DNA of 52,830 nt from an uncultured Anaerolineae bacterium. GTDB lineage: Bacteria; Chloroflexota; Anaerolineae; Anaerolineales; Villigracilaceae. Below, piece by piece: positions 1 through 52,830 of the stretch. The notes beneath the pieces are model-generated. The model saw only the letters and a program-made list of their open reading frames with translations, was not told where the DNA came from and made no database searches. A program made the translations under genes and the position numbers. The stretch spans positions 1 to 52,830 of the forward strand of contig CAIWAX010000276.1 in assembly GCA_903910795.1 (NCBI GenBank). Direction: 5' to 3'. The number at the start of each line of letters is the position of its first letter. Positions within the stretch are counted from its first letter, which is position 1.

Positions 1-153
1 CGTGACGACACTAGAAAATAGCAACTTATGCGGTATTGCCTTAATCTAATCCCGCGGATTGAACTTTGGGCAACAAGAAATGACCCTGCGGCTTCAAAAA
101 CGCAAGGAAACACCTTACCAAATTCATCAACGTTTCAGTTCGTTTATTTAACA

Positions 154-355
154 GTAACTGCTCACGGGTTGCTTAATTGTTGGCGATGACGACCTAACCC
201 CCGGCCCTCGCCAAGAACACACGATTTGCTTGGCAAATCGCACCGGAACGCAAGTGCAGGTGTGCGAGGTGAAAGAACCCTTCCCGTTTCGGGAAGGGGG
301 GACAGTACTTTTCGTGGTGTTTTGCGCAGCAAACAAACGATAATTTTCACCTTTA
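154..355 (-). mobile_element. Degenerate copy of the window's dispersed repeat (MITE-like, copy 1)
   Basis: Read on the minus strand this stretch matches the copies at 36269-36417 and 39131-39276. It has GTGAAAATTATCG followed by TTGTTTG, then AGGTCGTCATCGCC, then AAGCAACCCGTGAGCAGTTAC at its end. The terminal GTAACTGCTCACGGG (154-168, plus strand) is the same inverted repeat that bounds the other copies. The other terminus is not recognisable. It contains two internal palindromes, CCCTTCCCG/CGGGAAGGG near 279-298 and CGATTTGC/GCAAATCG near 223-241. No coding potential was seen in 1-395. Confidence 0.55.
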
Positions 356-395
356 TACCAAAAGCAGTATGTTTTTTACCGAAATGCACCATTAA

Positions 396-437
396 CCCCA
401 AAAGCCCACGATTTTGCAATCGTGGGCTTTTGGGGTA
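396..437. terminator. Perfect 19-bp hairpin ending the defence operon
   Basis: CCCCAAAAGCCCACGATT (397-414), a TTGC loop, then the exact complement at 419-436, with one more A-T pair outside. It lies 16 nt beyond the stop codon of the DUF499 gene. There is no long U run outside the stem, but the stem itself carries A4/T4. It probably marks the end of the minus-strand operon, which means no fourth gene follows the ATPase. Confidence 0.65.
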
Positions 438-452
438 TTCCAGTATTTTCAA

Positions 453-3284
453 TTAATTTTGATCCACTTCAATATCTGCTTCGTCCAGCGGCTCATAAAG
501 TGCGTTTCGCAGCCAGGCCGGATCAAAACCTTCCGGTTTTTGGGCTTCGAGTGTGATGCGTATTTCCCCAACAGCCTCAGCCAGGTTTTTAAAGGCGTTC
601 CAGGCGGCGAATAACTGATGGCGGTTCATTGACATACTCAGGCGCAAACGAGTGGGTCGGACGTTGTAAGGCACAGAAACTGAGAGGGTTGGCTCAGGCT
701 GGGCGGCAGGCACGGCGGGCCAATCCGCACCCATTGTTTGCGATGGAGTCTCAACGGGGGAAACAGGCCTTTCAGGGCGAATGGCCTCCGGCAGCACAAT
801 GACGCTGCCGGAGGTATCGACTTCATCAGCCGAGAGCCCGGACAAGCGTACATTGACGGCATCCACCAGATACACTCTTTCGTTGTCATGCATCCCGTCA
901 AAGTTTACCTGGCTACCGCGGCCCACATAGCCAAATTTCCCGGTCTGTACTCCATCGGCAATCGCACGTCGAATCGTCGCCTCGCTGTCGAGACGGGGGA
1001 ATCCGGGGATGGCGTAGAATTGTTCAACGATTTGCTCGGTACGCACACCCAACACAGAGCTACCTCCCATGCGCATCAATTCAAGTAATTTATCAGAGGT
1101 GATGGTATCGAAGACCTTCTTGGGTGGAAAAGCGAGAATTTCCATCAGGCGCTCATGCAGCCCCTGAGCGCTTAGTGCGCGGCCGGATAGATTGACTTTC
1201 TCCAGTTCAACGTTGTTGCCCTCGATTCGCGCCGGCAGCCAGACGGACTGGTAAAGGTTGCGCATGGCTGATTCAAAGGCAGTCTTCTCATTACTTTCAC
1301 GCTCTTTTAGTTGCTCCAATTGGGTGGTGGTGAGATTGAGGGCGGTACGTTTGCTGCGCACACGTTCCACTGCTTTCATATACTTCATGGCATGCCGCAG
1401 AGGGTTGACCTGGTTTCGATCCGGGAAGGCCAGCCCGAGGCCGTTGCGGTAGCGGCGCGGAGTATCAGCATGTTTGGTGAAATACTCGCTGGCCAGGGCT
1501 TCCTGTATGGAATCAACCTCCAGGGATGCATCAAGCGGCAAATATGCCAGCAGAAAACGGGGTTCACGATCGGGAATGTTCGCGCTGCCAAGCGGCCAAA
1601 GGATGGCCGATGAACGTCCACGCAGACGGTTTTCGAGTTGCTCCTGAATGGCCTGGTCGATTTCCTCGCGTTGAACATGCTCGGCTTCCTGTTCCAGCGT
1701 TTGAGTGATATTGGGGCTGGTTCTGAAAACATAACGCACACCGTCGTAGTGCAAATACAGGCATTGTTCACGCAGATCTTTGAGAACCGCCTGGGTGGTG
1801 ATACTGTCGAGTTCGGGGCTGACAATGGCCGAAAGAAGTTCGTTCTCGGTGACACCCGTGGCGATTGCCTCACCGCCGGGTTCGCCCGGTCGACTTAGAC
1901 CCCCAAAGGAGTACATCAGAATGGCTGTGGCGATTCTCCTGGCAGGGTGAACATTCGTAAAGCGTGGGTTCTCGCGCACCAGGCGTTCATCAATGCGCGG
2001 GACGCGGGCATTTGGGCCAAAGAAATCGCGTTCCAAAACAGACTTGAAAGGTTCGCGCTGACCTACTTCGGTGAAAAAAGCCTGTGCCACATCGCCATTT
2101 TCGAGGGGAACATCCCCTGGAGCCAGTAAGATGCCAGCCTTGTTTTCGTGTTTCAATGTGTAAAGACAAACGGCCAAAAAGCGCAAGGCCCCACGGGTGC
2201 GCTGAAAGTGTGGCAGGGAAGCCCAGCGTTCGCGCATGATGTCGATCAAAACCGGGTGGAATGGGTAAGCGGATTCAAAACGGTCTTTTAGCGCCAGCCT
2301 GTCATGTTCCGCATCTCTGCGCGCCGAATCGTCAGGGGCGTGAGCCATTTTCATGCGCGTGACTTCAATCGACATGAGTTCAGCGATGGCCTGTGTCGCA
2401 ACGGCTTCCGGGGTTTCAGCCAGTAAACGCTTACGCAAGACTGGCAGTATCTCATCGCCGCTGACCGGTTCCCGCTTGGCATCCACACGGGAGGTCAGGT
2501 GATCGAGCATGTCCAGCAGGGGTTCATTGCCATAAGCTTCACTGGCGCTGGCCTGCAAACTGTAAACCATGACCACGCGCGGCGTTCCAGCAGACTCGAC
2601 CGAGAGATTATGCAGAAATTCCTGGCTTTGACGGCCCAGAGTGGAATCGCCAATGGTTTTAGCGCTGGCGCGTTCAATATATTTGAGAACTTCATCCAGC
2701 AAAATCAATGTGGAAGTCGGGTGGACGGCTGCCTTGCCGAGCATACGCGCCACCACATCCCCACCGGGAGCGGTTTGATCCCGGTCGTGGGCTTCCACCA
2801 GACTGTAACAGCCCAATTGAGCGGCCAGATTACCCCACATGGTTTGAACAGAATGGCCGTTGATCACGCTTCCATTGACATCGAATTTCTCGCCATCAAA
2901 AACGGCGATGCGCACCGGGCCAGGATCGGGCAAACCAACGGCTTCCGGTAAATCATTAAGCGCGGAGCGCTCTTTAGCGGCATGGTAGAGCGCCGCCAAG
3001 GTATGCGACTTGCCGCCGCCAAATGGGGAGCGTAGTTGCAGCACACGGTCACCCTCACCGCCCGCCAGACCACTGAGTACATCATCCAGCAGCCGGCGCA
3101 GACCGCTCGTTAGATGGGTGGCAGCAAAAAACGCGCGCGATTCACGGTACAGGCGCGGCACGCCGGGATCATTGGCGACCAGCGCGCCCAGATCAATGGC
3201 GTAGATGGCGGTAGCTTTTTCGCCCGCTTCCACATCAGATTGCAGGCGCACGATTTCAGACCAGGGGCGCAGGGGTTCAGGCAT
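453..3284 (-). CDS. DUF499 family P-loop ATPase (phage-defence associated)
   Basis: 943 residues. A Walker A-like P-loop SPFGGGKSHT lies at residues 86-95 and a Walker B LILLDE at 193-198, so this is an ATPase of the DUF499 family. Members of this family sit beside DUF1156 methylases in phage-defence islands, and their molecular role is unresolved. The rest of the protein is long and mostly helical, with a Pro-rich linker near residues 840-870 before a final conserved block. The ATG at 3284 follows AAGGA and overlaps the end of the nuclease gene by 8 nt, so the two are translationally coupled. It is the last gene of a three-gene minus-strand operon. The family assignment is firm; the defence role is inferred from the company it keeps. 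Confidence 0.9.
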   Translation of the reverse strand: MPEPLRPWSEIVRLQSDVEAGEKATAIYAIDLGALVANDPGVPRLYRESRAFFAATHLTSGLRRLLDDVLSGLAGGEGDRVLQLRSPFGGGKSHTLAALYHAAKERSALNDLPEAVGLPDPGPVRIAVFDGEKFDVNGSVINGHSVQTMWGNLAAQLGCYSLVEAHDRDQTAPGGDVVARMLGKAAVHPTSTLILLDEVLKYIERASAKTIGDSTLGRQSQEFLHNLSVESAGTPRVVMVYSLQASASEAYGNEPLLDMLDHLTSRVDAKREPVSGDEILPVLRKRLLAETPEAVATQAIAELMSIEVTRMKMAHAPDDSARRDAEHDRLALKDRFESAYPFHPVLIDIMRERWASLPHFQRTRGALRFLAVCLYTLKHENKAGILLAPGDVPLENGDVAQAFFTEVGQREPFKSVLERDFFGPNARVPRIDERLVRENPRFTNVHPARRIATAILMYSFGGLSRPGEPGGEAIATGVTENELLSAIVSPELDSITTQAVLKDLREQCLYLHYDGVRYVFRTSPNITQTLEQEAEHVQREEIDQAIQEQLENRLRGRSSAILWPLGSANIPDREPRFLLAYLPLDASLEVDSIQEALASEYFTKHADTPRRYRNGLGLAFPDRNQVNPLRHAMKYMKAVERVRSKRTALNLTTTQLEQLKERESNEKTAFESAMRNLYQSVWLPARIEGNNVELEKVNLSGRALSAQGLHERLMEILAFPPKKVFDTITSDKLLELMRMGGSSVLGVRTEQIVEQFYAIPGFPRLDSEATIRRAIADGVQTGKFGYVGRGSQVNFDGMHDNERVYLVDAVNVRLSGLSADEVDTSGSVIVLPEAIRPERPVSPVETPSQTMGADWPAVPAAQPEPTLSVSVPYNVRPTRLRLSMSMNRHQLFAAWNAFKNLAEAVGEIRITLEAQKPEGFDPAWLRNALYEPLDEADIEVDQN

Positions 3285-3924
3285 GTGTTTTTCCTTCCAG
3301 ATTCTGTTTCAATTCGGCTACTGCCGCATCCAGATAGCGCAATTGGCGGTCAATAAAACCGGCCAGTTGCGGAGCGCGAAAGAGTTCATCAAGATAGAGT
3401 AGTTCGAGCGGCGCCTGGTAGGCGTTGGTCAGTAGAGTATGCACCTGTTGGTGCTGCGGGCTGCGCGCCGCCACCACCAGGATTTTCCCTGCGATGCGAT
3501 GACCTTCCAGACCATCCACCAGCAGGAACAGGCCTTTGGTCGGAGTCTTAATGAAGTTATTGGTTGCCACCGCCAGATCAAATTGGCCGGTTTGATCAGC
3601 ACCGCCCCAGCTTTTCAGTTCGGCCAGGTAGCGTTGATCGCCTTTTTCGAGCAGCAGATCGGGCTGCATGCGCGAACGTTTTTGGAGCAGCCCAATCACC
3701 TCGTTTACATTCAGTTCACGGCCCAGCTTGCGGCGGCCATCGAACAGCGCATCGATGGCTTTTTGAATATCCGCCTTCTCAACTTTGGCAGGCCTGCGCA
3801 ATACACGATAGCCCGCCACATTGAACCATTCCATCACGATCGGTTCGTAGAAATTGGCGTAGCCCTGTATCCAGTAGCGGAAGGCGTGGATTTGTTCGGG
3901 TGTGAAATCCATTGCTGCGGTCAT
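3277..3924 (-). CDS. Small PD-(D/E)XK nuclease-like protein
   Basis: 215 residues from the ATG at 3924. An in-frame TTG at 3981 would add 19 residues and an ATG at 3912 would remove 4. Residues 88-104 hold Pro-Asp, then 12 residues, then Glu-Leu-Lys (PD at 88-89, ELK at 102-104) inside the pattern strand, loop, strand. This is the catalytic core signature of PD-(D/E)XK nucleases. No other domain was recognised. It lies between a DNA methylase and an ATPase and overlaps the ATPase start by 8 nt, so it is the natural candidate for the cutting subunit of the cassette. A Shine-Dalgarno is weak (AAAGG 13 nt upstream). The fold call rests on one motif read by eye. Confidence 0.7.
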   Translation of the reverse strand: MTAAMDFTPEQIHAFRYWIQGYANFYEPIVMEWFNVAGYRVLRRPAKVEKADIQKAIDALFDGRRKLGRELNVNEVIGLLQKRSRMQPDLLLEKGDQRYLAELKSWGGADQTGQFDLAVATNNFIKTPTKGLFLLVDGLEGHRIAGKILVVAARSPQHQQVHTLLTNAYQAPLELLYLDELFRAPQLAGFIDRQLRYLDAAVAELKQNLEGKTHA

Positions 3925-3934
3925 TCGTAAAAAT

Positions 3935-3963
3935 TTGCCTTTCAGCAGGTAATCCTGTATAAT
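3935..3963 (+). promoter_or_regulatory. Sigma-70-type promoter facing away from the nuclease gene
   Basis: TTGCCT at 3935-3940, a 17-nt spacer and a consensus TATAAT at 3958-3963. It points along the plus strand, opposite to the operon in which it lies. Transcription would start near 3970, in the gap between the nuclease and methylase genes. Confidence 0.6.
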
Positions 3964-3969
3964 AAAATT

Positions 3970-4078
3970 GCCATTGGACAAAATTCGGCTCCATGCCGTG
4001 AGGAAACCCTGCGAAGCAGGGTGGCCCTATATCCCTGGCGAGCAGTTATTTCAAGCCGCTCATTTGAGCGGTTTTTTT
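3970..4078 (+). ncRNA. Putative small RNA inside the defence cassette
   Basis: About 110 nt between a consensus-like promoter and an intrinsic terminator, with no open frame of note. The predicted RNA can form a closing stem (GCTC at 3988-3991 with GAGC at 4040-4043, GCC at 3995-3997 with GGC at 4037-4039) around a stable inner hairpin CCCTGC-GAA-GCAGGG (4007-4021). It matches none of the RNA families I know (SRP, 6S and common riboswitches were considered). It is convergent with the 3' end of the methylase gene. Its existence is inferred from the signals alone. Confidence 0.45.
4056..4078 (+). terminator. Intrinsic terminator, plus strand
   Basis: CCGCTC-ATTT-GAGCGG stem (4056-4071) directly followed by seven T (4072-4078). 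The T run is only on the plus-strand side, so it does not serve the minus-strand operon. No plus-strand protein gene precedes it, which is what suggests the small RNA. Confidence 0.75.
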
Positions 4079-4083
4079 ATTCC

Positions 4084-7017
4084 TTATCTTTCCAGCGAGC
4101 CGCGATGTGAATCAATCAGCGTACGCCAGTTGGTGGTCAGTTTGCGCAGGGCGGCGGCTTCGGCGCCTTTGGATCCAGCAATGGCTTTGCCCGCCTCGCC
4201 GCCGGAAAGCGTCTGACCGGCCAGGGTTTGCGAGACGACCCGCAGCCGCTCAATATCCGGCTTGGCTTCATCCAGATAGGCCGGGATGAGCGCCGGGCGG
4301 TTTTCCACCAGCCACAGCAGGCGGTGCAGCACATCAATCAAAGCGCTTTGTTCGGGTTGGGTGCTGATTGCCAAAAGGGGTTGGGCATGCTGGTCGGACA
4401 GGCCCAGTTTTTCATCCGCGCCGCGCTCATTAAAATCGCGCAGTATATATTGACCCTTGTTCTTGACCACCAGCGGATTGCTGCCGGAAGTCAGGGCGCG
4501 CGGGCCTTCCAGTTCGACGTGCTGGGGATAGGCAAACACAATCGCCTCGCCCGCATCCAGCGCCGATAAACGATAGGCGAAGCGCCACAACACATAAAAG
4601 CGCGTGACCGGGTCGATGCCGCTGATGCCGGCCGAGTTGACCCCAAACAGTTTTTCGAGCAGGGCCTCCAGCACCGCGCCTTCCACTTCGGCCAGGAAGG
4701 TGTCGGCCGGGACGGGCTCGCCGTTGGCGTATTCCACGCGCGCATATTTGGTGAAGGCCCGCAGACCGGCGCCCACGCAGGCGATCACCAGGTCGGCCCC
4801 GGTCACACCCATCGCCCACAGGCGTTCCAGGCGCTCGCGCACAATGGTTTGCAGGTCGGGCCGCACCTCACGCTCGTAATTGGCAGTTTCATTGCCTTCA
4901 CGCCGCCGGGCGATAAGAAAAATGGAAGATGCCAGTGCCGCTGAATCCATTGCGCGTAAACGCGCGCCCATTTCGGTATCCAAAGGCCACGCCTCTGTTA
5001 CTGTAAACCCGGCTGTGCGCAAAGCATCGACCAGGGTAGACCAGCCAAGTGTAGTTTTGTGAGCATACACAATCACCATTGGCGCAGAAGGTTTCAGGAT
5101 GCGCCCGGCTTCTACAAAAGCCTTTGCCATTATTTCTTCATAAAAACGCCGCGCAGCTTCTTTATCGCGATGATGACGGCCTGCATCCATGATCGCTTCC
5201 AGCTTTTTGGGAGCAAGTTCAGATGAAAAATGCTCTGGATAGAGAAAACCAATACTTCTTTTTAGCCACACATAGAAAAAATCTGACAAATCAGAGTAAG
5301 GAACATTGTCGTAATATGGTGGATCGGTAATGATTGCATCAAAAGTATTTTTTTCAAAAGCAGTCTGAGACGCGGAACCGCGTTTTGCTTGCGCAATGCC
5401 AGACAAATCATCATTGTTTTGAATGTAGCCGGTTATCCAGGCCAGTGACGAAAGCGCGTTGCCCGAAGCATTTCCAAAGGGATTCAGTTCAACAAAATCC
5501 CAGATCATACCCAGGGCCTGCCGGGCATAAGTATGCCCAATTTTTTCGCCTGTATTGTGCCAGCTACAAAAACTGCTGTTGTAATCCGCCAGGCGATCCA
5601 CAAGAATCCCAAGATAGGTGGTGATGGCTTTGGCACGTTCAAGGGTGTAGCCTTGCTCAAGCAATTTTTTGTAAGCTGAATGAGTTTGGGATGCAAAAGT
5701 CAGCAAGGAAAGCATTTGCCGCGCGTTAAATAGTTGTCCCCAACTTTCAAAACCATACAGTTTTACAAAAAAAGCACCGCGCGCATCAACAACCGGCAAA
5801 GTTTCTGTGGGGACAGTCAGTGAACCGGCAATATCATTCTGGGATGCTTTTTCCAATACACGAATGCGGTGTTGAATAACTTCAATATCAGGCAGAACAG
5901 CGGGCATATTCTCTGTCGCAAGATACGTTTTGCCCTGTTTATCCTGTTGGGTACAAACCACCACCATTAATTGTTCACCGATCCGCCCTGCTTTTCCTTC
6001 AACTTTCACATAAGAACTATCCGCCACCGTTCCGCAGAATGGGCAGGCCACATTTCCACCCTTGCTGCCAGCTTCGGGGTCAAAACCCAGGCCTTCCAAC
6101 GTTTTGGCTTTTACCACCTTGTACTGCACCCGTTTTTCACCATTGGCAGGCAGGATCGGCTGCAGGGCCACATAGCGCCCGGCTTTCTTGGCCAGCCAGG
6201 TCTGGCGCGCCAGCGGCACAATCGCGCCGCAGTCCGGGTTCTTGCAGGGCACGGTGCGCGTCCAGAGATAGGCCACCGGCGTCAAAAAACCCGTGTCGTA
6301 CCTGCCTGTGGGCTGTCTGACCGCCAGGTTCATATCCAACTGCTTTTCTTCCTGCGACTTTTTTTGCGCTTGCGGGTCGGGGATGGGCGGGTACAGGTCG
6401 CCAATCTCGGCGCGCGCCTGTTCCAGCACCCACTTGCCCCAGTGCTCCACCTCCGCCGCCAGCCCGGCCCAGCTGCCATCCGGCGCGCTGCCCCTGGCCG
6501 AAGGGTCGGGCCTGCCGAACTGCTGGGGGTAAACCAGCGTGCACAATTCAATCAGGTGCGCCACCGGGTTCAGGTCAAGCGCATAAGCCTCACAGCCCAG
6601 GCGCAGCGCTTCCAACGGGATCGCGCCGCCCCCGGCAAACATATCCAGCACGCGCGGGCGCGGCGCGCGCCCGGCTTCAATATCCTCGGCGGTCACCAGC
6701 TCGCCGCGTTCCAGGCTCAGGCGTTCGGCGTGCGCCCGCAAAATGTGCCTCTGCGCCTGGCGGATTTTTTCGGCGCTGCCCGGGTACTTGCACAGCGCCG
6801 TGACGAACTCATCCGCATCCTTGCGTTCCTGTTTATTGGATGGGGCTGCAACCAGCGCGCCGTAGACCGCTGCCCGCGCTGCCACCAACGGACGGCGCGC
6901 CCACCACAGGTGCAGGGTCGAGATGTGACCCTTGCGGATCGATTTCTCGCGCCGGGCTTCCGTGGAAATGGCTTCGATGGGGATGTAATCTTCAATCAGG
7001 CGTTGATCGTTGGGCAT
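4084..7017 (-). CDS. DUF1156 DNA adenine methylase with zinc ribbon
   Basis: 977 residues. The N-terminus (about 1-70) is the DUF1156 domain with the typical RKGHISTLHLWWARRP segment. The SAM-binding motif VLDMFAGGG is at 123-131. Cys pairs at 258/263 and 325/328 form a zinc ribbon, and the catalytic DPPY motif is at 565-568. The order of motifs fits an amino-methyltransferase acting on adenine or N4-cytosine. It is the first gene of the operon methylase, nuclease, ATPase, and probably modifies host DNA so that it is spared. The ATG at 7017 has only a weak GAGAA upstream. The gap to the next gene is about 160 bp and holds the antisense promoter and terminator. Confidence 0.9.
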   Translation of the reverse strand: MPNDQRLIEDYIPIEAISTEARREKSIRKGHISTLHLWWARRPLVAARAAVYGALVAAPSNKQERKDADEFVTALCKYPGSAEKIRQAQRHILRAHAERLSLERGELVTAEDIEAGRAPRPRVLDMFAGGGAIPLEALRLGCEAYALDLNPVAHLIELCTLVYPQQFGRPDPSARGSAPDGSWAGLAAEVEHWGKWVLEQARAEIGDLYPPIPDPQAQKKSQEEKQLDMNLAVRQPTGRYDTGFLTPVAYLWTRTVPCKNPDCGAIVPLARQTWLAKKAGRYVALQPILPANGEKRVQYKVVKAKTLEGLGFDPEAGSKGGNVACPFCGTVADSSYVKVEGKAGRIGEQLMVVVCTQQDKQGKTYLATENMPAVLPDIEVIQHRIRVLEKASQNDIAGSLTVPTETLPVVDARGAFFVKLYGFESWGQLFNARQMLSLLTFASQTHSAYKKLLEQGYTLERAKAITTYLGILVDRLADYNSSFCSWHNTGEKIGHTYARQALGMIWDFVELNPFGNASGNALSSLAWITGYIQNNDDLSGIAQAKRGSASQTAFEKNTFDAIITDPPYYDNVPYSDLSDFFYVWLKRSIGFLYPEHFSSELAPKKLEAIMDAGRHHRDKEAARRFYEEIMAKAFVEAGRILKPSAPMVIVYAHKTTLGWSTLVDALRTAGFTVTEAWPLDTEMGARLRAMDSAALASSIFLIARRREGNETANYEREVRPDLQTIVRERLERLWAMGVTGADLVIACVGAGLRAFTKYARVEYANGEPVPADTFLAEVEGAVLEALLEKLFGVNSAGISGIDPVTRFYVLWRFAYRLSALDAGEAIVFAYPQHVELEGPRALTSGSNPLVVKNKGQYILRDFNERGADEKLGLSDQHAQPLLAISTQPEQSALIDVLHRLLWLVENRPALIPAYLDEAKPDIERLRVVSQTLAGQTLSGGEAGKAIAGSKGAEAAALRKLTTNWRTLIDSHRGSLER

Positions 7018-7225
7018 GGGTTATTCTCAAATTTGGCTGATAAGGATGGGGCAGTGATCCCCCATTTGGATGGCTGTAGTATACAGCAAATTTTTATTTG
7101 GCGCTTCCTTGCACGCTGATCGTTTACCGGCTCGAACCGGCATGGTTTCATTAACAATCTTGCGCGTGCGTTTCAACGCGGAATGGATTAGAATTAAAAC
7201 ACTCTCACCCCTCAAGGAAGTATTT
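7018..7225. other. Divergent promoter region between the defence operon and the acyl-CoA operon
   Basis: Both operons read outward from this 208-bp gap. A TATACT (plus-strand AGTATA, 7078-7083) could be the minus-strand -10 box, but no good -35 is seen. Two short palindromes are present, TGGGG/CCCCA near 7047-7064 and CCGG/CCGG near 7124-7137. No operator could be assigned. Confidence 0.35.
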
Positions 7226-8221
7226 ATGCCCCGCCACCCCCAGATACTCGCTACCGGCAGTTACGTCCCCGAACGGATCGTCAGCAATGCGGAAATCGAT
7301 GCTCTGATGGGCGTCTCCACTTCCGAATGGCTGCTTGCCAATGTTGGCATCCGTGAGCGGCGCTGGATGGCGCCCGGGCAGGTCACCTCCGACCTGGTGG
7401 CTGAAGCCTCCAAAAGGGCGCTGGAACGCGCCGGGATCAACGCCGCCGATCTGGATTTGATCATCGTCTCCACCGATACGCCCGACTACCTGTCCCCATC
7501 CACTTCGGTGGTGGTGCAGTACAAACTCGGCGCGCACAAAGCCGGCTGTTACGATATCAATTCGGCCTGCGCGGGCTGGGTTATGGCGCTCGACCAGGGC
7601 GCGCGCTACCTGTTGACCGAACCGTTCTATAAATATGTGCTGGTGGCGGGCGGCTATGGGATGAGCCGCTTTATTAACCTGCAGGATAAGAAAACCGCCA
7701 ACCTGTTCGCGGATGGCGCCGGGGCGGTGGTGCTGGGCGTTGGCCCGCAGCCCGGCTTCCTGGCCAGCAATACGCTGGCGGTCGGCTCGTACCACGATGC
7801 GCTCGGGATTTATGGCGGTGGCACCGCGCGCCCGAGCAGTCCAGAAAACCTGTTAACCTTTGGCAGCCCGCGGGTGGAATTTGTGCGCAAGTTTCCCAGC
7901 ACTTTCAACACTGAATACTGGCCGAAATTAATGCAGGGCGCGCTCGGTAAGGCCGGGCTGAGCTTTGACGATATCGACCATTACTATTTCACGCAGCTCA
8001 ACCGGCGCACGATTGAAATGATGATGGATCTGCTCAGACAGCCTATCTCCAAAACACACTGGATCATGGACAAATGGGGTTACACCGGCTCACCCTGCGT
8101 GGTAATGGCGCTGGATGACGATCTGGCACAGGGCAGCGGGCCGCAACCCGGCCAGAACATCCTGTTCTGCGCCAGCGGCGGCGGGATCACCATGGCGTCC
8201 TCGGTCTGGCGCTGGGTTTAG
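7226..8221 (+). CDS. KAS III / FabH-like condensing-enzyme homologue with altered active site
   Basis: 331 residues with the thiolase fold of 3-oxoacyl-ACP synthase III. The acyl-accepting Cys is kept in NSACAGW. The block that in FabH reads PHQAN reads FTQLN here (His to Thr), and GNTSAA reads GYTGSP (Asn to Tyr). The two residues that decarboxylate malonyl-ACP are therefore missing, and classical FabH chemistry is unlikely. An acyltransferase or a non-decarboxylating condensation is possible. The ATG at 7226 follows AAGGAAG. It heads an operon with two acyl-CoA synthetases, two hydrolases and an SDR, so its substrates are probably CoA esters. The family call is sure; the reaction is not. 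Confidence 0.85.
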   Translation: MPRHPQILATGSYVPERIVSNAEIDALMGVSTSEWLLANVGIRERRWMAPGQVTSDLVAEASKRALERAGINAADLDLIIVSTDTPDYLSPSTSVVVQYKLGAHKAGCYDINSACAGWVMALDQGARYLLTEPFYKYVLVAGGYGMSRFINLQDKKTANLFADGAGAVVLGVGPQPGFLASNTLAVGSYHDALGIYGGGTARPSSPENLLTFGSPRVEFVRKFPSTFNTEYWPKLMQGALGKAGLSFDDIDHYYFTQLNRRTIEMMMDLLRQPISKTHWIMDKWGYTGSPCVVMALDDDLAQGSGPQPGQNILFCASGGGITMASSVWRWV

Positions 8222-8248
8222 CCGGGCGGTTTCTGAAGGAGTAAAAAA

Positions 8249-9784
8249 ATGTACATTGGTGACTACCTGGCAAGACGCGAACTGTACTCTCCTGACAAGC
8301 CGGCCTTCATCGATGCCGGAAAATTCCCTGAATGGCATCTGACCTTCCGCCAGGCCAACCAGCGCGCCAACAGGCTGGCTAACTGGCTTAGATCACAGGG
8401 CATCCAGAAGGGCGACCGGGTGGCGATCCTGGCGCGCGACGGCTACGAACATCTCGACCTGTTCTTCGCCTGTTCCAAACTGGGCGCGATCCACACCGCG
8501 CTGAACTGGCGGCTGAACTGGCACGAATTGCTCGAAATCTTTCAAAACACCACGCCCAAAATCCTGGTATTTTCGGATGATTTCAAGGCCAATGTCGCCG
8601 AACTGAGCGCGCATTACCCTCTGACCTGCCTGCACCTGGAGGGGGATGGCCTGCCCGGCAGCCTGCCCTTTGAAGGCACGCTCCAATCAGCGCCGGATGC
8701 GCCCGTCACCTGCGAAACGCTCACAGACGAGGATATCGCCGCGCTGATTTTCACTGGCGGCACCACCGGTCTGCCCAGGGCGGCACAGGTCTCGCACCGC
8801 ATGATCGCCTGGAACACGCTCAACACGGTCATCCATGATGTCACCCATAACGACGTTTATTTGAATGTCTTCCCAATGTTCCACACCGGCGGATTGTTTG
8901 TCTACACCCTGCCGCAGGTTATCTTTGGCGGTCTGACCATCCTGATCCGCAGTTTTGACCCGAGCCAGGTGCTGACCCTGCTGGAGCGCGAAAAGGTCAC
9001 GATTTTTGCCGCCGTACCAACCATGTACCAGATGCTGACGACAGCGCCCAACTGGGCGGAGGCCGATCTCTCGGCGCTGCGCTTCTGCACCTCGGGCGGT
9101 GCGCCGCTGCCCGTCCCGCTGGTTGAAAAATACACCCACGAGAAGGGTATCCGCTTCAAACAGGGTTTTGGCATGACCGAGTTTGGCCCCGGCATTTTTG
9201 CGCTGGCCCCCGAGGATGCCATCCGCAAGGCGGGCTCTATCGGCCGTCCCAATTTCTATGTGGAAGCCCGCATCGTGGACGATGGCGGCCAGTTCCTGGG
9301 CCCGGATCAGGAGGGCGAACTGGTCTTGAAAGGCCCATCGTCCTGCTCCGGCTACTTCAACAATCCGCAGGCCACGGCCGAGGCGGTTGACGCGCTGGGC
9401 TTTTTCCACACCGGCGATGTGGCGCACTATGACAGTCAGGGCTATTTCTTTATCGTGGACCGCAAAAAGGATATGTTCATCAGCGGCGGTGAGAATATCT
9501 ACCCGGCCGAGATTGAAAAGGCGCTCTACCAGCACCCGGCCGTGCTCATGTGCGCGGTGATCGGGCTGCCCGACCCAAAATGGGGCGAGATCGGCCAGGC
9601 CTGTGTGGTGCTCAAACCTGGCTCTACCGCCAGCGCAGCGGAACTGCTCGAATTTATGTCCGCGCGCCTGGCGAAATATAAAGTTCCAAAAACCGTTTCC
9701 TTTCTGGACGCCCTGCCCATATCCGCGGCAGGCAAAATCCTCAAGCGCGAACTGCGCGACCCATCCCAACCAATCAGCAAGTAA
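8249..9784 (+). CDS. Acyl-CoA synthetase (AMP-forming), first copy
   Basis: 511 residues, the normal length for this family. The adenylation P-loop reads FTGGTTGLPRAA, the A5 motif GFGMTEFGP, the A7-A8 region HTGDVAHYD and DRKKDMFISGGENIYP, and the C-terminal catalytic Lys lies in AAGKILKREL. It should activate a carboxylic acid to the CoA thioester through an acyl-adenylate. The substrate cannot be read from the sequence. The ATG follows AAGGAG at 8 nt and comes 27 nt after the KAS III-like gene. A close paralogue lies at 11760 in the same operon, which suggests two different acids are activated. Confidence 0.92.
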   Translation: MYIGDYLARRELYSPDKPAFIDAGKFPEWHLTFRQANQRANRLANWLRSQGIQKGDRVAILARDGYEHLDLFFACSKLGAIHTALNWRLNWHELLEIFQNTTPKILVFSDDFKANVAELSAHYPLTCLHLEGDGLPGSLPFEGTLQSAPDAPVTCETLTDEDIAALIFTGGTTGLPRAAQVSHRMIAWNTLNTVIHDVTHNDVYLNVFPMFHTGGLFVYTLPQVIFGGLTILIRSFDPSQVLTLLEREKVTIFAAVPTMYQMLTTAPNWAEADLSALRFCTSGGAPLPVPLVEKYTHEKGIRFKQGFGMTEFGPGIFALAPEDAIRKAGSIGRPNFYVEARIVDDGGQFLGPDQEGELVLKGPSSCSGYFNNPQATAEAVDALGFFHTGDVAHYDSQGYFFIVDRKKDMFISGGENIYPAEIEKALYQHPAVLMCAVIGLPDPKWGEIGQACVVLKPGSTASAAELLEFMSARLAKYKVPKTVSFLDALPISAAGKILKRELRDPSQPISK

Positions 9785-9802
9785 ATTCATAAGGAGAAAA
9801 GC

Positions 9803-10852
9803 ATGGCTACTGTTCCAACATTACCCGGTATCACCTCCAAAATGATCGATACCCCGCGCATTAAGACCCATGTACTGTTCAGCGGGCCTGAAGACGGCAT
9901 CCCGGTGCTGTTCCTGCACGGCAACGCCTCCTCCGCCAGCTACTGGGAGGAGATCATGCTGGCCCTGCCAGCCGATTACCGCGGTATCGCGCCCGACTTG
10001 CGCGGCTATGGCGATACTGAAGACAAGCTGATCGATGCCACGCGCGGCACCGCGGATTGGGTTGACGACCTGCTTGGGCTGCTGGATGCGCTCAAAATTG
10101 AAAAGGCGCATGTGGCTGGTCACTCGATGGGCGGCACCCTGGTCTTCAGCCTGGTGGCCGAAGCGCCGGCGCGCGTCTTGAGCGGCACCGTGGTTGACCC
10201 CGGCTCGCCCTACGGCTTTGGCGGCTCGAAAGATCTGGACGGCACGCCCTGTTACGATGACTGCGCCGGCTCTGGCGGCGGCGTGGTCAACCCGGACTTC
10301 CCGAAGCTGATCGCCGCTGGCGACCGCTCCAGTGACAACCCGCAGGCTTCGCCGCGTGTGGTGATGAACTCTTTCTACTGGAAACCGCCCTTCGCGCCCG
10401 CCCGCGAAGAAGATCTGCTGACCTCCCTGTTGACCGAAAAAATCGGCGGCGAGAAATACCCTGGCGACCTGCTGCCATCCGCCAACTGGCCCAACGTGGC
10501 GCCCGGCAAGTTCGGCCCGATCAACGCCATCTCACCCAAATACGTGGGCGATTCCGTCAAGAAATTCATCGCTGCCAGCCCCAAACCGCCCATGCTGTGG
10601 GTGCGCGGCGATTCGGACATGATCGTTTCGGATAATTCCTTCTTTGACCTGGGCACGCTCGGTAAGCTGGGTTACGTCCCTGGCTGGCCCGGCGAAGAGA
10701 TCTACCCGCCCCAGCCCATGGTCGGACAGACCCGCCGCATTCTGGAGCAGTACGGTCCCTTTGAAGAAGTTGTGATCGAGGGCACCGCTCACTCGCCGTT
10801 TATCGAGAAACCTGCCGAGTTCATGGCCTCCTTTACAAAAATGCTGAAATAA
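9803..10852 (+). CDS. Alpha/beta hydrolase, first copy
   Basis: 349 residues. The oxyanion motif LHGNASS is near residue 35, the nucleophile elbow is GHSMGG, the acid is probably in VRGDSDM and the His in EGTAHSPF, so the Ser-Asp-His triad is complete. The insert between the elbow and the acid is long and Gly/Asp-rich, which makes the protein larger than usual. The nucleophile is Ser and not the Asp of haloalkane dehalogenases or OleB. It may cleave a thioester, an ester or a C-C bond in the pathway of this operon. The start has AAGGAG 7 nt upstream, 18 nt after the synthetase stop. Confidence 0.88.
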   Translation: MATVPTLPGITSKMIDTPRIKTHVLFSGPEDGIPVLFLHGNASSASYWEEIMLALPADYRGIAPDLRGYGDTEDKLIDATRGTADWVDDLLGLLDALKIEKAHVAGHSMGGTLVFSLVAEAPARVLSGTVVDPGSPYGFGGSKDLDGTPCYDDCAGSGGGVVNPDFPKLIAAGDRSSDNPQASPRVVMNSFYWKPPFAPAREEDLLTSLLTEKIGGEKYPGDLLPSANWPNVAPGKFGPINAISPKYVGDSVKKFIAASPKPPMLWVRGDSDMIVSDNSFFDLGTLGKLGYVPGWPGEEIYPPQPMVGQTRRILEQYGPFEEVVIEGTAHSPFIEKPAEFMASFTKMLK

Positions 10853-10863
10853 CCGCAACAATT

Positions 10864-10895
10864 GGGCGCGGCGGGTCGTTTTGCCCGCCGCGCCC
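10864..10895. repeat. Intra-operon GC-rich hairpin
   Basis: GGGCGCGGCGGG and its exact complement separated by 8 nt, a 12-bp stem just after the hydrolase stop codon. Only a short T4 follows, so it is more likely an mRNA-processing or stability element or a partial terminator than an operon end, since the SDR gene starts 20 nt later. Confidence 0.6.
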
Positions 10896-10915
10896 AGATT
10901 TTCAGGAGAATTTTC

Positions 10916-11680
10916 ATGCGCATGCAAGATAGAGTTGTACTCGTGACCGGGGGCGCGGCGGGCATCGGCCGGGCCACTGCGCTGCGTTTCGCCGAGGAAG
11001 GCGCCAAAGTTGTGATTTGTGATGTTAACGAGGCGCTCGGGCAGGAAACGGTCAAACTGCTCGGCCCGCAGGCCGCTTTTTACAAAATCAATGTCACCAA
11101 CCGCGCCGAGGTTCAGACCTGGATCGAGGCCGTGATTGAGAAGTACGGCCGGATCGATGTGATGATCAACAACGCCGGCATCCTGCGCGATGGGCAGCTT
11201 ATCAAATTCAAAGAGGGTCAGCTTCTCGGTCAGATGGCCGAAGCCGATTTTGACCAGGTCATTTCAGTCAACCTGAAGGGCGTCTTCAACTGCACCCAGG
11301 CCGTCGCCCCGGTCATGGCTCGCCAGCACGGCGGTGTGATTTTGAACGCCAGCTCGATTGTCGGCCTGGACGGCAACTTTGGGCAGACCAACTACGTTGC
11401 CACCAAGGCCGGTGTGATCGGCATGACCAAGGTCTGGTCGCGCGAGCTCGGCAAGTTCGGTATTCGCGTCAACGCCATCGCGCCCGGCTTCATTTCGACC
11501 GAGATGATCGCCAGTATGCCTGAAAAGGTGATTGAGGGCATGAAGGCCCGCACTCCGCTGGGGCGCATGGGTGAGCCGCGCGATATCGCCAATGCCTACC
11601 TGTTCCTGGCTTCCGATGAAGCCTCCTTCATCACCGGCGAGACCCTGCGCGTGGATGGCGGGATTGTGGTCGGGACTTAA
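10916..11680 (+). CDS. Short-chain dehydrogenase/reductase (FabG-like)
   Basis: 254 residues from the ATG at 10916, which has AGGAG 7 nt upstream. The Rossmann motif TGGAAGIG is near residue 12, then NNAG, the catalytic Ser in NASSIVG and the YxxxK pair in NYVATKAG. The C-terminal PGFISTEM and DGGI are also conserved. This is a classical SDR that most likely reduces a 3-oxoacyl or oxidises a 3-hydroxyacyl thioester. It is the fourth gene of the operon. It is not the extended SDR type of OleD. Confidence 0.9.
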   Translation: MRMQDRVVLVTGGAAGIGRATALRFAEEGAKVVICDVNEALGQETVKLLGPQAAFYKINVTNRAEVQTWIEAVIEKYGRIDVMINNAGILRDGQLIKFKEGQLLGQMAEADFDQVISVNLKGVFNCTQAVAPVMARQHGGVILNASSIVGLDGNFGQTNYVATKAGVIGMTKVWSRELGKFGIRVNAIAPGFISTEMIASMPEKVIEGMKARTPLGRMGEPRDIANAYLFLASDEASFITGETLRVDGGIVVGT

Positions 11681-11699
11681 CGCGGATGCGAGGTGCGTA

Positions 11700-11722
11700 G
11701 GGACGCAGCGTTGCTGCGTCCC
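11700..11722. repeat. GGGACGCAGC palindrome
   Basis: GGGACGCAGC-GTT-GCTGCGTCCC, a perfect 10-bp stem with 3-nt loop in the 79-bp gap between the SDR and the second synthetase. It resembles the short dispersed palindromes of REP type. A related fragment CGTCCCTAC occurs near 17558. Confidence 0.6.
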
Positions 11723-11759
11723 TGCTGCTGGTTGGTTGAGGTAGGGTGAGGAGTTTTTG

Positions 11760-13295
11760 ATGACGCTTGCTTCTGAATTGCTCTCCAATCGCGCGCGCTT
11801 GACGCCAGGGCGCGAGGCGCTGCTGGATTGGCAGACCGGCCGTCGCCACACTTACGCGGAACTCAACACACGCGCCAACCAGGCAGCCAACTTTCTACGT
11901 GAACAGTTTGGCGTGCAGAAAGGCGAGCGGGTCGCCATTCTGGCGCATAATTCCATCGCTTATGTAGACCTGTTGTTCGGCCTGGGCAAACTGGGCGCAA
12001 TCTTTGCGCCGCTCAACTGGCGGCTAACAGGCCGTGAGTTGGCGTTCATCCTCAACGACTCTCAGCCCAGGGTGCTGCTGGTTGGCCCCGAGTTCGTGGA
12101 AGTGCTGGCCGAACTGCGCGGCCAGACCAGCGTGGAGCATATTATTGCCCTCGAAGGGGCCCACATTCCGGGCGCCGGGCAGTATGAACAGTTCATGGAG
12201 GGGGCAGCCGGGCGCGAACCGGTTCAACCAGACATGGATGAAGATGACCCATATTGCATCCTGTACACCTCCGGCACCACCGGCCAGCCCAAAGGCGCTG
12301 TCCTGCCGCACCGTCAGGTGTTTTGGAACGCTGTCAACACGGTTATTTCGTGGGGACTGAGCGAAAAGGATGTTTCACCCATCCTGACGCCCATGTTCCA
12401 TTCGGGCGGGCTGTTTGTCTTTCTCGTACCCCTGTTTTACGCCGCTGGAAGAATTGTGCTGGCACGGGCTTTTGATCCAGAAGCCTCCCTGTCGCTGATC
12501 GTCAGCGAGCGCTGCACCGTCATCCTGGGCGTGCCAACCCTCTTCCAGGTCTGGATGAATTCGGCATCTTTTACCAACGCGGATTTCAGCCAGGTGCATT
12601 TCTTTATCAGCGGCGGCGCGCCCTGCCCGCCTGCGCTGATAAAAGCCTGGCAGCAGGCCACGGGACTGGCCTTGCGCCAGGGCTATGGGTTAACCGAAGT
12701 CGGGGTCAATTGTTTCTCGATGACCGCCGGTGAGGCGCTGGCCAAAGCCGGATCGGTTGGCAAACCAATCTTTCACAGCCGCATGCGCCTGGTGGATGCA
12801 CAGGGAGTCGATGTTCCGTCTGGCGATACGGGCGAACTGCTGATCGCGGGCGAGCACGTTTGTAGCGGGTACTGGAACCGGCCTGAAGACACCGCCGCCG
12901 CCCTGCAGGATGGCTGGTTCCACACCGGCGACATGGCACGCCAGGATGAAGACGGTTATTTTTATATCGCCGGGCGCTTCAAGGATATGATCATCAGCGG
13001 CGGTGAAAATGTGTACGCGGCCGAGGTGGAAACCGTCTTCCGCGAGCACCCGGCCGTGGCGGACGCGGCCCTGATCGGTCAGCCGGATGCTCAGTGGGGC
13101 GAAGTTGGCATGATGATCGTGGCCCTCAAACCCGGTGAACAGGCCACAGACCGGCAACTGCTGGGTTTCTGTCGCGAACGTCTGGCCAGGTACAAAATCC
13201 CGAAGCGCATCGAATTCGTTTCAAGCCTGCCTTATTCGCCCTACGGCAAGGTTATCAAAGCCGAACTACGCGCACTCTTTTTACCGCCAGGGTAA
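11760..13295 (+). CDS. Acyl-CoA synthetase (AMP-forming), second copy
   Basis: 511 residues from the ATG at 11760 (AGGAG 6 nt upstream). It has the same motif series as the first copy: YTSGTTGQPKGA, GYGLTEVG, HTGDMARQD, GRFKDMIISGGENVY and the Lys in YGKVIKAEL. It is clearly a paralogue of the gene at 8249 but well diverged, which fits activation of a different acid in the same pathway. Two nucleotides separate it from the next gene, so the pair is tightly coupled. Confidence 0.92.
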   Translation: MTLASELLSNRARLTPGREALLDWQTGRRHTYAELNTRANQAANFLREQFGVQKGERVAILAHNSIAYVDLLFGLGKLGAIFAPLNWRLTGRELAFILNDSQPRVLLVGPEFVEVLAELRGQTSVEHIIALEGAHIPGAGQYEQFMEGAAGREPVQPDMDEDDPYCILYTSGTTGQPKGAVLPHRQVFWNAVNTVISWGLSEKDVSPILTPMFHSGGLFVFLVPLFYAAGRIVLARAFDPEASLSLIVSERCTVILGVPTLFQVWMNSASFTNADFSQVHFFISGGAPCPPALIKAWQQATGLALRQGYGLTEVGVNCFSMTAGEALAKAGSVGKPIFHSRMRLVDAQGVDVPSGDTGELLIAGEHVCSGYWNRPEDTAAALQDGWFHTGDMARQDEDGYFYIAGRFKDMIISGGENVYAAEVETVFREHPAVADAALIGQPDAQWGEVGMMIVALKPGEQATDRQLLGFCRERLARYKIPKRIEFVSSLPYSPYGKVIKAELRALFLPPG

Positions 13296-13297
13296 TT

Positions 13298-14101
13298 ATG
13301 CCAAAAATTGAAGCCAATGGAATCGAAATGTACTATGAAATCCGGGGCAGCGGAACGCCGCTGGTTTTGATCTCCGGGCTGGGCTACCCGGCCTGGCAGT
13401 GGCACCGGCTGGCCCCCCTGCTGGCGGAGCGTTTCCAGGTCATTACCTACGATAATCGCGGCGTGGGTCAAACCGAGAAACCCGCCGGGCCATACACAGC
13501 CTCCCTACTGGCCGCGGATCTGGCGGGCCTGCTGACGGCACTCAGGAGCGGGCCAGCTATCGTGCTGGGTCACTCGATGGGCGGTTTTATTGCCCAGGCC
13601 TTTGCGCTCGAACATCCGGCCCTGCTTGGCAAACTGATCCTGGCATCCACCAATTTTGGTGGGCCACGGCATGTGCCTGTCACACTTGAAGCGCTAAAAG
13701 TACTCTCAGATGTTTCCAGCGACCCGCTGACGCGTTTCAAAAACGGACTGGTGGTCAGCACCGCTCCCGGCTTCGTTGAAAAACATCCCGAGATCATCCA
13801 GGCCTGGCTGGAGTGGCGGCTCGCCAACCCCGTGGATGTGCCGGGCTACCAGTCTCAACTGGCGATCGGGTTGGGACTGCTATCAGAAGAAACCAGCTTT
13901 GAAAGCCTGTTGAAACACATCAGCGCGCCCACCATGATCCTGTTTGGCGCGCATGATCTGGTTGTGCCGCCTGCCAACGCCGGTTTGCTGGCCCAGCAAA
14001 TCCCTGATTGCGAGGTGGTTATTTTGCGGAACGCCGGTCATTTCTTTCCAATCGAAGCCCCCGAATCTGCCGCCAAAGCCATCATCCAATTTGCGAGTTG
14101 A
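13298..14101 (+). CDS. Alpha/beta hydrolase, second copy
   Basis: 267 residues, the compact form of the family. The nucleophile elbow is GHSMGG near residue 90, the acid lies in FGAHDLVVP and the His in RNAGHFFPIE. It resembles 3-oxoadipate enol-lactonase and related small hydrolases, but no substrate can be assigned. It is the last gene of the six-gene operon and is followed by a strong hairpin. The start is only 2 nt after the preceding stop, so it is translated by coupling. Confidence 0.9.
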   Translation: MPKIEANGIEMYYEIRGSGTPLVLISGLGYPAWQWHRLAPLLAERFQVITYDNRGVGQTEKPAGPYTASLLAADLAGLLTALRSGPAIVLGHSMGGFIAQAFALEHPALLGKLILASTNFGGPRHVPVTLEALKVLSDVSSDPLTRFKNGLVVSTAPGFVEKHPEIIQAWLEWRLANPVDVPGYQSQLAIGLGLLSEETSFESLLKHISAPTMILFGAHDLVVPPANAGLLAQQIPDCEVVILRNAGHFFPIEAPESAAKAIIQFAS

Positions 14102-14113
14102 ATTTAATAGAGA

Positions 14114-14146
14114 AGAGTGCCCGGGGGTTTTCTTCCCGGGCACTCT
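14114..14146. terminator. Terminator between convergent genes
   Basis: AGAGTGCCCGGG (14114-14125) pairs with CCCGGGCACTCT (14135-14146) across a 9-nt loop, then TTGATTT. It closes the plus-strand acyl-CoA operon and can also serve the minus-strand gene that ends at 14167. Confidence 0.75.
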
Positions 14147-14166
14147 TTGATTTACCAGCTTTTTCG

Positions 14167-15033
14167 TTAATTGCCGCTGGGCGCTGTGGGGGTGTTTTGC
14201 TGATTCTGGTTTCCGTTACCGGATTTCCCATTCGGCCCACCCTGGCCGCCTGGGCCGCCACGACCACCACCCTGGCCGCCTGGGCCGCCGCGACCACCAC
14301 CTGGGCCACCCATCCCGCCAGGCCCAAAGCCATTCGGGTTATCTTTCAATATCTGGTCAGCCTGGGCCTGGGTAATGACGCCATCAGTGACTGCCTGCTG
14401 GATGGCGGCTTGATAAGCCGACTTCATGCTGGTCTGGAACTTGCTGTTCGCCATGAGCGCATCGCGCGCCTTCATTTCATCAGCCTGGGCCTGGGTAAGC
14501 TGGCCGCTCTGCACGTCGGCATCCAACTGGGCATCCCGTACCTTCACCTGGGCAGCCTGAAGCGCATCCTTGCTAATTCCGAGTGCATTGGCCAGCAGCG
14601 TATCATAATCGATGCCGCTGGTTGAACCGGGTTTGCCAAATTCACGCATGGCATGGTTGGGCACGCCGTTGGTCGTGATCTGATCAGCCTGCGACTGGGT
14701 CATCAACCCCTGGCTGACAGCTTCCTTGAGCGCTTCGGTATTCGCGGCCTGGAAAGCGGCCTGCAGTTTCTCCACCGTGATACCCAGGGCCGTTGCGAGA
14801 GCCGTATCATGAGCAGCGCCCTGTTTTCCATCGCCGGGCTGGCCCTTTTGACCGCCTTGCTGTGGGTTGGTTTGCTGTTGGTTATCGGGAGGGGTCTGGG
14901 TGCCCGATGCAATCGAGGGCACGCCTGGGGTTGCCGCCTGGGCAGACGCATTGTTGTACATTACCACGCCGCCAACAGCCACCAGGATCAGGGCGACTGC
15001 TACAATCAGGGAAGTAAGTTTTGTTTTTGACAT
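14167..15033 (-). CDS. Secreted or membrane-anchored protein with helical repeats and Gly-rich tail
   Basis: 288 residues from the ATG at 15033 (AGGAG 8 nt upstream). Residues 1-30 are a signal peptide or membrane anchor. The middle holds two or three copies of a helical unit of the pattern LGI...L..A....A...AV..G..TQ.QADQI. The tail is Gly/Gln/Asn-rich, with the unit GGRGGPGGQG encoded by a 30-bp tandem repeat (14239-14298, two copies, one mismatch). Function unknown. It is monocistronic and lies between two hairpins. The helical unit recurs in extracytoplasmic proteins of Gram-positive and Chloroflexota genomes. Confidence 0.75.
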   Translation of the reverse strand: MSKTKLTSLIVAVALILVAVGGVVMYNNASAQAATPGVPSIASGTQTPPDNQQQTNPQQGGQKGQPGDGKQGAAHDTALATALGITVEKLQAAFQAANTEALKEAVSQGLMTQSQADQITTNGVPNHAMREFGKPGSTSGIDYDTLLANALGISKDALQAAQVKVRDAQLDADVQSGQLTQAQADEMKARDALMANSKFQTSMKSAYQAAIQQAVTDGVITQAQADQILKDNPNGFGPGGMGGPGGGRGGPGGQGGGRGGPGGQGGPNGKSGNGNQNQQNTPTAPSGN

Positions 15034-15201
15034 TTTTAATGCTCCTTTAGTGATTGGATCCAGGGATCGGATAAATAGTTTGTCTGGATCTATATTCGCA
15101 ATCATACAGGTCTCTTGTTAATTTTCTGCATAGATTTCGTGTGGAGATTATGTAATTTCGGTCAACGTTTGATGAAGAAGGCTCTCCTGTTGTGCGAACC
15201 A

Positions 15202-15251
15202 TTTTCAACACACAACCCCACACCATTCGGTGTGGGGTTGTGTGTTGAAAA
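15202..15251. repeat. Perfect 23-bp stem hairpin
   Basis: Arms 15202-15224 and 15229-15251 are exact complements around an ATTC loop, beginning TTTTCAACACACAACCCC. It lies 26 nt past the stop codon of the debranching enzyme gene. It probably stops that transcript, although no U run follows on the minus strand. Its length is more typical of a mobile palindrome that has been co-opted. Confidence 0.65.
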
Positions 15252-15277
15252 CTAAAAATACAGAACGGATGGCAAGT

Positions 15278-17254
15278 TCAACTATTGGCCACATCCGAAT
15301 TGAAAGCATAAATTTCGCGCCAGGCACGCAGCACTTCGGCGACACTCCAGGCCTGGGCAATACAGCCATGCGGTGTAAACGGCGCATCACCATCGAAAAT
15401 CTCGCTCACACTGCCGATACCCACTTCTGAAAGGTGATCGAAAAAAGGTTCCAGGAAAGATTTTGCCGCCTGCGCATCCTTGTAAACTCGCAGATGTGCG
15501 CTGACAAAGGGCCCGATCAGCCAGCTCCATACACTGCCCTGATGATAGGCATGATCCCTTTGATAAGCATCCCCGCCGTAATGACCAACATAACCTGGCT
15601 CATCGGGTGAAAGGCTGCGCAGCCCAAGAGGCGTCAGCAGCCGGCGGATGCAGATATCGACAACCGCTCTCTGCTGTTTTGGATCGAGGGGGCTGTGATA
15701 CAACGAAACTGCCAGAAGCTGGTTAGGACGCAGTGTAGGGTCATTCCCGCCCGGGCTATCCAGCACGTCAAAGAGATACCCGCGTTCATTGTTCCAAAAA
15801 CGCGTAAAACCGGTCTTTGTTTTTTCCGCCAATGCTTCAAAATGATCATAGGGCTGGTTTAGTGCGCGCGCAAACTCTACCATGCTGAGCAAGGCGTTAT
15901 ACCACAGCGCGTTGATTTCGACAGCTTTGCCGGTACGCGGTGTGATGGCCCAATCATTGAATTTGGCATCCATCCAGGTTAACGGCAGCCCTGGCTTGCC
16001 AGCGTACAGCAAACCATCCACCTGATCCACCGCAATATGATAGCGAGTGCCACATTCGTGCCAATCAATGATTTCCTTTAAGATCGGGAAGAGCTCGCCC
16101 AGCAGTTCAATATCGTTCGTTTCCTTGATATAGGCCCGGATAGCCTCCAGGTACCACAGAGACACATCCGCGGCCTTATAAATCAGGTTTTCGTTGTCGT
16201 CTGGCAGATGTGAAGGCAGCATACCCTGGCTGACGTGCTTTGAATATGCTTTTAGGATGTTGCGCGCCTCCTCAAACTTGCCTGTTGCCAGCAGCATCCC
16301 CGGCAGGCTGATCATGGTGTCGCGACCATAATCACGTAGCCAGTGATACCCTGCGATAATCGACCAGCCTTCTTGATCGGCAGCAATCGGCCGTTTGACA
16401 ACAAACTGGTCAGCCGCCAGCAGCAGCCGGACCGGCATGTGCGGCGCCAGCGCGATCAGGCTTTCTTCATAAGAATGCCGTTCAGCCATGGCTGCCTCGC
16501 CATCCAGGCTGGGGGCGGGTTCGGTGCTGATCACAATGGTGACGGTTTCATCTGGCTCCAGCGTGATACGGAATTCGCCAATGTTCAAATGATCTTCCAT
16601 CACAGCCGGGCCGCGATAAGGTTCTTTTTTTAGCGAAAAATTTCGATGCCAGTGATGTTCCTGGTTGATAGCCGCCCGGTCACTCAGAATAAAAAACGGT
16701 GCAGCGTCTTCAAAGGCCCCCACCCGCAAGCCCTGCTGGATGCGTTTGGCATGCATCACCCAATCACCCGCGTGCGTTTCGCCGTGGAAATCCCGATAAT
16801 TGACCATGGCCCGGGCAACCAGGGTTAGAGGGCGTGTGGCCCGGCGCAACCGATAGAACACATAGGTTGTATTCTCGCCGTACCGCATAAAAATCCTTTT
16901 TTCAAGCTGTGCATCCCCGAATGAATACGTCCAGACCGGGGTCATACCCTCCAGGTGGAAACGTTCAATATAGCGGTAGCCATGCGGCTCCACCAGGACA
17001 TCTGCCCACCGGTTGGAAAAGATGGGGTAAGTGCGACCGTCATAGTCAACGGTCTCATCCAATTTGCTTACCAGCAACGTGCGGCCGAGCGGTGGCTTGA
17101 GAGCCGCCACCAGCAAGCCATGATACCGGCGCGTTAAAAGGTTTGCGATTGTTCCCGAGGCATACCCGCCTATCCCATTTGTAACAAGCCATTCCATTGA
17201 CTCAGCGGTAGCCAGTTCACCGCAAATACCCCTGCCAAAATAAATCGATTTCAT
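15278..17254 (-). CDS. Glycogen debranching enzyme (amylo-alpha-1,6-glucosidase type)
   Basis: 658 residues, the usual size of the archaeal/bacterial-type enzyme (GH133-like). The N-terminal domain carries EWLVTNGIGGYASGT near residue 21, a hallmark of the family, and RRYHGLLVAA. The C-terminal (alpha/alpha)6 domain, from about residue 290, has YHWLRDYGRDTMISLPG and later HQGSVWSWLIGPF. It removes alpha-1,6 branches during glycogen breakdown in the cytosol. The gene stands alone. The ATG at 17254 has only a weak AGG upstream. Confidence 0.92.
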   Translation of the reverse strand: MKSIYFGRGICGELATAESMEWLVTNGIGGYASGTIANLLTRRYHGLLVAALKPPLGRTLLVSKLDETVDYDGRTYPIFSNRWADVLVEPHGYRYIERFHLEGMTPVWTYSFGDAQLEKRIFMRYGENTTYVFYRLRRATRPLTLVARAMVNYRDFHGETHAGDWVMHAKRIQQGLRVGAFEDAAPFFILSDRAAINQEHHWHRNFSLKKEPYRGPAVMEDHLNIGEFRITLEPDETVTIVISTEPAPSLDGEAAMAERHSYEESLIALAPHMPVRLLLAADQFVVKRPIAADQEGWSIIAGYHWLRDYGRDTMISLPGMLLATGKFEEARNILKAYSKHVSQGMLPSHLPDDNENLIYKAADVSLWYLEAIRAYIKETNDIELLGELFPILKEIIDWHECGTRYHIAVDQVDGLLYAGKPGLPLTWMDAKFNDWAITPRTGKAVEINALWYNALLSMVEFARALNQPYDHFEALAEKTKTGFTRFWNNERGYLFDVLDSPGGNDPTLRPNQLLAVSLYHSPLDPKQQRAVVDICIRRLLTPLGLRSLSPDEPGYVGHYGGDAYQRDHAYHQGSVWSWLIGPFVSAHLRVYKDAQAAKSFLEPFFDHLSEVGIGSVSEIFDGDAPFTPHGCIAQAWSVAEVLRAWREIYAFNSDVANS

Positions 17255-17409
17255 GTCAGTACCTGCCTAAGTCAGAAATTGCTCGAGATGATGATAGATC
17301 ATCGGAAGCCTGCATCCATTGCGAATACAGACATTTTACGAACATACCCTTATATTTTACACCAACACAAAACAAACAGAACAGGCTTGGGAATGATGTG
17401 TTGGGAGTG

Positions 17410-17526
17410 ATGGATAACCAATTGCTGCAGTTCCGTTCTGAAGTTTACCAGAACTTTAACAACGATAAACGAACCGGCACGTTATGGATTTGGTGGATGC
17501 GCGGTGAAAGAGTACGTTGCATTACG
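17410..17526 (+). pseudogene. Probable decayed transposase N-terminus
   Basis: A short frame reads MDNQLLQFRSEVYQNFN. The neighbouring frame, from 17485, reads MDLVDA. Several transposase families in these genomes begin with a segment of this kind (LxxFRxExY, then MDLxDAL), so this looks like the first part of such a gene broken by a frameshift. Nothing downstream continues it. The match is from memory of the family pattern. Confidence 0.35.
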
Positions 17527-17602
17527 TAAGAACCGCGCACGATAATCCTGTAAGCAACGTCCCTACGGTGTAAATATATATGACATTATGCTAATGTATA
17601 CA

Positions 17603-17632
17603 TGATGAAAGGCACTATTGTGCCTTTCATCA
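17603..17632. repeat. Palindrome upstream of the ArsR gene
   Basis: TGATGAAAGGCAC-TATT-GTGCCTTTCATCA, a perfect 13-bp stem 61 nt before the ArsR start. It could be an operator of the ArsR protein or a terminator for the decayed gene upstream. No U run follows it. Confidence 0.5.
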
Positions 17633-17693
17633 CAATGCTATCATAAAAACTAATATCCATATATTTATCTATTCGCATATAGCGAGGAAGTCA

Positions 17694-18038
17694 ATGATTT
17701 CACAAACTCTGGCACAAGAAGTCTCACACTTGGAAGCCGATCTCTGTTTCGCGCTGGCCGACCCGACACGCATTTTGATCCTGTACGCGCTGGATGAGCA
17801 GCCCCGCAACGTTTCAGAACTGACCAACGAACTCGGCTCCACCCAGCCAACCACCTCCCGCCATCTCAAGATTCTGCGCGACCGTGGGTTGGTTTACGCC
17901 GAGCGCCAGGGCACCACCATTACCTACCAGCTTTCAGATAAACGCCTGATCCAGGCCCTGGATTTATTGCGGAGTGTTTTACGCGATCGGATCGCTCACA
18001 ATGCCAACCTGATGGATGAGATTGAAGCTGTTGTCTGA
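17694..18038 (+). CDS. ArsR/SmtB-family transcriptional regulator
   Basis: 114 residues with a winged helix: ALADPTRILILYAL, then the recognition helix TQPTTSRHLKILRDRGLV and the wing ERQGTTITYQLS. The metal-binding ELCVCDL of true ArsR is absent. The only Cys is near residue 17 (LCFALAD), so the ligand is not a classical metal pair. It precedes a sulfur-respiration operon on the same strand by 44 nt and probably controls it, perhaps sensing a sulfur species. The start has GAGGAAG just upstream. Confidence 0.88.
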   Translation: MISQTLAQEVSHLEADLCFALADPTRILILYALDEQPRNVSELTNELGSTQPTTSRHLKILRDRGLVYAERQGTTITYQLSDKRLIQALDLLRSVLRDRIAHNANLMDEIEAVV

Positions 18039-18082
18039 AGATTTCCATCCAGCTCGGAATAATTTTTTATCAGGAGGTACGC

Positions 18083-19012
18083 ATGCAGCGTAATAGATTT
18101 TTCATCATGATGGTTGTAACCGGCTTTATCCTGGTGTTCGGCAGCGGGTTATGGCTGGCAACCGCCCAATCCGCCAAAGCCCAATGCGGCTCACAGGCTT
18201 CATCGTGCAAGAACTGCCATGAAACCCAGGCGCAAAAATCGGTCAACGCCGATGGCACCGGCTGGCATGGTTCGCACGCCTTCGGCGATTTTTGTTATAT
18301 CTGCCACGGCGGAAATCAGCAGGCCACCGCCAAGGATGCCGCTCACGCTGGCATGGTTGCGCCCCTGTCAGATGTGAAAGCCGCCTGCCAATCCTGTCAC
18401 GTCAAGGATTATAACGAACGAGCCAAGGTGTATGCCGATAAGTTGGGTGTAGCGGTTGGCGCGGGATCTGCTCCGGCAGCGGGCAGTGGCACTGCCGCGC
18501 CCACCAAATCCGCACCAGCCGCGGCGGCGGGCACACCGGCGGCGGCCCAGTCTGGCTCGGGCAGCGGCCCGGTTGTGGTCGAAAACCAACCCGTCACCGA
18601 TTATGTTGAAAAATATAACGAGTCGGTACTGGGTCAGACCCCGATCAATTGGGGCAATATCATCGTGGCGGTCATGATTGTGATCCTGGTTATCATCGGT
18701 GGGACGGTGGTTGTTCTCAACGAGCGCAAACTGCGCGGCGTTCCGGCATCCACCAGCACAGCCGCTGACGGCCAGCCTGAACCCATCCGGATTGAGGATC
18801 TGCCAGAAGATGTGGTGGCCCTGCTACCCAAACTGAAAACCCTCAACTCGGTCGGATGCAAGGCCCTGGCGCGCCTGTTGAAGAACCCGGATGCGGCAGC
18901 CGAACTGCTGCTGACCATCTCACGTCTTGACCCAGGCCTGATCAAACAGATGAAGGGGCTGGACCGGGACGCCCAATCGCTGCTCATCGCCCTGGCCGGC
19001 GATTCAATTTAG
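18083..19012 (+). CDS. Membrane-anchored triheme cytochrome c
   Basis: 309 residues. An N-terminal anchor (about 6-28) is followed by three heme c sites, CKNCH (42-46), CYICH (71-75) and CQSCH (102-106), then an Ala/Pro/Ser-rich linker (about 125-165). A second membrane segment (about 190-212) precedes a C-terminal domain of about 95 residues with leucine-rich helices, which should face the cytoplasm. It is likely an electron carrier between the quinone or cytochrome b pool and the molybdoenzyme of the same operon. AGGAGG precedes the ATG. The C-terminal domain is not one I recognise. Confidence 0.85.
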   Translation: MQRNRFFIMMVVTGFILVFGSGLWLATAQSAKAQCGSQASSCKNCHETQAQKSVNADGTGWHGSHAFGDFCYICHGGNQQATAKDAAHAGMVAPLSDVKAACQSCHVKDYNERAKVYADKLGVAVGAGSAPAAGSGTAAPTKSAPAAAAGTPAAAQSGSGSGPVVVENQPVTDYVEKYNESVLGQTPINWGNIIVAVMIVILVIIGGTVVVLNERKLRGVPASTSTAADGQPEPIRIEDLPEDVVALLPKLKTLNSVGCKALARLLKNPDAAAELLLTISRLDPGLIKQMKGLDRDAQSLLIALAGDSI

Positions 19013-19021
19013 GAGGTTGTC

Positions 19022-19555
19022 ATGAAATTTGTGATGGATTACATCCGTAAAGAAGAGTGGTCGCCCTATGTGGCGGGTATCCTGCTGGGCATCGTCGGTG
19101 TTCTGGCGGTGCTGCTCAGCAACAGCCTGCTGGGCGCTTCCGGCGCTTTCGAGAGTATCGCCGGGATGATCGGCAAGGCGGTTGCCCCGCAGGCTTTCGA
19201 CAATATGTATTTCAACTTTATCATGCCGCCCGGCATCACCTGGGGCGTGATTTTGCTGGTAGGTGCATTCTTTGGTGGTACGGTCGGAGCACTCTCCAGC
19301 GGCACTTTCAAGTGGCGGCTGGTCAGCGATGACCAGTGGAAGAAGGTTTTCGGCCCCGAAACCTGGAAGCGCTGGGTGCTGGCCTTTCTGGGCGCGATTG
19401 TATTGGAATACGGCGCGGGCATCGCGGGCGGCTGCACCAGCGGTCTGGCGATTTCGGGCGGCATGTTGCTGGCACCCGCCGCTTACCTGTTCATGGCCGG
19501 GATGTTCGCCTCGGGCATCACAACCGCGTTGATCGTTTATCGCAAAGGCTATTAG
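19022..19555 (+). CDS. YeeE/YedE-family membrane transporter, first half
   Basis: 177 residues with four to five membrane helices. The signature GAGIAGGCTSGLAISGG carries the conserved Cys138, which in the thiosulfate transporter family (YeeE/TsuA, DUF395) relays the substrate through the membrane. The family often occurs as two half-size genes, and the second half follows 11 nt later. It should take up thiosulfate or another sulfur or selenium species. It lies inside a respiratory operon and not with cysteine synthesis, so supply to the reductase or release of its product is possible. Confidence 0.88.
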   Translation: MKFVMDYIRKEEWSPYVAGILLGIVGVLAVLLSNSLLGASGAFESIAGMIGKAVAPQAFDNMYFNFIMPPGITWGVILLVGAFFGGTVGALSSGTFKWRLVSDDQWKKVFGPETWKRWVLAFLGAIVLEYGAGIAGGCTSGLAISGGMLLAPAAYLFMAGMFASGITTALIVYRKGY

Positions 19556-19565
19556 GAGAATTGGC

Positions 19566-20117
19566 ATGGCTAACTATTTGATCGCAGGTGTGCTGGGTGT
19601 GTTCTTCGGGTTCTCCCTGAACAAAGCCGGCCTGACGAAGTATCACAAAATTGTGGGCGTGTTCCGCTTTACCGACCTGGCGGTCTTGAAATTCATGCTG
19701 ACCGCCCTGGTGGTTTCGATGATCGGCCTGTACGGGCTGCGCTCGCTGGGATTGATCGTCTTCCCATCCGTGCCTTCCACTTACATCGTTGGCAACATCA
19801 TCGGCGGGCTGATATTCGGGATCGGCATGGCCCTGACCGGGTACTGACCGGGTACTTGCGCCGCCGGTGGCGGCGAAGGCAAGCTCGACTATATCATCCC
19901 CGGTTTCCTCGGTTTTCTGGTTGGTGCAGTCATTTACGGTCTCACATATCAGTATGTATTTCCCCCTATTTCGGCAATTGCCAAGATTGGCAATGTGGTC
20001 ATGCCCGATCTATGGAATATCAATTCCTTCCTGTTCATCCTGCTGTTTGCCCTGATCACCGTTTTGTTGTTCTATTTGATCGACCGGGTTGGCTGGCAGC
20101 GCAAGGCTGATAACTAA
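19566..20117 (+). CDS. YeeE/YedE-family membrane transporter, second half; predicted selenoprotein (Sec94)
   Basis: 183 residues if the UGA at 19845-19847 is read as selenocysteine, and only 93 if it is a stop. The frame continues after the UGA for 89 codons to a TAA. It encodes PGTCAAGGGEGKLDYIIPG and two more membrane helices, exactly what the family has after its GYCPGT motif, so the UGA stands where the family has Cys. The result is U94-P-G-T-C98, a possible Sec/Cys pair. A SECIS-like hairpin follows at the right distance. AGGAG is 7 nt before the ATG. Sec would make the transporter far more reactive to sulfane sulfur or selenium. The Sec machinery genes are not in the window. Confidence 0.85.
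19855..19883 (+). promoter_or_regulatory. Bacterial SECIS-like element
   Basis: CTTGC-GCCGCC-GGT-GGCGGC-GAAG-GCAAG forms an inner 6-bp stem (19860-19865 with 19869-19874) and an outer 5-bp stem (19855-19859 with 19879-19883). The loop GGU lies at nucleotides 19-21 after the UGA. In E. coli fdhF the GGU of the SECIS loop, which binds SelB, is at the same distance. The hairpin is entirely coding, as required in bacteria. Confidence 0.7.
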
Positions 20118-20157
20118 TCCCGGTTCGGCCATCCCAACGCGGCAACAGGAGTAAATC

Positions 20158-22329
20158 ATGACAAAAACATTTACACGGCGCGACTTTCTAAAGCTGAGTG
20201 GGGCGGCTGCCGCGGCTTACGCGGTGGGGCAGTTTATCCCGCCGCTGGTGGCCAGGGCTGCGCGCGACAACGGTTTGATCGACCAGAACGGCGATGGTTA
20301 CATCCCCACCATGTGTGAGATGTGCGTGTGGCGCTGTGGCGTGCTGGCAAAAGTCAAAGATGGCAAAGTGGTCAAACTGGAAGGCAACCCCGAACACCCC
20401 AACTCGCGCGGCAAGCTGTGCGCCCGGGGTCAGTCCGGCCTGATGAACACCTATGATCCAGACCGGGTACTGACCCCGCTGATAAGGGTTGGCAAGCGCG
20501 GTGAAGGCAAATTCCGCCAGGCTTCCTGGGATGAAGCCCTGGGTGTGGTTGCCAGCAAGATGCTGGACATCAAACAAAAATATGGCCCGGAGACGATGTT
20601 GTTCTCCTCGACCCATAATATCTCCCAACCGGTATTTGAAAACATTCTGTACGGCTTCGGCTCCCCCAATTACGGCACCCAGCGCAGCCTGTGCTTTAAT
20701 GCCATGATTGTGGCAAACCTGATGACCTACGGCATGGAAGAACCGGGCCGCGATTACAGCCAGATCAAATACCTGATCCTGACCGGGCGCAACCTGACCG
20801 AGGCGATCTCCACCTCCGAAACCTCGGCGTTGATGGACATCATCGCGCAGGGCGCCAAAGTGGTGACGATTGACCCGCGCTTTACCAAGACCGCCTCAAA
20901 ATCGACGGAGTGGCTGCCGATCAAACCCGGCACGGACAGCGCTTTCCACCTGGCGATGATCAATGTCATCATCACTGAAAACCTGTACAACAAGAATTTT
21001 GTAGACACCTACACCAGCGGGTTTGACAAGCTGGCAGCCTCGATCAACAACTACACCCCTGATTGGGCTGAGAAAATCACCGGCATCCCCGCGGCAACCA
21101 TTGCACGCATCGCGCATGAGTTCTGCGCGGCGGGGCCAAGCGCGCTGGCGCATAACGGCTGGCGCACCTCCAATTTTCTAAACTCTTTCCAGACCCAGAG
21201 AGCCATCACCATCTTGAATGCATTGGTGGGAAACTGGGGCGTGACGCTCCACCCGGCCGCTGGTGAAGGCGCCGGCGCGCTTGGCTCCATCCCGCAGCCG
21301 GCTTATCCGCGTGTCACTGCACCACGGCTGGATGGTGTGCCATGGAAATATCCATTCGTACCGCTCAAGCTGGGAATATTCCAGGAAATGCGCGACGGCG
21401 CTCTCAAAGGCGATCCATACGAGGCGCACGGCTGGTTGATCTCCCGCCAAAACCCGGTGCTGGACCTGCCCGACCGGGCCAAGACGCTGGAGTTGTTTGG
21501 AAAACTGGATTTCATCGCGACAATTGACATCATCATGAACGACACCTCCTGGTTCTCGGATGTGGTTCTGCCGGAAGCCTCGTATCTGGAACGTTATGAC
21601 CCGCTCAACCTGGTGGGGGACAAAGTTTTCCTGCGCCAGCCGGTGATCGAACCGCAGGGTGATGCCAAATCCGCGCTCTGGATTTTCAAGGAACTGGGTA
21701 ACCGTCTCGGGATCGGTGACTATTTCCAGTACGCCGATGAAAAGGATTACATTAATCAGCAGTTGAAACCGCTGGGTGTGAATGTCGATCAAATCGCGAT
21801 GCACGGCTACGCGGCCCTGCCAGCGGGCGAGGCCAAGAGCGAGCTGCAATGGAGCACGCCCAGTGGCAAGATCGAGATTTTCTCTACGACCCTGCAAAAG
21901 GGCGGTTTTGCGGCCGTGCCTGAGTGGCAGGAGCCGCCGCAGCCCACAGAAGATGAATTTTATTTGATTTCGGGCAAGGTCGGCCAGCAAACCCAAATGG
22001 GTACGCAGAACAACAAACTCCTGCACAAATATGAGGACAGCCCGCGCATCTGGATGCACCCGGATGCCGCCTCCAAACGCGGCATCCGGGATTGGGATCT
22101 TGTGGCAGTCACCAGCCAGGCCGGGAATATCACCGTGCCGGTCTGGGTGACGCCCTCCATCCGGCCGGACTGTGTCTACATGACTCCCGGTTATGGACAC
22201 CTCTCCAAGGGATTGCGCACCGGCTACGGCGTAGGCGCCAGCGACTCGGTCCTGCATGTCACGTATACGGATCCGGTCAGCGGCTCCCAGGCGCTGACCC
22301 AGACACTTGTAACAGTAAAGAAAGCGTAG
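20158..22329 (+). CDS. Tat-exported molybdopterin oxidoreductase, PsrA/PhsA type
   Basis: 723 residues. The N-terminus TRRDFLKLSGAAAAA is a Tat signal. Cys53, 56, 60 and 88 bind a 4Fe-4S cluster, and Cys179 (QRSLCFNA) is the expected molybdenum ligand. The family (polysulfide, thiosulfate and tetrathionate reductases) has Cys there and formate dehydrogenases have Sec or Cys. With the ferredoxin and cytochrome b subunits that follow it forms a periplasm-facing membrane complex. The transporter and cytochrome genes upstream point to a sulfur compound as substrate. Thiosulfate or polysulfide is the best guess, and the sequence cannot decide the direction of the reaction. Confidence 0.88.
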   Translation: MTKTFTRRDFLKLSGAAAAAYAVGQFIPPLVARAARDNGLIDQNGDGYIPTMCEMCVWRCGVLAKVKDGKVVKLEGNPEHPNSRGKLCARGQSGLMNTYDPDRVLTPLIRVGKRGEGKFRQASWDEALGVVASKMLDIKQKYGPETMLFSSTHNISQPVFENILYGFGSPNYGTQRSLCFNAMIVANLMTYGMEEPGRDYSQIKYLILTGRNLTEAISTSETSALMDIIAQGAKVVTIDPRFTKTASKSTEWLPIKPGTDSAFHLAMINVIITENLYNKNFVDTYTSGFDKLAASINNYTPDWAEKITGIPAATIARIAHEFCAAGPSALAHNGWRTSNFLNSFQTQRAITILNALVGNWGVTLHPAAGEGAGALGSIPQPAYPRVTAPRLDGVPWKYPFVPLKLGIFQEMRDGALKGDPYEAHGWLISRQNPVLDLPDRAKTLELFGKLDFIATIDIIMNDTSWFSDVVLPEASYLERYDPLNLVGDKVFLRQPVIEPQGDAKSALWIFKELGNRLGIGDYFQYADEKDYINQQLKPLGVNVDQIAMHGYAALPAGEAKSELQWSTPSGKIEIFSTTLQKGGFAAVPEWQEPPQPTEDEFYLISGKVGQQTQMGTQNNKLLHKYEDSPRIWMHPDAASKRGIRDWDLVAVTSQAGNITVPVWVTPSIRPDCVYMTPGYGHLSKGLRTGYGVGASDSVLHVTYTDPVSGSQALTQTLVTVKKA

Positions 22330-22336
22330 GTGCAGA

Positions 22337-23122
22337 ATGGCTAACGACACCAAAAAACGCTACGGATTTGTGATCGATGTTTCGCGCTGTATTGACTGCC
22401 GCGCCTGTATGGTGGCCTGCAGCGTAGAAAATACGGTACCATACAATCACACCCGCATTTGGGTGCATGACCAGGGTGTGCAGGGCGATTGGCCCAACCT
22501 GAAACGCACTTTTGTGCCCTATAACTGTATGCACTGTGACAACCCGCCCTGTACCGAGGTGTGCGTCAGCGGCGCAACGTACAAGAACAAGGATAACGGA
22601 CTGGTGCTGGTTGACCAGGAGGCTTGCATCGGCTGCGGGTTCTGTGCCGAAGCCTGCCCGTATGATGTGCGTTATATTGACGAACAGCGCGGCGTGGTGG
22701 ATAAGTGCAACGGTTGTTTCCAACGGGTAGAAACCGGAATGATGCCGGCTTGCGTTCAAACCTGTGTGGGCGGTTCGCGCCTGTTTGGCGATTTCAATGA
22801 CCCCGAGTCAACCGTTTCCAAAGCCTTGAGCAGCGCATCCTCCGCCATCCGCCTGGATGCGAAGCGCCAGGATGGGAACAGCACCGGGCCGAACATTTAC
22901 TATATCCATGCCCCGGCGGAGATGCTGAACCTGGTCACGACCGACAAGTTTGGACAGATGGAAGGCAAGGTTCCGGAAGCGTCAGAGTATACGCTTTCGG
23001 AAGAGGTCTGGAAAAAATTGATCATTCCGGTTATCGGTCTGGCAACGGTTGCCACTTTCGGCGTACAGGCAGTGTTCTTCACCAAGCAGCTTGTCGAAGG
23101 TGAAAAAGAGTTTGAGGAGTAA
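22337..23122 (+). CDS. Four-cluster 4Fe-4S ferredoxin subunit (PsrB-like) with C-terminal anchor
   Basis: 261 residues with 16 Cys in four groups: 18/21/24/28, 64/67/72/76, 97/100/103/107 and 124/127/139/143. This is the layout of the electron-transfer subunit of DMSO-reductase-type complexes. A C-terminal hydrophobic segment (about 232-250) anchors it to the membrane, as in formate dehydrogenase beta subunits. It passes electrons between the molybdoenzyme and the cytochrome b. The start is 7 nt after the preceding stop and 3 nt separate it from the next gene. Confidence 0.92.
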   Translation: MANDTKKRYGFVIDVSRCIDCRACMVACSVENTVPYNHTRIWVHDQGVQGDWPNLKRTFVPYNCMHCDNPPCTEVCVSGATYKNKDNGLVLVDQEACIGCGFCAEACPYDVRYIDEQRGVVDKCNGCFQRVETGMMPACVQTCVGGSRLFGDFNDPESTVSKALSSASSAIRLDAKRQDGNSTGPNIYYIHAPAEMLNLVTTDKFGQMEGKVPEASEYTLSEEVWKKLIIPVIGLATVATFGVQAVFFTKQLVEGEKEFEE

Positions 23123-23125
23123 GCC

Positions 23126-23926
23126 ATGAGCGCCACAAATACCCTCTCGGTGGCAGAACAGAAAAGTCTGCGCGCCAAAATGTATAAAAAGCACAATCTG
23201 GCCAATATTCTCACCCATTGGTTCAACGTTTTGTCATGGTTGATGTTGCTGCCAACCGGGGTGGCGATCATCGCTTCTCCGCGCCTGGGAATCACCCCGC
23301 TGTGGATCCAGGAATGGTTCCGTAATATGTTTGGCGGCACAGCCAACTTGATCACTTTCCATTACACAGTTGGCTTTGTGTGGATATTTATCCTGATGTT
23401 CAATGTCTTTGTCGGCTGGCGTAGATATTTTATTCCCTTCGCGGCCAACCGCATGATTATGGATAAGGATGATATGCAGTGGATGATGATCAAACCGCTG
23501 CAAATGCTGGGACTGCGCAAGGGCGAACCCCTGCCGCCGCAAGATGCTTATAACGCCGGACAAAAGGTCTACAGTTACTTTGTGGTGTTGGGCACAGCGG
23601 GGATCATGGTCAGCGGGCCGGTGATGGTTTTGAAGGAATATTTTCCGCCGATCATCAAACAAATAGCCCAGCCGGTGCATTTCCTGTCGGTATTCATGAT
23701 CGTGGCCTGGCTGTTCATCCATGTCTATATGGGCGCGATCTTCCCAGAAGAAAAGGAAGCCTTTTTCTCGATGTTCACGGGCAAGGTCTCAGCCTGGTAT
23801 GCCAAAAACCACCATGCCAAGTGGTATTGGCAAAAGATGCAAGAGGAAATGGATTGGGAAGATGAAGTCAGCCAGAAGGTCGCCGCGGAAGCCAGCGCCA
23901 GCCATGATGGCGCCGCCGCGGATTGA
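23126..23926 (+). CDS. Membrane cytochrome b subunit (formate dehydrogenase gamma / PhsC type)
   Basis: 266 residues with four membrane helices. His residues in ILTHWFNV, ITFHYTVG, QPVHFLSV and LFIHVYMG are placed to bind two b-type hemes, as in the formate dehydrogenase gamma and PhsC family. The NrfD family found in many Psr complexes has no hemes, so this complex is of the heme b type. It should exchange electrons with the quinone pool. It is the last gene of the operon. GGAG precedes the ATG. Confidence 0.9.
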   Translation: MSATNTLSVAEQKSLRAKMYKKHNLANILTHWFNVLSWLMLLPTGVAIIASPRLGITPLWIQEWFRNMFGGTANLITFHYTVGFVWIFILMFNVFVGWRRYFIPFAANRMIMDKDDMQWMMIKPLQMLGLRKGEPLPPQDAYNAGQKVYSYFVVLGTAGIMVSGPVMVLKEYFPPIIKQIAQPVHFLSVFMIVAWLFIHVYMGAIFPEEKEAFFSMFTGKVSAWYAKNHHAKWYWQKMQEEMDWEDEVSQKVAAEASASHDGAAAD

Positions 23927-23941
23927 GAGACGTTGAAAAGT

Positions 23942-23986
23942 GAAAATAAAAGAGCCGATCTTTTACAGATCGGCTCTTTTATTTTC
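23942..23986. terminator. Bidirectional terminator
   Basis: GAAAATAAAAGAGCCGATC (23942-23960) pairs with its exact complement at 23968-23986 across a 7-nt loop. The A/T outer part gives a U run on both strands. It serves the respiratory operon and the minus-strand rnhB, whose last codons lie inside one arm. Confidence 0.85.
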
Positions 23987-24598
23987 AGGCTGGATTTTGA
24001 AGGATTGGCGGTGTATGGGCGCAAGACCCAGTTTCTGAATGGCGGCCCGGTGCAGGCTTGTGCCGTAGCCTTTGTGCTGTCCAAAGGCGTAGCCCGGGTA
24101 TTCTTCATCCAGCGCACGCATGACGGCATCCCGGCTTGTTTTTGCCAGAACCGAAGCCGCCGCGATGCTGAGAGACTGGGTTTCACCTTTTACCAGTCTC
24201 GGCCCGGGATAGGGGCAGGTTTTCCAGTGGATGAAGTCAAACAAATAATAATCCGGGGTGACGGAAAGACCCTGGATGGCGCGAACCATGGCCAGACGGT
24301 TGGCAGGCAGAATACCGATATCGTCAATCTCGGCGGCGGAGGCTTCGCCAACTGCCCAGGCCACGGCCAGGGTCTTGATTTCGACCGCCCATCGTTCGCG
24401 CTGTCTGGGCGTCATCTGCTTGGAATCACGCACGCCCGCCAGCCTGTGCTGGAGATGGGCATCGTCAGGCAAAACCACCGCTCCGGCTGTTAGCGGGCCG
24501 GCCCAGGCCCCGCGCCCCGCCTCGTCCACACCGCAAACCTTTAAAAGACCGTTTTCCCAGAGCGCCTGCTCAAGATGCAGACCGGGATGTTCAGCCAT
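23963..24598 (-). CDS. rnhB: Ribonuclease HII
   Basis: 211 residues. The family motif CGVDEAGRG is at 22-30, with the catalytic Asp and Glu at 25-26. The later acidic residues lie in YYLFDFIHW and SRDAVMRALDEEYPGY. It removes RNA from RNA-DNA hybrids and single ribonucleotides from DNA. The start overlaps the end of the glycosyltransferase gene by 8 nt. The last codons form part of the terminator stem, so the C-terminal NKRADL may be a by-product of that signal. Confidence 0.93.
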   Translation of the reverse strand: MAEHPGLHLEQALWENGLLKVCGVDEAGRGAWAGPLTAGAVVLPDDAHLQHRLAGVRDSKQMTPRQRERWAVEIKTLAVAWAVGEASAAEIDDIGILPANRLAMVRAIQGLSVTPDYYLFDFIHWKTCPYPGPRLVKGETQSLSIAAASVLAKTSRDAVMRALDEEYPGYAFGQHKGYGTSLHRAAIQKLGLAPIHRQSFKIQPENKRADL

Positions 24599-25313
24599 AC
24601 AGGCCAGCGCGCCCGTTCCTGCGAATCATGAGCAGATCGATGAACATGCGCCATGAATCGCGAAAAACATTGACCTTGCTTTCCGGGTTGAAATACCAGG
24701 GAATGGGAATTTCGAGAATGGGAACGTTGCGGCGAGTGGCGATATAAAGAAGTTCCACATCAAACGACCAGCCCATCAGGGTCTGGCGCCGGAACAGGTC
24801 TTCCGCAACATCGGCGCGAAACATTTTAAAGCCACACTGCGTATCTTCCAGGGCTGGCAAAACCAGCAAGCGGATGAGGGTATTGAATATCCGCCCGGTA
24901 ATATGGCGGTAATAAGGCTCATGGTACCGTACCGACCCAGGAGCCTCGCGCGACGCAATCGCGATGGGCGCATCCACATGCGGGGGAATAAAGCGCGTGA
25001 TCTCAGCAGCAGGCATTGAAAAATCTGCATCGGCAAAAAAACGATAATGACCTCTGGCTGCCAGCATCCCTTTTTGGACGGCGCGGCCTTTGCCGGGTAA
25101 TTCCTCATGCAGGATGCGAATGATTGCGGGATGCTGGCGGGCGTATGCCTGACCCACCTCAAAGGTGTGGTCGCGGCTGGCATTCTCGATCACCAGCACT
25201 TCTGTTTCGAATGATTGTTTGCCAGCAAAGAGCACCACCTGCTCAAGGGTACTGGGCAGGCGGCGCTCTTCGTTATGAGCTGGGATGATGATGCTGAGAT
25301 GGGGGGAAGGCAT
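24591..25313 (-). CDS. Family 2 glycosyltransferase (dolichyl-phosphate sugar synthase-like)
   Basis: 240 residues in one GT-A domain. It starts LSIIIPAHNEERRLP, then has the nucleotide-sugar motif FADADFSMP. The segment VLPALEDTQCGFKMF is typical of enzymes that load glucose or mannose onto a lipid phosphate. No membrane segment follows, so it is the soluble form. The ATG has no Shine-Dalgarno (the 18-nt gap is CCACACCCTCC-like). It lies between the NERD-like gene and rnhB in a minus-strand operon. Confidence 0.88.
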   Translation of the reverse strand: MPSPHLSIIIPAHNEERRLPSTLEQVVLFAGKQSFETEVLVIENASRDHTFEVGQAYARQHPAIIRILHEELPGKGRAVQKGMLAARGHYRFFADADFSMPAAEITRFIPPHVDAPIAIASREAPGSVRYHEPYYRHITGRIFNTLIRLLVLPALEDTQCGFKMFRADVAEDLFRRQTLMGWSFDVELLYIATRRNVPILEIPIPWYFNPESKVNVFRDSWRMFIDLLMIRRNGRAGLYG

Positions 25314-25331
25314 TAAAAATGGAGGGTGTGG

Positions 25332-26402
25332 TTATAGATTGACGATGTATATGAATACAACCACCAGAATCAGCCATATTACCAGGATGCCTCCCAGGAT
25401 GAGGAGTTGGTTTGTGTTCATCCCCAATCGAAGCTTTTGAGTGGGCGCGGCAGGTTTTGAAGGTTGAGAATCCTCGGGAGCGGGTTTATCTGAGCCTGCA
25501 TTATCAGCGGCAGGCTGGTTTAAGCCGTCAAAATTTCCATCAAAACTAATATAAGCCTGCTTGTTTGAGGCTGGCTGACGGGCCGCAGGATCCTGATTTG
25601 TTTCAGATTCAGACCCAAATTGAGAAGGATTCTCCTGATTGTCATTTCCATGCTCATCAAAGGAAAACCCCAAGCCATCGCTTGAGAAACCGGCTTGTGA
25701 TTCCTGTTCAGGCTGTGATGGCGGGTTCAGTTTATCGCGGAGTTCCCTGCCAGCAGGTACAGGTGTGGAAACCAGTACGCCGTGCTCTGGAACAAAAGAA
25801 TTTTCATCCTGCGGGCCCTTAATCAGGACAACGGCTATATCCGCAATCCGATCAGCAGTCAAGATTGGGCGTGCCTGGGTCAATGAGATGACGAAGCGTT
25901 CCACAGCATCGTTGAGAACAATGCGCGCCGCCGGGCGCACGGGTTCGATGTGCATGGCGGGATTGGCGGCGATCATGATGGGTTCCAGAGTCAACTCGCC
26001 TTTGAAGCCGCTGCGGCTCAGGTAAACTTTCACTACGCGTCCCAACTGAATCAGGCGTTGAACCAGATTCCCGCGTGAAGCCTTGAAAGTTCCGCCGGAT
26101 AGCTTTCCCCATTCATCATCCCTGACGCTGTAGACACCACCCTGGTGCAAGACCGATATGAGAAAAATTCCAGGAGGGCCGATCAGTACCAAAGGAATGG
26201 TGATGTCTGATTCGGGCAGAATGAAATTACGCAGCAGGATATAGTTACGGTCCAGGATTTTGTTAAAAACGGCAATGATTTTTTCCTGCGCCATTACTTC
26301 GGGATACCAGGAAAGCCCATATTTAAATGTGCCCTCCACACGGCTCAGAAAGTTGATCTGGCCATTCTCATCTCGATAGGGAGTCTTATCAGAAATTCTC
26401 AT
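25332..26402 (-). CDS. Unknown protein with NERD-like domain and C-terminal anchor
   Basis: 356 residues. The segment PLVLIGPPGIFLISVLHQGG followed by a short loop and DEWGKLS resembles the core of NERD (nuclease-related) domains, but the catalytic D/E-x-K residues are not evident. Residues about 215-320 are an acidic, Gln/Asn/Pro-rich disordered stretch. The C-terminus (about 335-354) is one membrane helix with almost nothing beyond it, a tail anchor, so the main domain is cytoplasmic. GGAGG precedes the ATG at 26402. Function unknown. Confidence 0.75.
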   Translation of the reverse strand: MRISDKTPYRDENGQINFLSRVEGTFKYGLSWYPEVMAQEKIIAVFNKILDRNYILLRNFILPESDITIPLVLIGPPGIFLISVLHQGGVYSVRDDEWGKLSGGTFKASRGNLVQRLIQLGRVVKVYLSRSGFKGELTLEPIMIAANPAMHIEPVRPAARIVLNDAVERFVISLTQARPILTADRIADIAVVLIKGPQDENSFVPEHGVLVSTPVPAGRELRDKLNPPSQPEQESQAGFSSDGLGFSFDEHGNDNQENPSQFGSESETNQDPAARQPASNKQAYISFDGNFDGLNQPAADNAGSDKPAPEDSQPSKPAAPTQKLRLGMNTNQLLILGGILVIWLILVVVFIYIVNL

Positions 26403-26438
26403 AGCCTGCCTCCAGCGGTATTCCGGGTAACCGGGTTG

Positions 26439-26735
26439 TTAAATACTGGGCACTTCTTCAAGCTGGTCTCGAGTGGCGTCGCTGCCGGTCGTGATAACAT
26501 CCCCATTTAATCTTACCATTTTAGCAGTTTCGAAGGTACTTCCTAAAAATTCTTTGCGGGTACCTGTTATGAATTTTTGGCCACTTTTCAAGCGGGTAAC
26601 CAGATTGGCTCGATTGATCAAAATGACATCGGAGAAAGTGGCCCCACGTCGTTCATACGCGCGCACCAATTCAATTTTGCCATCTAATCCATAGCGCACC
26701 GCTTCAATGAGACCATCAAATTTTTTATTTGCCAT
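26439..26735 (-). CDS. Small conserved-looking protein of unknown function
   Basis: 98 residues, basic in the middle and beta-rich. The pattern (VRYGLDGKIELVRAYERRG, then DVILINRANLVTRLKSG) suggests a small barrel or sandwich. No signal peptide, membrane helix or Cys is seen. The ATG at 26735 has GGAGG 7 nt upstream, so it is well translated. It leads the minus-strand operon with the NERD-like protein, the glycosyltransferase and rnhB, after a 36-nt gap. Confidence 0.7.
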   Translation of the reverse strand: MANKKFDGLIEAVRYGLDGKIELVRAYERRGATFSDVILINRANLVTRLKSGQKFITGTRKEFLGSTFETAKMVRLNGDVITTGSDATRDQLEEVPSI

Positions 26736-26946
26736 TTTTATGCCTCCACGCAGATTTCACTTAATATTTTACTTCCATTTTCTATCAAGGATGGAGATTG
26801 CTCAAATATAATGACCAGAAAGGATGGGTAAAAAGTCCTGCCAGATCGATTCTTCCACACTGACCGGAAGATTTGTGACCGGGCGCACCTGCATGATGCT
26901 TATAAAAAATCAGCCGCTGGCGTGCGAATGCCAACGGCCAAGCTTG

Positions 26947-27019
26947 TCGGGGTGGGCGGACTTGAACCGCCGACCCCCGCGTCCCAAACGCGGTGCGCTG
27001 CCAACTGCGCTACACCCCG
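26947..27019 (-). tRNA. tRNA-Pro (UGG)
   Basis: The minus strand gives an acceptor CGGGGTG/CACCCCG, a D arm GCGC/GCGC, the anticodon stem CCGCG/CGCGG with loop TTTGGGA (anticodon TGG), a short variable loop and the T arm GGCGG-TTCAAGT-CCGCC. The discriminator is A. The genome does not encode a complete CCA (CAA follows). No integrase or direct repeat was found that would mark it as an att site. Confidence 0.95.
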
Positions 27020-27091
27020 ATATAACCTGTGTGGAAAGAGTATAATGCCAACCGTCCTACTCGTCAAATGGATAGACAGAGAATTTTCCCG

Positions 27092-28033
27092 ATGTTTCGA
27101 ATTTCACTGCGTTATCTGCGCTTTTGCCTGATATTCAGCCTGTTCTTGAGCGCCTGTGCGCCTGGAATTGTTTCTGCTGGGGCACAGACGCCATCGGCTA
27201 CGGGCACACACATCGCTGCCAGCACTTTGTCTGCCACTGCTTCCAGCGCAACAGCCACGCCTACTTTCACACCTGCGCCTTCTCCGCTGCCTGCGACCGC
27301 CACACCAGCACATCCAGGCCGGATCACCTGCTCCGAAAAAACCGGCATACTGGCGAAAGAAACGCTTGAAACATCCCTGCTTGCCAAACCCCTGGTCTAT
27401 GATCTTTATCTTCCGCCCTGTTACAGTATAGATATAAGCATGCGTTATCCGGTTCTATATTTGCTGCACGGACAGGGCTACATGGATGACCAATGGATCC
27501 GGCTTGGGGCGGTTTCGACCGCTGATCAATTGATCAGCAGCGGTGAAACAAAACCCTTTATCATGGTTTTTCCGCTTGATCCGGCGACGAAACAACCGTC
27601 AGAATATAATTTTGAAGATGTTTTTGTTCGCCAACTCCTGGCAACGATTGATGATAATCACCGCACACTGACAACATCCGCATTCCGAGAAATCGGGGGA
27701 ATTTCACGGGGCGGCGCCTGGGCCCTGCATTTGGGGCTGAATCATCCTGATTTATTTGGCGCGATTGGCGGTCACTCGACCTCCATTTTTTATAGTGATG
27801 AAAGCTCACTGCAGCATATCTTTTTGAGCCTGCCGCCAGATCAAATGCCGCGCATCTGGCTTGACGCCGGGGATAGGGATATCGAGCTGGAGTTGATTGC
27901 GCCTTTCGAAAACTTCATGACTCAAAATAATATCCCGCACGAATGGCACGAGTTTGTGGGCGCGCACGAGGAGAAATACTGGTCGGCGCATGTTTATGAT
28001 TATCTGGAATGGTATACGCGAGGATGGAGATAA
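27092..28033 (+). CDS. Lipoprotein esterase (enterochelin-esterase-like fold)
   Basis: 313 residues from the ATG at 27092. Upstream in-frame ATG or TTG codons exist, but this start places a lipoprotein signal at the N-terminus (FSLFLSAC lipobox). A Thr/Ala/Pro-rich linker follows. The catalytic part starts near TSLLAKPLVYDLYLPPCY and carries LYLLHGQGYMDDQW, the nucleophile GGISRGGAW, the acid in LDAGDRDIE and the His in the C-terminal EWHEFVGAHEEKYW. It should be an outward-facing esterase or acyl hydrolase of the esterase D / Fes family. The Shine-Dalgarno is weak. Substrate unknown. Confidence 0.82.
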   Translation: MFRISLRYLRFCLIFSLFLSACAPGIVSAGAQTPSATGTHIAASTLSATASSATATPTFTPAPSPLPATATPAHPGRITCSEKTGILAKETLETSLLAKPLVYDLYLPPCYSIDISMRYPVLYLLHGQGYMDDQWIRLGAVSTADQLISSGETKPFIMVFPLDPATKQPSEYNFEDVFVRQLLATIDDNHRTLTTSAFREIGGISRGGAWALHLGLNHPDLFGAIGGHSTSIFYSDESSLQHIFLSLPPDQMPRIWLDAGDRDIELELIAPFENFMTQNNIPHEWHEFVGAHEEKYWSAHVYDYLEWYTRGWR

Positions 28034-28051
28034 TGGAATGGGGTAATCCCG

Positions 28052-28100
28052 GTGCGATTTGCTCCCGATAAGGCATTGGGACAATGTAAGCAAATCGCAC
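28052..28100. repeat. GCGATTTGC palindrome
   Basis: GTGCGATTTGCT (28052-28063) and its complement AGCAAATCGCAC (28089-28100) with a 25-nt loop that holds an inner CCC/GGG pair. The same core occurs as CGATTTGC-TTG-GCAAATCG near 223-241 and as GCGATTCGC-TTA-GCAAATCGC at 37612-37632 inside a gene. Confidence 0.6.
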
Positions 28101-28107
28101 GATACGT

Positions 28108-28113
28108 TATAAT
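28108..28113 (+). promoter_or_regulatory. Consensus -10 box 6 nt before gatC
   Basis: TATAAT at 28108-28113 and the ATG of gatC at 28120. Transcription would start at or next to the A of the ATG, so the mRNA would be leaderless. No Shine-Dalgarno is present. The -35 region (TGTAAG at 28085-28090 for a 17-nt spacer) is poor and overlaps the palindrome. Confidence 0.5.
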
Positions 28114-28119
28114 TCAAGT

Positions 28120-28413
28120 ATGTCTCTAACCATCCAAGAAGTTGAACATATTGCCAAACTTGCCCGGCTGGAATTAAGCGAAGACGAAAAAAACCGTTAT
28201 CGCGAACAGCTTTCAGCCATTCTGGAGCATGTCGCCCAGTTGCAAAAGCTGGATACCAGCGCCCTTCGCAGCGTGCCAGGTGGGGGTTTATCCAACGCGG
28301 AAAATCCGCTGCGTGTCGATGAAGCCCGTCCCGGTTTGCCAACCGAGACCCTGCTCAAAAGCGCTGCTCAAACTGAGCGTTCACAGTATAAGATTCCACC
28401 GGTTTTTGAATGA
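28120..28413 (+). CDS. gatC: Aspartyl/glutamyl-tRNA amidotransferase subunit C
   Basis: 97 residues, normal length. The N-terminal VEHIAKLARLELSEDEKN and the later LRVDEARPGLP are typical of GatC, the small stabilising subunit that wraps around GatA. With GatA and GatB it converts Glu-tRNA(Gln) or Asp-tRNA(Asn) to the amide. gatA follows after 1 nt, and gatB is not in the window. The start has no Shine-Dalgarno and lies directly after a -10 box. Confidence 0.93.
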   Translation: MSLTIQEVEHIAKLARLELSEDEKNRYREQLSAILEHVAQLQKLDTSALRSVPGGGLSNAENPLRVDEARPGLPTETLLKSAAQTERSQYKIPPVFE

Positions 28414-28414
28414 T

Positions 28415-29884
28415 ATGAATAATATTAGCGAGCTAACACTTACCGGCGCAAGCGCCTTGCTGAAGAAGGGTGCCATCTCCAGCCGTGAACTGACCCAGGC
28501 GGCCCTGGAGAGAATTGCCGCGTTGGACGGCAGTTTGCATGCTTTCCTGCATATCGCGGCTGATTCAGCGCTGGAACAGGCGGATGCCGCCGACCGCCAG
28601 CGCAAAGCCAGCCCAACTGATGCACAACCGCTGCTGGGTATTCCGCTGGCAGTGAAGGATGTGCTGACCGTCTCTGGCATGCCATGCACCTGCGGTTCCA
28701 AAATCCTGGAAGGATACATGCCCCCCTATACTGCTACCGTGGTCAACCGGCTGCAGGCCGCCGGGATGGTGATTATTGGGAAAACCAACACTGACGAATT
28801 TGCCATGGGTTCATCCACTGAAAATTCGGCTTATGGTGTAACGCACAATCCCTGGGATGTGACGCGCGTGCCGGGCGGCTCTTCAGGCGGCAGCGCCAGC
28901 GCCGTGGCAGCCAGACTGATCCCAGCCGCGCTCGGCACGGATACCGGCGGCAGTGTCCGACAGCCAGCTTCTTTTTGCGGTGTGACTGGTTTGAAACCAA
29001 CTTATGGGCGGGTTTCCCGTTATGGGTTGATTGCCTATGGTTCCTCGCTGGATTCGTGCGGGGTCCTGGCTCATTCGGCGCAGGACGCGGCTGAGGTGTA
29101 TTCTGTCATGGCCGGGCCGGATACACTGGACGCTTCATCACAAAAAATCCCGTTGAAGCCTGTCTCTCTGCAGGCAGGGCAAGATCTGCACGGTGTGCGG
29201 ATCGGTGTGCCGGGTGAGTATTTCATCGCGGGTATTCAGCCGGAAGTCGAAGCCAGGGTCCGCGAGGCTATTCAGGTTTTGCAAGACCTGGGCGCAGAAA
29301 TCAAGCAAGTCAGCCTGCCGCATACTGAATATGCCGTGCCGGTTTATTATCTGATTGCTCCGGCGGAAGCCTCGGCCAACCTGGCGCGTTATGATGGCAT
29401 TCGCTTTGGCCCGCGGGTCGATGGCGATAACCTGTGGGATGTTTTCTTCCGCACCCGCGGTCAAAAATTTGGTGATGAAGTGACAAGGCGCATTATGTTG
29501 GGAACTTATGCGCTCTCGGCCGGATATTATGATGCGTATTACGGTCAGGCCCAGAAGGTGCGGACGTTGATTAAGCGTGATTTTGAACAAGTTTTTCGTG
29601 ACGTGGATGCGATTGCCTGCCCGGTGGCGCCCACCACCGCTTTCCCAATCGGCGCGCATGGCGATGATCCACTGGCTATGTACCTGGAAGATATTTTTAC
29701 TCTGCCAGCCAACCTGGCAGGCGTGCCGGGTCTGGCTTTCCCGACCGGGTTTGATGGGCAGGGTTTGCCGGTGGGCATGCAGTTGATGGGACGGCATTTT
29801 GACGAGGCCGGGTTGTTCAAGATCGCGCACGCGTACCAGCAAGTCACAGATTGGCATAAGCAGAGCCCACGTTTGGCGCTGTAA
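28415..29884 (+). CDS. gatA: Aspartyl/glutamyl-tRNA amidotransferase subunit A
   Basis: 489 residues from the ATG at 28415, 1 nt after the gatC stop. The amidase signature is complete: Lys in PLAVKDVLT, the Ser-cisSer pair in GGSSGGSASAV and the nucleophile in GTDTGGSVRQPASFCG. It releases ammonia from glutamine for tRNA-dependent amide formation in the cytosol. The codon after the gatC stop makes reinitiation the likely mode of translation. Confidence 0.95.
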   Translation: MNNISELTLTGASALLKKGAISSRELTQAALERIAALDGSLHAFLHIAADSALEQADAADRQRKASPTDAQPLLGIPLAVKDVLTVSGMPCTCGSKILEGYMPPYTATVVNRLQAAGMVIIGKTNTDEFAMGSSTENSAYGVTHNPWDVTRVPGGSSGGSASAVAARLIPAALGTDTGGSVRQPASFCGVTGLKPTYGRVSRYGLIAYGSSLDSCGVLAHSAQDAAEVYSVMAGPDTLDASSQKIPLKPVSLQAGQDLHGVRIGVPGEYFIAGIQPEVEARVREAIQVLQDLGAEIKQVSLPHTEYAVPVYYLIAPAEASANLARYDGIRFGPRVDGDNLWDVFFRTRGQKFGDEVTRRIMLGTYALSAGYYDAYYGQAQKVRTLIKRDFEQVFRDVDAIACPVAPTTAFPIGAHGDDPLAMYLEDIFTLPANLAGVPGLAFPTGFDGQGLPVGMQLMGRHFDEAGLFKIAHAYQQVTDWHKQSPRLAL

Positions 29885-29962
29885 TAAAGATCGCTGTGTA
29901 ATTATTCGAAACATGGAAATCCCGGTAAGCCCTGTGGGTTTTGCACGGAAAGGAAGGTTAAA

Positions 29963-30940
29963 ATGAATATTTTTCTGACGGGTGGGGCGGGGTATATTGG
30001 CTCTGCCACCGCTGAAGCACTCTTGAAAGCTGGCCACAGTGTCACAATCTACGATTCGCTGGTCACAGGGCACCGGGAGGCGGTTCCGGTAGGTGCCAGG
30101 TTTATCCAGGCGGATATTGCTGATAATCAGATGCTGACACATGCACTGAACGAGAAAAATTATGACGCCGTGATGCACTTCGCGGCTTTTATTGAAGCCG
30201 GGGAGAGCATGAAAAATCCCGGAAAATTCCTGAACAATAATCTGGTCAATTCATTGGCATTAATAGAGGCGGCGGTCAGCGCCAACGTGCGGCGTTTTGT
30301 GCTTTCATCAACGGCGGCCATTTTCCAGTCCAGCGAAGAGCCTTTGAATGAAGATTCCCCGCTTGGCCCAACCAACACTTACGGCTATACCAAGCTGGCT
30401 GTGGAACAGTCGCTCGAATGGTACCGCCAGATTCACGGGCTGCATTTTGCTGCCTTGCGTTACTTCAATGCCAGTGGCGCGCTGCCCGGGCACGGCGAAG
30501 CCCACCAGCCCGAGTCGCATCTAATTCCACGTGTCCTGCAGGTGGCGATGGGTAAAGCCGAGGCGGCTTATATTTTTGGAACGGATTACCCAACCCCGGA
30601 TGGCACCTGTATCCGTGATTATATTCATCTCGGTGATCTGGTTTCCGCGCATATTCTGGCGGTCGAAGCGCTCGGTGAGCGCGATAAACTGGTTTACAAC
30701 CTGGGATCGGGCACCGGCTATTCGGTGAGGGAAGTGATTGATACCTCTCGGGAGGTTTCCGGCAGGCCGATCCCGGTCGTAGAACTCGAACGCCGTCCAG
30801 GCGATTCGGCCCGGCTGGTGGCCTCTTCTGAAAAAATCCGGCGCGAGTTGGGCTGGAAACCTCAGCACGATTCAATCAAGGATATTATTGCGTCTGCCTG
30901 GGAATGGCACTCCAGTCATCCATCCGGTTATCAGGCTTAG
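29963..30940 (+). CDS. galE: UDP-glucose 4-epimerase
   Basis: 325 residues, normal size. The Rossmann motif TGGAGYIGSA is at the N-terminus, with HFAAFIEAGESM, LSSTAAIF and the catalytic YGYTK. RYFNASGA and DGTCIRDYIHLGDL are signatures of GalE. It interconverts UDP-glucose and UDP-galactose with bound NAD. AAGGAAGG precedes the ATG. The next gene starts 16 nt later on the same strand but is not functionally related in an obvious way. Confidence 0.93.
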   Translation: MNIFLTGGAGYIGSATAEALLKAGHSVTIYDSLVTGHREAVPVGARFIQADIADNQMLTHALNEKNYDAVMHFAAFIEAGESMKNPGKFLNNNLVNSLALIEAAVSANVRRFVLSSTAAIFQSSEEPLNEDSPLGPTNTYGYTKLAVEQSLEWYRQIHGLHFAALRYFNASGALPGHGEAHQPESHLIPRVLQVAMGKAEAAYIFGTDYPTPDGTCIRDYIHLGDLVSAHILAVEALGERDKLVYNLGSGTGYSVREVIDTSREVSGRPIPVVELERRPGDSARLVASSEKIRRELGWKPQHDSIKDIIASAWEWHSSHPSGYQA

Positions 30941-30955
30941 TGCGAAGAGGTTGAT

Positions 30956-31714
30956 ATGCGAATTGTGCGCTTTACCCGCAAGAACCAGCCGGTGAAGTAT
31001 GGTTGGGTGTATGAAGATCATGTGGGCGAGATTGAAGGTAATATTTATGGCGAGTACCGCCGCCAGGAAGCAAATTTCCCGATTGGCGATGTTACGCTGC
31101 TGGCACCCTGCCAGCCCACCAAGATTGTGTGTGTGGGCAGGAATTACGCGGAACATGCCAGGGAACTGGGGAATGATGTGCCTAAAATTCCCCTGATTTT
31201 CCTGAAGCCGCTTTCTTCGATCATTAACCCAGGGGAGCCGATTATCCTGCCGAGCCAATCCCAGCAGGTGGAGCATGAGGCCGAACTGGTGACGGTGATT
31301 TCCAAACGCGGGCGTAACATTACGGTGGAAAACGCCCGCAACCACATCCTGGGCTATACGATTGGGAATGATGTGACGGCCCGCGACTTGCAAAAAACAG
31401 ATGGTCAATGGACGCGCGCGAAGGGTTTTGACACGTTTTGCTGTTTTGGGCCGTGGATCGAGACTGATTTTGATATTTCGGATGCGCTGATTACCTGCAA
31501 GGTTTCCGGTCAGCCCCGGCAGATGGGTTCAACGCGTGACATGATCTTTAATGTCTCAACCTTGATCGCTTTTATCTCATCGGTTATGACGCTTGAGGCA
31601 GGTGATATTGTGTTTACAGGCACTCCAGCGGGCGTGGGGCCGCTAAAGGCCGGCGATGTGGTGATGGTGGAGATCGAGGGTTTGGGGAGGTTGTCCAATC
31701 CAGTCAAGGCGTGA
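30956..31714 (+). CDS. Fumarylacetoacetate hydrolase family protein
   Basis: 252 residues, with a short N-terminal domain and then the FAH fold. IVCVGRNYAEHARELG, EHEAELVTVI (metal-binding Glu pair), GNDVTARDLQ (metal-binding Asp) and FTGTPAGVGPLKAGD are all present. The family holds acylpyruvases, oxaloacetate decarboxylases and the 2-hydroxyhepta-2,4-diene-1,7-dioate isomerases. The exact activity cannot be told apart by eye. GAGG precedes the ATG. Confidence 0.9.
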   Translation: MRIVRFTRKNQPVKYGWVYEDHVGEIEGNIYGEYRRQEANFPIGDVTLLAPCQPTKIVCVGRNYAEHARELGNDVPKIPLIFLKPLSSIINPGEPIILPSQSQQVEHEAELVTVISKRGRNITVENARNHILGYTIGNDVTARDLQKTDGQWTRAKGFDTFCCFGPWIETDFDISDALITCKVSGQPRQMGSTRDMIFNVSTLIAFISSVMTLEAGDIVFTGTPAGVGPLKAGDVVMVEIEGLGRLSNPVKA

Positions 31715-31748
31715 TGGGCGGGTTGGGGTCGCCAACGCACAGCAGTAT

Positions 31749-32531
31749 TTATGCTGGAGTTTGTTTATGCGCCCGACGTAACACCAATAGCGACACCCCC
31801 TGGATCACGAGGGTGATGAGAATGGCGGCGCCAAAGGCCTGTCCAAGACTGTTATGCCCAAGCAGGAGCGCCAGTACCAGGTAAAACCCGGCAAAACCAA
31901 ACAGGCCGTACAGCAACCCGCGCAAAACGCTGGCGGCCCCGGCCGGGCCCTGTAGCCTGTGCGAAAAAATGGTCAGGATGGCGGTGTAAAGCGGGATGGT
32001 CGAAAGCAGCCCGGTCAGGCGCGGACCAATCAGCGGGGCGATACCGGTAATCAACAGGATGAATGAAGTGCCCAGCACAATCCGGGCGGGCAAATCCCAT
32101 TTGCCCGGTGTTGAATTTACCGCCTCAAGCTGGCTGTTCTTTGGCATCAACCACAACCCGAGCAGGATGACCAGCACGACCAGTGGAAAGATAATTTCCA
32201 GTGGAAGAATAAGGTTTTGCATCACAACCGTGATGCCCGCGTAACACAGCAGGCTGGTGGTGATGGAAACCGGCCAGCCGAAACGCTTTGCAGCCCATGC
32301 GTAGGAAAGACAAAACGCAACCAGCGGCAGCCCGCCGCTCAGCGTTCCAAGCACAGTTGAAGCCGCGAAAGTCTCGCTGTGGCTGATGGCAACGAAAAAG
32401 ATAACCGGGCCAGAGGTTAGAGGCAGGCCAATCAACCAGCCGCTGACCGTGGGCCCCCAGCGCCGGCCTGCCAGGCTGGCGCCGCCCAGAATGAGGGGAG
32501 CCAACATTAATTTCAGGGCAAGTATATTCAT
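31749..32531 (-). CDS. Polytopic membrane protein of unknown function
   Basis: 260 residues with about eight hydrophobic helices and short loops. It starts MNILALKLMLAPLILGGASL. A central loop carries PKNSQLEAVNSTPGKWD. It overlaps the mevalonate kinase stop by 4 nt (ATGA), so it is the third gene of an operon UbiA, kinase, membrane protein. The layout suggests a transporter or permease-like role in isoprenoid or lipid metabolism, but no family was recognised. Confidence 0.75.
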   Translation of the reverse strand: MNILALKLMLAPLILGGASLAGRRWGPTVSGWLIGLPLTSGPVIFFVAISHSETFAASTVLGTLSGGLPLVAFCLSYAWAAKRFGWPVSITTSLLCYAGITVVMQNLILPLEIIFPLVVLVILLGLWLMPKNSQLEAVNSTPGKWDLPARIVLGTSFILLITGIAPLIGPRLTGLLSTIPLYTAILTIFSHRLQGPAGAASVLRGLLYGLFGFAGFYLVLALLLGHNSLGQAFGAAILITLVIQGVSLLVLRRAHKQTPA

Positions 32532-33484
32532 TGGGATAATCCCGATACTTGATTGGGATGGATGACCGTGGTGATGGTATGTTTTGCACCGGCAGCCAGC
32601 AAGGCTGAGGTTACCGTCCCGGCATTTTCAGGCTGCACCAGGGCGATCATGTTGCCGCCGCGCCCCCCGCCGGATAGTTTGGCGCCCAATGCCCCGGCTT
32701 TTCTAGCCTGGCATACCAGATTATCGAGCTCATCAGATGAGACAGTCATTTGCTGTAACAGGCTGTGATTGGCATCCATGAACGGGCCCAACGCCTGCCA
32801 GGTTCCGCCCTCAATCGCCTGGCGGGCCTGAATGACAACATCCTTCACCTGGTCAAAGATGCGTTCCCAGAAAACCGGATCGGCTTGCCACAGTTTCCTT
32901 ACGTCTCCAACCGATTCGCGCGTGGGCGCCGTTTTGCCGGTATCCGCGATGATCAGCGTAAAGGGTGTCTGGACATGGAAAGTTTCGAGGGTCTTATTTT
33001 TGATAAAAAATACCGGGCGGGCATAAGTGATGACGGTGTTATCAATGCCAGAAGGCGTGCCGTGATGAATTTTCTCGATCTCATAACACAGGCCGTTGAC
33101 CTGTTCATCCTTCAGCGCCAACCCCAGATGCGCAGCCACAGCCCGGATAATTGCAACCGAAACCGCGGCGCCGGAACCCAGCCCAGATGCTACCGGGATG
33201 CTAGATTGAATGTTAACCTGCAAGGAAGGAAAGTGGGTAATGTTGAAAAGCCGAAAAACCCCCTCAATCGCCATGCGCAAGGGCTGGTCAGGCGATAAGG
33301 AGATCAACTGTCGGGCGTGCAGGCCGATAGCGGGTGAGTCAATCCAGATGCCGGCCTGCTGCGAATTATGCACCTCAACATCAGCATGCACCTGGGTGAC
33401 CGGAACTGCCAGCGCGGGACGCCCATAAACCACCGCATGTTCGCCAAATAATATAATTTTCCCGGGGGCGGTCGCTGTCGTCAT
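32528..33484 (-). CDS. mvk: Mevalonate kinase
   Basis: 318 residues of the GHMP kinase fold. The N-terminal APGKIILFGEHAVVYGRPA is the mevalonate kinase hallmark. The ATP-binding PVASGLGSGAAVSVAI and the C-terminal KLSGGGRGGNMIAL complete the set. It phosphorylates mevalonate in the mevalonate route to isoprenoids, which only some Chloroflexota use. It overlaps both neighbours by 4 nt, the UbiA-like prenyltransferase before it and a membrane protein after it. Confidence 0.92.
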   Translation of the reverse strand: MTTATAPGKIILFGEHAVVYGRPALAVPVTQVHADVEVHNSQQAGIWIDSPAIGLHARQLISLSPDQPLRMAIEGVFRLFNITHFPSLQVNIQSSIPVASGLGSGAAVSVAIIRAVAAHLGLALKDEQVNGLCYEIEKIHHGTPSGIDNTVITYARPVFFIKNKTLETFHVQTPFTLIIADTGKTAPTRESVGDVRKLWQADPVFWERIFDQVKDVVIQARQAIEGGTWQALGPFMDANHSLLQQMTVSSDELDNLVCQARKAGALGAKLSGGGRGGNMIALVQPENAGTVTSALLAAGAKHTITTVIHPNQVSGLSQ

Positions 33485-34350
33485 TTCAGATAAAAAACAA
33501 TCATTATCACCACCCCGGTCAGAAAAATGCTGAACTGGATCGGACGGTCGGTCAGCAAGACTTCATCGGGAGCGCCCGCGTTTTGGGTCATCTGGATCAG
33601 GTAAAGGTAGCGGAAGACGATGTATGCGACAAAGGGAATTGTCAGCATCATGGCATGGTTGGTGGGCAGGTTGGGGGCCAGGATTGTGTACAGCGAGTAG
33701 GAAAGGATGGTGGCGGTGGAAACAATCGTGATGTACTGATCCAGCAGCGGGATGCTGTAGCCTTCCAGAACTTTGCGATGTGAACCGGCGTCCTTCGCCA
33801 GCAAGGTCAATTCGGCGCGGCGTTTACCAAAGCCAAGATACAACGAACCCAGGGTAGTGACCATGTAGATCCAGGGCGAAAAACGTTCAACCATAATCAA
33901 GGTCACACCGGCTTCCACGCGCAGCACAAAGCCGGCCGCGATAATAAAGACATCCACGATCGGGATGTGTTTCAACCATTTGGAATAGGCCAGGTTAATG
34001 ACCAGGTAAGTCGCCAGGACAGCCGCGAAACCCGGGGCGAGCCAATATGCCAGCGGCAGGGTGATGATGACCAGACCAACGGCAGCCGCCCAGGCCACAT
34101 TGACCGGCAGTTTACCGGAAGGCAGCGGCCGGTGCTTTTTGACCGGATGTTCGCGGTCAGCTTTGATATCCGCGATGTCATTAACCAGATAAACGACACT
34201 GGAGATCAGGCAAAACAGCGCAAATCCTGCCAGGGTATGAAGCAAGGCCGGCAGGTGAAAAAGCTGTTTGTCAAATACGAGCGCAAAAAAGACAAAGGCA
34301 TTCTTGGTCCATTGGCGCGGGCGCATGGTTTTAAAAAGGGCACGGAGCAT
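33481..34350 (-). CDS. UbiA-family prenyltransferase (decaprenyl-phosphate phosphoribosyltransferase-like)
   Basis: 289 residues with about eight membrane helices. The first Asp-rich motif is NDIADIKADREHPVKKHRPL, which binds a prenyl phosphate. The pattern with HPxKxxRPLPSG is that of decaprenylphosphoryl-5-phosphoribose synthases. It would join a polyprenyl phosphate to a sugar phosphate for cell-surface arabinan or related polymers. A different polyprenyl acceptor is possible. It heads the operon that includes mevalonate kinase, so donor supply and use are encoded together. Confidence 0.85.
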   Translation of the reverse strand: MLRALFKTMRPRQWTKNAFVFFALVFDKQLFHLPALLHTLAGFALFCLISSVVYLVNDIADIKADREHPVKKHRPLPSGKLPVNVAWAAAVGLVIITLPLAYWLAPGFAAVLATYLVINLAYSKWLKHIPIVDVFIIAAGFVLRVEAGVTLIMVERFSPWIYMVTTLGSLYLGFGKRRAELTLLAKDAGSHRKVLEGYSIPLLDQYITIVSTATILSYSLYTILAPNLPTNHAMMLTIPFVAYIVFRYLYLIQMTQNAGAPDEVLLTDRPIQFSIFLTGVVIMIVFYLK

Positions 34351-34481
34351 ATAAGTATTTTACCTTACCTGGTGCATGCAGCCTTGCAATTTTGAAGGTA
34401 GAATGGTAAACCCGGTCATAGTGCTGCGCATCCTGCACGGGATGGACGGAACCCACCATCTTTTTCAAGAAAGCTGTAACT

Positions 34482-35255
34482 ATGCCCAAAACACGCCTGG
34501 ATATGTTGCTCGTTGAACGCGGCCTGGCCGAAACCCGCTCCAAGGCCCAGGCCATCATTATGGCCGGGCAGGTACGTGTCAATGGTCAGATGGTTGACCG
34601 GGCGGGCGCCGCTTATGCCCCGGATACCCTGGTGGAAGTTGAGGCCGGCCCCCGCTTCGTTTCGCGCGGCGGCGAAAAGCTATTAGGCGCCTTGCAGGCC
34701 TTCCCAATACAACCTGCCGGCCTGGTGTGCGCGGATGTAGGCGCTTCAACCGGCGGATTTAGCGATTGTTTGTTGCAACATGGCGCGGCCAAAATCTATA
34801 CGATTGATGTGGGCAAGGGCATTTTGCACTGGAAGATTCGTTCCGATCCACGCATAGTGGTTATGGAAGAAACCAATGCGCGCTACGTTGGTTCCCTGCC
34901 GGAAACTATCCAACTGCTGGTGTGTGATGCCTCTTTTATCTCGCTCAAAACACTGCTGCCGGTATTCAAAAACTGGCTGGCGCCGGAAGCCAATCTAATC
35001 ACCCTCGTCAAGCCACAGTTTGAGGCCGGGCGCATTGATGTGGCGCGCGGTGAAGGCGTGATTCGTGACCCGGCCATCCACCGGCGCGTGCTGGAAGAAG
35101 TGCTTGGTTTTGCGCAAGGAGTGGGATTTGGTGTGAGAGGCCTCATCCGCTCGCCGCTCCTGGGCCCCAAGGGCAACACAGAATTCCTGACCTGGCTCGA
35201 TTTACAAAACAACACTGCCGATGCATCCGCGCTGATTAAACAGGCCCTTGCCTGA
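34482..35255 (+). CDS. tlyA: TlyA-family rRNA 2'-O-methyltransferase
   Basis: 257 residues. The S4 RNA-binding domain is at the N-terminus (LDMLLVERGLAETRSKAQAI), followed by a Rossmann methyltransferase with the SAM motif DVGASTGGFSDCLL. The Lys and Asp of the catalytic set are in YTIDVGKG and VCDASFISLK, and KPQFEAGR follows. TlyA methylates ribose 2'-OH in 16S and 23S rRNA and confers capreomycin sensitivity in mycobacteria. It stands alone and is convergent with the CDF gene. Confidence 0.9.
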   Translation: MPKTRLDMLLVERGLAETRSKAQAIIMAGQVRVNGQMVDRAGAAYAPDTLVEVEAGPRFVSRGGEKLLGALQAFPIQPAGLVCADVGASTGGFSDCLLQHGAAKIYTIDVGKGILHWKIRSDPRIVVMEETNARYVGSLPETIQLLVCDASFISLKTLLPVFKNWLAPEANLITLVKPQFEAGRIDVARGEGVIRDPAIHRRVLEEVLGFAQGVGFGVRGLIRSPLLGPKGNTEFLTWLDLQNNTADASALIKQALA

Positions 35256-35277
35256 CGTATTCGTAACACGCCTTCAG

Positions 35278-36246
35278 CTAATCAAAATACTCCGGCTGAT
35301 AATCGCTGGCGCGCTTGCGCGATTCCGCCAGAATCTGATCGATCGTCATGTTCTCGTGTTCCTTATCCGCGGGATGATAATGCACATGCACCCGGCGCAG
35401 GTTCGGGATCCTCTCACACAACAAGGCTTCCACCCGATTGGCAATTTCATCCCCGATTTTCACCGGCAAATTGGCATCCACCCCAATCGTCACATTAATG
35501 ACGCTGTGCGGGCCAAACCGGTGAGCCTGAACCTCCTGAAGCTGCAACACGCCCGAAACCCCCCTCAGAATAATCGAAATTTGCTCCGCCAGCTCCTTGC
35601 TTGGCACGGCATCCATCAGCTCCACGGATGATTCGCGCAGGATGTAAATGCCAGTGCGCAGGATCAGGATGGCTACGACGGCACCCGCCAGGGGATCCAC
35701 CCAGGGCAGGCTGTGCTGACCCAGGAAAATGCCCAGCGAGGCGGCCATTGCCGAAAACATATCATTGCGGTGATCATACGCCATGGCTTCCACCACCGGG
35801 TTTTTGGTTTCCTTCCCCAGCCGGCGCACATAAATAGTCAGGAAAATTTTGATGGCTACCGTCACCAACGCCACCCACAACGCCAGCGGAGAAGCGCCAT
35901 CCGAGCTGGTCTTGCCGCTCAACAAAGTCCAGGCATCGTTGACAGAATTCCAGAACACAGCCACAGCCGTAGTGACAATAAAGGAACCGACCACCAGGGC
36001 CGCGATGCTTTCTAACTGTTGGTGGCCGTAAGGATGCTCATCATCCGCCGGTTTGTTGGCCATGCGTACAAAGATACTGGCCACGATGTAATAAGCTACA
36101 TCCGAGGTAGAGTTGATACCTTCCGCCAGCAGCGCCGGGCTATTGCCGACGATGCCCACAAAGGTTTTAACGATCGACAGACCAATATTAATGCCAAGCC
36201 CGAGATTGACTGCCCGCAAACTTTTCTCATCACGATCATGCGTCAT
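35278..36246 (-). CDS. Cation diffusion facilitator, probably manganese exporter
   Basis: 322 residues: six membrane helices and a C-terminal cytoplasmic domain. The transport site in helix 2 reads N-STS-D (EGINSTSDVA) and in helix 5 D-HRN-D (AYDHRNDMF). This N/D and D/D set is the pattern of Mn(II)-type CDF proteins. Zinc types have His or Asp in the first pair. DEHPYGHQQLES is also typical. It should export Mn(II) or Fe(II) against protons. The Shine-Dalgarno is weak (AAGG at 2 nt). Confidence 0.88.
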   Translation of the reverse strand: MTHDRDEKSLRAVNLGLGINIGLSIVKTFVGIVGNSPALLAEGINSTSDVAYYIVASIFVRMANKPADDEHPYGHQQLESIAALVVGSFIVTTAVAVFWNSVNDAWTLLSGKTSSDGASPLALWVALVTVAIKIFLTIYVRRLGKETKNPVVEAMAYDHRNDMFSAMAASLGIFLGQHSLPWVDPLAGAVVAILILRTGIYILRESSVELMDAVPSKELAEQISIILRGVSGVLQLQEVQAHRFGPHSVINVTIGVDANLPVKIGDEIANRVEALLCERIPNLRRVHVHYHPADKEHENMTIDQILAESRKRASDYQPEYFD

Positions 36247-36268
36247 AGCCTTGATTGTAAATGCAAAA

Positions 36269-36417
36269 GTATCTCATCGGTGTCTTGGTTTGAGCATAAT
36301 TAACACGATTTATGCCCAGATAAAACGATAATCGTTTGTTTACCCCGCGAAAAAACCCTGCATCTTCCTGGAAGGGATAGGTCATCGCCTAAAGTGAAGC
36401 AACGCATGAACAGTTAT
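36269..36417 (+). mobile_element. Dispersed repeat (MITE-like, copy 2)
   Basis: From GTATCTCATCGG to GCATGAACAGTTAT, about 149 bp. The ends are degenerate forms of the inverted repeat GTAACTGCTCACGGG. Inside, TGTCTTGGTTTGAGCATAA, an imperfect palindrome with TTATGCCCA, AACGATAATCG and AGGTCATCGCC are shared with the copies at 39131, 52751 and (minus) 154-355. It has no coding potential. It probably belongs to a non-autonomous transposon family. Confidence 0.65.
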
Positions 36418-36489
36418 TTTTAGCTTTTTATGCTTTTGTTCGTGTGGAAGCCCCATGGGGTTTTCGTGGCTAAATCCTCTTACGAATCT

Positions 36490-36536
36490 GCGAAGTTATC
36501 ATATTACCCTCCCCAAGGGTAATATAATAACTTCGC
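36490..36536. repeat. Near-perfect 21-bp-arm palindrome
   Basis: GCGAAGTTAT, one mismatch, ATATTACCCT, loop CCCCA, then AGGGTAATAT, one mismatch, ATAACTTCGC. It sits 46 nt before the zinc-ribbon gene. It may be an operator or a terminator for what lies before it. It is not followed by a U run. Confidence 0.65.
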
Positions 36537-36581
36537 ACGCGCAGCACACCTCGCGCACCCTGTTTCCCTGGAGCTTTAAAG

Positions 36582-36998
36582 ATGGAATGCCCCAAATGCA
36601 GCGCAGCCTTAATCATAAAATACTACAAAGGCATGTTGGAAGTCGACTACTGCCCCTCCTGCCGGGGCATGTGGCTGGATTACGCTGAACTCGACCGGCT
36701 CGAAGACCTGGCCTTCGATGAAGATAACTTCAAAGGCTCACTCATCCATCGCGAAACTGAAGTCCCTTCCAAATGCCCGGTCTGCAGCGCGCACATGCTC
36801 GAATTTCAATACCGCCTCTATGACCTGAAACTGGATACCTGCCCCGCGAAACACGGTTTCTGGCTGGATGCAGGCGAAGATGAGCGCGTGCTACAAATCA
36901 TGCGCACACAGCGCGGCCGGATAACGCGCAAAACACAGGCCGAATCCGATTGGAAACAACTCCTATCCGGCCTGCATTCCTTCATCCACAAATCATGA
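36582..36998 (+). CDS. Zinc-ribbon protein with two TFIIB-type modules
   Basis: 138 residues. Module one is ECPKC (Cys3, Cys6), then DYCPSCRGMWLDYAEL (Cys24, Cys27). Module two is KCPVC, then TCPAKHGFWLDAGED, where the fourth Cys is replaced by Lys-His, so His is the likely ligand. This is the zf-TFIIB family (COG3809), of unknown function, often in pairs. GGAG precedes the ATG. It overlaps the next gene by 4 nt (ATGA). Confidence 0.85.
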   Translation: MECPKCSAALIIKYYKGMLEVDYCPSCRGMWLDYAELDRLEDLAFDEDNFKGSLIHRETEVPSKCPVCSAHMLEFQYRLYDLKLDTCPAKHGFWLDAGEDERVLQIMRTQRGRITRKTQAESDWKQLLSGLHSFIHKS

Positions 36999-39034
36999 AT
37001 AAAATCAGACCCCTTTTTCATTTTCTGCGCCGCCACACCTCCCCTCTCGTCCTCCTGGCCGTCACCCTGCTCGCCTATGCCTGGCAAATCACCAGCCTCG
37101 GCTTCTTCTGGGATGACTGGGTTTTCGTTGGACGCTTCCAGAATATGGGCATTCTCAACACGATTTTTTACGGCGACACCCGCCAACTGGGCGTTTATGC
37201 GCTCATGCCCGGCTTCCTGCTGGCCGGAGATTCACCCTTACTCTGGCACCTCTACAGCCTGCTCCTGCGCTGGGCCGTAACCCTGCTCTTCTGCTGGGCT
37301 CTCAACAAACTATGGCCCGGCCAAAAAACAGCCGTCACCCTGATGGCCGCCCTCTTCGCCGTCCACCCGGCCTTCAGCCAGCAGTCCATCTCAGTTGTCT
37401 ACAGCCTGCAGTTTGTAGATTACGCCATCTTCCTCCTCTCCATCGGCCTGACGATCAACTCCGAAAGGGCGGCTGCGCCCGGACGGCATTGGCTTTGGTT
37501 GGGGCTGGCCCTGCTGGCCCAGGCGCTGCACCTCTTTGTAGTCGAATACTTCGTCGGCCTGGAATTGATCCGCCCGCTGGTGATTTACTTCCTGCAGGGC
37601 CAGGGCAGCCGCGATTCGCTTAGCAAATCGCGGCGTTTGAGACGGGCCTTCGTGTGCTGGCTACCCTACCTGCTGGTTATGATCCTCTACGCGGTCTGGC
37701 GTTCCGGCGCGCTCGGCGGCGGCTTCGCAACCTACGATTACAAGACCATCACCGCGCTGCTGCGCAGCGACCCGCGCGCCGCCGTGCTGGAAACCCTCGA
37801 ATATGGCATGAAGGACATCCTCGTCCTGCTGGTCAGCACCTGGCACGCCACCCTGACCCCCGCCATCCTCGACCTGACCCAACCCTTCAACCTCTTCTCC
37901 CTGGCTGTCGCCGTCTTCGCTGCCGCCGGAATCTACTTTGCGCTCACCCGCCAGGATTTTGACCCGGCGGGCGGGGAGGCGCGCTTTCTCAGGCAGGCCG
38001 CCCTGCTGGGCCTTTTCGCCGTGCTCGTTAGCTTCATCCCGGCCTGGTTTGTGCGCCGCCACATCGTCGAACCCGGTAACTTTGGCGACCGCTTCGCCCT
38101 GCCCGGCCTGTTTGGCGCCAGCATCCTGCTAGTGGCGCTGGCCCAATTTTTCGCCGGACAGCGCAAGCGCGGCATCCTGCTCTCCGCCATCTTCATCGGC
38201 CTGGCAGTCGGCGCACAGATGCGCTTCGAGAATAATTACCGTTGGGATTGGGAGCGCCAGTTGCGCACCTACTGGCAGGTCTACTGGCGCGCCCCAGCGC
38301 TACAGCCCGGCACCGTGCTGGTTGGTTACGATGCCATCTCCATGACCACCGTCAACTATGTCGGCGGTTTTGCGCTGGATAACTTCTACCACCCACCACA
38401 GACGCCCGCCTCCCCGGCCGTCTGGTACGTCAACTACCCAAAAACCACCATCCCCGCCAACCTGGAGGCCTTCCTGGCCGGCACATGGCACTACACCGAC
38501 ACCTTCGACAACATCATCGTCAAAATTGGGCGCGCCAACAGCCTGGCCCTGGATTACACCGAGGGCCGCTGTCTCAAAATCCTGACCGCCGATGACCAGG
38601 TCAATTACAACCTGCCCGAAGATTTTCGCGCGGCGGCGGGTTTCTCTAACCCGGCGCTGGCGCTGCCGCAGGCAGCCCGCCTGCCCGCGCAATACATCTT
38701 TGGGGCTGAACCCCGCCCAACCTGGTGTACCTACTACCAGAAAGCGGAACTGGCGCGCCAGTCAGGCGATTGGCCGGGCATCATCGCGCTCAAAAAAGAG
38801 GCAGACAAAGCCGGTCTGCAGCCCATGAACGCCTACGAACTCTTCCCGTTTATCGAAGCCTACGCCATGCGCACCGATTGGGCAAACGCCCAAAAGCTCA
38901 GCCTGCAAGCACTCAAATCCCTCTCCAAAACCCAGGACGGCCTGTGCCTGATCTGGCAGCGCGTTGGTGACGCCCCCCCCGCCGGTTACGCCGCCGCCTT
39001 CCAGCAAGTCAACCAGCAGTTGCTTTGCCATTAA
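36995..39034 (+). CDS. Polytopic glycosyltransferase-like membrane protein
   Basis: 679 residues from the ATG at 36995 (overlap ATGA with the previous gene). About ten membrane helices fill residues 15-420. The first outer loop carries FFWDDWVFVGRFQ, the Asp pair of lipid-linked-sugar glycosyltransferases of the GT-C fold. After about residue 430 comes a soluble domain that ends in helix pairs of TPR type. Acceptor and donor are unknown. The codons at 37612-37632 lie in a GCGATTCGC/GCAAATCGC palindrome that reads as Arg-Asp-Ser-Leu-Ser-Lys-Ser-Arg-Arg, so a mobile palindrome may have entered the gene. Confidence 0.78.
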   Translation: MNKIRPLFHFLRRHTSPLVLLAVTLLAYAWQITSLGFFWDDWVFVGRFQNMGILNTIFYGDTRQLGVYALMPGFLLAGDSPLLWHLYSLLLRWAVTLLFCWALNKLWPGQKTAVTLMAALFAVHPAFSQQSISVVYSLQFVDYAIFLLSIGLTINSERAAAPGRHWLWLGLALLAQALHLFVVEYFVGLELIRPLVIYFLQGQGSRDSLSKSRRLRRAFVCWLPYLLVMILYAVWRSGALGGGFATYDYKTITALLRSDPRAAVLETLEYGMKDILVLLVSTWHATLTPAILDLTQPFNLFSLAVAVFAAAGIYFALTRQDFDPAGGEARFLRQAALLGLFAVLVSFIPAWFVRRHIVEPGNFGDRFALPGLFGASILLVALAQFFAGQRKRGILLSAIFIGLAVGAQMRFENNYRWDWERQLRTYWQVYWRAPALQPGTVLVGYDAISMTTVNYVGGFALDNFYHPPQTPASPAVWYVNYPKTTIPANLEAFLAGTWHYTDTFDNIIVKIGRANSLALDYTEGRCLKILTADDQVNYNLPEDFRAAAGFSNPALALPQAARLPAQYIFGAEPRPTWCTYYQKAELARQSGDWPGIIALKKEADKAGLQPMNAYELFPFIEAYAMRTDWANAQKLSLQALKSLSKTQDGLCLIWQRVGDAPPAGYAAAFQQVNQQLLCH

Positions 39035-39130
39035 TGACCTGTTAAAATACTGCTTCACATTTTGAAAGATTTGGCCGAAAGGCAAAGATTACCCCTTTTA
39101 CCGCGAAGCGCGAAGTACTCAAAGTTTTTT

Positions 39131-39276
39131 GTTACTACTCAGCCATGTCTTAGTTTGGGCATAATCATCAAGTTTTAATGCTCAAGTGAAACGATAATCA
39201 CTGGTTTTCCCCGCAAGTGCGCGTTCTTCGCGAGGATGGGTTTCTGCCAAAAAGCACCCAGCCCGTGAGCAGTTAC
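39131..39276 (+). mobile_element. Dispersed repeat (MITE-like, copy 3), with both ends
   Basis: 146 bp with ends GTTACTACTCAG and GAGCAGTTAC, an imperfect terminal inverted repeat (the right end reads GTAACTGCTCACGGG inverted). GTTTTTT occurs on both outer sides (39124-39130 and 39277-39283) and may be a 7-bp target duplication, though it is low in complexity. Inside are TTGGGCATAA/TTAATGCTCAA, ACGATAATC and CGAGGATGGGTTTC. Confidence 0.7.
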
Positions 39277-39847
39277 GTTTTTTTATTCTAATTTGCTTTT
39301 CTTGGCGCTCTTCCCGAAAGGCGCACTTGCACCGGAACGCATGCGCAGGTGCCGGGGCGATGTTGCGACTTTGCGTTGAAAATTTTGCTGGCTCTGATGG
39401 AATTTGTGGTATCACTGTTTTTTCAAAACCGTCCACGAATACGGTGCGCCGCCTAATTCGAGTATTCGTGACTTATTCGTGGATGGTTCTCGGCTCGCAA
39501 TACCCATTTTTGAGCTGGCATGGTTTCAGATTTGGAATTGCTGATAATATTCATGGCGTTCTCAAGAAAGCTTGACAACCTGTTTAAATGGCGGCGCAAA
39601 CCTTTTCACCGCAGAGAACGCGCGAGAACGCTGAGTTTTTTGAAGATTTTCTATGCAGTCTTGGCGCGCTCGGCGGTAAATTTTTTAAAAACTGCGTTCT
39701 TGAGAAAGCCACATGACAATATCCTGGTTATGTTGCAAGGCTTTGAGAAGGGGTGTATTATTTTGTAAATTTTAATCGAGGTTTCCATTCCAGAGAGTTG
39801 GCAGTATTCAGCGCATGATTGAAAGTTAAAAAGAACCCGAAACATTG
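39277..39847. other. Gene-free stretch with degenerate repeats
   Basis: About 570 bp without a credible gene. It holds CACCGGAACGCATGCGCAGGTG (39330-39351), related to sequence at 240-261. It also has two or three copies of TATTCGTG near 39434-39482 and a CACCGCAGAGAACGCGCGAG stretch near 39608. These look like old dispersed repeats. A weak AAAAAG precedes the next start codon. Confidence 0.5.
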
Positions 39848-42800
39848 ATGATATTTCCCGGATCACTTCCCTACGCACTGCCTCTTATCCTGATTGCCAT
39901 GCTTACCACGGGCATAGCAGTCCATGCTTTCCTGCGCTCTAAACGAGATGGGGCGATTATCTTTGGCTGGCTGCTAGTTGCTATAACGGCCTGGACCGCG
40001 AGTTACATTTTCGAACTTCTTAGCCCTACTCTCTCCGATAAAATTCTTGCGGCCAAGCTTGAATACATAGGCATTTCACTCACACCTGTTTTTTGGTTTC
40101 TATTTGCGCTGGAATATACTGGAAACAAAGACGGGTTAACAACCGGCCAACGCAGTGCTCTGTTTATGTTTCCTTTGCTAACTTTTTTCCTGGCCGCGAC
40201 CAATGAATTCCATCATTTAATCTATGTAGAAACAGGTCTTGATCCTCAAGGTTATCCAGGGCTGGTTGTGCTGGGGTATGGTACCTGGTTTTGGATAAAT
40301 GTTGTATTTTCATACATGCTGATATTTGTCGGGGTAATACTTTATCTTGTTGCCTATCTCCATGCAAAGCGTCCTTTCCGCCAGCAGATGATGGTGATGG
40401 TCCTTGTTTCCATCGTGCCTTTAGCCGTTAATGCCATCAGGCTTTTTACCTCCATTCCACTGCATGGTTTTGACATGACGCCCTTTTCCTTTTCCATATC
40501 AGGAATTTTATTATCAATCAGTTTTTTTCGTTTCAGCCTGATCGAATTGACTCCCTTCGCCACATCGTTGGTCATGGAAAATCTGCGCGATGCTGTCCTG
40601 GTGATTGACAATTCCAAACGGGTGGTTAATATGAATCCCACCGCACATCAATGGCTTGGGGTAGGAGCCGAGGCCATTGGGCAAAGCGCACTCAATGTTC
40701 TAAAACCTGCGGAGATCGTACACCAATACTGGGATGCTGTTGACGCGCAAATCCAATTGGAAGTAGGCGAAGGCCTTCAGCGCCGCTGGCTTGACACCAT
40801 GATTTCGCCATTGCGCGATTCGCGTGGGAAAATTCTGGGACGTGTTATTGTTGCCCGGGACAATACGCGCGAATACAAGTTGTTGATGTCCGAAAAACAG
40901 CATGCACGCCAGATGGAGCTGCTCAATTCCATCACACACGCCACCCTGGATGTGGGCAACTTCCAGGAAATGCTTCAAACGCTGGCAAACCGAATGGGCG
41001 AATTACTCGAATCAGATGGAACCCTGATCGTTTTATGGGATGAACAAGAGCAAAAGACGATTCCGGGAGCTGCGTATGGCGAGCTGCAAGAAATTGACCC
41101 GGTAACGGAATTTTACATAGATGATACTTCATTTGTAACCGACCTCCTGCAAGCCGGACATTCGCTGGTGATTGATGATTTATCCAATACACCTGCCCTC
41201 AACCTCAATTTCGCGTCCCGCTTTCCCAGCCGGTCGCTTCTGGCCCTGCCGTTGATCGCTCGCGGACAAAAACTGGGAGCCGCGCTGATCTCATTTCACG
41301 AGATGCATCACTTCACGGAACCTGAGATCGCGATTGGTGAACAAGCCGCGGCCCAGATTTCACTGGCTTTGAATAAAAACCAACTGCTTGACAATGTTTC
41401 GCGCCGCGTGGTGCAAATGGGTTTGATCCAAAAGGTGAGCGAGCAAATTGCGGAGAGTTTGGATGAAGTGGAGATCTGCCAGAGAACGGTGGATGCCATG
41501 GTAGCCATCTTTGGTTATGATGAAACCGCCATCTCCGTGCTTGTAGAAGGAAACAAACTGGAATTGGTGGCCATTGGCGGCACCAAGGATATGGGGTTCA
41601 GGTTGGGTTTCCAGCAATATTTGGGACACGGCATTATGGGCCATGTGGCTTTGACCCACAAATATTATTTCACCAGAGATATTACCGAGGATCCCTATTA
41701 TTATCATCCAAGCAATCGCGGGGTGGGCGCGGCCATGGCGGTTCCAATGCTGCAAGAGGAAATACCAGTGGGTGTGCTCTATATCCAGAGTGCTCCGCCG
41801 CACACCATCACCCTGGATGATTTGCAAATTTTGCAAACAATCGCCAGTCATCTCGTCACAGCCATTCAAAAAGCTCGCTTTCACGCCAATATCCATGAAC
41901 ACCTGGTCAGTATGACCACGCTGCAATCAGTGACACAAACCGTGAACTCATCTCTTGAACTGGAGAGTATTTTTAATACGGTGGTTCAGCTATTGAAGGA
42001 AACCTATGGATACAGCTATGTGAGTATCTACCTGTTAAAGGATACGATTTTGCAACTTGGCGCGCAGGCAGGCTACCCCGAAGAGCTCATCCTTTACGAG
42101 ATACCGATCTCGGCTGGAATTTCGGGACGCACTGTACGTACCCGACAGTCCCAGTTTGTCCGCAATGTCAAAACGAATCCGGCTTTTTTGGTTGCCTCCT
42201 ACGAAGTGGAAAGCGAGATTTGCATTCCTTTGCAAAAGGATGACCTTATCCTGGGGGTTCTCAATATCGAATCGAACTCGAGCCGTCCTCTCACGGAAAA
42301 AGATTTGGAATTGCTGACGGCTTTTGCCAGCCCGGTGGCCCTGGCAATTGACAATGCCCGCCTGCTTTCTGAAATCAGATCCATGGCGCTTACGGATGGA
42401 ATGACCGGCCTGGTCAACCGCCGCGCTTTTGATCAGATCTTCGATCTCGAGATTGCTCGCGCCATTCGCTACACTGATTCGCTCTCACTGATCATGATCG
42501 ACATAGATTCCTTTAAATTATATAACGACACTTACGGACACCCGGCCGGGGATGAACGCATCAAAGCGATTGCCAAAATCCTGCTTGACAATGTGCGCGA
42601 CCCGGATATTGCCGCCCGGTATGGCGGGGAGGAATTTGCCCTGATCCTGCCACATACCACGAAAGATGGCGCGCTGTTATTGGCAGAACGATTGCGCATT
42701 CTCACGGCTGAGCAAGCCCCCGCAAACGAAAATTCCACGCTGCCTATTTCCGGTTACACCATCAGCCTTGGGGCAGCCTCCTTTCCTGAGGATGGTATTA

Positions 42801-42907
42801 CTTCTGTCGAACTTTTGCGCGCTGCCGATGACGCTGAATTGACTGCCAAACGGCTTGGAAAAAACCGCGTTTGCTCGGCGGGCATCCCAAAAAAGGCGTA
42901 CCTATGA
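39848..42907 (+). CDS. Diguanylate cyclase with 7TM, PAS and three GAF domains
   Basis: 1019 residues from the ATG at 39848. Seven membrane helices (about 1-225) form a histidine-kinase-type 7TM sensor. A PAS domain (about 240-350) and three GAF domains (about 370-510, 540-680 and 700-850) follow, then a GGDEF domain (about 855-1012). The catalytic motif is intact (GGEEF), and the inhibitory I-site RDPD lies exactly five residues before it. The protein should make cyclic di-GMP in response to a membrane and one or more small-molecule signals and be limited by its product. It has no EAL domain. It has no clear Shine-Dalgarno and stands alone. Confidence 0.9.
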   Translation: MIFPGSLPYALPLILIAMLTTGIAVHAFLRSKRDGAIIFGWLLVAITAWTASYIFELLSPTLSDKILAAKLEYIGISLTPVFWFLFALEYTGNKDGLTTGQRSALFMFPLLTFFLAATNEFHHLIYVETGLDPQGYPGLVVLGYGTWFWINVVFSYMLIFVGVILYLVAYLHAKRPFRQQMMVMVLVSIVPLAVNAIRLFTSIPLHGFDMTPFSFSISGILLSISFFRFSLIELTPFATSLVMENLRDAVLVIDNSKRVVNMNPTAHQWLGVGAEAIGQSALNVLKPAEIVHQYWDAVDAQIQLEVGEGLQRRWLDTMISPLRDSRGKILGRVIVARDNTREYKLLMSEKQHARQMELLNSITHATLDVGNFQEMLQTLANRMGELLESDGTLIVLWDEQEQKTIPGAAYGELQEIDPVTEFYIDDTSFVTDLLQAGHSLVIDDLSNTPALNLNFASRFPSRSLLALPLIARGQKLGAALISFHEMHHFTEPEIAIGEQAAAQISLALNKNQLLDNVSRRVVQMGLIQKVSEQIAESLDEVEICQRTVDAMVAIFGYDETAISVLVEGNKLELVAIGGTKDMGFRLGFQQYLGHGIMGHVALTHKYYFTRDITEDPYYYHPSNRGVGAAMAVPMLQEEIPVGVLYIQSAPPHTITLDDLQILQTIASHLVTAIQKARFHANIHEHLVSMTTLQSVTQTVNSSLELESIFNTVVQLLKETYGYSYVSIYLLKDTILQLGAQAGYPEELILYEIPISAGISGRTVRTRQSQFVRNVKTNPAFLVASYEVESEICIPLQKDDLILGVLNIESNSSRPLTEKDLELLTAFASPVALAIDNARLLSEIRSMALTDGMTGLVNRRAFDQIFDLEIARAIRYTDSLSLIMIDIDSFKLYNDTYGHPAGDERIKAIAKILLDNVRDPDIAARYGGEEFALILPHTTKDGALLLAERLRILTAEQAPANENSTLPISGYTISLGAASFPEDGITSVELLRAADDAELTAKRLGKNRVCSAGIPKKAYL

Positions 42908-42958
42908 ATCGTCACCAAATTTCCCGCATTCCCTTTTGTTTGAAGGTCTAATCAATCC

Positions 42959-44161
42959 ATGAACCCAACCTTTGTCAAACCACGTTACGATTCAGGCGGA
43001 TTTGCCAGCCTGCCAGGTTCCATTCAGTCCATTTTCAGCGGCGGGAAACCCTTCCCGGCGCATCAGAATGAGTATGACAACCTCATTCTGCTCTTTATCG
43101 ATGGTTTTGGTTGGCGCCACTTCGAGAAGTTCGGCGAAGCCCCTTTCCTGCAGCGCTTCGCGCGCAGCGGGTCAGTTCAAAAACTGACTTCACAATTCCC
43201 ATCCACCACATCCGGGCATGCCACCAATATTCACACCGGTTTGAACGTGGGCCAAAGCGGCATTTATGAGTGGAATTATTACGAACCGCTGCTAGATGCC
43301 ATGATCGTGCCTTTGCTCTTTTCCTTCTCCGGAACATCGGAACGCGATCAATTGAAGGCGACCGGTATTGACCCGCGGCGGCTGTATCCATCCGAAACTA
43401 TCTACTCAAAGCTAAAGGCACTTGGGGTTTCATCTACCATTTTCCAGCATCGGGAATACACGCCCTCCACCTATTCCGACCTCGTTTTTAGAGACGCGAC
43501 AGCGCGTGGGTATAAATCCCTGCCCGAAACGGTGCTAAACCTCTCGCTGGCGCTGAACGAAGCCAGAGGCCGTAATTATTTTTTCATGTATTATGACCGT
43601 ATCGATTCAGTCAGCCATGATTACGGCCCCGGCTCCGCGCAGGTGGAGGCTGAAGTGGATATGTTTATGCATGTCATGGAAAAACAGCTCGCTGAAAAAG
43701 CCCGGCCGCGCGGGAAAACCCTGTTGCTGATGACCGCTGACCACGGCCAATCAGAGGTTGATCCGGCCACCACGATTTATATCAATCGGGCTTTTCCAGA
43801 CATGGAAAAGTTTATAAAAACCAACCGCAAGGGTGACCTGCTGGTGCCGGGTGGTTCGTGCCGCGACCTGTTCTTGTACATTAAAGACGATATGCTGGAT
43901 AAAGCTCAGCAGCTTCTGGCGCAGGGCCTGGAAGGCAAGGCCGATGTGCTCAAAACGGAAGAATTGATCGAGCAGGGTTACTTTGGGCCGCAGGTTTCGG
44001 AGATTTTTCGCGGGCACGTCGGCAACCTGGTGATACTTGCCAACCGTTACGAGTCGGTCTGGTGGTACGAGAAGGGTAAGTTTGAGCAAAAGTATTATGG
44101 CCATCACGGCGGTCTGACCCCGCAGGAGATGGAAATTCCGCTACTGGGTCTTGAGCTATAA
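42959..44161 (+). CDS. Alkaline-phosphatase-fold phosphodiesterase
   Basis: 400 residues of the type I phosphodiesterase / nucleotide pyrophosphatase family. Metal-binding Asp in LLFIDGFGW, nucleophile Thr in FPSTTSGHAT, then DRIDSVSHDYGP, TADHGQSE and the final HHGGLTPQEMEIP with a metal-binding His. No signal peptide is seen, so it is probably cytoplasmic. It would hydrolyse phosphodiester or phosphonate bonds of nucleotides or lipids. The next gene starts 12 nt later. Confidence 0.88.
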   Translation: MNPTFVKPRYDSGGFASLPGSIQSIFSGGKPFPAHQNEYDNLILLFIDGFGWRHFEKFGEAPFLQRFARSGSVQKLTSQFPSTTSGHATNIHTGLNVGQSGIYEWNYYEPLLDAMIVPLLFSFSGTSERDQLKATGIDPRRLYPSETIYSKLKALGVSSTIFQHREYTPSTYSDLVFRDATARGYKSLPETVLNLSLALNEARGRNYFFMYYDRIDSVSHDYGPGSAQVEAEVDMFMHVMEKQLAEKARPRGKTLLLMTADHGQSEVDPATTIYINRAFPDMEKFIKTNRKGDLLVPGGSCRDLFLYIKDDMLDKAQQLLAQGLEGKADVLKTEELIEQGYFGPQVSEIFRGHVGNLVILANRYESVWWYEKGKFEQKYYGHHGGLTPQEMEIPLLGLEL

Positions 44162-44173
44162 AAGAGGTTCACG

Positions 44174-44692
44174 ATGATCAAAACCATCATAATTGGCAAT
44201 AGTGGGCCGACCCCTTTGGGAGATATTTGGGCGGCTTTCTCTGAGAACGGGCTGGTGGCGGTTGAATTCCCATCCTCCCAGGATGATTTCAGCTTCTGGC
44301 TGCAAGAACAGCACCACGCCAGGGTCGAATTTGCGCCTGAAGCGCTTGAAGATGTTCTGACCCAACTGCGCGAATATGCCGCCGGTCAGCGCAAGGAGTT
44401 CAGCCTGCCCATCGACTGGTCGGTGCTGCGCGAATTTCAGCGCAAAGCCCTGCGCGCCACCTTCGAAATCCCCTATGGTGAAACACGCACTTACAAGGAG
44501 ATCGCTGAGCAGATCGGGGCGCCGCGCGCCGCGCGGGCGGTGGGCCGCGCCGAGGCCACCAACCCGATGCCGTTGGTGCTGCCCTGCCACCGCGTGGTGG
44601 GCGCTGACCGCAAGCTGCACGGCTACGGCGCGGGCGCCGGCCTGGAGACAAAAACCTGGCTGCTGAAACTTGAAAGCGCGGTGAACGCTTAA
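44174..44692 (+). CDS. ogt: Methylated-DNA-protein cysteine methyltransferase
   Basis: 172 residues, normal size. The acceptor Cys138 is in PLVLPCHRVV, followed by GYGAGAGLETKTWLL. The helix-turn-helix with the arginine finger is GAPRAARAVGRA. It repairs O6-methylguanine in one suicide step. AGAGG precedes the ATG. It is probably cotranscribed with the phosphodiesterase. Confidence 0.92.
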   Translation: MIKTIIIGNSGPTPLGDIWAAFSENGLVAVEFPSSQDDFSFWLQEQHHARVEFAPEALEDVLTQLREYAAGQRKEFSLPIDWSVLREFQRKALRATFEIPYGETRTYKEIAEQIGAPRAARAVGRAEATNPMPLVLPCHRVVGADRKLHGYGAGAGLETKTWLLKLESAVNA

Positions 44693-44804
44693 TTCAACGC
44701 TTGAATATTTTGGGAACCCTCTTTGGGATGCCGGGCGGGAGTCTATGATACACTTTCGATACCGTAGTCCCAGTTCCAGCATGGGACCAAAGAAGGAGCA
44801 TTTT

Positions 44805-45677
44805 TTGCAACCCAAACACTGGACAGTCTTTATTTTGTTGGGCGCTATCTGGAGCGCGTCTTTTTTATGGATCAAGATCGCGCTGATCGAAGTTGGGCCG
44901 CTGACTCTGGTGGCCTACCGGGTCTTGTTTGGTTTGCTGACCGGGGTAGCGGTGGCCTTGATTCTGCGCGTCCCCCTGCCGCGCGATTGGAAAACGTGGC
45001 GCATCTTCATCGTGCTGGGGATTTCAAATGTTGCGGTGCCTTTCTTTTTGATTACCTGGGGCGAACAAACCATTGATTCGGCTGTAGCCTCCATCCTGAA
45101 TGCGACCGTGCCGCTCTTCACCATCCTGTTGGCGCACTTCCTTCTGCATGATGACAAAATCACTCTCCCCAAAATTACCGGTCTGTTGATTGGTTTTGGG
45201 GGCGTGGTGCTGTTGCTCAGCAAGGATCTTGCGCCGGATGCGCACAACTCGATTATCGGCCAGATGGCTGTTATTCTTGCGAGCCTGTGCTATGCTGGCA
45301 GTTATATTTATGCCCGCATGCACACGGCGGATGTGCCCGGCCAGGTGCGCGGTATGCTGCCCCTGTTTAGCGCCAGCGCCATCATGTGGGTGGCGGCTCC
45401 TGTGGCGGAATCACCGTTGATCGTTCCACATTTGCCCATCACCTGGGTGGCCCTTTTATGGTTGGGTGTGCTGGGCACCGGGCTGGCCATGATCATGCAG
45501 TATTATCTCGTTCACGAAATCGGCCCAACCCGGGCCACCCTCGTGACTTATATCTTTCCACTCGGCGGCGTAATTCTGGGCGTGATTTTCCTTCACGAAC
45601 AGCTTTCCTGGCAGTTGGCTTCGGGCGCCGTCCTGATCATCTCATCTATTGCTGTTGTAAACTGGAAGAAAAAATGA
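44805..45677 (+). CDS. EamA/DMT-family transporter
   Basis: 290 residues with ten helices in two repeats of five (EamA). GAIWSASFLWIKIAL is typical of the first repeat. The start is probably TTG at 44805, because AGGAG lies 6 nt before it. An in-frame ATG at 44781 and one at 44745 would add 8 or 20 residues with poor upstream signals. Members export amino acids or metabolites, and the substrate is unknown. It overlaps era by 4 nt. Confidence 0.85.
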   Translation: MQPKHWTVFILLGAIWSASFLWIKIALIEVGPLTLVAYRVLFGLLTGVAVALILRVPLPRDWKTWRIFIVLGISNVAVPFFLITWGEQTIDSAVASILNATVPLFTILLAHFLLHDDKITLPKITGLLIGFGGVVLLLSKDLAPDAHNSIIGQMAVILASLCYAGSYIYARMHTADVPGQVRGMLPLFSASAIMWVAAPVAESPLIVPHLPITWVALLWLGVLGTGLAMIMQYYLVHEIGPTRATLVTYIFPLGGVILGVIFLHEQLSWQLASGAVLIISSIAVVNWKKK

Positions 45678-46588
45678 CTGAAAAGAAATCTGGTTTTGTG
45701 TCCATTATTGGGCACCCGAATGTGGGTAAATCCACCCTCGTAAATGCTTTTCTCGGCCAAAAAATTGCCGCTGTAACCCCCAAGGCCCAGACCACCCGGC
45801 GCCGGCAGTTGGGAATTCTGACCACGGCCGAATATCAACTGGTTTTCCTGGATACGCCGGGTATCCATGCCCCACACCACAAGCTGGGCGATTTTTTGAA
45901 CCAGGAGGCCGAAGAGGCCATGCACGATGTGGATGTGATCTTGTGGTTGGTGGATGCATCGGACGGCCCGACCGAGGATGATCAGCGCATCGCGGCCACC
46001 CTGGCTCAGATGAAGAAGCGCGCACCGCTGGTGGTGGCGCTCAACAAAATTGACCTGATCAGCCCGGACAAAATCCCTGCCAAGCTGGCTGAGTATGCTG
46101 AACTGGTCAAGAATGCCGAATTTTATGCGTTGAGCGCCTCACGCGGCGAGGGCCGCAACGAATTGTTGGAGCTGCTGGTTGCCAAAATGCCGCTGCGCGA
46201 GCCTGAATTTGATGAAGATCAAGTCACCGATTATTATGAGCGGGAAATCGCGGCGGAATTGGTACGCGAGGCCTGCCTGATCCACTTGCGCAACGAAGTG
46301 CCACACGGCGTCAACGTGCGCATCGACGAATTTGTCGAGCGTGGGGATAAGGGCGCGCATATTGTTGCAACCGTGTTTGTCGAGCGCGATTCCCAAAAGG
46401 GTATCATGATCGGCGAAGCTGGCAGCATGCTCAAGAAGATCGGCATCACCGCCCGGCAGGAGATTGAATCGATGAGCGGGCGCAAGGTGTTTCTGGAGCT
46501 GCGCGTTAAAGTGGAAAAAGATTGGCGCGATGATGAAGCCGCCCTGCGGCGTTTCGGCTACAAGATCGAGCCCAAAAAGAAAAAATAA
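45674..46588 (+). CDS. era: GTPase Era
   Basis: 304 residues. G1 is GHPNVGKS (13-20), G3 is DTPG (60-63) and G4 is NKID (124-127). The C-terminal KH domain has MIGEAGSMLKKIGITARQEIE. Era binds the 3' end of 16S rRNA and helps assemble the small ribosomal subunit. The ATG lies within the stop region of the transporter gene (ATGA), so it is coupled to it. Confidence 0.95.
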   Translation: MTEKKSGFVSIIGHPNVGKSTLVNAFLGQKIAAVTPKAQTTRRRQLGILTTAEYQLVFLDTPGIHAPHHKLGDFLNQEAEEAMHDVDVILWLVDASDGPTEDDQRIAATLAQMKKRAPLVVALNKIDLISPDKIPAKLAEYAELVKNAEFYALSASRGEGRNELLELLVAKMPLREPEFDEDQVTDYYEREIAAELVREACLIHLRNEVPHGVNVRIDEFVERGDKGAHIVATVFVERDSQKGIMIGEAGSMLKKIGITARQEIESMSGRKVFLELRVKVEKDWRDDEAALRRFGYKIEPKKKK

Positions 46589-46608
46589 GTTCAACGGCGG
46601 AGAAGAGC

Positions 46609-47292
46609 GTGATAACCATTCTTTTTGCGCTGACAGGCCTGGCGGCCGGGTTGGAGTGCCTGGCTGTTTTCAACAGTTGGCGCGAGGTGGAGTATTTTGC
46701 CAAACCGGCTGCCATGCTGTTTTTGTTGGGCTGGCTGCTGCTGTCTGGCGGACTGGATGGCCCGCTGCTCTGGTTTGCGCTGGGGGTGGCGTTCTCCCTG
46801 GCCGGGGATGTGATTCTGCTCCTGCCGGATGAAGAGCGCTGGTTCTCGTTTGGGTTGGGCGCTTTCCTGCTGGCGCATGTGGCCTACATCCTGGGTTTTA
46901 ATTTTCCCCCGCCGCCGCTCAACGGCCTGACGTTTGGCGTGGCTTTCATGGTAATCATTTCGGTGCTGCCGCTCATCCGGCGTATCCTGCTATCCATGCG
47001 GCAAAAAGGGCTGGATGCGCTTTTGCTGCCGGTGCGGGTATATGCCACGATCATCTCGCTCGTGTTGTTTTCGGCCCTGATGACGCTTTTCAGAGTGGAC
47101 TGGCTGGCCACCCCGGCTTATCTTGTCAGCCTGGGAGCGGCCTTGTTTTTGACTTCGGATTTAACCCTGGCCTGGGGTAAGTTTATTAAGCCAGTGCGCA
47201 ACGGCGCAGCGCTGGTGATGGTGACGTATTATCTGGGACAGGTGCTGCTGGTTGCGGGGGCGGTTGGACAGTTCGGGAATATTAGTAGATAA
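46609..47292 (+). CDS. YhhN-family membrane protein (lysoplasmalogenase-like)
   Basis: 227 residues with eight membrane helices. FALGVAFSLAGDVILLLP and FLLAHVAYILGF are typical of the YhhN/TMEM86 family, which hydrolyses the vinyl ether of lysoplasmalogens. The start is GTG at 46609 with GGAG upstream. It follows era by 20 nt and may be cotranscribed. Plasmalogen chemistry would fit an anaerobe, but this is inference. Confidence 0.87.
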   Translation: MITILFALTGLAAGLECLAVFNSWREVEYFAKPAAMLFLLGWLLLSGGLDGPLLWFALGVAFSLAGDVILLLPDEERWFSFGLGAFLLAHVAYILGFNFPPPPLNGLTFGVAFMVIISVLPLIRRILLSMRQKGLDALLLPVRVYATIISLVLFSALMTLFRVDWLATPAYLVSLGAALFLTSDLTLAWGKFIKPVRNGAALVMVTYYLGQVLLVAGAVGQFGNISR

Positions 47293-47315
47293 TTCCCAAT
47301 CTGGAAGTGATACTT

Positions 47316-47359
47316 ATAAAAGAAGAGGAGCGGTCTGAAACCCGCTCCTCTTCTTTTAT
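47316..47359. terminator. Bidirectional terminator
   Basis: ATAAAAGAAGAGGAGCGG (47316-47333) pairs with its exact complement at 47342-47359. T-rich outer arms serve both strands. It separates the plus-strand era/YhhN unit from the minus-strand YitT gene, whose stop codon is inside the right arm. Confidence 0.85.
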
Positions 47360-48255
47360 TGCTTTTTGAAGGGCTGAAAACCTTCGCCCAGGGCTTCGTA
47401 CGCCGCGCCGATCACCATGAAGGCTTTCGGGTCGGCCTGGTGCACGATGGTTTTTAACATCTGGATTTCCGAACGGGTGATCACGGTATACAACACCGGC
47501 CGGTCTTTGCCGGTGTAGGCGCCGGTGCCAGCCAGGATCGTCACACCGCGTTCCATCTCGATCAGGATGTTTTGGGCTACCAGGTCAGGCTCGGAGGTGA
47601 CGATCATAGCGGTGCGTACCGTACTGGCACCTTCCATCGTGGTATCCACCACCAGACCACTGACGTATAGAGTGATAATTGCATACAGGGCTTTATCCCA
47701 ACCAAAGATGAACCCGGCGCCCAGGATCACTGCCGCGTCGGTCATCAGGTAGCTCTGTGTAATGGGGATGCCGCGGTAGTGGTTGAGGATGCGCGCCAGA
47801 ATATCGCTGCCTCCGCTGGTGCCCTGACCGCGGTACACCAGGCCGTAGCCGATGCCGGCCACCACGGCCCCGTAGAGCGAATTCAAAACCAGGTCATGAG
47901 TCAAACCAGCTTTTGGAAAAAAGGGTATTAATAGTAGCGCGTCGGTCAGGAAGGAGGTGGTGATAATTGCCACCGCGGTTCGCATGGCAAAACGCCGCCC
48001 GCCGAGATAACGCCAACCCAGCACATAACGCGGCAGATTACCGATAAAGGTCATCATGCCGATCGGCCAGCCAGTGTAGTAATTGATTAACTGCGCCACG
48101 CCGCTGACCCCGCCTGAAGCCAGCTCGGCCGGGATGAAGAAAATCCGCAGAGCCACAGCCTGCAGGATACTCCCCAGCACGATCAGCAGGTAATCATAGA
48201 TGGTTGGCCACAGTAGACCCTGGTTCAGCATCGGCCAGCGTTTCAGAAGGGTCAT
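47356..48255 (-). CDS. YitT-family membrane protein
   Basis: 299 residues with five to six membrane helices (DUF161) and a C-terminal DUF2179 domain (TGAYTGKDRPVLYTVITRSE). GGSDILARILNHYRGIP is typical. The function of the family is not settled. It overlaps the preceding dehydrogenase gene by 4 nt (ATGA), so the two form an operon. Confidence 0.9.
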   Translation of the reverse strand: MTLLKRWPMLNQGLLWPTIYDYLLIVLGSILQAVALRIFFIPAELASGGVSGVAQLINYYTGWPIGMMTFIGNLPRYVLGWRYLGGRRFAMRTAVAIITTSFLTDALLLIPFFPKAGLTHDLVLNSLYGAVVAGIGYGLVYRGQGTSGGSDILARILNHYRGIPITQSYLMTDAAVILGAGFIFGWDKALYAIITLYVSGLVVDTTMEGASTVRTAMIVTSEPDLVAQNILIEMERGVTILAGTGAYTGKDRPVLYTVITRSEIQMLKTIVHQADPKAFMVIGAAYEALGEGFQPFKKQ

Positions 48256-49145
48256 TTATTTTCCTGAAGTTTGATCCCAGCCAATAATTCGATCACGCCC
48301 ACCACGGCGGAATTATCCAGCTCGCCCATGCCCATCTGCAGCATGGCGTTGAACAGTTGCGCGTTCTCGGCGGTGGCGGGCAGGGGTACACCGTATTCAC
48401 GCGCCGTCTCCAGCACAATGTTCAAATCTTTAGCCTGCATATAAGCCTTGAAGCCCGGGCCGCGATTACCCGCGAACAAGCGCGGCGGTTTAACGTCCAG
48501 CGTCCAACACTGGGCCGCACCGCCCTTGATTGCATTCACCACTTTTTGAGGATCAACGCCCGCTTTTTGAGAGAAGACCAGCAGCTCACCCAGTGCTACC
48601 ATTTGCGCGGCCACCATGATCTGGTTGGCGGCCTTCGCCACCTGCCCGGCTCCAGCCTCGCCAACGTGTGTGACAGTCTTGCCCATGGCCAGCAAGACCG
48701 GCATCACCTTTTCCAATGCCCCGGCATCCCCGCCGACCATGATGGTCAGTGTGCCGTTCTTGGCGCCAATGTCGCCGCCGCTGACGGGGGCATCCAGGGC
48801 AAACACGCCCTCTTCAGCCAGCCGAGCCGCAAGTTGGCGGGCCGTGGCGGGTTTGATGGTGGAATTGTCCACAAAGACCAGACCCGTCCGGGCGGTTTCC
48901 AAAATGCCGTCCGGGCCGAGTACCACTTTTTCAACGTCCGGTGAATCAGGCAGGTTGGTGAAAATCACATCCACCTGGCCGGCAACTTCGGCAGGTGAAT
49001 GTGCCGCCACGGCACCCTCCGCGACCAGTTCTGCGACTGCCGCCTGGCTGCGATTGTGCACCACCACCGGGAACCCGGCTTTGAGAATATTCCTTGCGAT
49101 GGATTTCCCCATCAGACCGAGACCAATATAGCCAACTTTAAGCAT
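48252..49145 (-). CDS. 3-hydroxyisobutyrate dehydrogenase-like protein
   Basis: 297 residues from the ATG at 49145, which has GGAGGAG 8 nt upstream (an ATG at 49166 lies before this site and is unlikely). The NAD(P) motif GYIGLGLMGKSIARN is followed by DAPVSGGDIGAKNGTL and the catalytic Lys in GQVAKAANQIMVA. The family includes tartronate semialdehyde and glyoxylate/succinic semialdehyde reductases, and the substrate cannot be told. It is first in an operon with the YitT gene. Confidence 0.9.
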   Translation of the reverse strand: MLKVGYIGLGLMGKSIARNILKAGFPVVVHNRSQAAVAELVAEGAVAAHSPAEVAGQVDVIFTNLPDSPDVEKVVLGPDGILETARTGLVFVDNSTIKPATARQLAARLAEEGVFALDAPVSGGDIGAKNGTLTIMVGGDAGALEKVMPVLLAMGKTVTHVGEAGAGQVAKAANQIMVAAQMVALGELLVFSQKAGVDPQKVVNAIKGGAAQCWTLDVKPPRLFAGNRGPGFKAYMQAKDLNIVLETAREYGVPLPATAENAQLFNAMLQMGMGELDNSAVVGVIELLAGIKLQENK

Positions 49146-49282
49146 GTTCAGGCTCCTCCACGTCATTTTGGGAATGATTATACCCGCTCGGGCTAATCAA
49201 TTGTCCCGGTTGAGACCATCTGAAGAGCATTATTAAAGCTTACCACCCATATATATACCTTACAGGTTGAAATTACTTCAAT

Positions 49283-49434
49283 AGACCTCTTGCAAAAGTG
49301 ATTATGCCTGGGCGAAAACGTACCGTAGTAGCGACTACGGGCCCTGCGGGTCAGTCGCTTTTGACCCCTTTTGCATCGCACCGAACGGCTAAAGCCGTTA
49401 CTACAAGAACGTTTTTACGTTATGCAAGAGGTCT
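49283..49434. mobile_element. MITE with AGACCTCTTGCA inverted repeats
   Basis: 152 bp bounded by AGACCTCTTGCA (49283-49294) and TGCAAGAGGTCT (49423-49434), a perfect 12-bp inverted repeat. AAT flanks both sides (49280-49282 and 49435-49437), a likely 3-bp target duplication. Internal hairpins are CCGTAGT/ACTACGG and ACGGCT/AGCCGT. It encodes no protein. This type of end is common in IS5-like and related families. Confidence 0.8.
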
Positions 49435-49520
49435 AATCGCGGTCGCTTATCTTTCCACGAGTCGTTGGCCAGCCGCCGCCAAGGGTCTGTTTGATTATTT
49501 TGAGATTGTTGATTTACAAA

Positions 49521-50117
49521 TCAAACCGAAGAAACAGAAATATTTTCAGCGACTTTTTGACTATTGCAAAAGGGTTGTAACAATCCCAAAATCACCTTGG
49601 ACATATCTGCAATGGATAAACCTTTCCTGATCCTGAGCATTTCCCAGACACGGATATCCAATATAGCCTCTATTTGAGCCTTGCGGATTGGATCGCTATC
49701 TTTACCATAATTGAGGTGGGGGAAAAATAGAATATCCGTCCAACGGATATGGGCTTCCCAGCCGGCCTGAGTCAGGGGCGCAAATGCCGGATTGGTGGCA
49801 ACCTGATCGAGGTAATGGATAATAATCCTTCCATGGCTTTCATAATAATCCAGCAATTGCTGCACTGATTGTACGAGAGTCTGGCCTGGGAGATAATTTC
49901 TCGACTGATCTGCTTTTTCCAATGAGCGGGTCATACTGGCCAGAAAAAGTAATTCCTTTGTCGGAAAATGCCTGACTACTGTCTGAATTCCCATGCCGGA
50001 TTCATGCGCGATGCTGTTGAATGAGACCTTCTCGTATAATTCCCTCGAAAAGAGGCGCTCAGCAGCATCCAGGATCAAACTGGTTGCTGCTGTTTTGGTT
50101 TCCGCCCTGAGGACCAT
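49521..50117 (-). CDS. TetR-family transcriptional regulator
   Basis: 198 residues from the ATG at 50117. A TTG at 50135, overlapping the previous stop, would add 6. The helix-turn-helix is ILDAAERLFSRELYEKVSFN followed by SGMGIQTVVRHFPTKELLF. The ligand-binding domain has no recognised features. It is cotranscribed with an NAD(P)-binding protein and likely represses both from the palindrome at 50752-50780. Confidence 0.88.
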   Translation of the reverse strand: MVLRAETKTAATSLILDAAERLFSRELYEKVSFNSIAHESGMGIQTVVRHFPTKELLFLASMTRSLEKADQSRNYLPGQTLVQSVQQLLDYYESHGRIIIHYLDQVATNPAFAPLTQAGWEAHIRWTDILFFPHLNYGKDSDPIRKAQIEAILDIRVWEMLRIRKGLSIADMSKVILGLLQPFCNSQKVAENISVSSV

Positions 50118-50131
50118 CGTATAAGTCCGGT

Positions 50132-50758
50132 TCAATACCAGACTCCGATGATATCGCGATGCACACTCGGGTTTTCCATCTCCCTGAAAATTGCCAGGGC
50201 TACATCGCCAGGGGATATCGTCTTCATCCCGCCCGTAAAAACCTTTTCGGTTTTGAATTTTCCACGGGATGGCTCATCTTTAATCCACGGACAGCCAATC
50301 AGAGCCCAATCTAGGGTGCTGGCCCTGACCACCAATAATGCGCCGTCATGGTCGCGCGCGCCGTGCCCAACAGGGCTCCGCATTAAAATAGCGATGCTGA
50401 TTCTTCCTCCCAGGGTTTTTGGCATCTCGGCCGTGCCTGTGATCGCCAGATATCGCGGGGTTTTTGCTTCTTCAGCCAGCGGAACAAGGACTTTGGCTGT
50501 ATCGGTCACCAGGCTCGAGGGCTTGAGCGGGTCTGCGCCAGCTACGTTTACTACCGCATCCCACGCTCCCGAGAAGAAAGCAGTTCTCACAGAAGGAATA
50601 TCCTTGAGATCCCCGGTTTGAAAGGTTAAACCGGGATTGTTGACAGATAGCTTTTTGGGATCTCTGACAAAAGCAGTGATCTGATGGTTCGCAGCCAATG
50701 CCAGTTTTATAAATTCAGATCCGACTCGTCCAGTTGCTCCGACTAGAAATATTTTCAT
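50132..50758 (-). CDS. NAD(P)-binding atypical SDR (NmrA/YwnB-like)
   Basis: 208 residues. The dinucleotide motif MKIFLVGATGRVGSEF begins at residue 1, then TAFVRDPKKL. The catalytic Tyr-x3-Lys is absent, as in NmrA-like redox sensors and flavin-reductase-like proteins. The ATG lies inside a palindrome and has no Shine-Dalgarno. It is first in an operon with the TetR gene. It may act on a compound that the regulator senses. Confidence 0.86.
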   Translation of the reverse strand: MKIFLVGATGRVGSEFIKLALAANHQITAFVRDPKKLSVNNPGLTFQTGDLKDIPSVRTAFFSGAWDAVVNVAGADPLKPSSLVTDTAKVLVPLAEEAKTPRYLAITGTAEMPKTLGGRISIAILMRSPVGHGARDHDGALLVVRASTLDWALIGCPWIKDEPSRGKFKTEKVFTGGMKTISPGDVALAIFREMENPSVHRDIIGVWY

Positions 50759-50780
50759 GGTAATGATATTACCATGAAAA
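50752..50780. promoter_or_regulatory. 29-bp palindromic operator over the start of the NAD(P)-binding gene
   Basis: TTTTCATGGTAAT-GAT-ATTACCATGAAAA, two perfect 13-bp arms. It contains the start codon and covers the -10 of a promoter with TTGACC (50784-50789, minus strand). A TetR dimer bound here would block transcription. The TetR gene is the second gene of the same operon, so this predicts autorepression. Confidence 0.7.
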
Positions 50781-50912
50781 TACGGTCAAAGGTATCGCAT
50801 TCGTCATTAATTGGAAATCTTCTTTGGCATGACCCCAGACCAATTTACACCCGAGAAAACATAGAGCGGATCATTCCGCGATAGTGATTATGTAGAATTT
50901 ATTAGCCACCCT

Positions 50913-50957
50913 CAAAAAAAAACCTGAGCGGATTCAAAATTTAAATCCGTTCAGGTT
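50913..50957 (-). terminator. Terminator of uraA
   Basis: On the minus strand, AACCTGAACGGATT, a loop, AATCCGCTCAGGTT and then a run of T (plus strand A run from 50914). One G-U/A-C type mismatch lies in the stem. It follows the permease stop at 50996 by about 40 nt. Confidence 0.8.
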
Positions 50958-50995
50958 TGTCAAACCAGATACTATTTACGGCCTGCTCAGAGAAT

Positions 50996-52366
50996 TTACT
51001 TTCCCTCAGCAGGATTTTTAACCGCGGTCACAATCTCCTGCCAGTTCAAAATCAGGTTCAAGACAATCCCCAGCAGAGAAACGGCCACAAGACCGGGGAT
51101 AGCAAAGGAACCCACAGTTAATGTACCGGCGAAACCTTGAAGGGTCGCCATGGCATCTTTTCCGCCGGACAGGCTGGATAAATCGATGCCGCTCACAATC
51201 GGCCGGAGATATTCGACAATGATTGCCACAATCATCATGGTTCCCATGGAAGCGACCATGATCTGATTATTCTTGTGACCCATGTCTACTTTTTCAGATT
51301 GGAGTAAGTTAAACCCGGCCCAGGCGATCAAGCCAAATAGTAGACAGGTTGCCCCGCCCAGCACACCCTGCGGGATGGAAAGGATAATGGGAGATAATTT
51401 TCCAAGAAAACCAGCCAGGACCGCCAGGATGCCCGCCAGATACATCACCTTTAATGAAAACACACGTGTGATGGCAAATACGCCCATGTTTTCGCCATAG
51501 GTAACGCTGGGCGTGCCCGACCAGGAGAGCATATTGCTGATGCCATCCGCAATCAGACTTTTAGAAGTTCGCGGGATAAAATCCTGCCCAACAATCGAAG
51601 AAGTCCCTTTCAGGTGTCCAAGATGTTCCATGAGAACCGCTGTAACAGTGACAAGAATCATTGGGACAACCACTCTCATATCAAAGACCGGCATAATGAA
51701 CCTGGGCAGCACAAAAAATGGAGCAGCATAGACATCTTTCAGGTTGACCTGGCCCAAGACAAGGGCGACCAGATAACCTGTCGCAATGGAGAGCAAAATT
51801 GGCAGCGCGCTGATAACGGAGCCACTGCGGAATTTGGTGGCAAAGATCACACCCAGCGTAAAGGTGATCAAGGCTAACAAAGGATTGTTAGCCGCTTCAC
51901 CCCAGGCAACAGGCGCCAGAAGTAAACCGATCGAAATGACCACCATCGCTAAAATGCTGGGCGGCATAAGAATATTGATCCACCGCCAACCGATCAGCCT
52001 GACCAACAATCCAACCACAATAGTCGTCAACCCCGCGGCAATAATACCGCCGCCGACCATGCCCTGATTACCCCATGAAGAGGTCATTACAAACGAAATC
52101 GGGGCAATATAACTGAAACTTGTCCCCATATAAGCCGGCACGCCAGTGATAGCGCTGTAAACGATGGTGCCTATCCCGGAAGTAAAAAGCGCCATGGATG
52201 GATCCAGGTGCATAAGCACAGGCCCAACAATATTCGCGCCGCTTGCAGTAAGCAGATGCTGGAAAGCCTGCCACAAAGACCGCCAGAACCCCATAGTTTC
52301 TTCTGGCATTACCTCAACGGTTTTCGATGTATTTTGTCCCCAAATCCCTTTCAAAAACTCAATCAT
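50996..52366 (-). CDS. uraA: Uracil/xanthine permease (NCS2 family)
   Basis: 456 residues from the ATG at 52366, which is 7 nt after AAGGAG (an ATG at 52372 is too close to it). Fourteen membrane helices are expected. YGENMGVFAITRVF is the UraA signature, with the substrate-binding Glu of the family. SGIGTIVYSAITG and VPAYMGTSFSYIAP are also typical. It imports uracil or a related base with protons. The leader is structured and a terminator follows the gene. No nucleotide-metabolism neighbours are visible. Confidence 0.9.
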   Translation of the reverse strand: MIEFLKGIWGQNTSKTVEVMPEETMGFWRSLWQAFQHLLTASGANIVGPVLMHLDPSMALFTSGIGTIVYSAITGVPAYMGTSFSYIAPISFVMTSSWGNQGMVGGGIIAAGLTTIVVGLLVRLIGWRWINILMPPSILAMVVISIGLLLAPVAWGEAANNPLLALITFTLGVIFATKFRSGSVISALPILLSIATGYLVALVLGQVNLKDVYAAPFFVLPRFIMPVFDMRVVVPMILVTVTAVLMEHLGHLKGTSSIVGQDFIPRTSKSLIADGISNMLSWSGTPSVTYGENMGVFAITRVFSLKVMYLAGILAVLAGFLGKLSPIILSIPQGVLGGATCLLFGLIAWAGFNLLQSEKVDMGHKNNQIMVASMGTMMIVAIIVEYLRPIVSGIDLSSLSGGKDAMATLQGFAGTLTVGSFAIPGLVAVSLLGIVLNLILNWQEIVTAVKNPAEGK

Positions 52367-52393
52367 AAACATTCTCCTTAAAAAATATGGTTT

Positions 52394-52458
52394 TTACAGG
52401 GTTGAATATGTTCGTGTCATCAGGGGCGGGTCGTTCTCGAAAACAACCTGCCCTGTAA
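52394..52458 (-). promoter_or_regulatory. Structured leader of uraA
   Basis: In the minus-strand RNA, TTACAGGG (52458-52451) can pair with CCCTGTAA (52401-52394), enclosing a hairpin of GGTTGTT/AACGACC. The 5' segment can also pair with the inner CGCCCCTG (52428-52421). The two pairings exclude each other, which is how attenuators and riboswitches work. No known aptamer was recognised. The RBS lies about 20 nt further on. Confidence 0.4.
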
Positions 52459-52470
52459 CCTAAGGTATAC

Positions 52471-52508
52471 AAAAAAAAGAGCCGCTAAATGCGACTCTCT
52501 TTTTTTTG
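52471..52508. terminator. Bidirectional terminator upstream of uraA
   Basis: AAGAGCCGC-TAAAT-GCGACTCTCTT with A8 before and T8 after, so a U run exists on both strands. It separates uraA from whatever lies to the right of the window. Confidence 0.75.
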
Positions 52509-52638
52509 AAAAAACAAAACACTCATCCCATCAGATCGATGGCGCAATACAAACCAGAAGGGCATACAAGGTCCAGACATATTCAGCCTATTTTATGCCA
52601 GTGACAGATTCTGTCAAGAGGCAATGTCAAACCCCAAA

Positions 52639-52677
52639 TAGAAATGTCCCCTTTGACCAGGTAGAAATGTCCCCTTT
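52639..52677. repeat. 16-bp direct repeat, possible IS21-type end
   Basis: TAGAAATGTCCCCTTT occurs at 52639-52654 and 52662-52677. Repeats of this kind are found in the ends of IS21-family elements. No transposase gene is near, so it would be an orphan end. The rest of 52509-52750 has no gene. Confidence 0.4.
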
Positions 52678-52750
52678 TCGTTGAAAACACACCCGTGCAG
52701 GGGCAAAACTCTGATTTAGCTGCCTATTTTGGGCATTTCATAACCCAATT

Positions 52751-52830
52751 GTAACTTCTCACCCGTGTCTTGGTTTGGGCATAACCATCACGATTTAATG
52801 CCCAAGTGAAATGCTAATCGCTGGCTTCCC
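52751..52830 (+). mobile_element. Dispersed repeat (MITE-like, copy 4), cut by the window end
   Basis: GTAACTTCTCACCCG, TGTCTTGGTTTGGGCATAA, a palindrome closing with TTAATGCCCAA and TGCTAATCGCTGG match copy 3 in order. It is the best preserved left end of the family in this window. Confidence 0.7.

Follow-up and report, generated by a model that had tools for sequence, protein, structure and literature searches.

The majority of known bacterial selenoproteins are redox enzymes. According to PMC13188914, selenocysteine (Sec) is also predicted in a few transporter parts, and reviews list a YeeE/YedE selenoprotein of Pfam family PF04143 with the motif GUxSG, exemplified by WP_012471001.1 (PMC13188914, PMC9312934). 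TsuA/YeeE of Spirochaeta thermophila (6leo, 8k1r) is a single chain (339 residues in 6leo), described with C293, C91 and C22 aligned across the membrane and with a hydrogen-bonding path as its proposed mechanism (PMC11073785); Cys91 and Cys293 are reported to be indispensable (PMC11582611). In Serratia, two adjacent short PF04143 genes encode PmpB, which carries the Cys91-type cysteine, and PmpA, which carries the Cys293-type, and a heterodimer has been proposed (PMC11582611). The locus described here likewise consists of two adjacent short PF04143 genes with a Cys91-type and a Cys293-type residue, and thus of two chains where TsuA has one, but it differs from Serratia PmpA/PmpB in that Sec is predicted in place of the PmpB cysteine, the halves are longer (~180 aa versus ~130 aa) and the pair belongs to a molybdoenzyme operon.

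Like the YeeE/YedE selenoprotein of the reviews, the gene studied here is a PF04143 member with a predicted Sec in a conserved transporter motif, but unlike that entry it adjoins a polysulfide-reductase-like operon. Compared by printed motif, GUxSG resembles the GCTSG of the partner half, whereas the Sec of the present gene lies in the G[YF]UPGTC of the other half. The gene therefore falls outside GUxSG: its own motif reads GYUPGTC, and the partner motif GCTSG keeps its Cys upstream in all 65 UGA loci that leave room for it. The term 'Chloroflexi' is absent from the main texts of PMC13188914 and PMC9312934, and no description of a G[YF]UPGTC Sec variant was found in the paper listings and passages searched, so that an earlier mention is possible. 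The G[YF]UPGTC Sec motif in this operon appears to be a new variant of the YeeE/YedE selenoprotein.

The window, i.e., the whole 52,830-nucleotide stretch of DNA that was analysed, derives from an uncultured Anaerolineae bacterium. On its forward strand a frame of 184 codons opens with ATG at 19566, runs for 93 codons to TGA at 19845-19847, continues for 89 sense codons and ends with TAA at 20115-20117. The in-frame TGA is codon 94. The first-pass annotation had placed a UGA-encoded Sec94, followed by Cys98 and 89 open codons, at this position, and its coordinates, frame and residue numbers were all correct. It had also expected an automatic caller to split the gene, which was borne out: under translation table 11 the ORF covers 19566-19847 and an ordinary caller would therefore end the gene at residue 93, the in-frame remainder offering only a 40-aa GTG ORF (19995-20117). 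Gene finders can be expected to truncate the operon's channel gene at 93 residues wherever the UGA is present. In another frame, an 84-aa TTG ORF (19856-20110) overlaps the second part of the gene, and its equivalent in a paralogous copy is 89 aa long (L021:3480-3749). These overlapping ORFs are probably a by-product of the sequence that the paralogues share, and they may be annotated by a gene caller. The UGA also lies inside a direct repeat (19836-19856), formed by the ten bases ACCGGGTACT at 19836 and again at 19847, and a further copy of them is found at 20462, within the molybdoenzyme gene. Because the exact repeat is absent from the paralogue and from other UGA genes, it is probably incidental.

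Table 1 Features of the Sec-channel operon in the window
Feature	Coordinates	Strand	Basis
ArsR-family regulator upstream of operon	17694..18038	+	HTH_5 65.1 bits; 73% identical copy before paralogous operon
Triheme c-type cytochrome, 309 aa	18083..19012	+	Three CxxCH; c7/c3-type Pfam matches below cut-off
PmpA-type partner half, 177 aa, single Cys138 in GGCTSG	19022..19555	+	PF04143 64.3 bits, profile positions 171-308
Predicted selenoprotein gene, PmpB-type half of split YeeE/TsuA channel, 183 aa with Sec94	19566..20117	+	Sec reading, PF04143, TsuA alignment
In-frame UGA, codon 94, read as Sec (predicted)	19845..19847	+	Homologue column: UGA 35, Cys 20
Cys98 codon, candidate resolving or next-relay cysteine	19857..19859	+	Cys in 74/75 distinct UGA genes, 10/20 Cys genes
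Bacterial SECIS-like hairpin, 7-bp stem, GGU loop 19866-19868	19859..19875	+	Comparative folding, pairing counts
Molybdopterin oxidoreductase, Tat signal, PsrA/PhsA-like, 723 aa	20158..22329	+	NF012032, 2vpw
4Fe-4S electron-transfer subunit	22337..23122	+	Fer4_11 103.9 bits; TtrB/NrfC/DsrO-like, all under cut-off
Membrane cytochrome b561-type subunit	23126..23926	+	PF01292 68.7 bits

When the UGA is translated, the PF04143 (Sulf_transp) match extends from residue 31 to residue 171 and spans the Sec position; both halves pass the gathering score of the family (68.7 and 64.3 bits versus 27). A phmmer search matched residues 9-106 to TsuA of S. thermophila (6leo, E 4.7e-5); in this alignment residue 94 falls on Cys91, residue 98 on Val95 and Thr24 on Cys22. 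Compared with TsuA, the gene thus has Thr at the Cys22 position and an extra cysteine four residues past Sec94. Since residue 94 aligns with Cys91, the cysteine type of PmpB, we assign the gene to the PmpB-type half, with Sec. It had been called the second YeeE/YedE half in the first-pass annotation, of which the family assignment stands; it is second in the operon, but corresponds to the N-terminal-type (PmpB-like) half of TsuA/YeeE. The partner half gave no match against PDB, and its Cys293-type assignment derives from the half of the profile that it matches and from its sole cysteine. Adjacent half genes with a Cys91-type and a Cys293-type residue are the hallmark of the PmpAB split channel, and the two halves very likely form a channel of this type. 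The read-through protein passed no model of NCBIfam release 20, the TsuA models NF052577 and NF041049 scoring 32.0 bits (cut-off 400) and 28.8 bits (cut-off 645). An AlphaFold model of the lone half was weak (pLDDT 69.7, pTM 0.53) and Foldseek matched it to no solved fold, TsuA included; we therefore draw no structural claim from it.

The channel pair sits between the triheme cytochrome and a polysulfide/thiosulfate-reductase-like molybdoenzyme. What the operon shares with PsrABC/PhsABC is this catalytic subunit, whose best solved relative, 2vpw, deposited as 'thiosulfate reductase', is matched over the full length (residues 6-723, E 5e-127). With 595.8 bits against the PhsA equivalog model NF012032 (cut-off 694), the enzyme is a close relative of that group, not a member. 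Beyond PsrABC/PhsABC, the operon contains the triheme cytochrome and the channel pair, and in the window its membrane subunit is of the b561 type. This arrangement recurs among loci with the UGA. Where there is room, the PmpA half (65/65) and a triheme cytochrome homologue (58/59) lie upstream and a molybdoenzyme homologue (53/56) downstream, and a homologue of the 4Fe-4S subunit is present as well (34/37). The fewer Cys loci with room have the cytochrome in 16 of 18, the PmpA half in 19 of 20 and the molybdoenzyme in four of seven cases.

Column 94 was followed through relatives of the gene in two ways. A set of 61 genomes, the window's own included, yielded 13 close protein matches, eight of them with one TGA. 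A sample of 400 genomes of the order included 51 with a match at E 1e-30 or better, in 54 gene rows: UGA occupies the column in 34 rows from 31 genomes, Cys in 20 rows from 20 genomes (codons TGC in 18, TGT in two). With one genome added, the 55 protein-search rows have UGA in 35 and Cys in 20, and no other residue, which agrees with the first-pass view of the UGA as the replacement of a conserved Cys. Far from all having a sense codon at this place, the relatives include further UGA loci recovered by a pattern scan of a collection of 84,980 species. The pattern, G[YF]-UGA-P-G-T-x-[AV]-A-G, placed no constraint on third bases or on residue 98 and matched 78 times; eight matches in unrelated DNA were dropped, leaving 70 homologous UGA loci, a set that overlaps with that of the protein search. 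By record name 64 of these are Chloroflexota, two are only 'bacterium' (L118, L155), one is Tectomicrobia (L141) and three carry Bacillota names (L134, Bacillota; L186, Clostridiales; L189, Thermoanaerobacteraceae), although binning errors are possible in such assemblies.

Merging identical 150-base stretches reduced 125 rows to 95 distinct genes, 75 with UGA and 20 with Cys, a natural gene set that allows direct comparison of the two forms. Their proportion is not a natural frequency, because the two forms were sampled differently (the 20 Cys genes come from the protein search within the order only, 40 of the 75 UGA genes from the pattern scan only) and the pattern fixed the motif around the UGA. 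A quick tree of 94 of the 95 genes (one short row omitted), calculated with columns 94 and 98 masked, requires 10 exchanges between Sec and Cys, or five on starred branches alone; 39 of the 91 inner branches are open, so that the direction of change is not given.

Taken as a whole, the explanation that we consider likely is that the UGA is decoded as Sec in a PmpB-type half and that Sec94 serves as the nucleophile halfway along a relay of sulfane sulfur. SelB and tRNA-Sec would decode codon 94 as Sec by means of the hairpin just 3' of it, and the product would pair with the upstream-encoded half to give a heterodimeric YeeE/TsuA channel, in which Sec94 would stand where TsuA has its second relay cysteine (Cys91), within the membrane-buried path. 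The cargo may be sulfane sulfur (as zero-valent sulfur, persulfide or thiosulfate) that the neighbouring molybdoenzyme complex produces or consumes; it would be passed from Cys138 of the partner to Sec94 and then to Cys98 or directly to the cytoplasm. At neutral pH a selenolate is in its ionised form, and both its attack on sulfur and its release of sulfur are quicker than those of a thiolate. With selenium, the middle step would gain in nucleophilicity and in leaving-group quality. We lean towards Sec94 being a chemical relay residue. A Sec residue in the buried cysteine ladder of a sulfur channel would suggest relay chemistry on the sulfur atom, beyond a mere hydrogen-bonding path. A broader proposal remains tentative, namely that a selenolate relay in the channel path supports selenium-accelerated group translocation of sulfane sulfur between molybdoenzyme chemistry outside and the cytoplasm, and that this is common to Chloroflexota and Bacillota.

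Inserted Sec could also serve redox chemistry instead, the pair being a membrane redox module or sensor in which a Sec94-Cys98 bond exchanges electrons with the cytochrome and the molybdoenzyme. Residue 98 is Cys in 74 of the 75 distinct UGA genes versus 10 of the 20 Cys genes, and this companionship, together with the cytochrome upstream of nearly every UGA locus with room (58/59), fits such a module. Yet a tree-aware test of the Sec94/Cys98 pairing was not significant, the independent pairs being too few (five on starred branches), and two more distant UGA genes have Ser at this position, L141, which is the one exception among the 75, and L196, which lies outside the 75-gene set; Cys98 is therefore not strictly required. 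The PF04143 membership, the match to TsuA Cys91 and the partner cysteine retained in 65 of 65 loci suit a sulfur path, and we regard the redox module as unlikely.

Transport of selenium species, for selenoprotein synthesis or selenium respiration, is a further function that the pair could have in the manner of YedE, which has been proposed as a selenium transporter (PMC9312934). The read-through protein does match the YedE/FdhT model NF033796, at 27.8 bits and thus far below the cut-off of 350, but the two TsuA profiles score slightly higher, and the molybdoenzyme's closest solved relative was deposited as a thiosulfate reductase. No sel gene was found among the neighbouring proteins scanned, and Methanococcus YedE, when tested, showed no clear link to selenium species (PMC11097638). 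Selenium transport is accordingly improbable, and a sulfane-sulfur relay through Sec94 is the reading retained here.

The decoding step itself is addressed by the RNA 3' of the UGA. In bacteria, Sec insertion relies on a hairpin directly 3' of the UGA (bSECIS), whose small apical loop contains a G and has the usual spacing from the UGA. The window has a hairpin of this description, with the stem CGCCGCC/GGCGGCG and a GGU loop that follows the UGA after 18 bases. Against dinucleotide shuffles this hairpin shows no clear excess stability (z -1.24; 73 of 200 shuffles as good), and since the folding of the single window is unremarkable the evidence is comparative. Bases +11 to +40 were folded and a hairpin was counted if it had at least five pairs and a loop starting with G or holding GG, a rule and a stretch that were picked after an earlier fold of the whole 48 bases had been seen. 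By this rule, 66 of 67 distinct UGA windows have a hairpin, whereas 19.0 are predicted by synonymous recoding; the Cys genes show no excess (5/20 versus 5.3 predicted). The UGA windows of the protein search only, which owe nothing to the pattern, have it in 32 of 32 cases (8.5 predicted). Fold energies relative to recoding differ between UGA and Cys genes with p 9e-10, uncorrected for relatedness. L141 was excluded from these counts and from the pN/pS counts below.

The commonest loops are GGU (29), GGUC (18), GGC (8) and CGGGA (7). Pairing occurs in two registers, and one or other of these reaches six or more pairs in 62 of 67 distinct UGA windows versus 3 of 20 Cys windows; an RNAalifold consensus of all UGA windows mixes the two. 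When the whole 48 bases were folded, the gain in stability was less marked: the mean z was -0.78 in UGA genes (14/74 under 5%) and +0.54 in Cys genes, and the commonest hairpin class (GGUC, 17 genes) adopted a different best fold. Third bases were compared, codon by codon, only in genes that encode the commonest amino acid there. Their entropies at codons 99, 100, 102 and 103 are 0.68, 0.72, 0.00 and 0.45 in UGA genes versus 1.32, 1.84, 1.88 and 1.53 in Cys genes, and the relation is reversed at codon 101, in the loop (1.55 versus 0.65). The UGA-specific hairpin lends independent support to the Sec reading. One Cys-form gene, L068 of genome G131, resembles the Sec form in codons 99-103 and has Sec-form neighbours in the tree; it is perhaps a fossil SECIS left by a recent change from Sec to Cys.

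The first-pass annotation had tied its reading to the presence of Sec machinery, and the genome of the window (5.0 Mb in 496 contigs, 92% complete) has all four components above their family cut-offs. SelB (349 bits) comprises the GTPase, the beta-barrel and two SelB winged-helix domains; selA (515 bits) lies on a contig other than that of selB, and an ORF upstream of selB that was considered as selA was ruled out by profile search. The tRNA-Sec scores 73 bits and is also called SeC by ARAGORN. The selD gene (351 bits; L117, contig 150:5746-6681) has an in-frame UGA within the motif SSCAGUASK and is probably a second selenoprotein gene of this genome. Across the order, selA (E 1e-60 or better) occurs in 29 of the 31 UGA genomes and in 323 of all 400, so that the machinery does not discriminate genomes with the UGA gene from the others. 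The two UGA genomes lacking selA do have a tRNA-Sec, which scores 65.5 bits in G358 and 69.1 bits in G365. Conversely, six of 32 UGA genomes have no tRNA-Sec above 60 bits (G049, G279, G348, G224, G235 and G262, the last with partial ones at 51.3 bits), and all six have selA.

A paralogous operon lies on contig 289 of this genome, and codon 94 of its half-channel gene is likewise TGA. The paralogues share 449 of 546 bases and differ in 97 (dS 0.94, dN 0.06), yet 68 consecutive bases, starting with codon 92 and ending on the second base of codon 114, are identical; between the two operons, identity is 70% for the molybdoenzymes and 73% for the ArsR regulators. The membrane subunits are of different kinds, b561-type at 23126-23926 and NrfD/HybB-type at L021:6786-7991. 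Chance or a sequencing error is ruled out as the origin of the UGA by its presence at the same codon in this second operon, in 31 of 400 genomes and at 70 pattern-scan loci. Pooled over 70 UGA genes, pN/pS amounts to 0.27 in the part preceding the UGA and to 0.36 in the part that follows (+1 to +80), with pS near saturation (about 0.7; 0.69 in the latter part). Cys genes give the same values, 0.27 before and 0.36 after column 94, and the part after the UGA is thus under the same constraint as in Cys genes. In the less diverged pairs of UGA genes the medians are 0.31 and 0.34 (311 pairs, none reaching 1 after the UGA).

This constraint bears on whether the UGA could be a true stop, the gene then being a pseudogene or encoding one protein of 93 aa and perhaps another of 40 aa. 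The table 11 ORFs would suit such a pair of products, and UGA does terminate 11 of the 34 long ORFs in the window, which also rules out a reassignment of UGA in this genome. However, neither product would include codons 95 to 142, where the hairpin and the remainder of the motif lie, purifying selection acts on either side of the UGA as strongly as in Cys genes, and 35 of 55 protein-search rows have the UGA, with Cys in the remaining 20 and two UGA copies in one genome, all of which makes a true stop very improbable. Still less probable is that a near-cognate ordinary tRNA reads through the UGA free of selenium: UGA-C is a leaky stop context and CC follows the UGA in 35 of 35 UGA rows of the protein search, but the Pro codon accounts for these bases, and read-through gives no reason for the hairpin constraint confined to UGA genes, the alternation of UGA and Cys or the Sec machinery. 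On this comparative sequence evidence, Sec is almost certainly inserted at codon 94.

Two divergent loci also have the UGA in this column. At L196:1904-1906 (minus strand; genome G043, contig 110, same order), a PmpB half fused to a rhodanese domain contains an in-frame UGA in GYUPGTS. Its relatives in a 400-genome sample of the phylum have Cys in this column in 15 of 15 cases, as read from the alignments, so that this UGA reflects either a single, possibly independent acquisition of Sec by a sulfurtransferase-linked channel or a fault in one assembly. The other is L141:1729-1731, a divergent YeeE half in a record named Candidatus Tectomicrobia, which combines the UGA with Ser at position 98 and is a lone case like L196.
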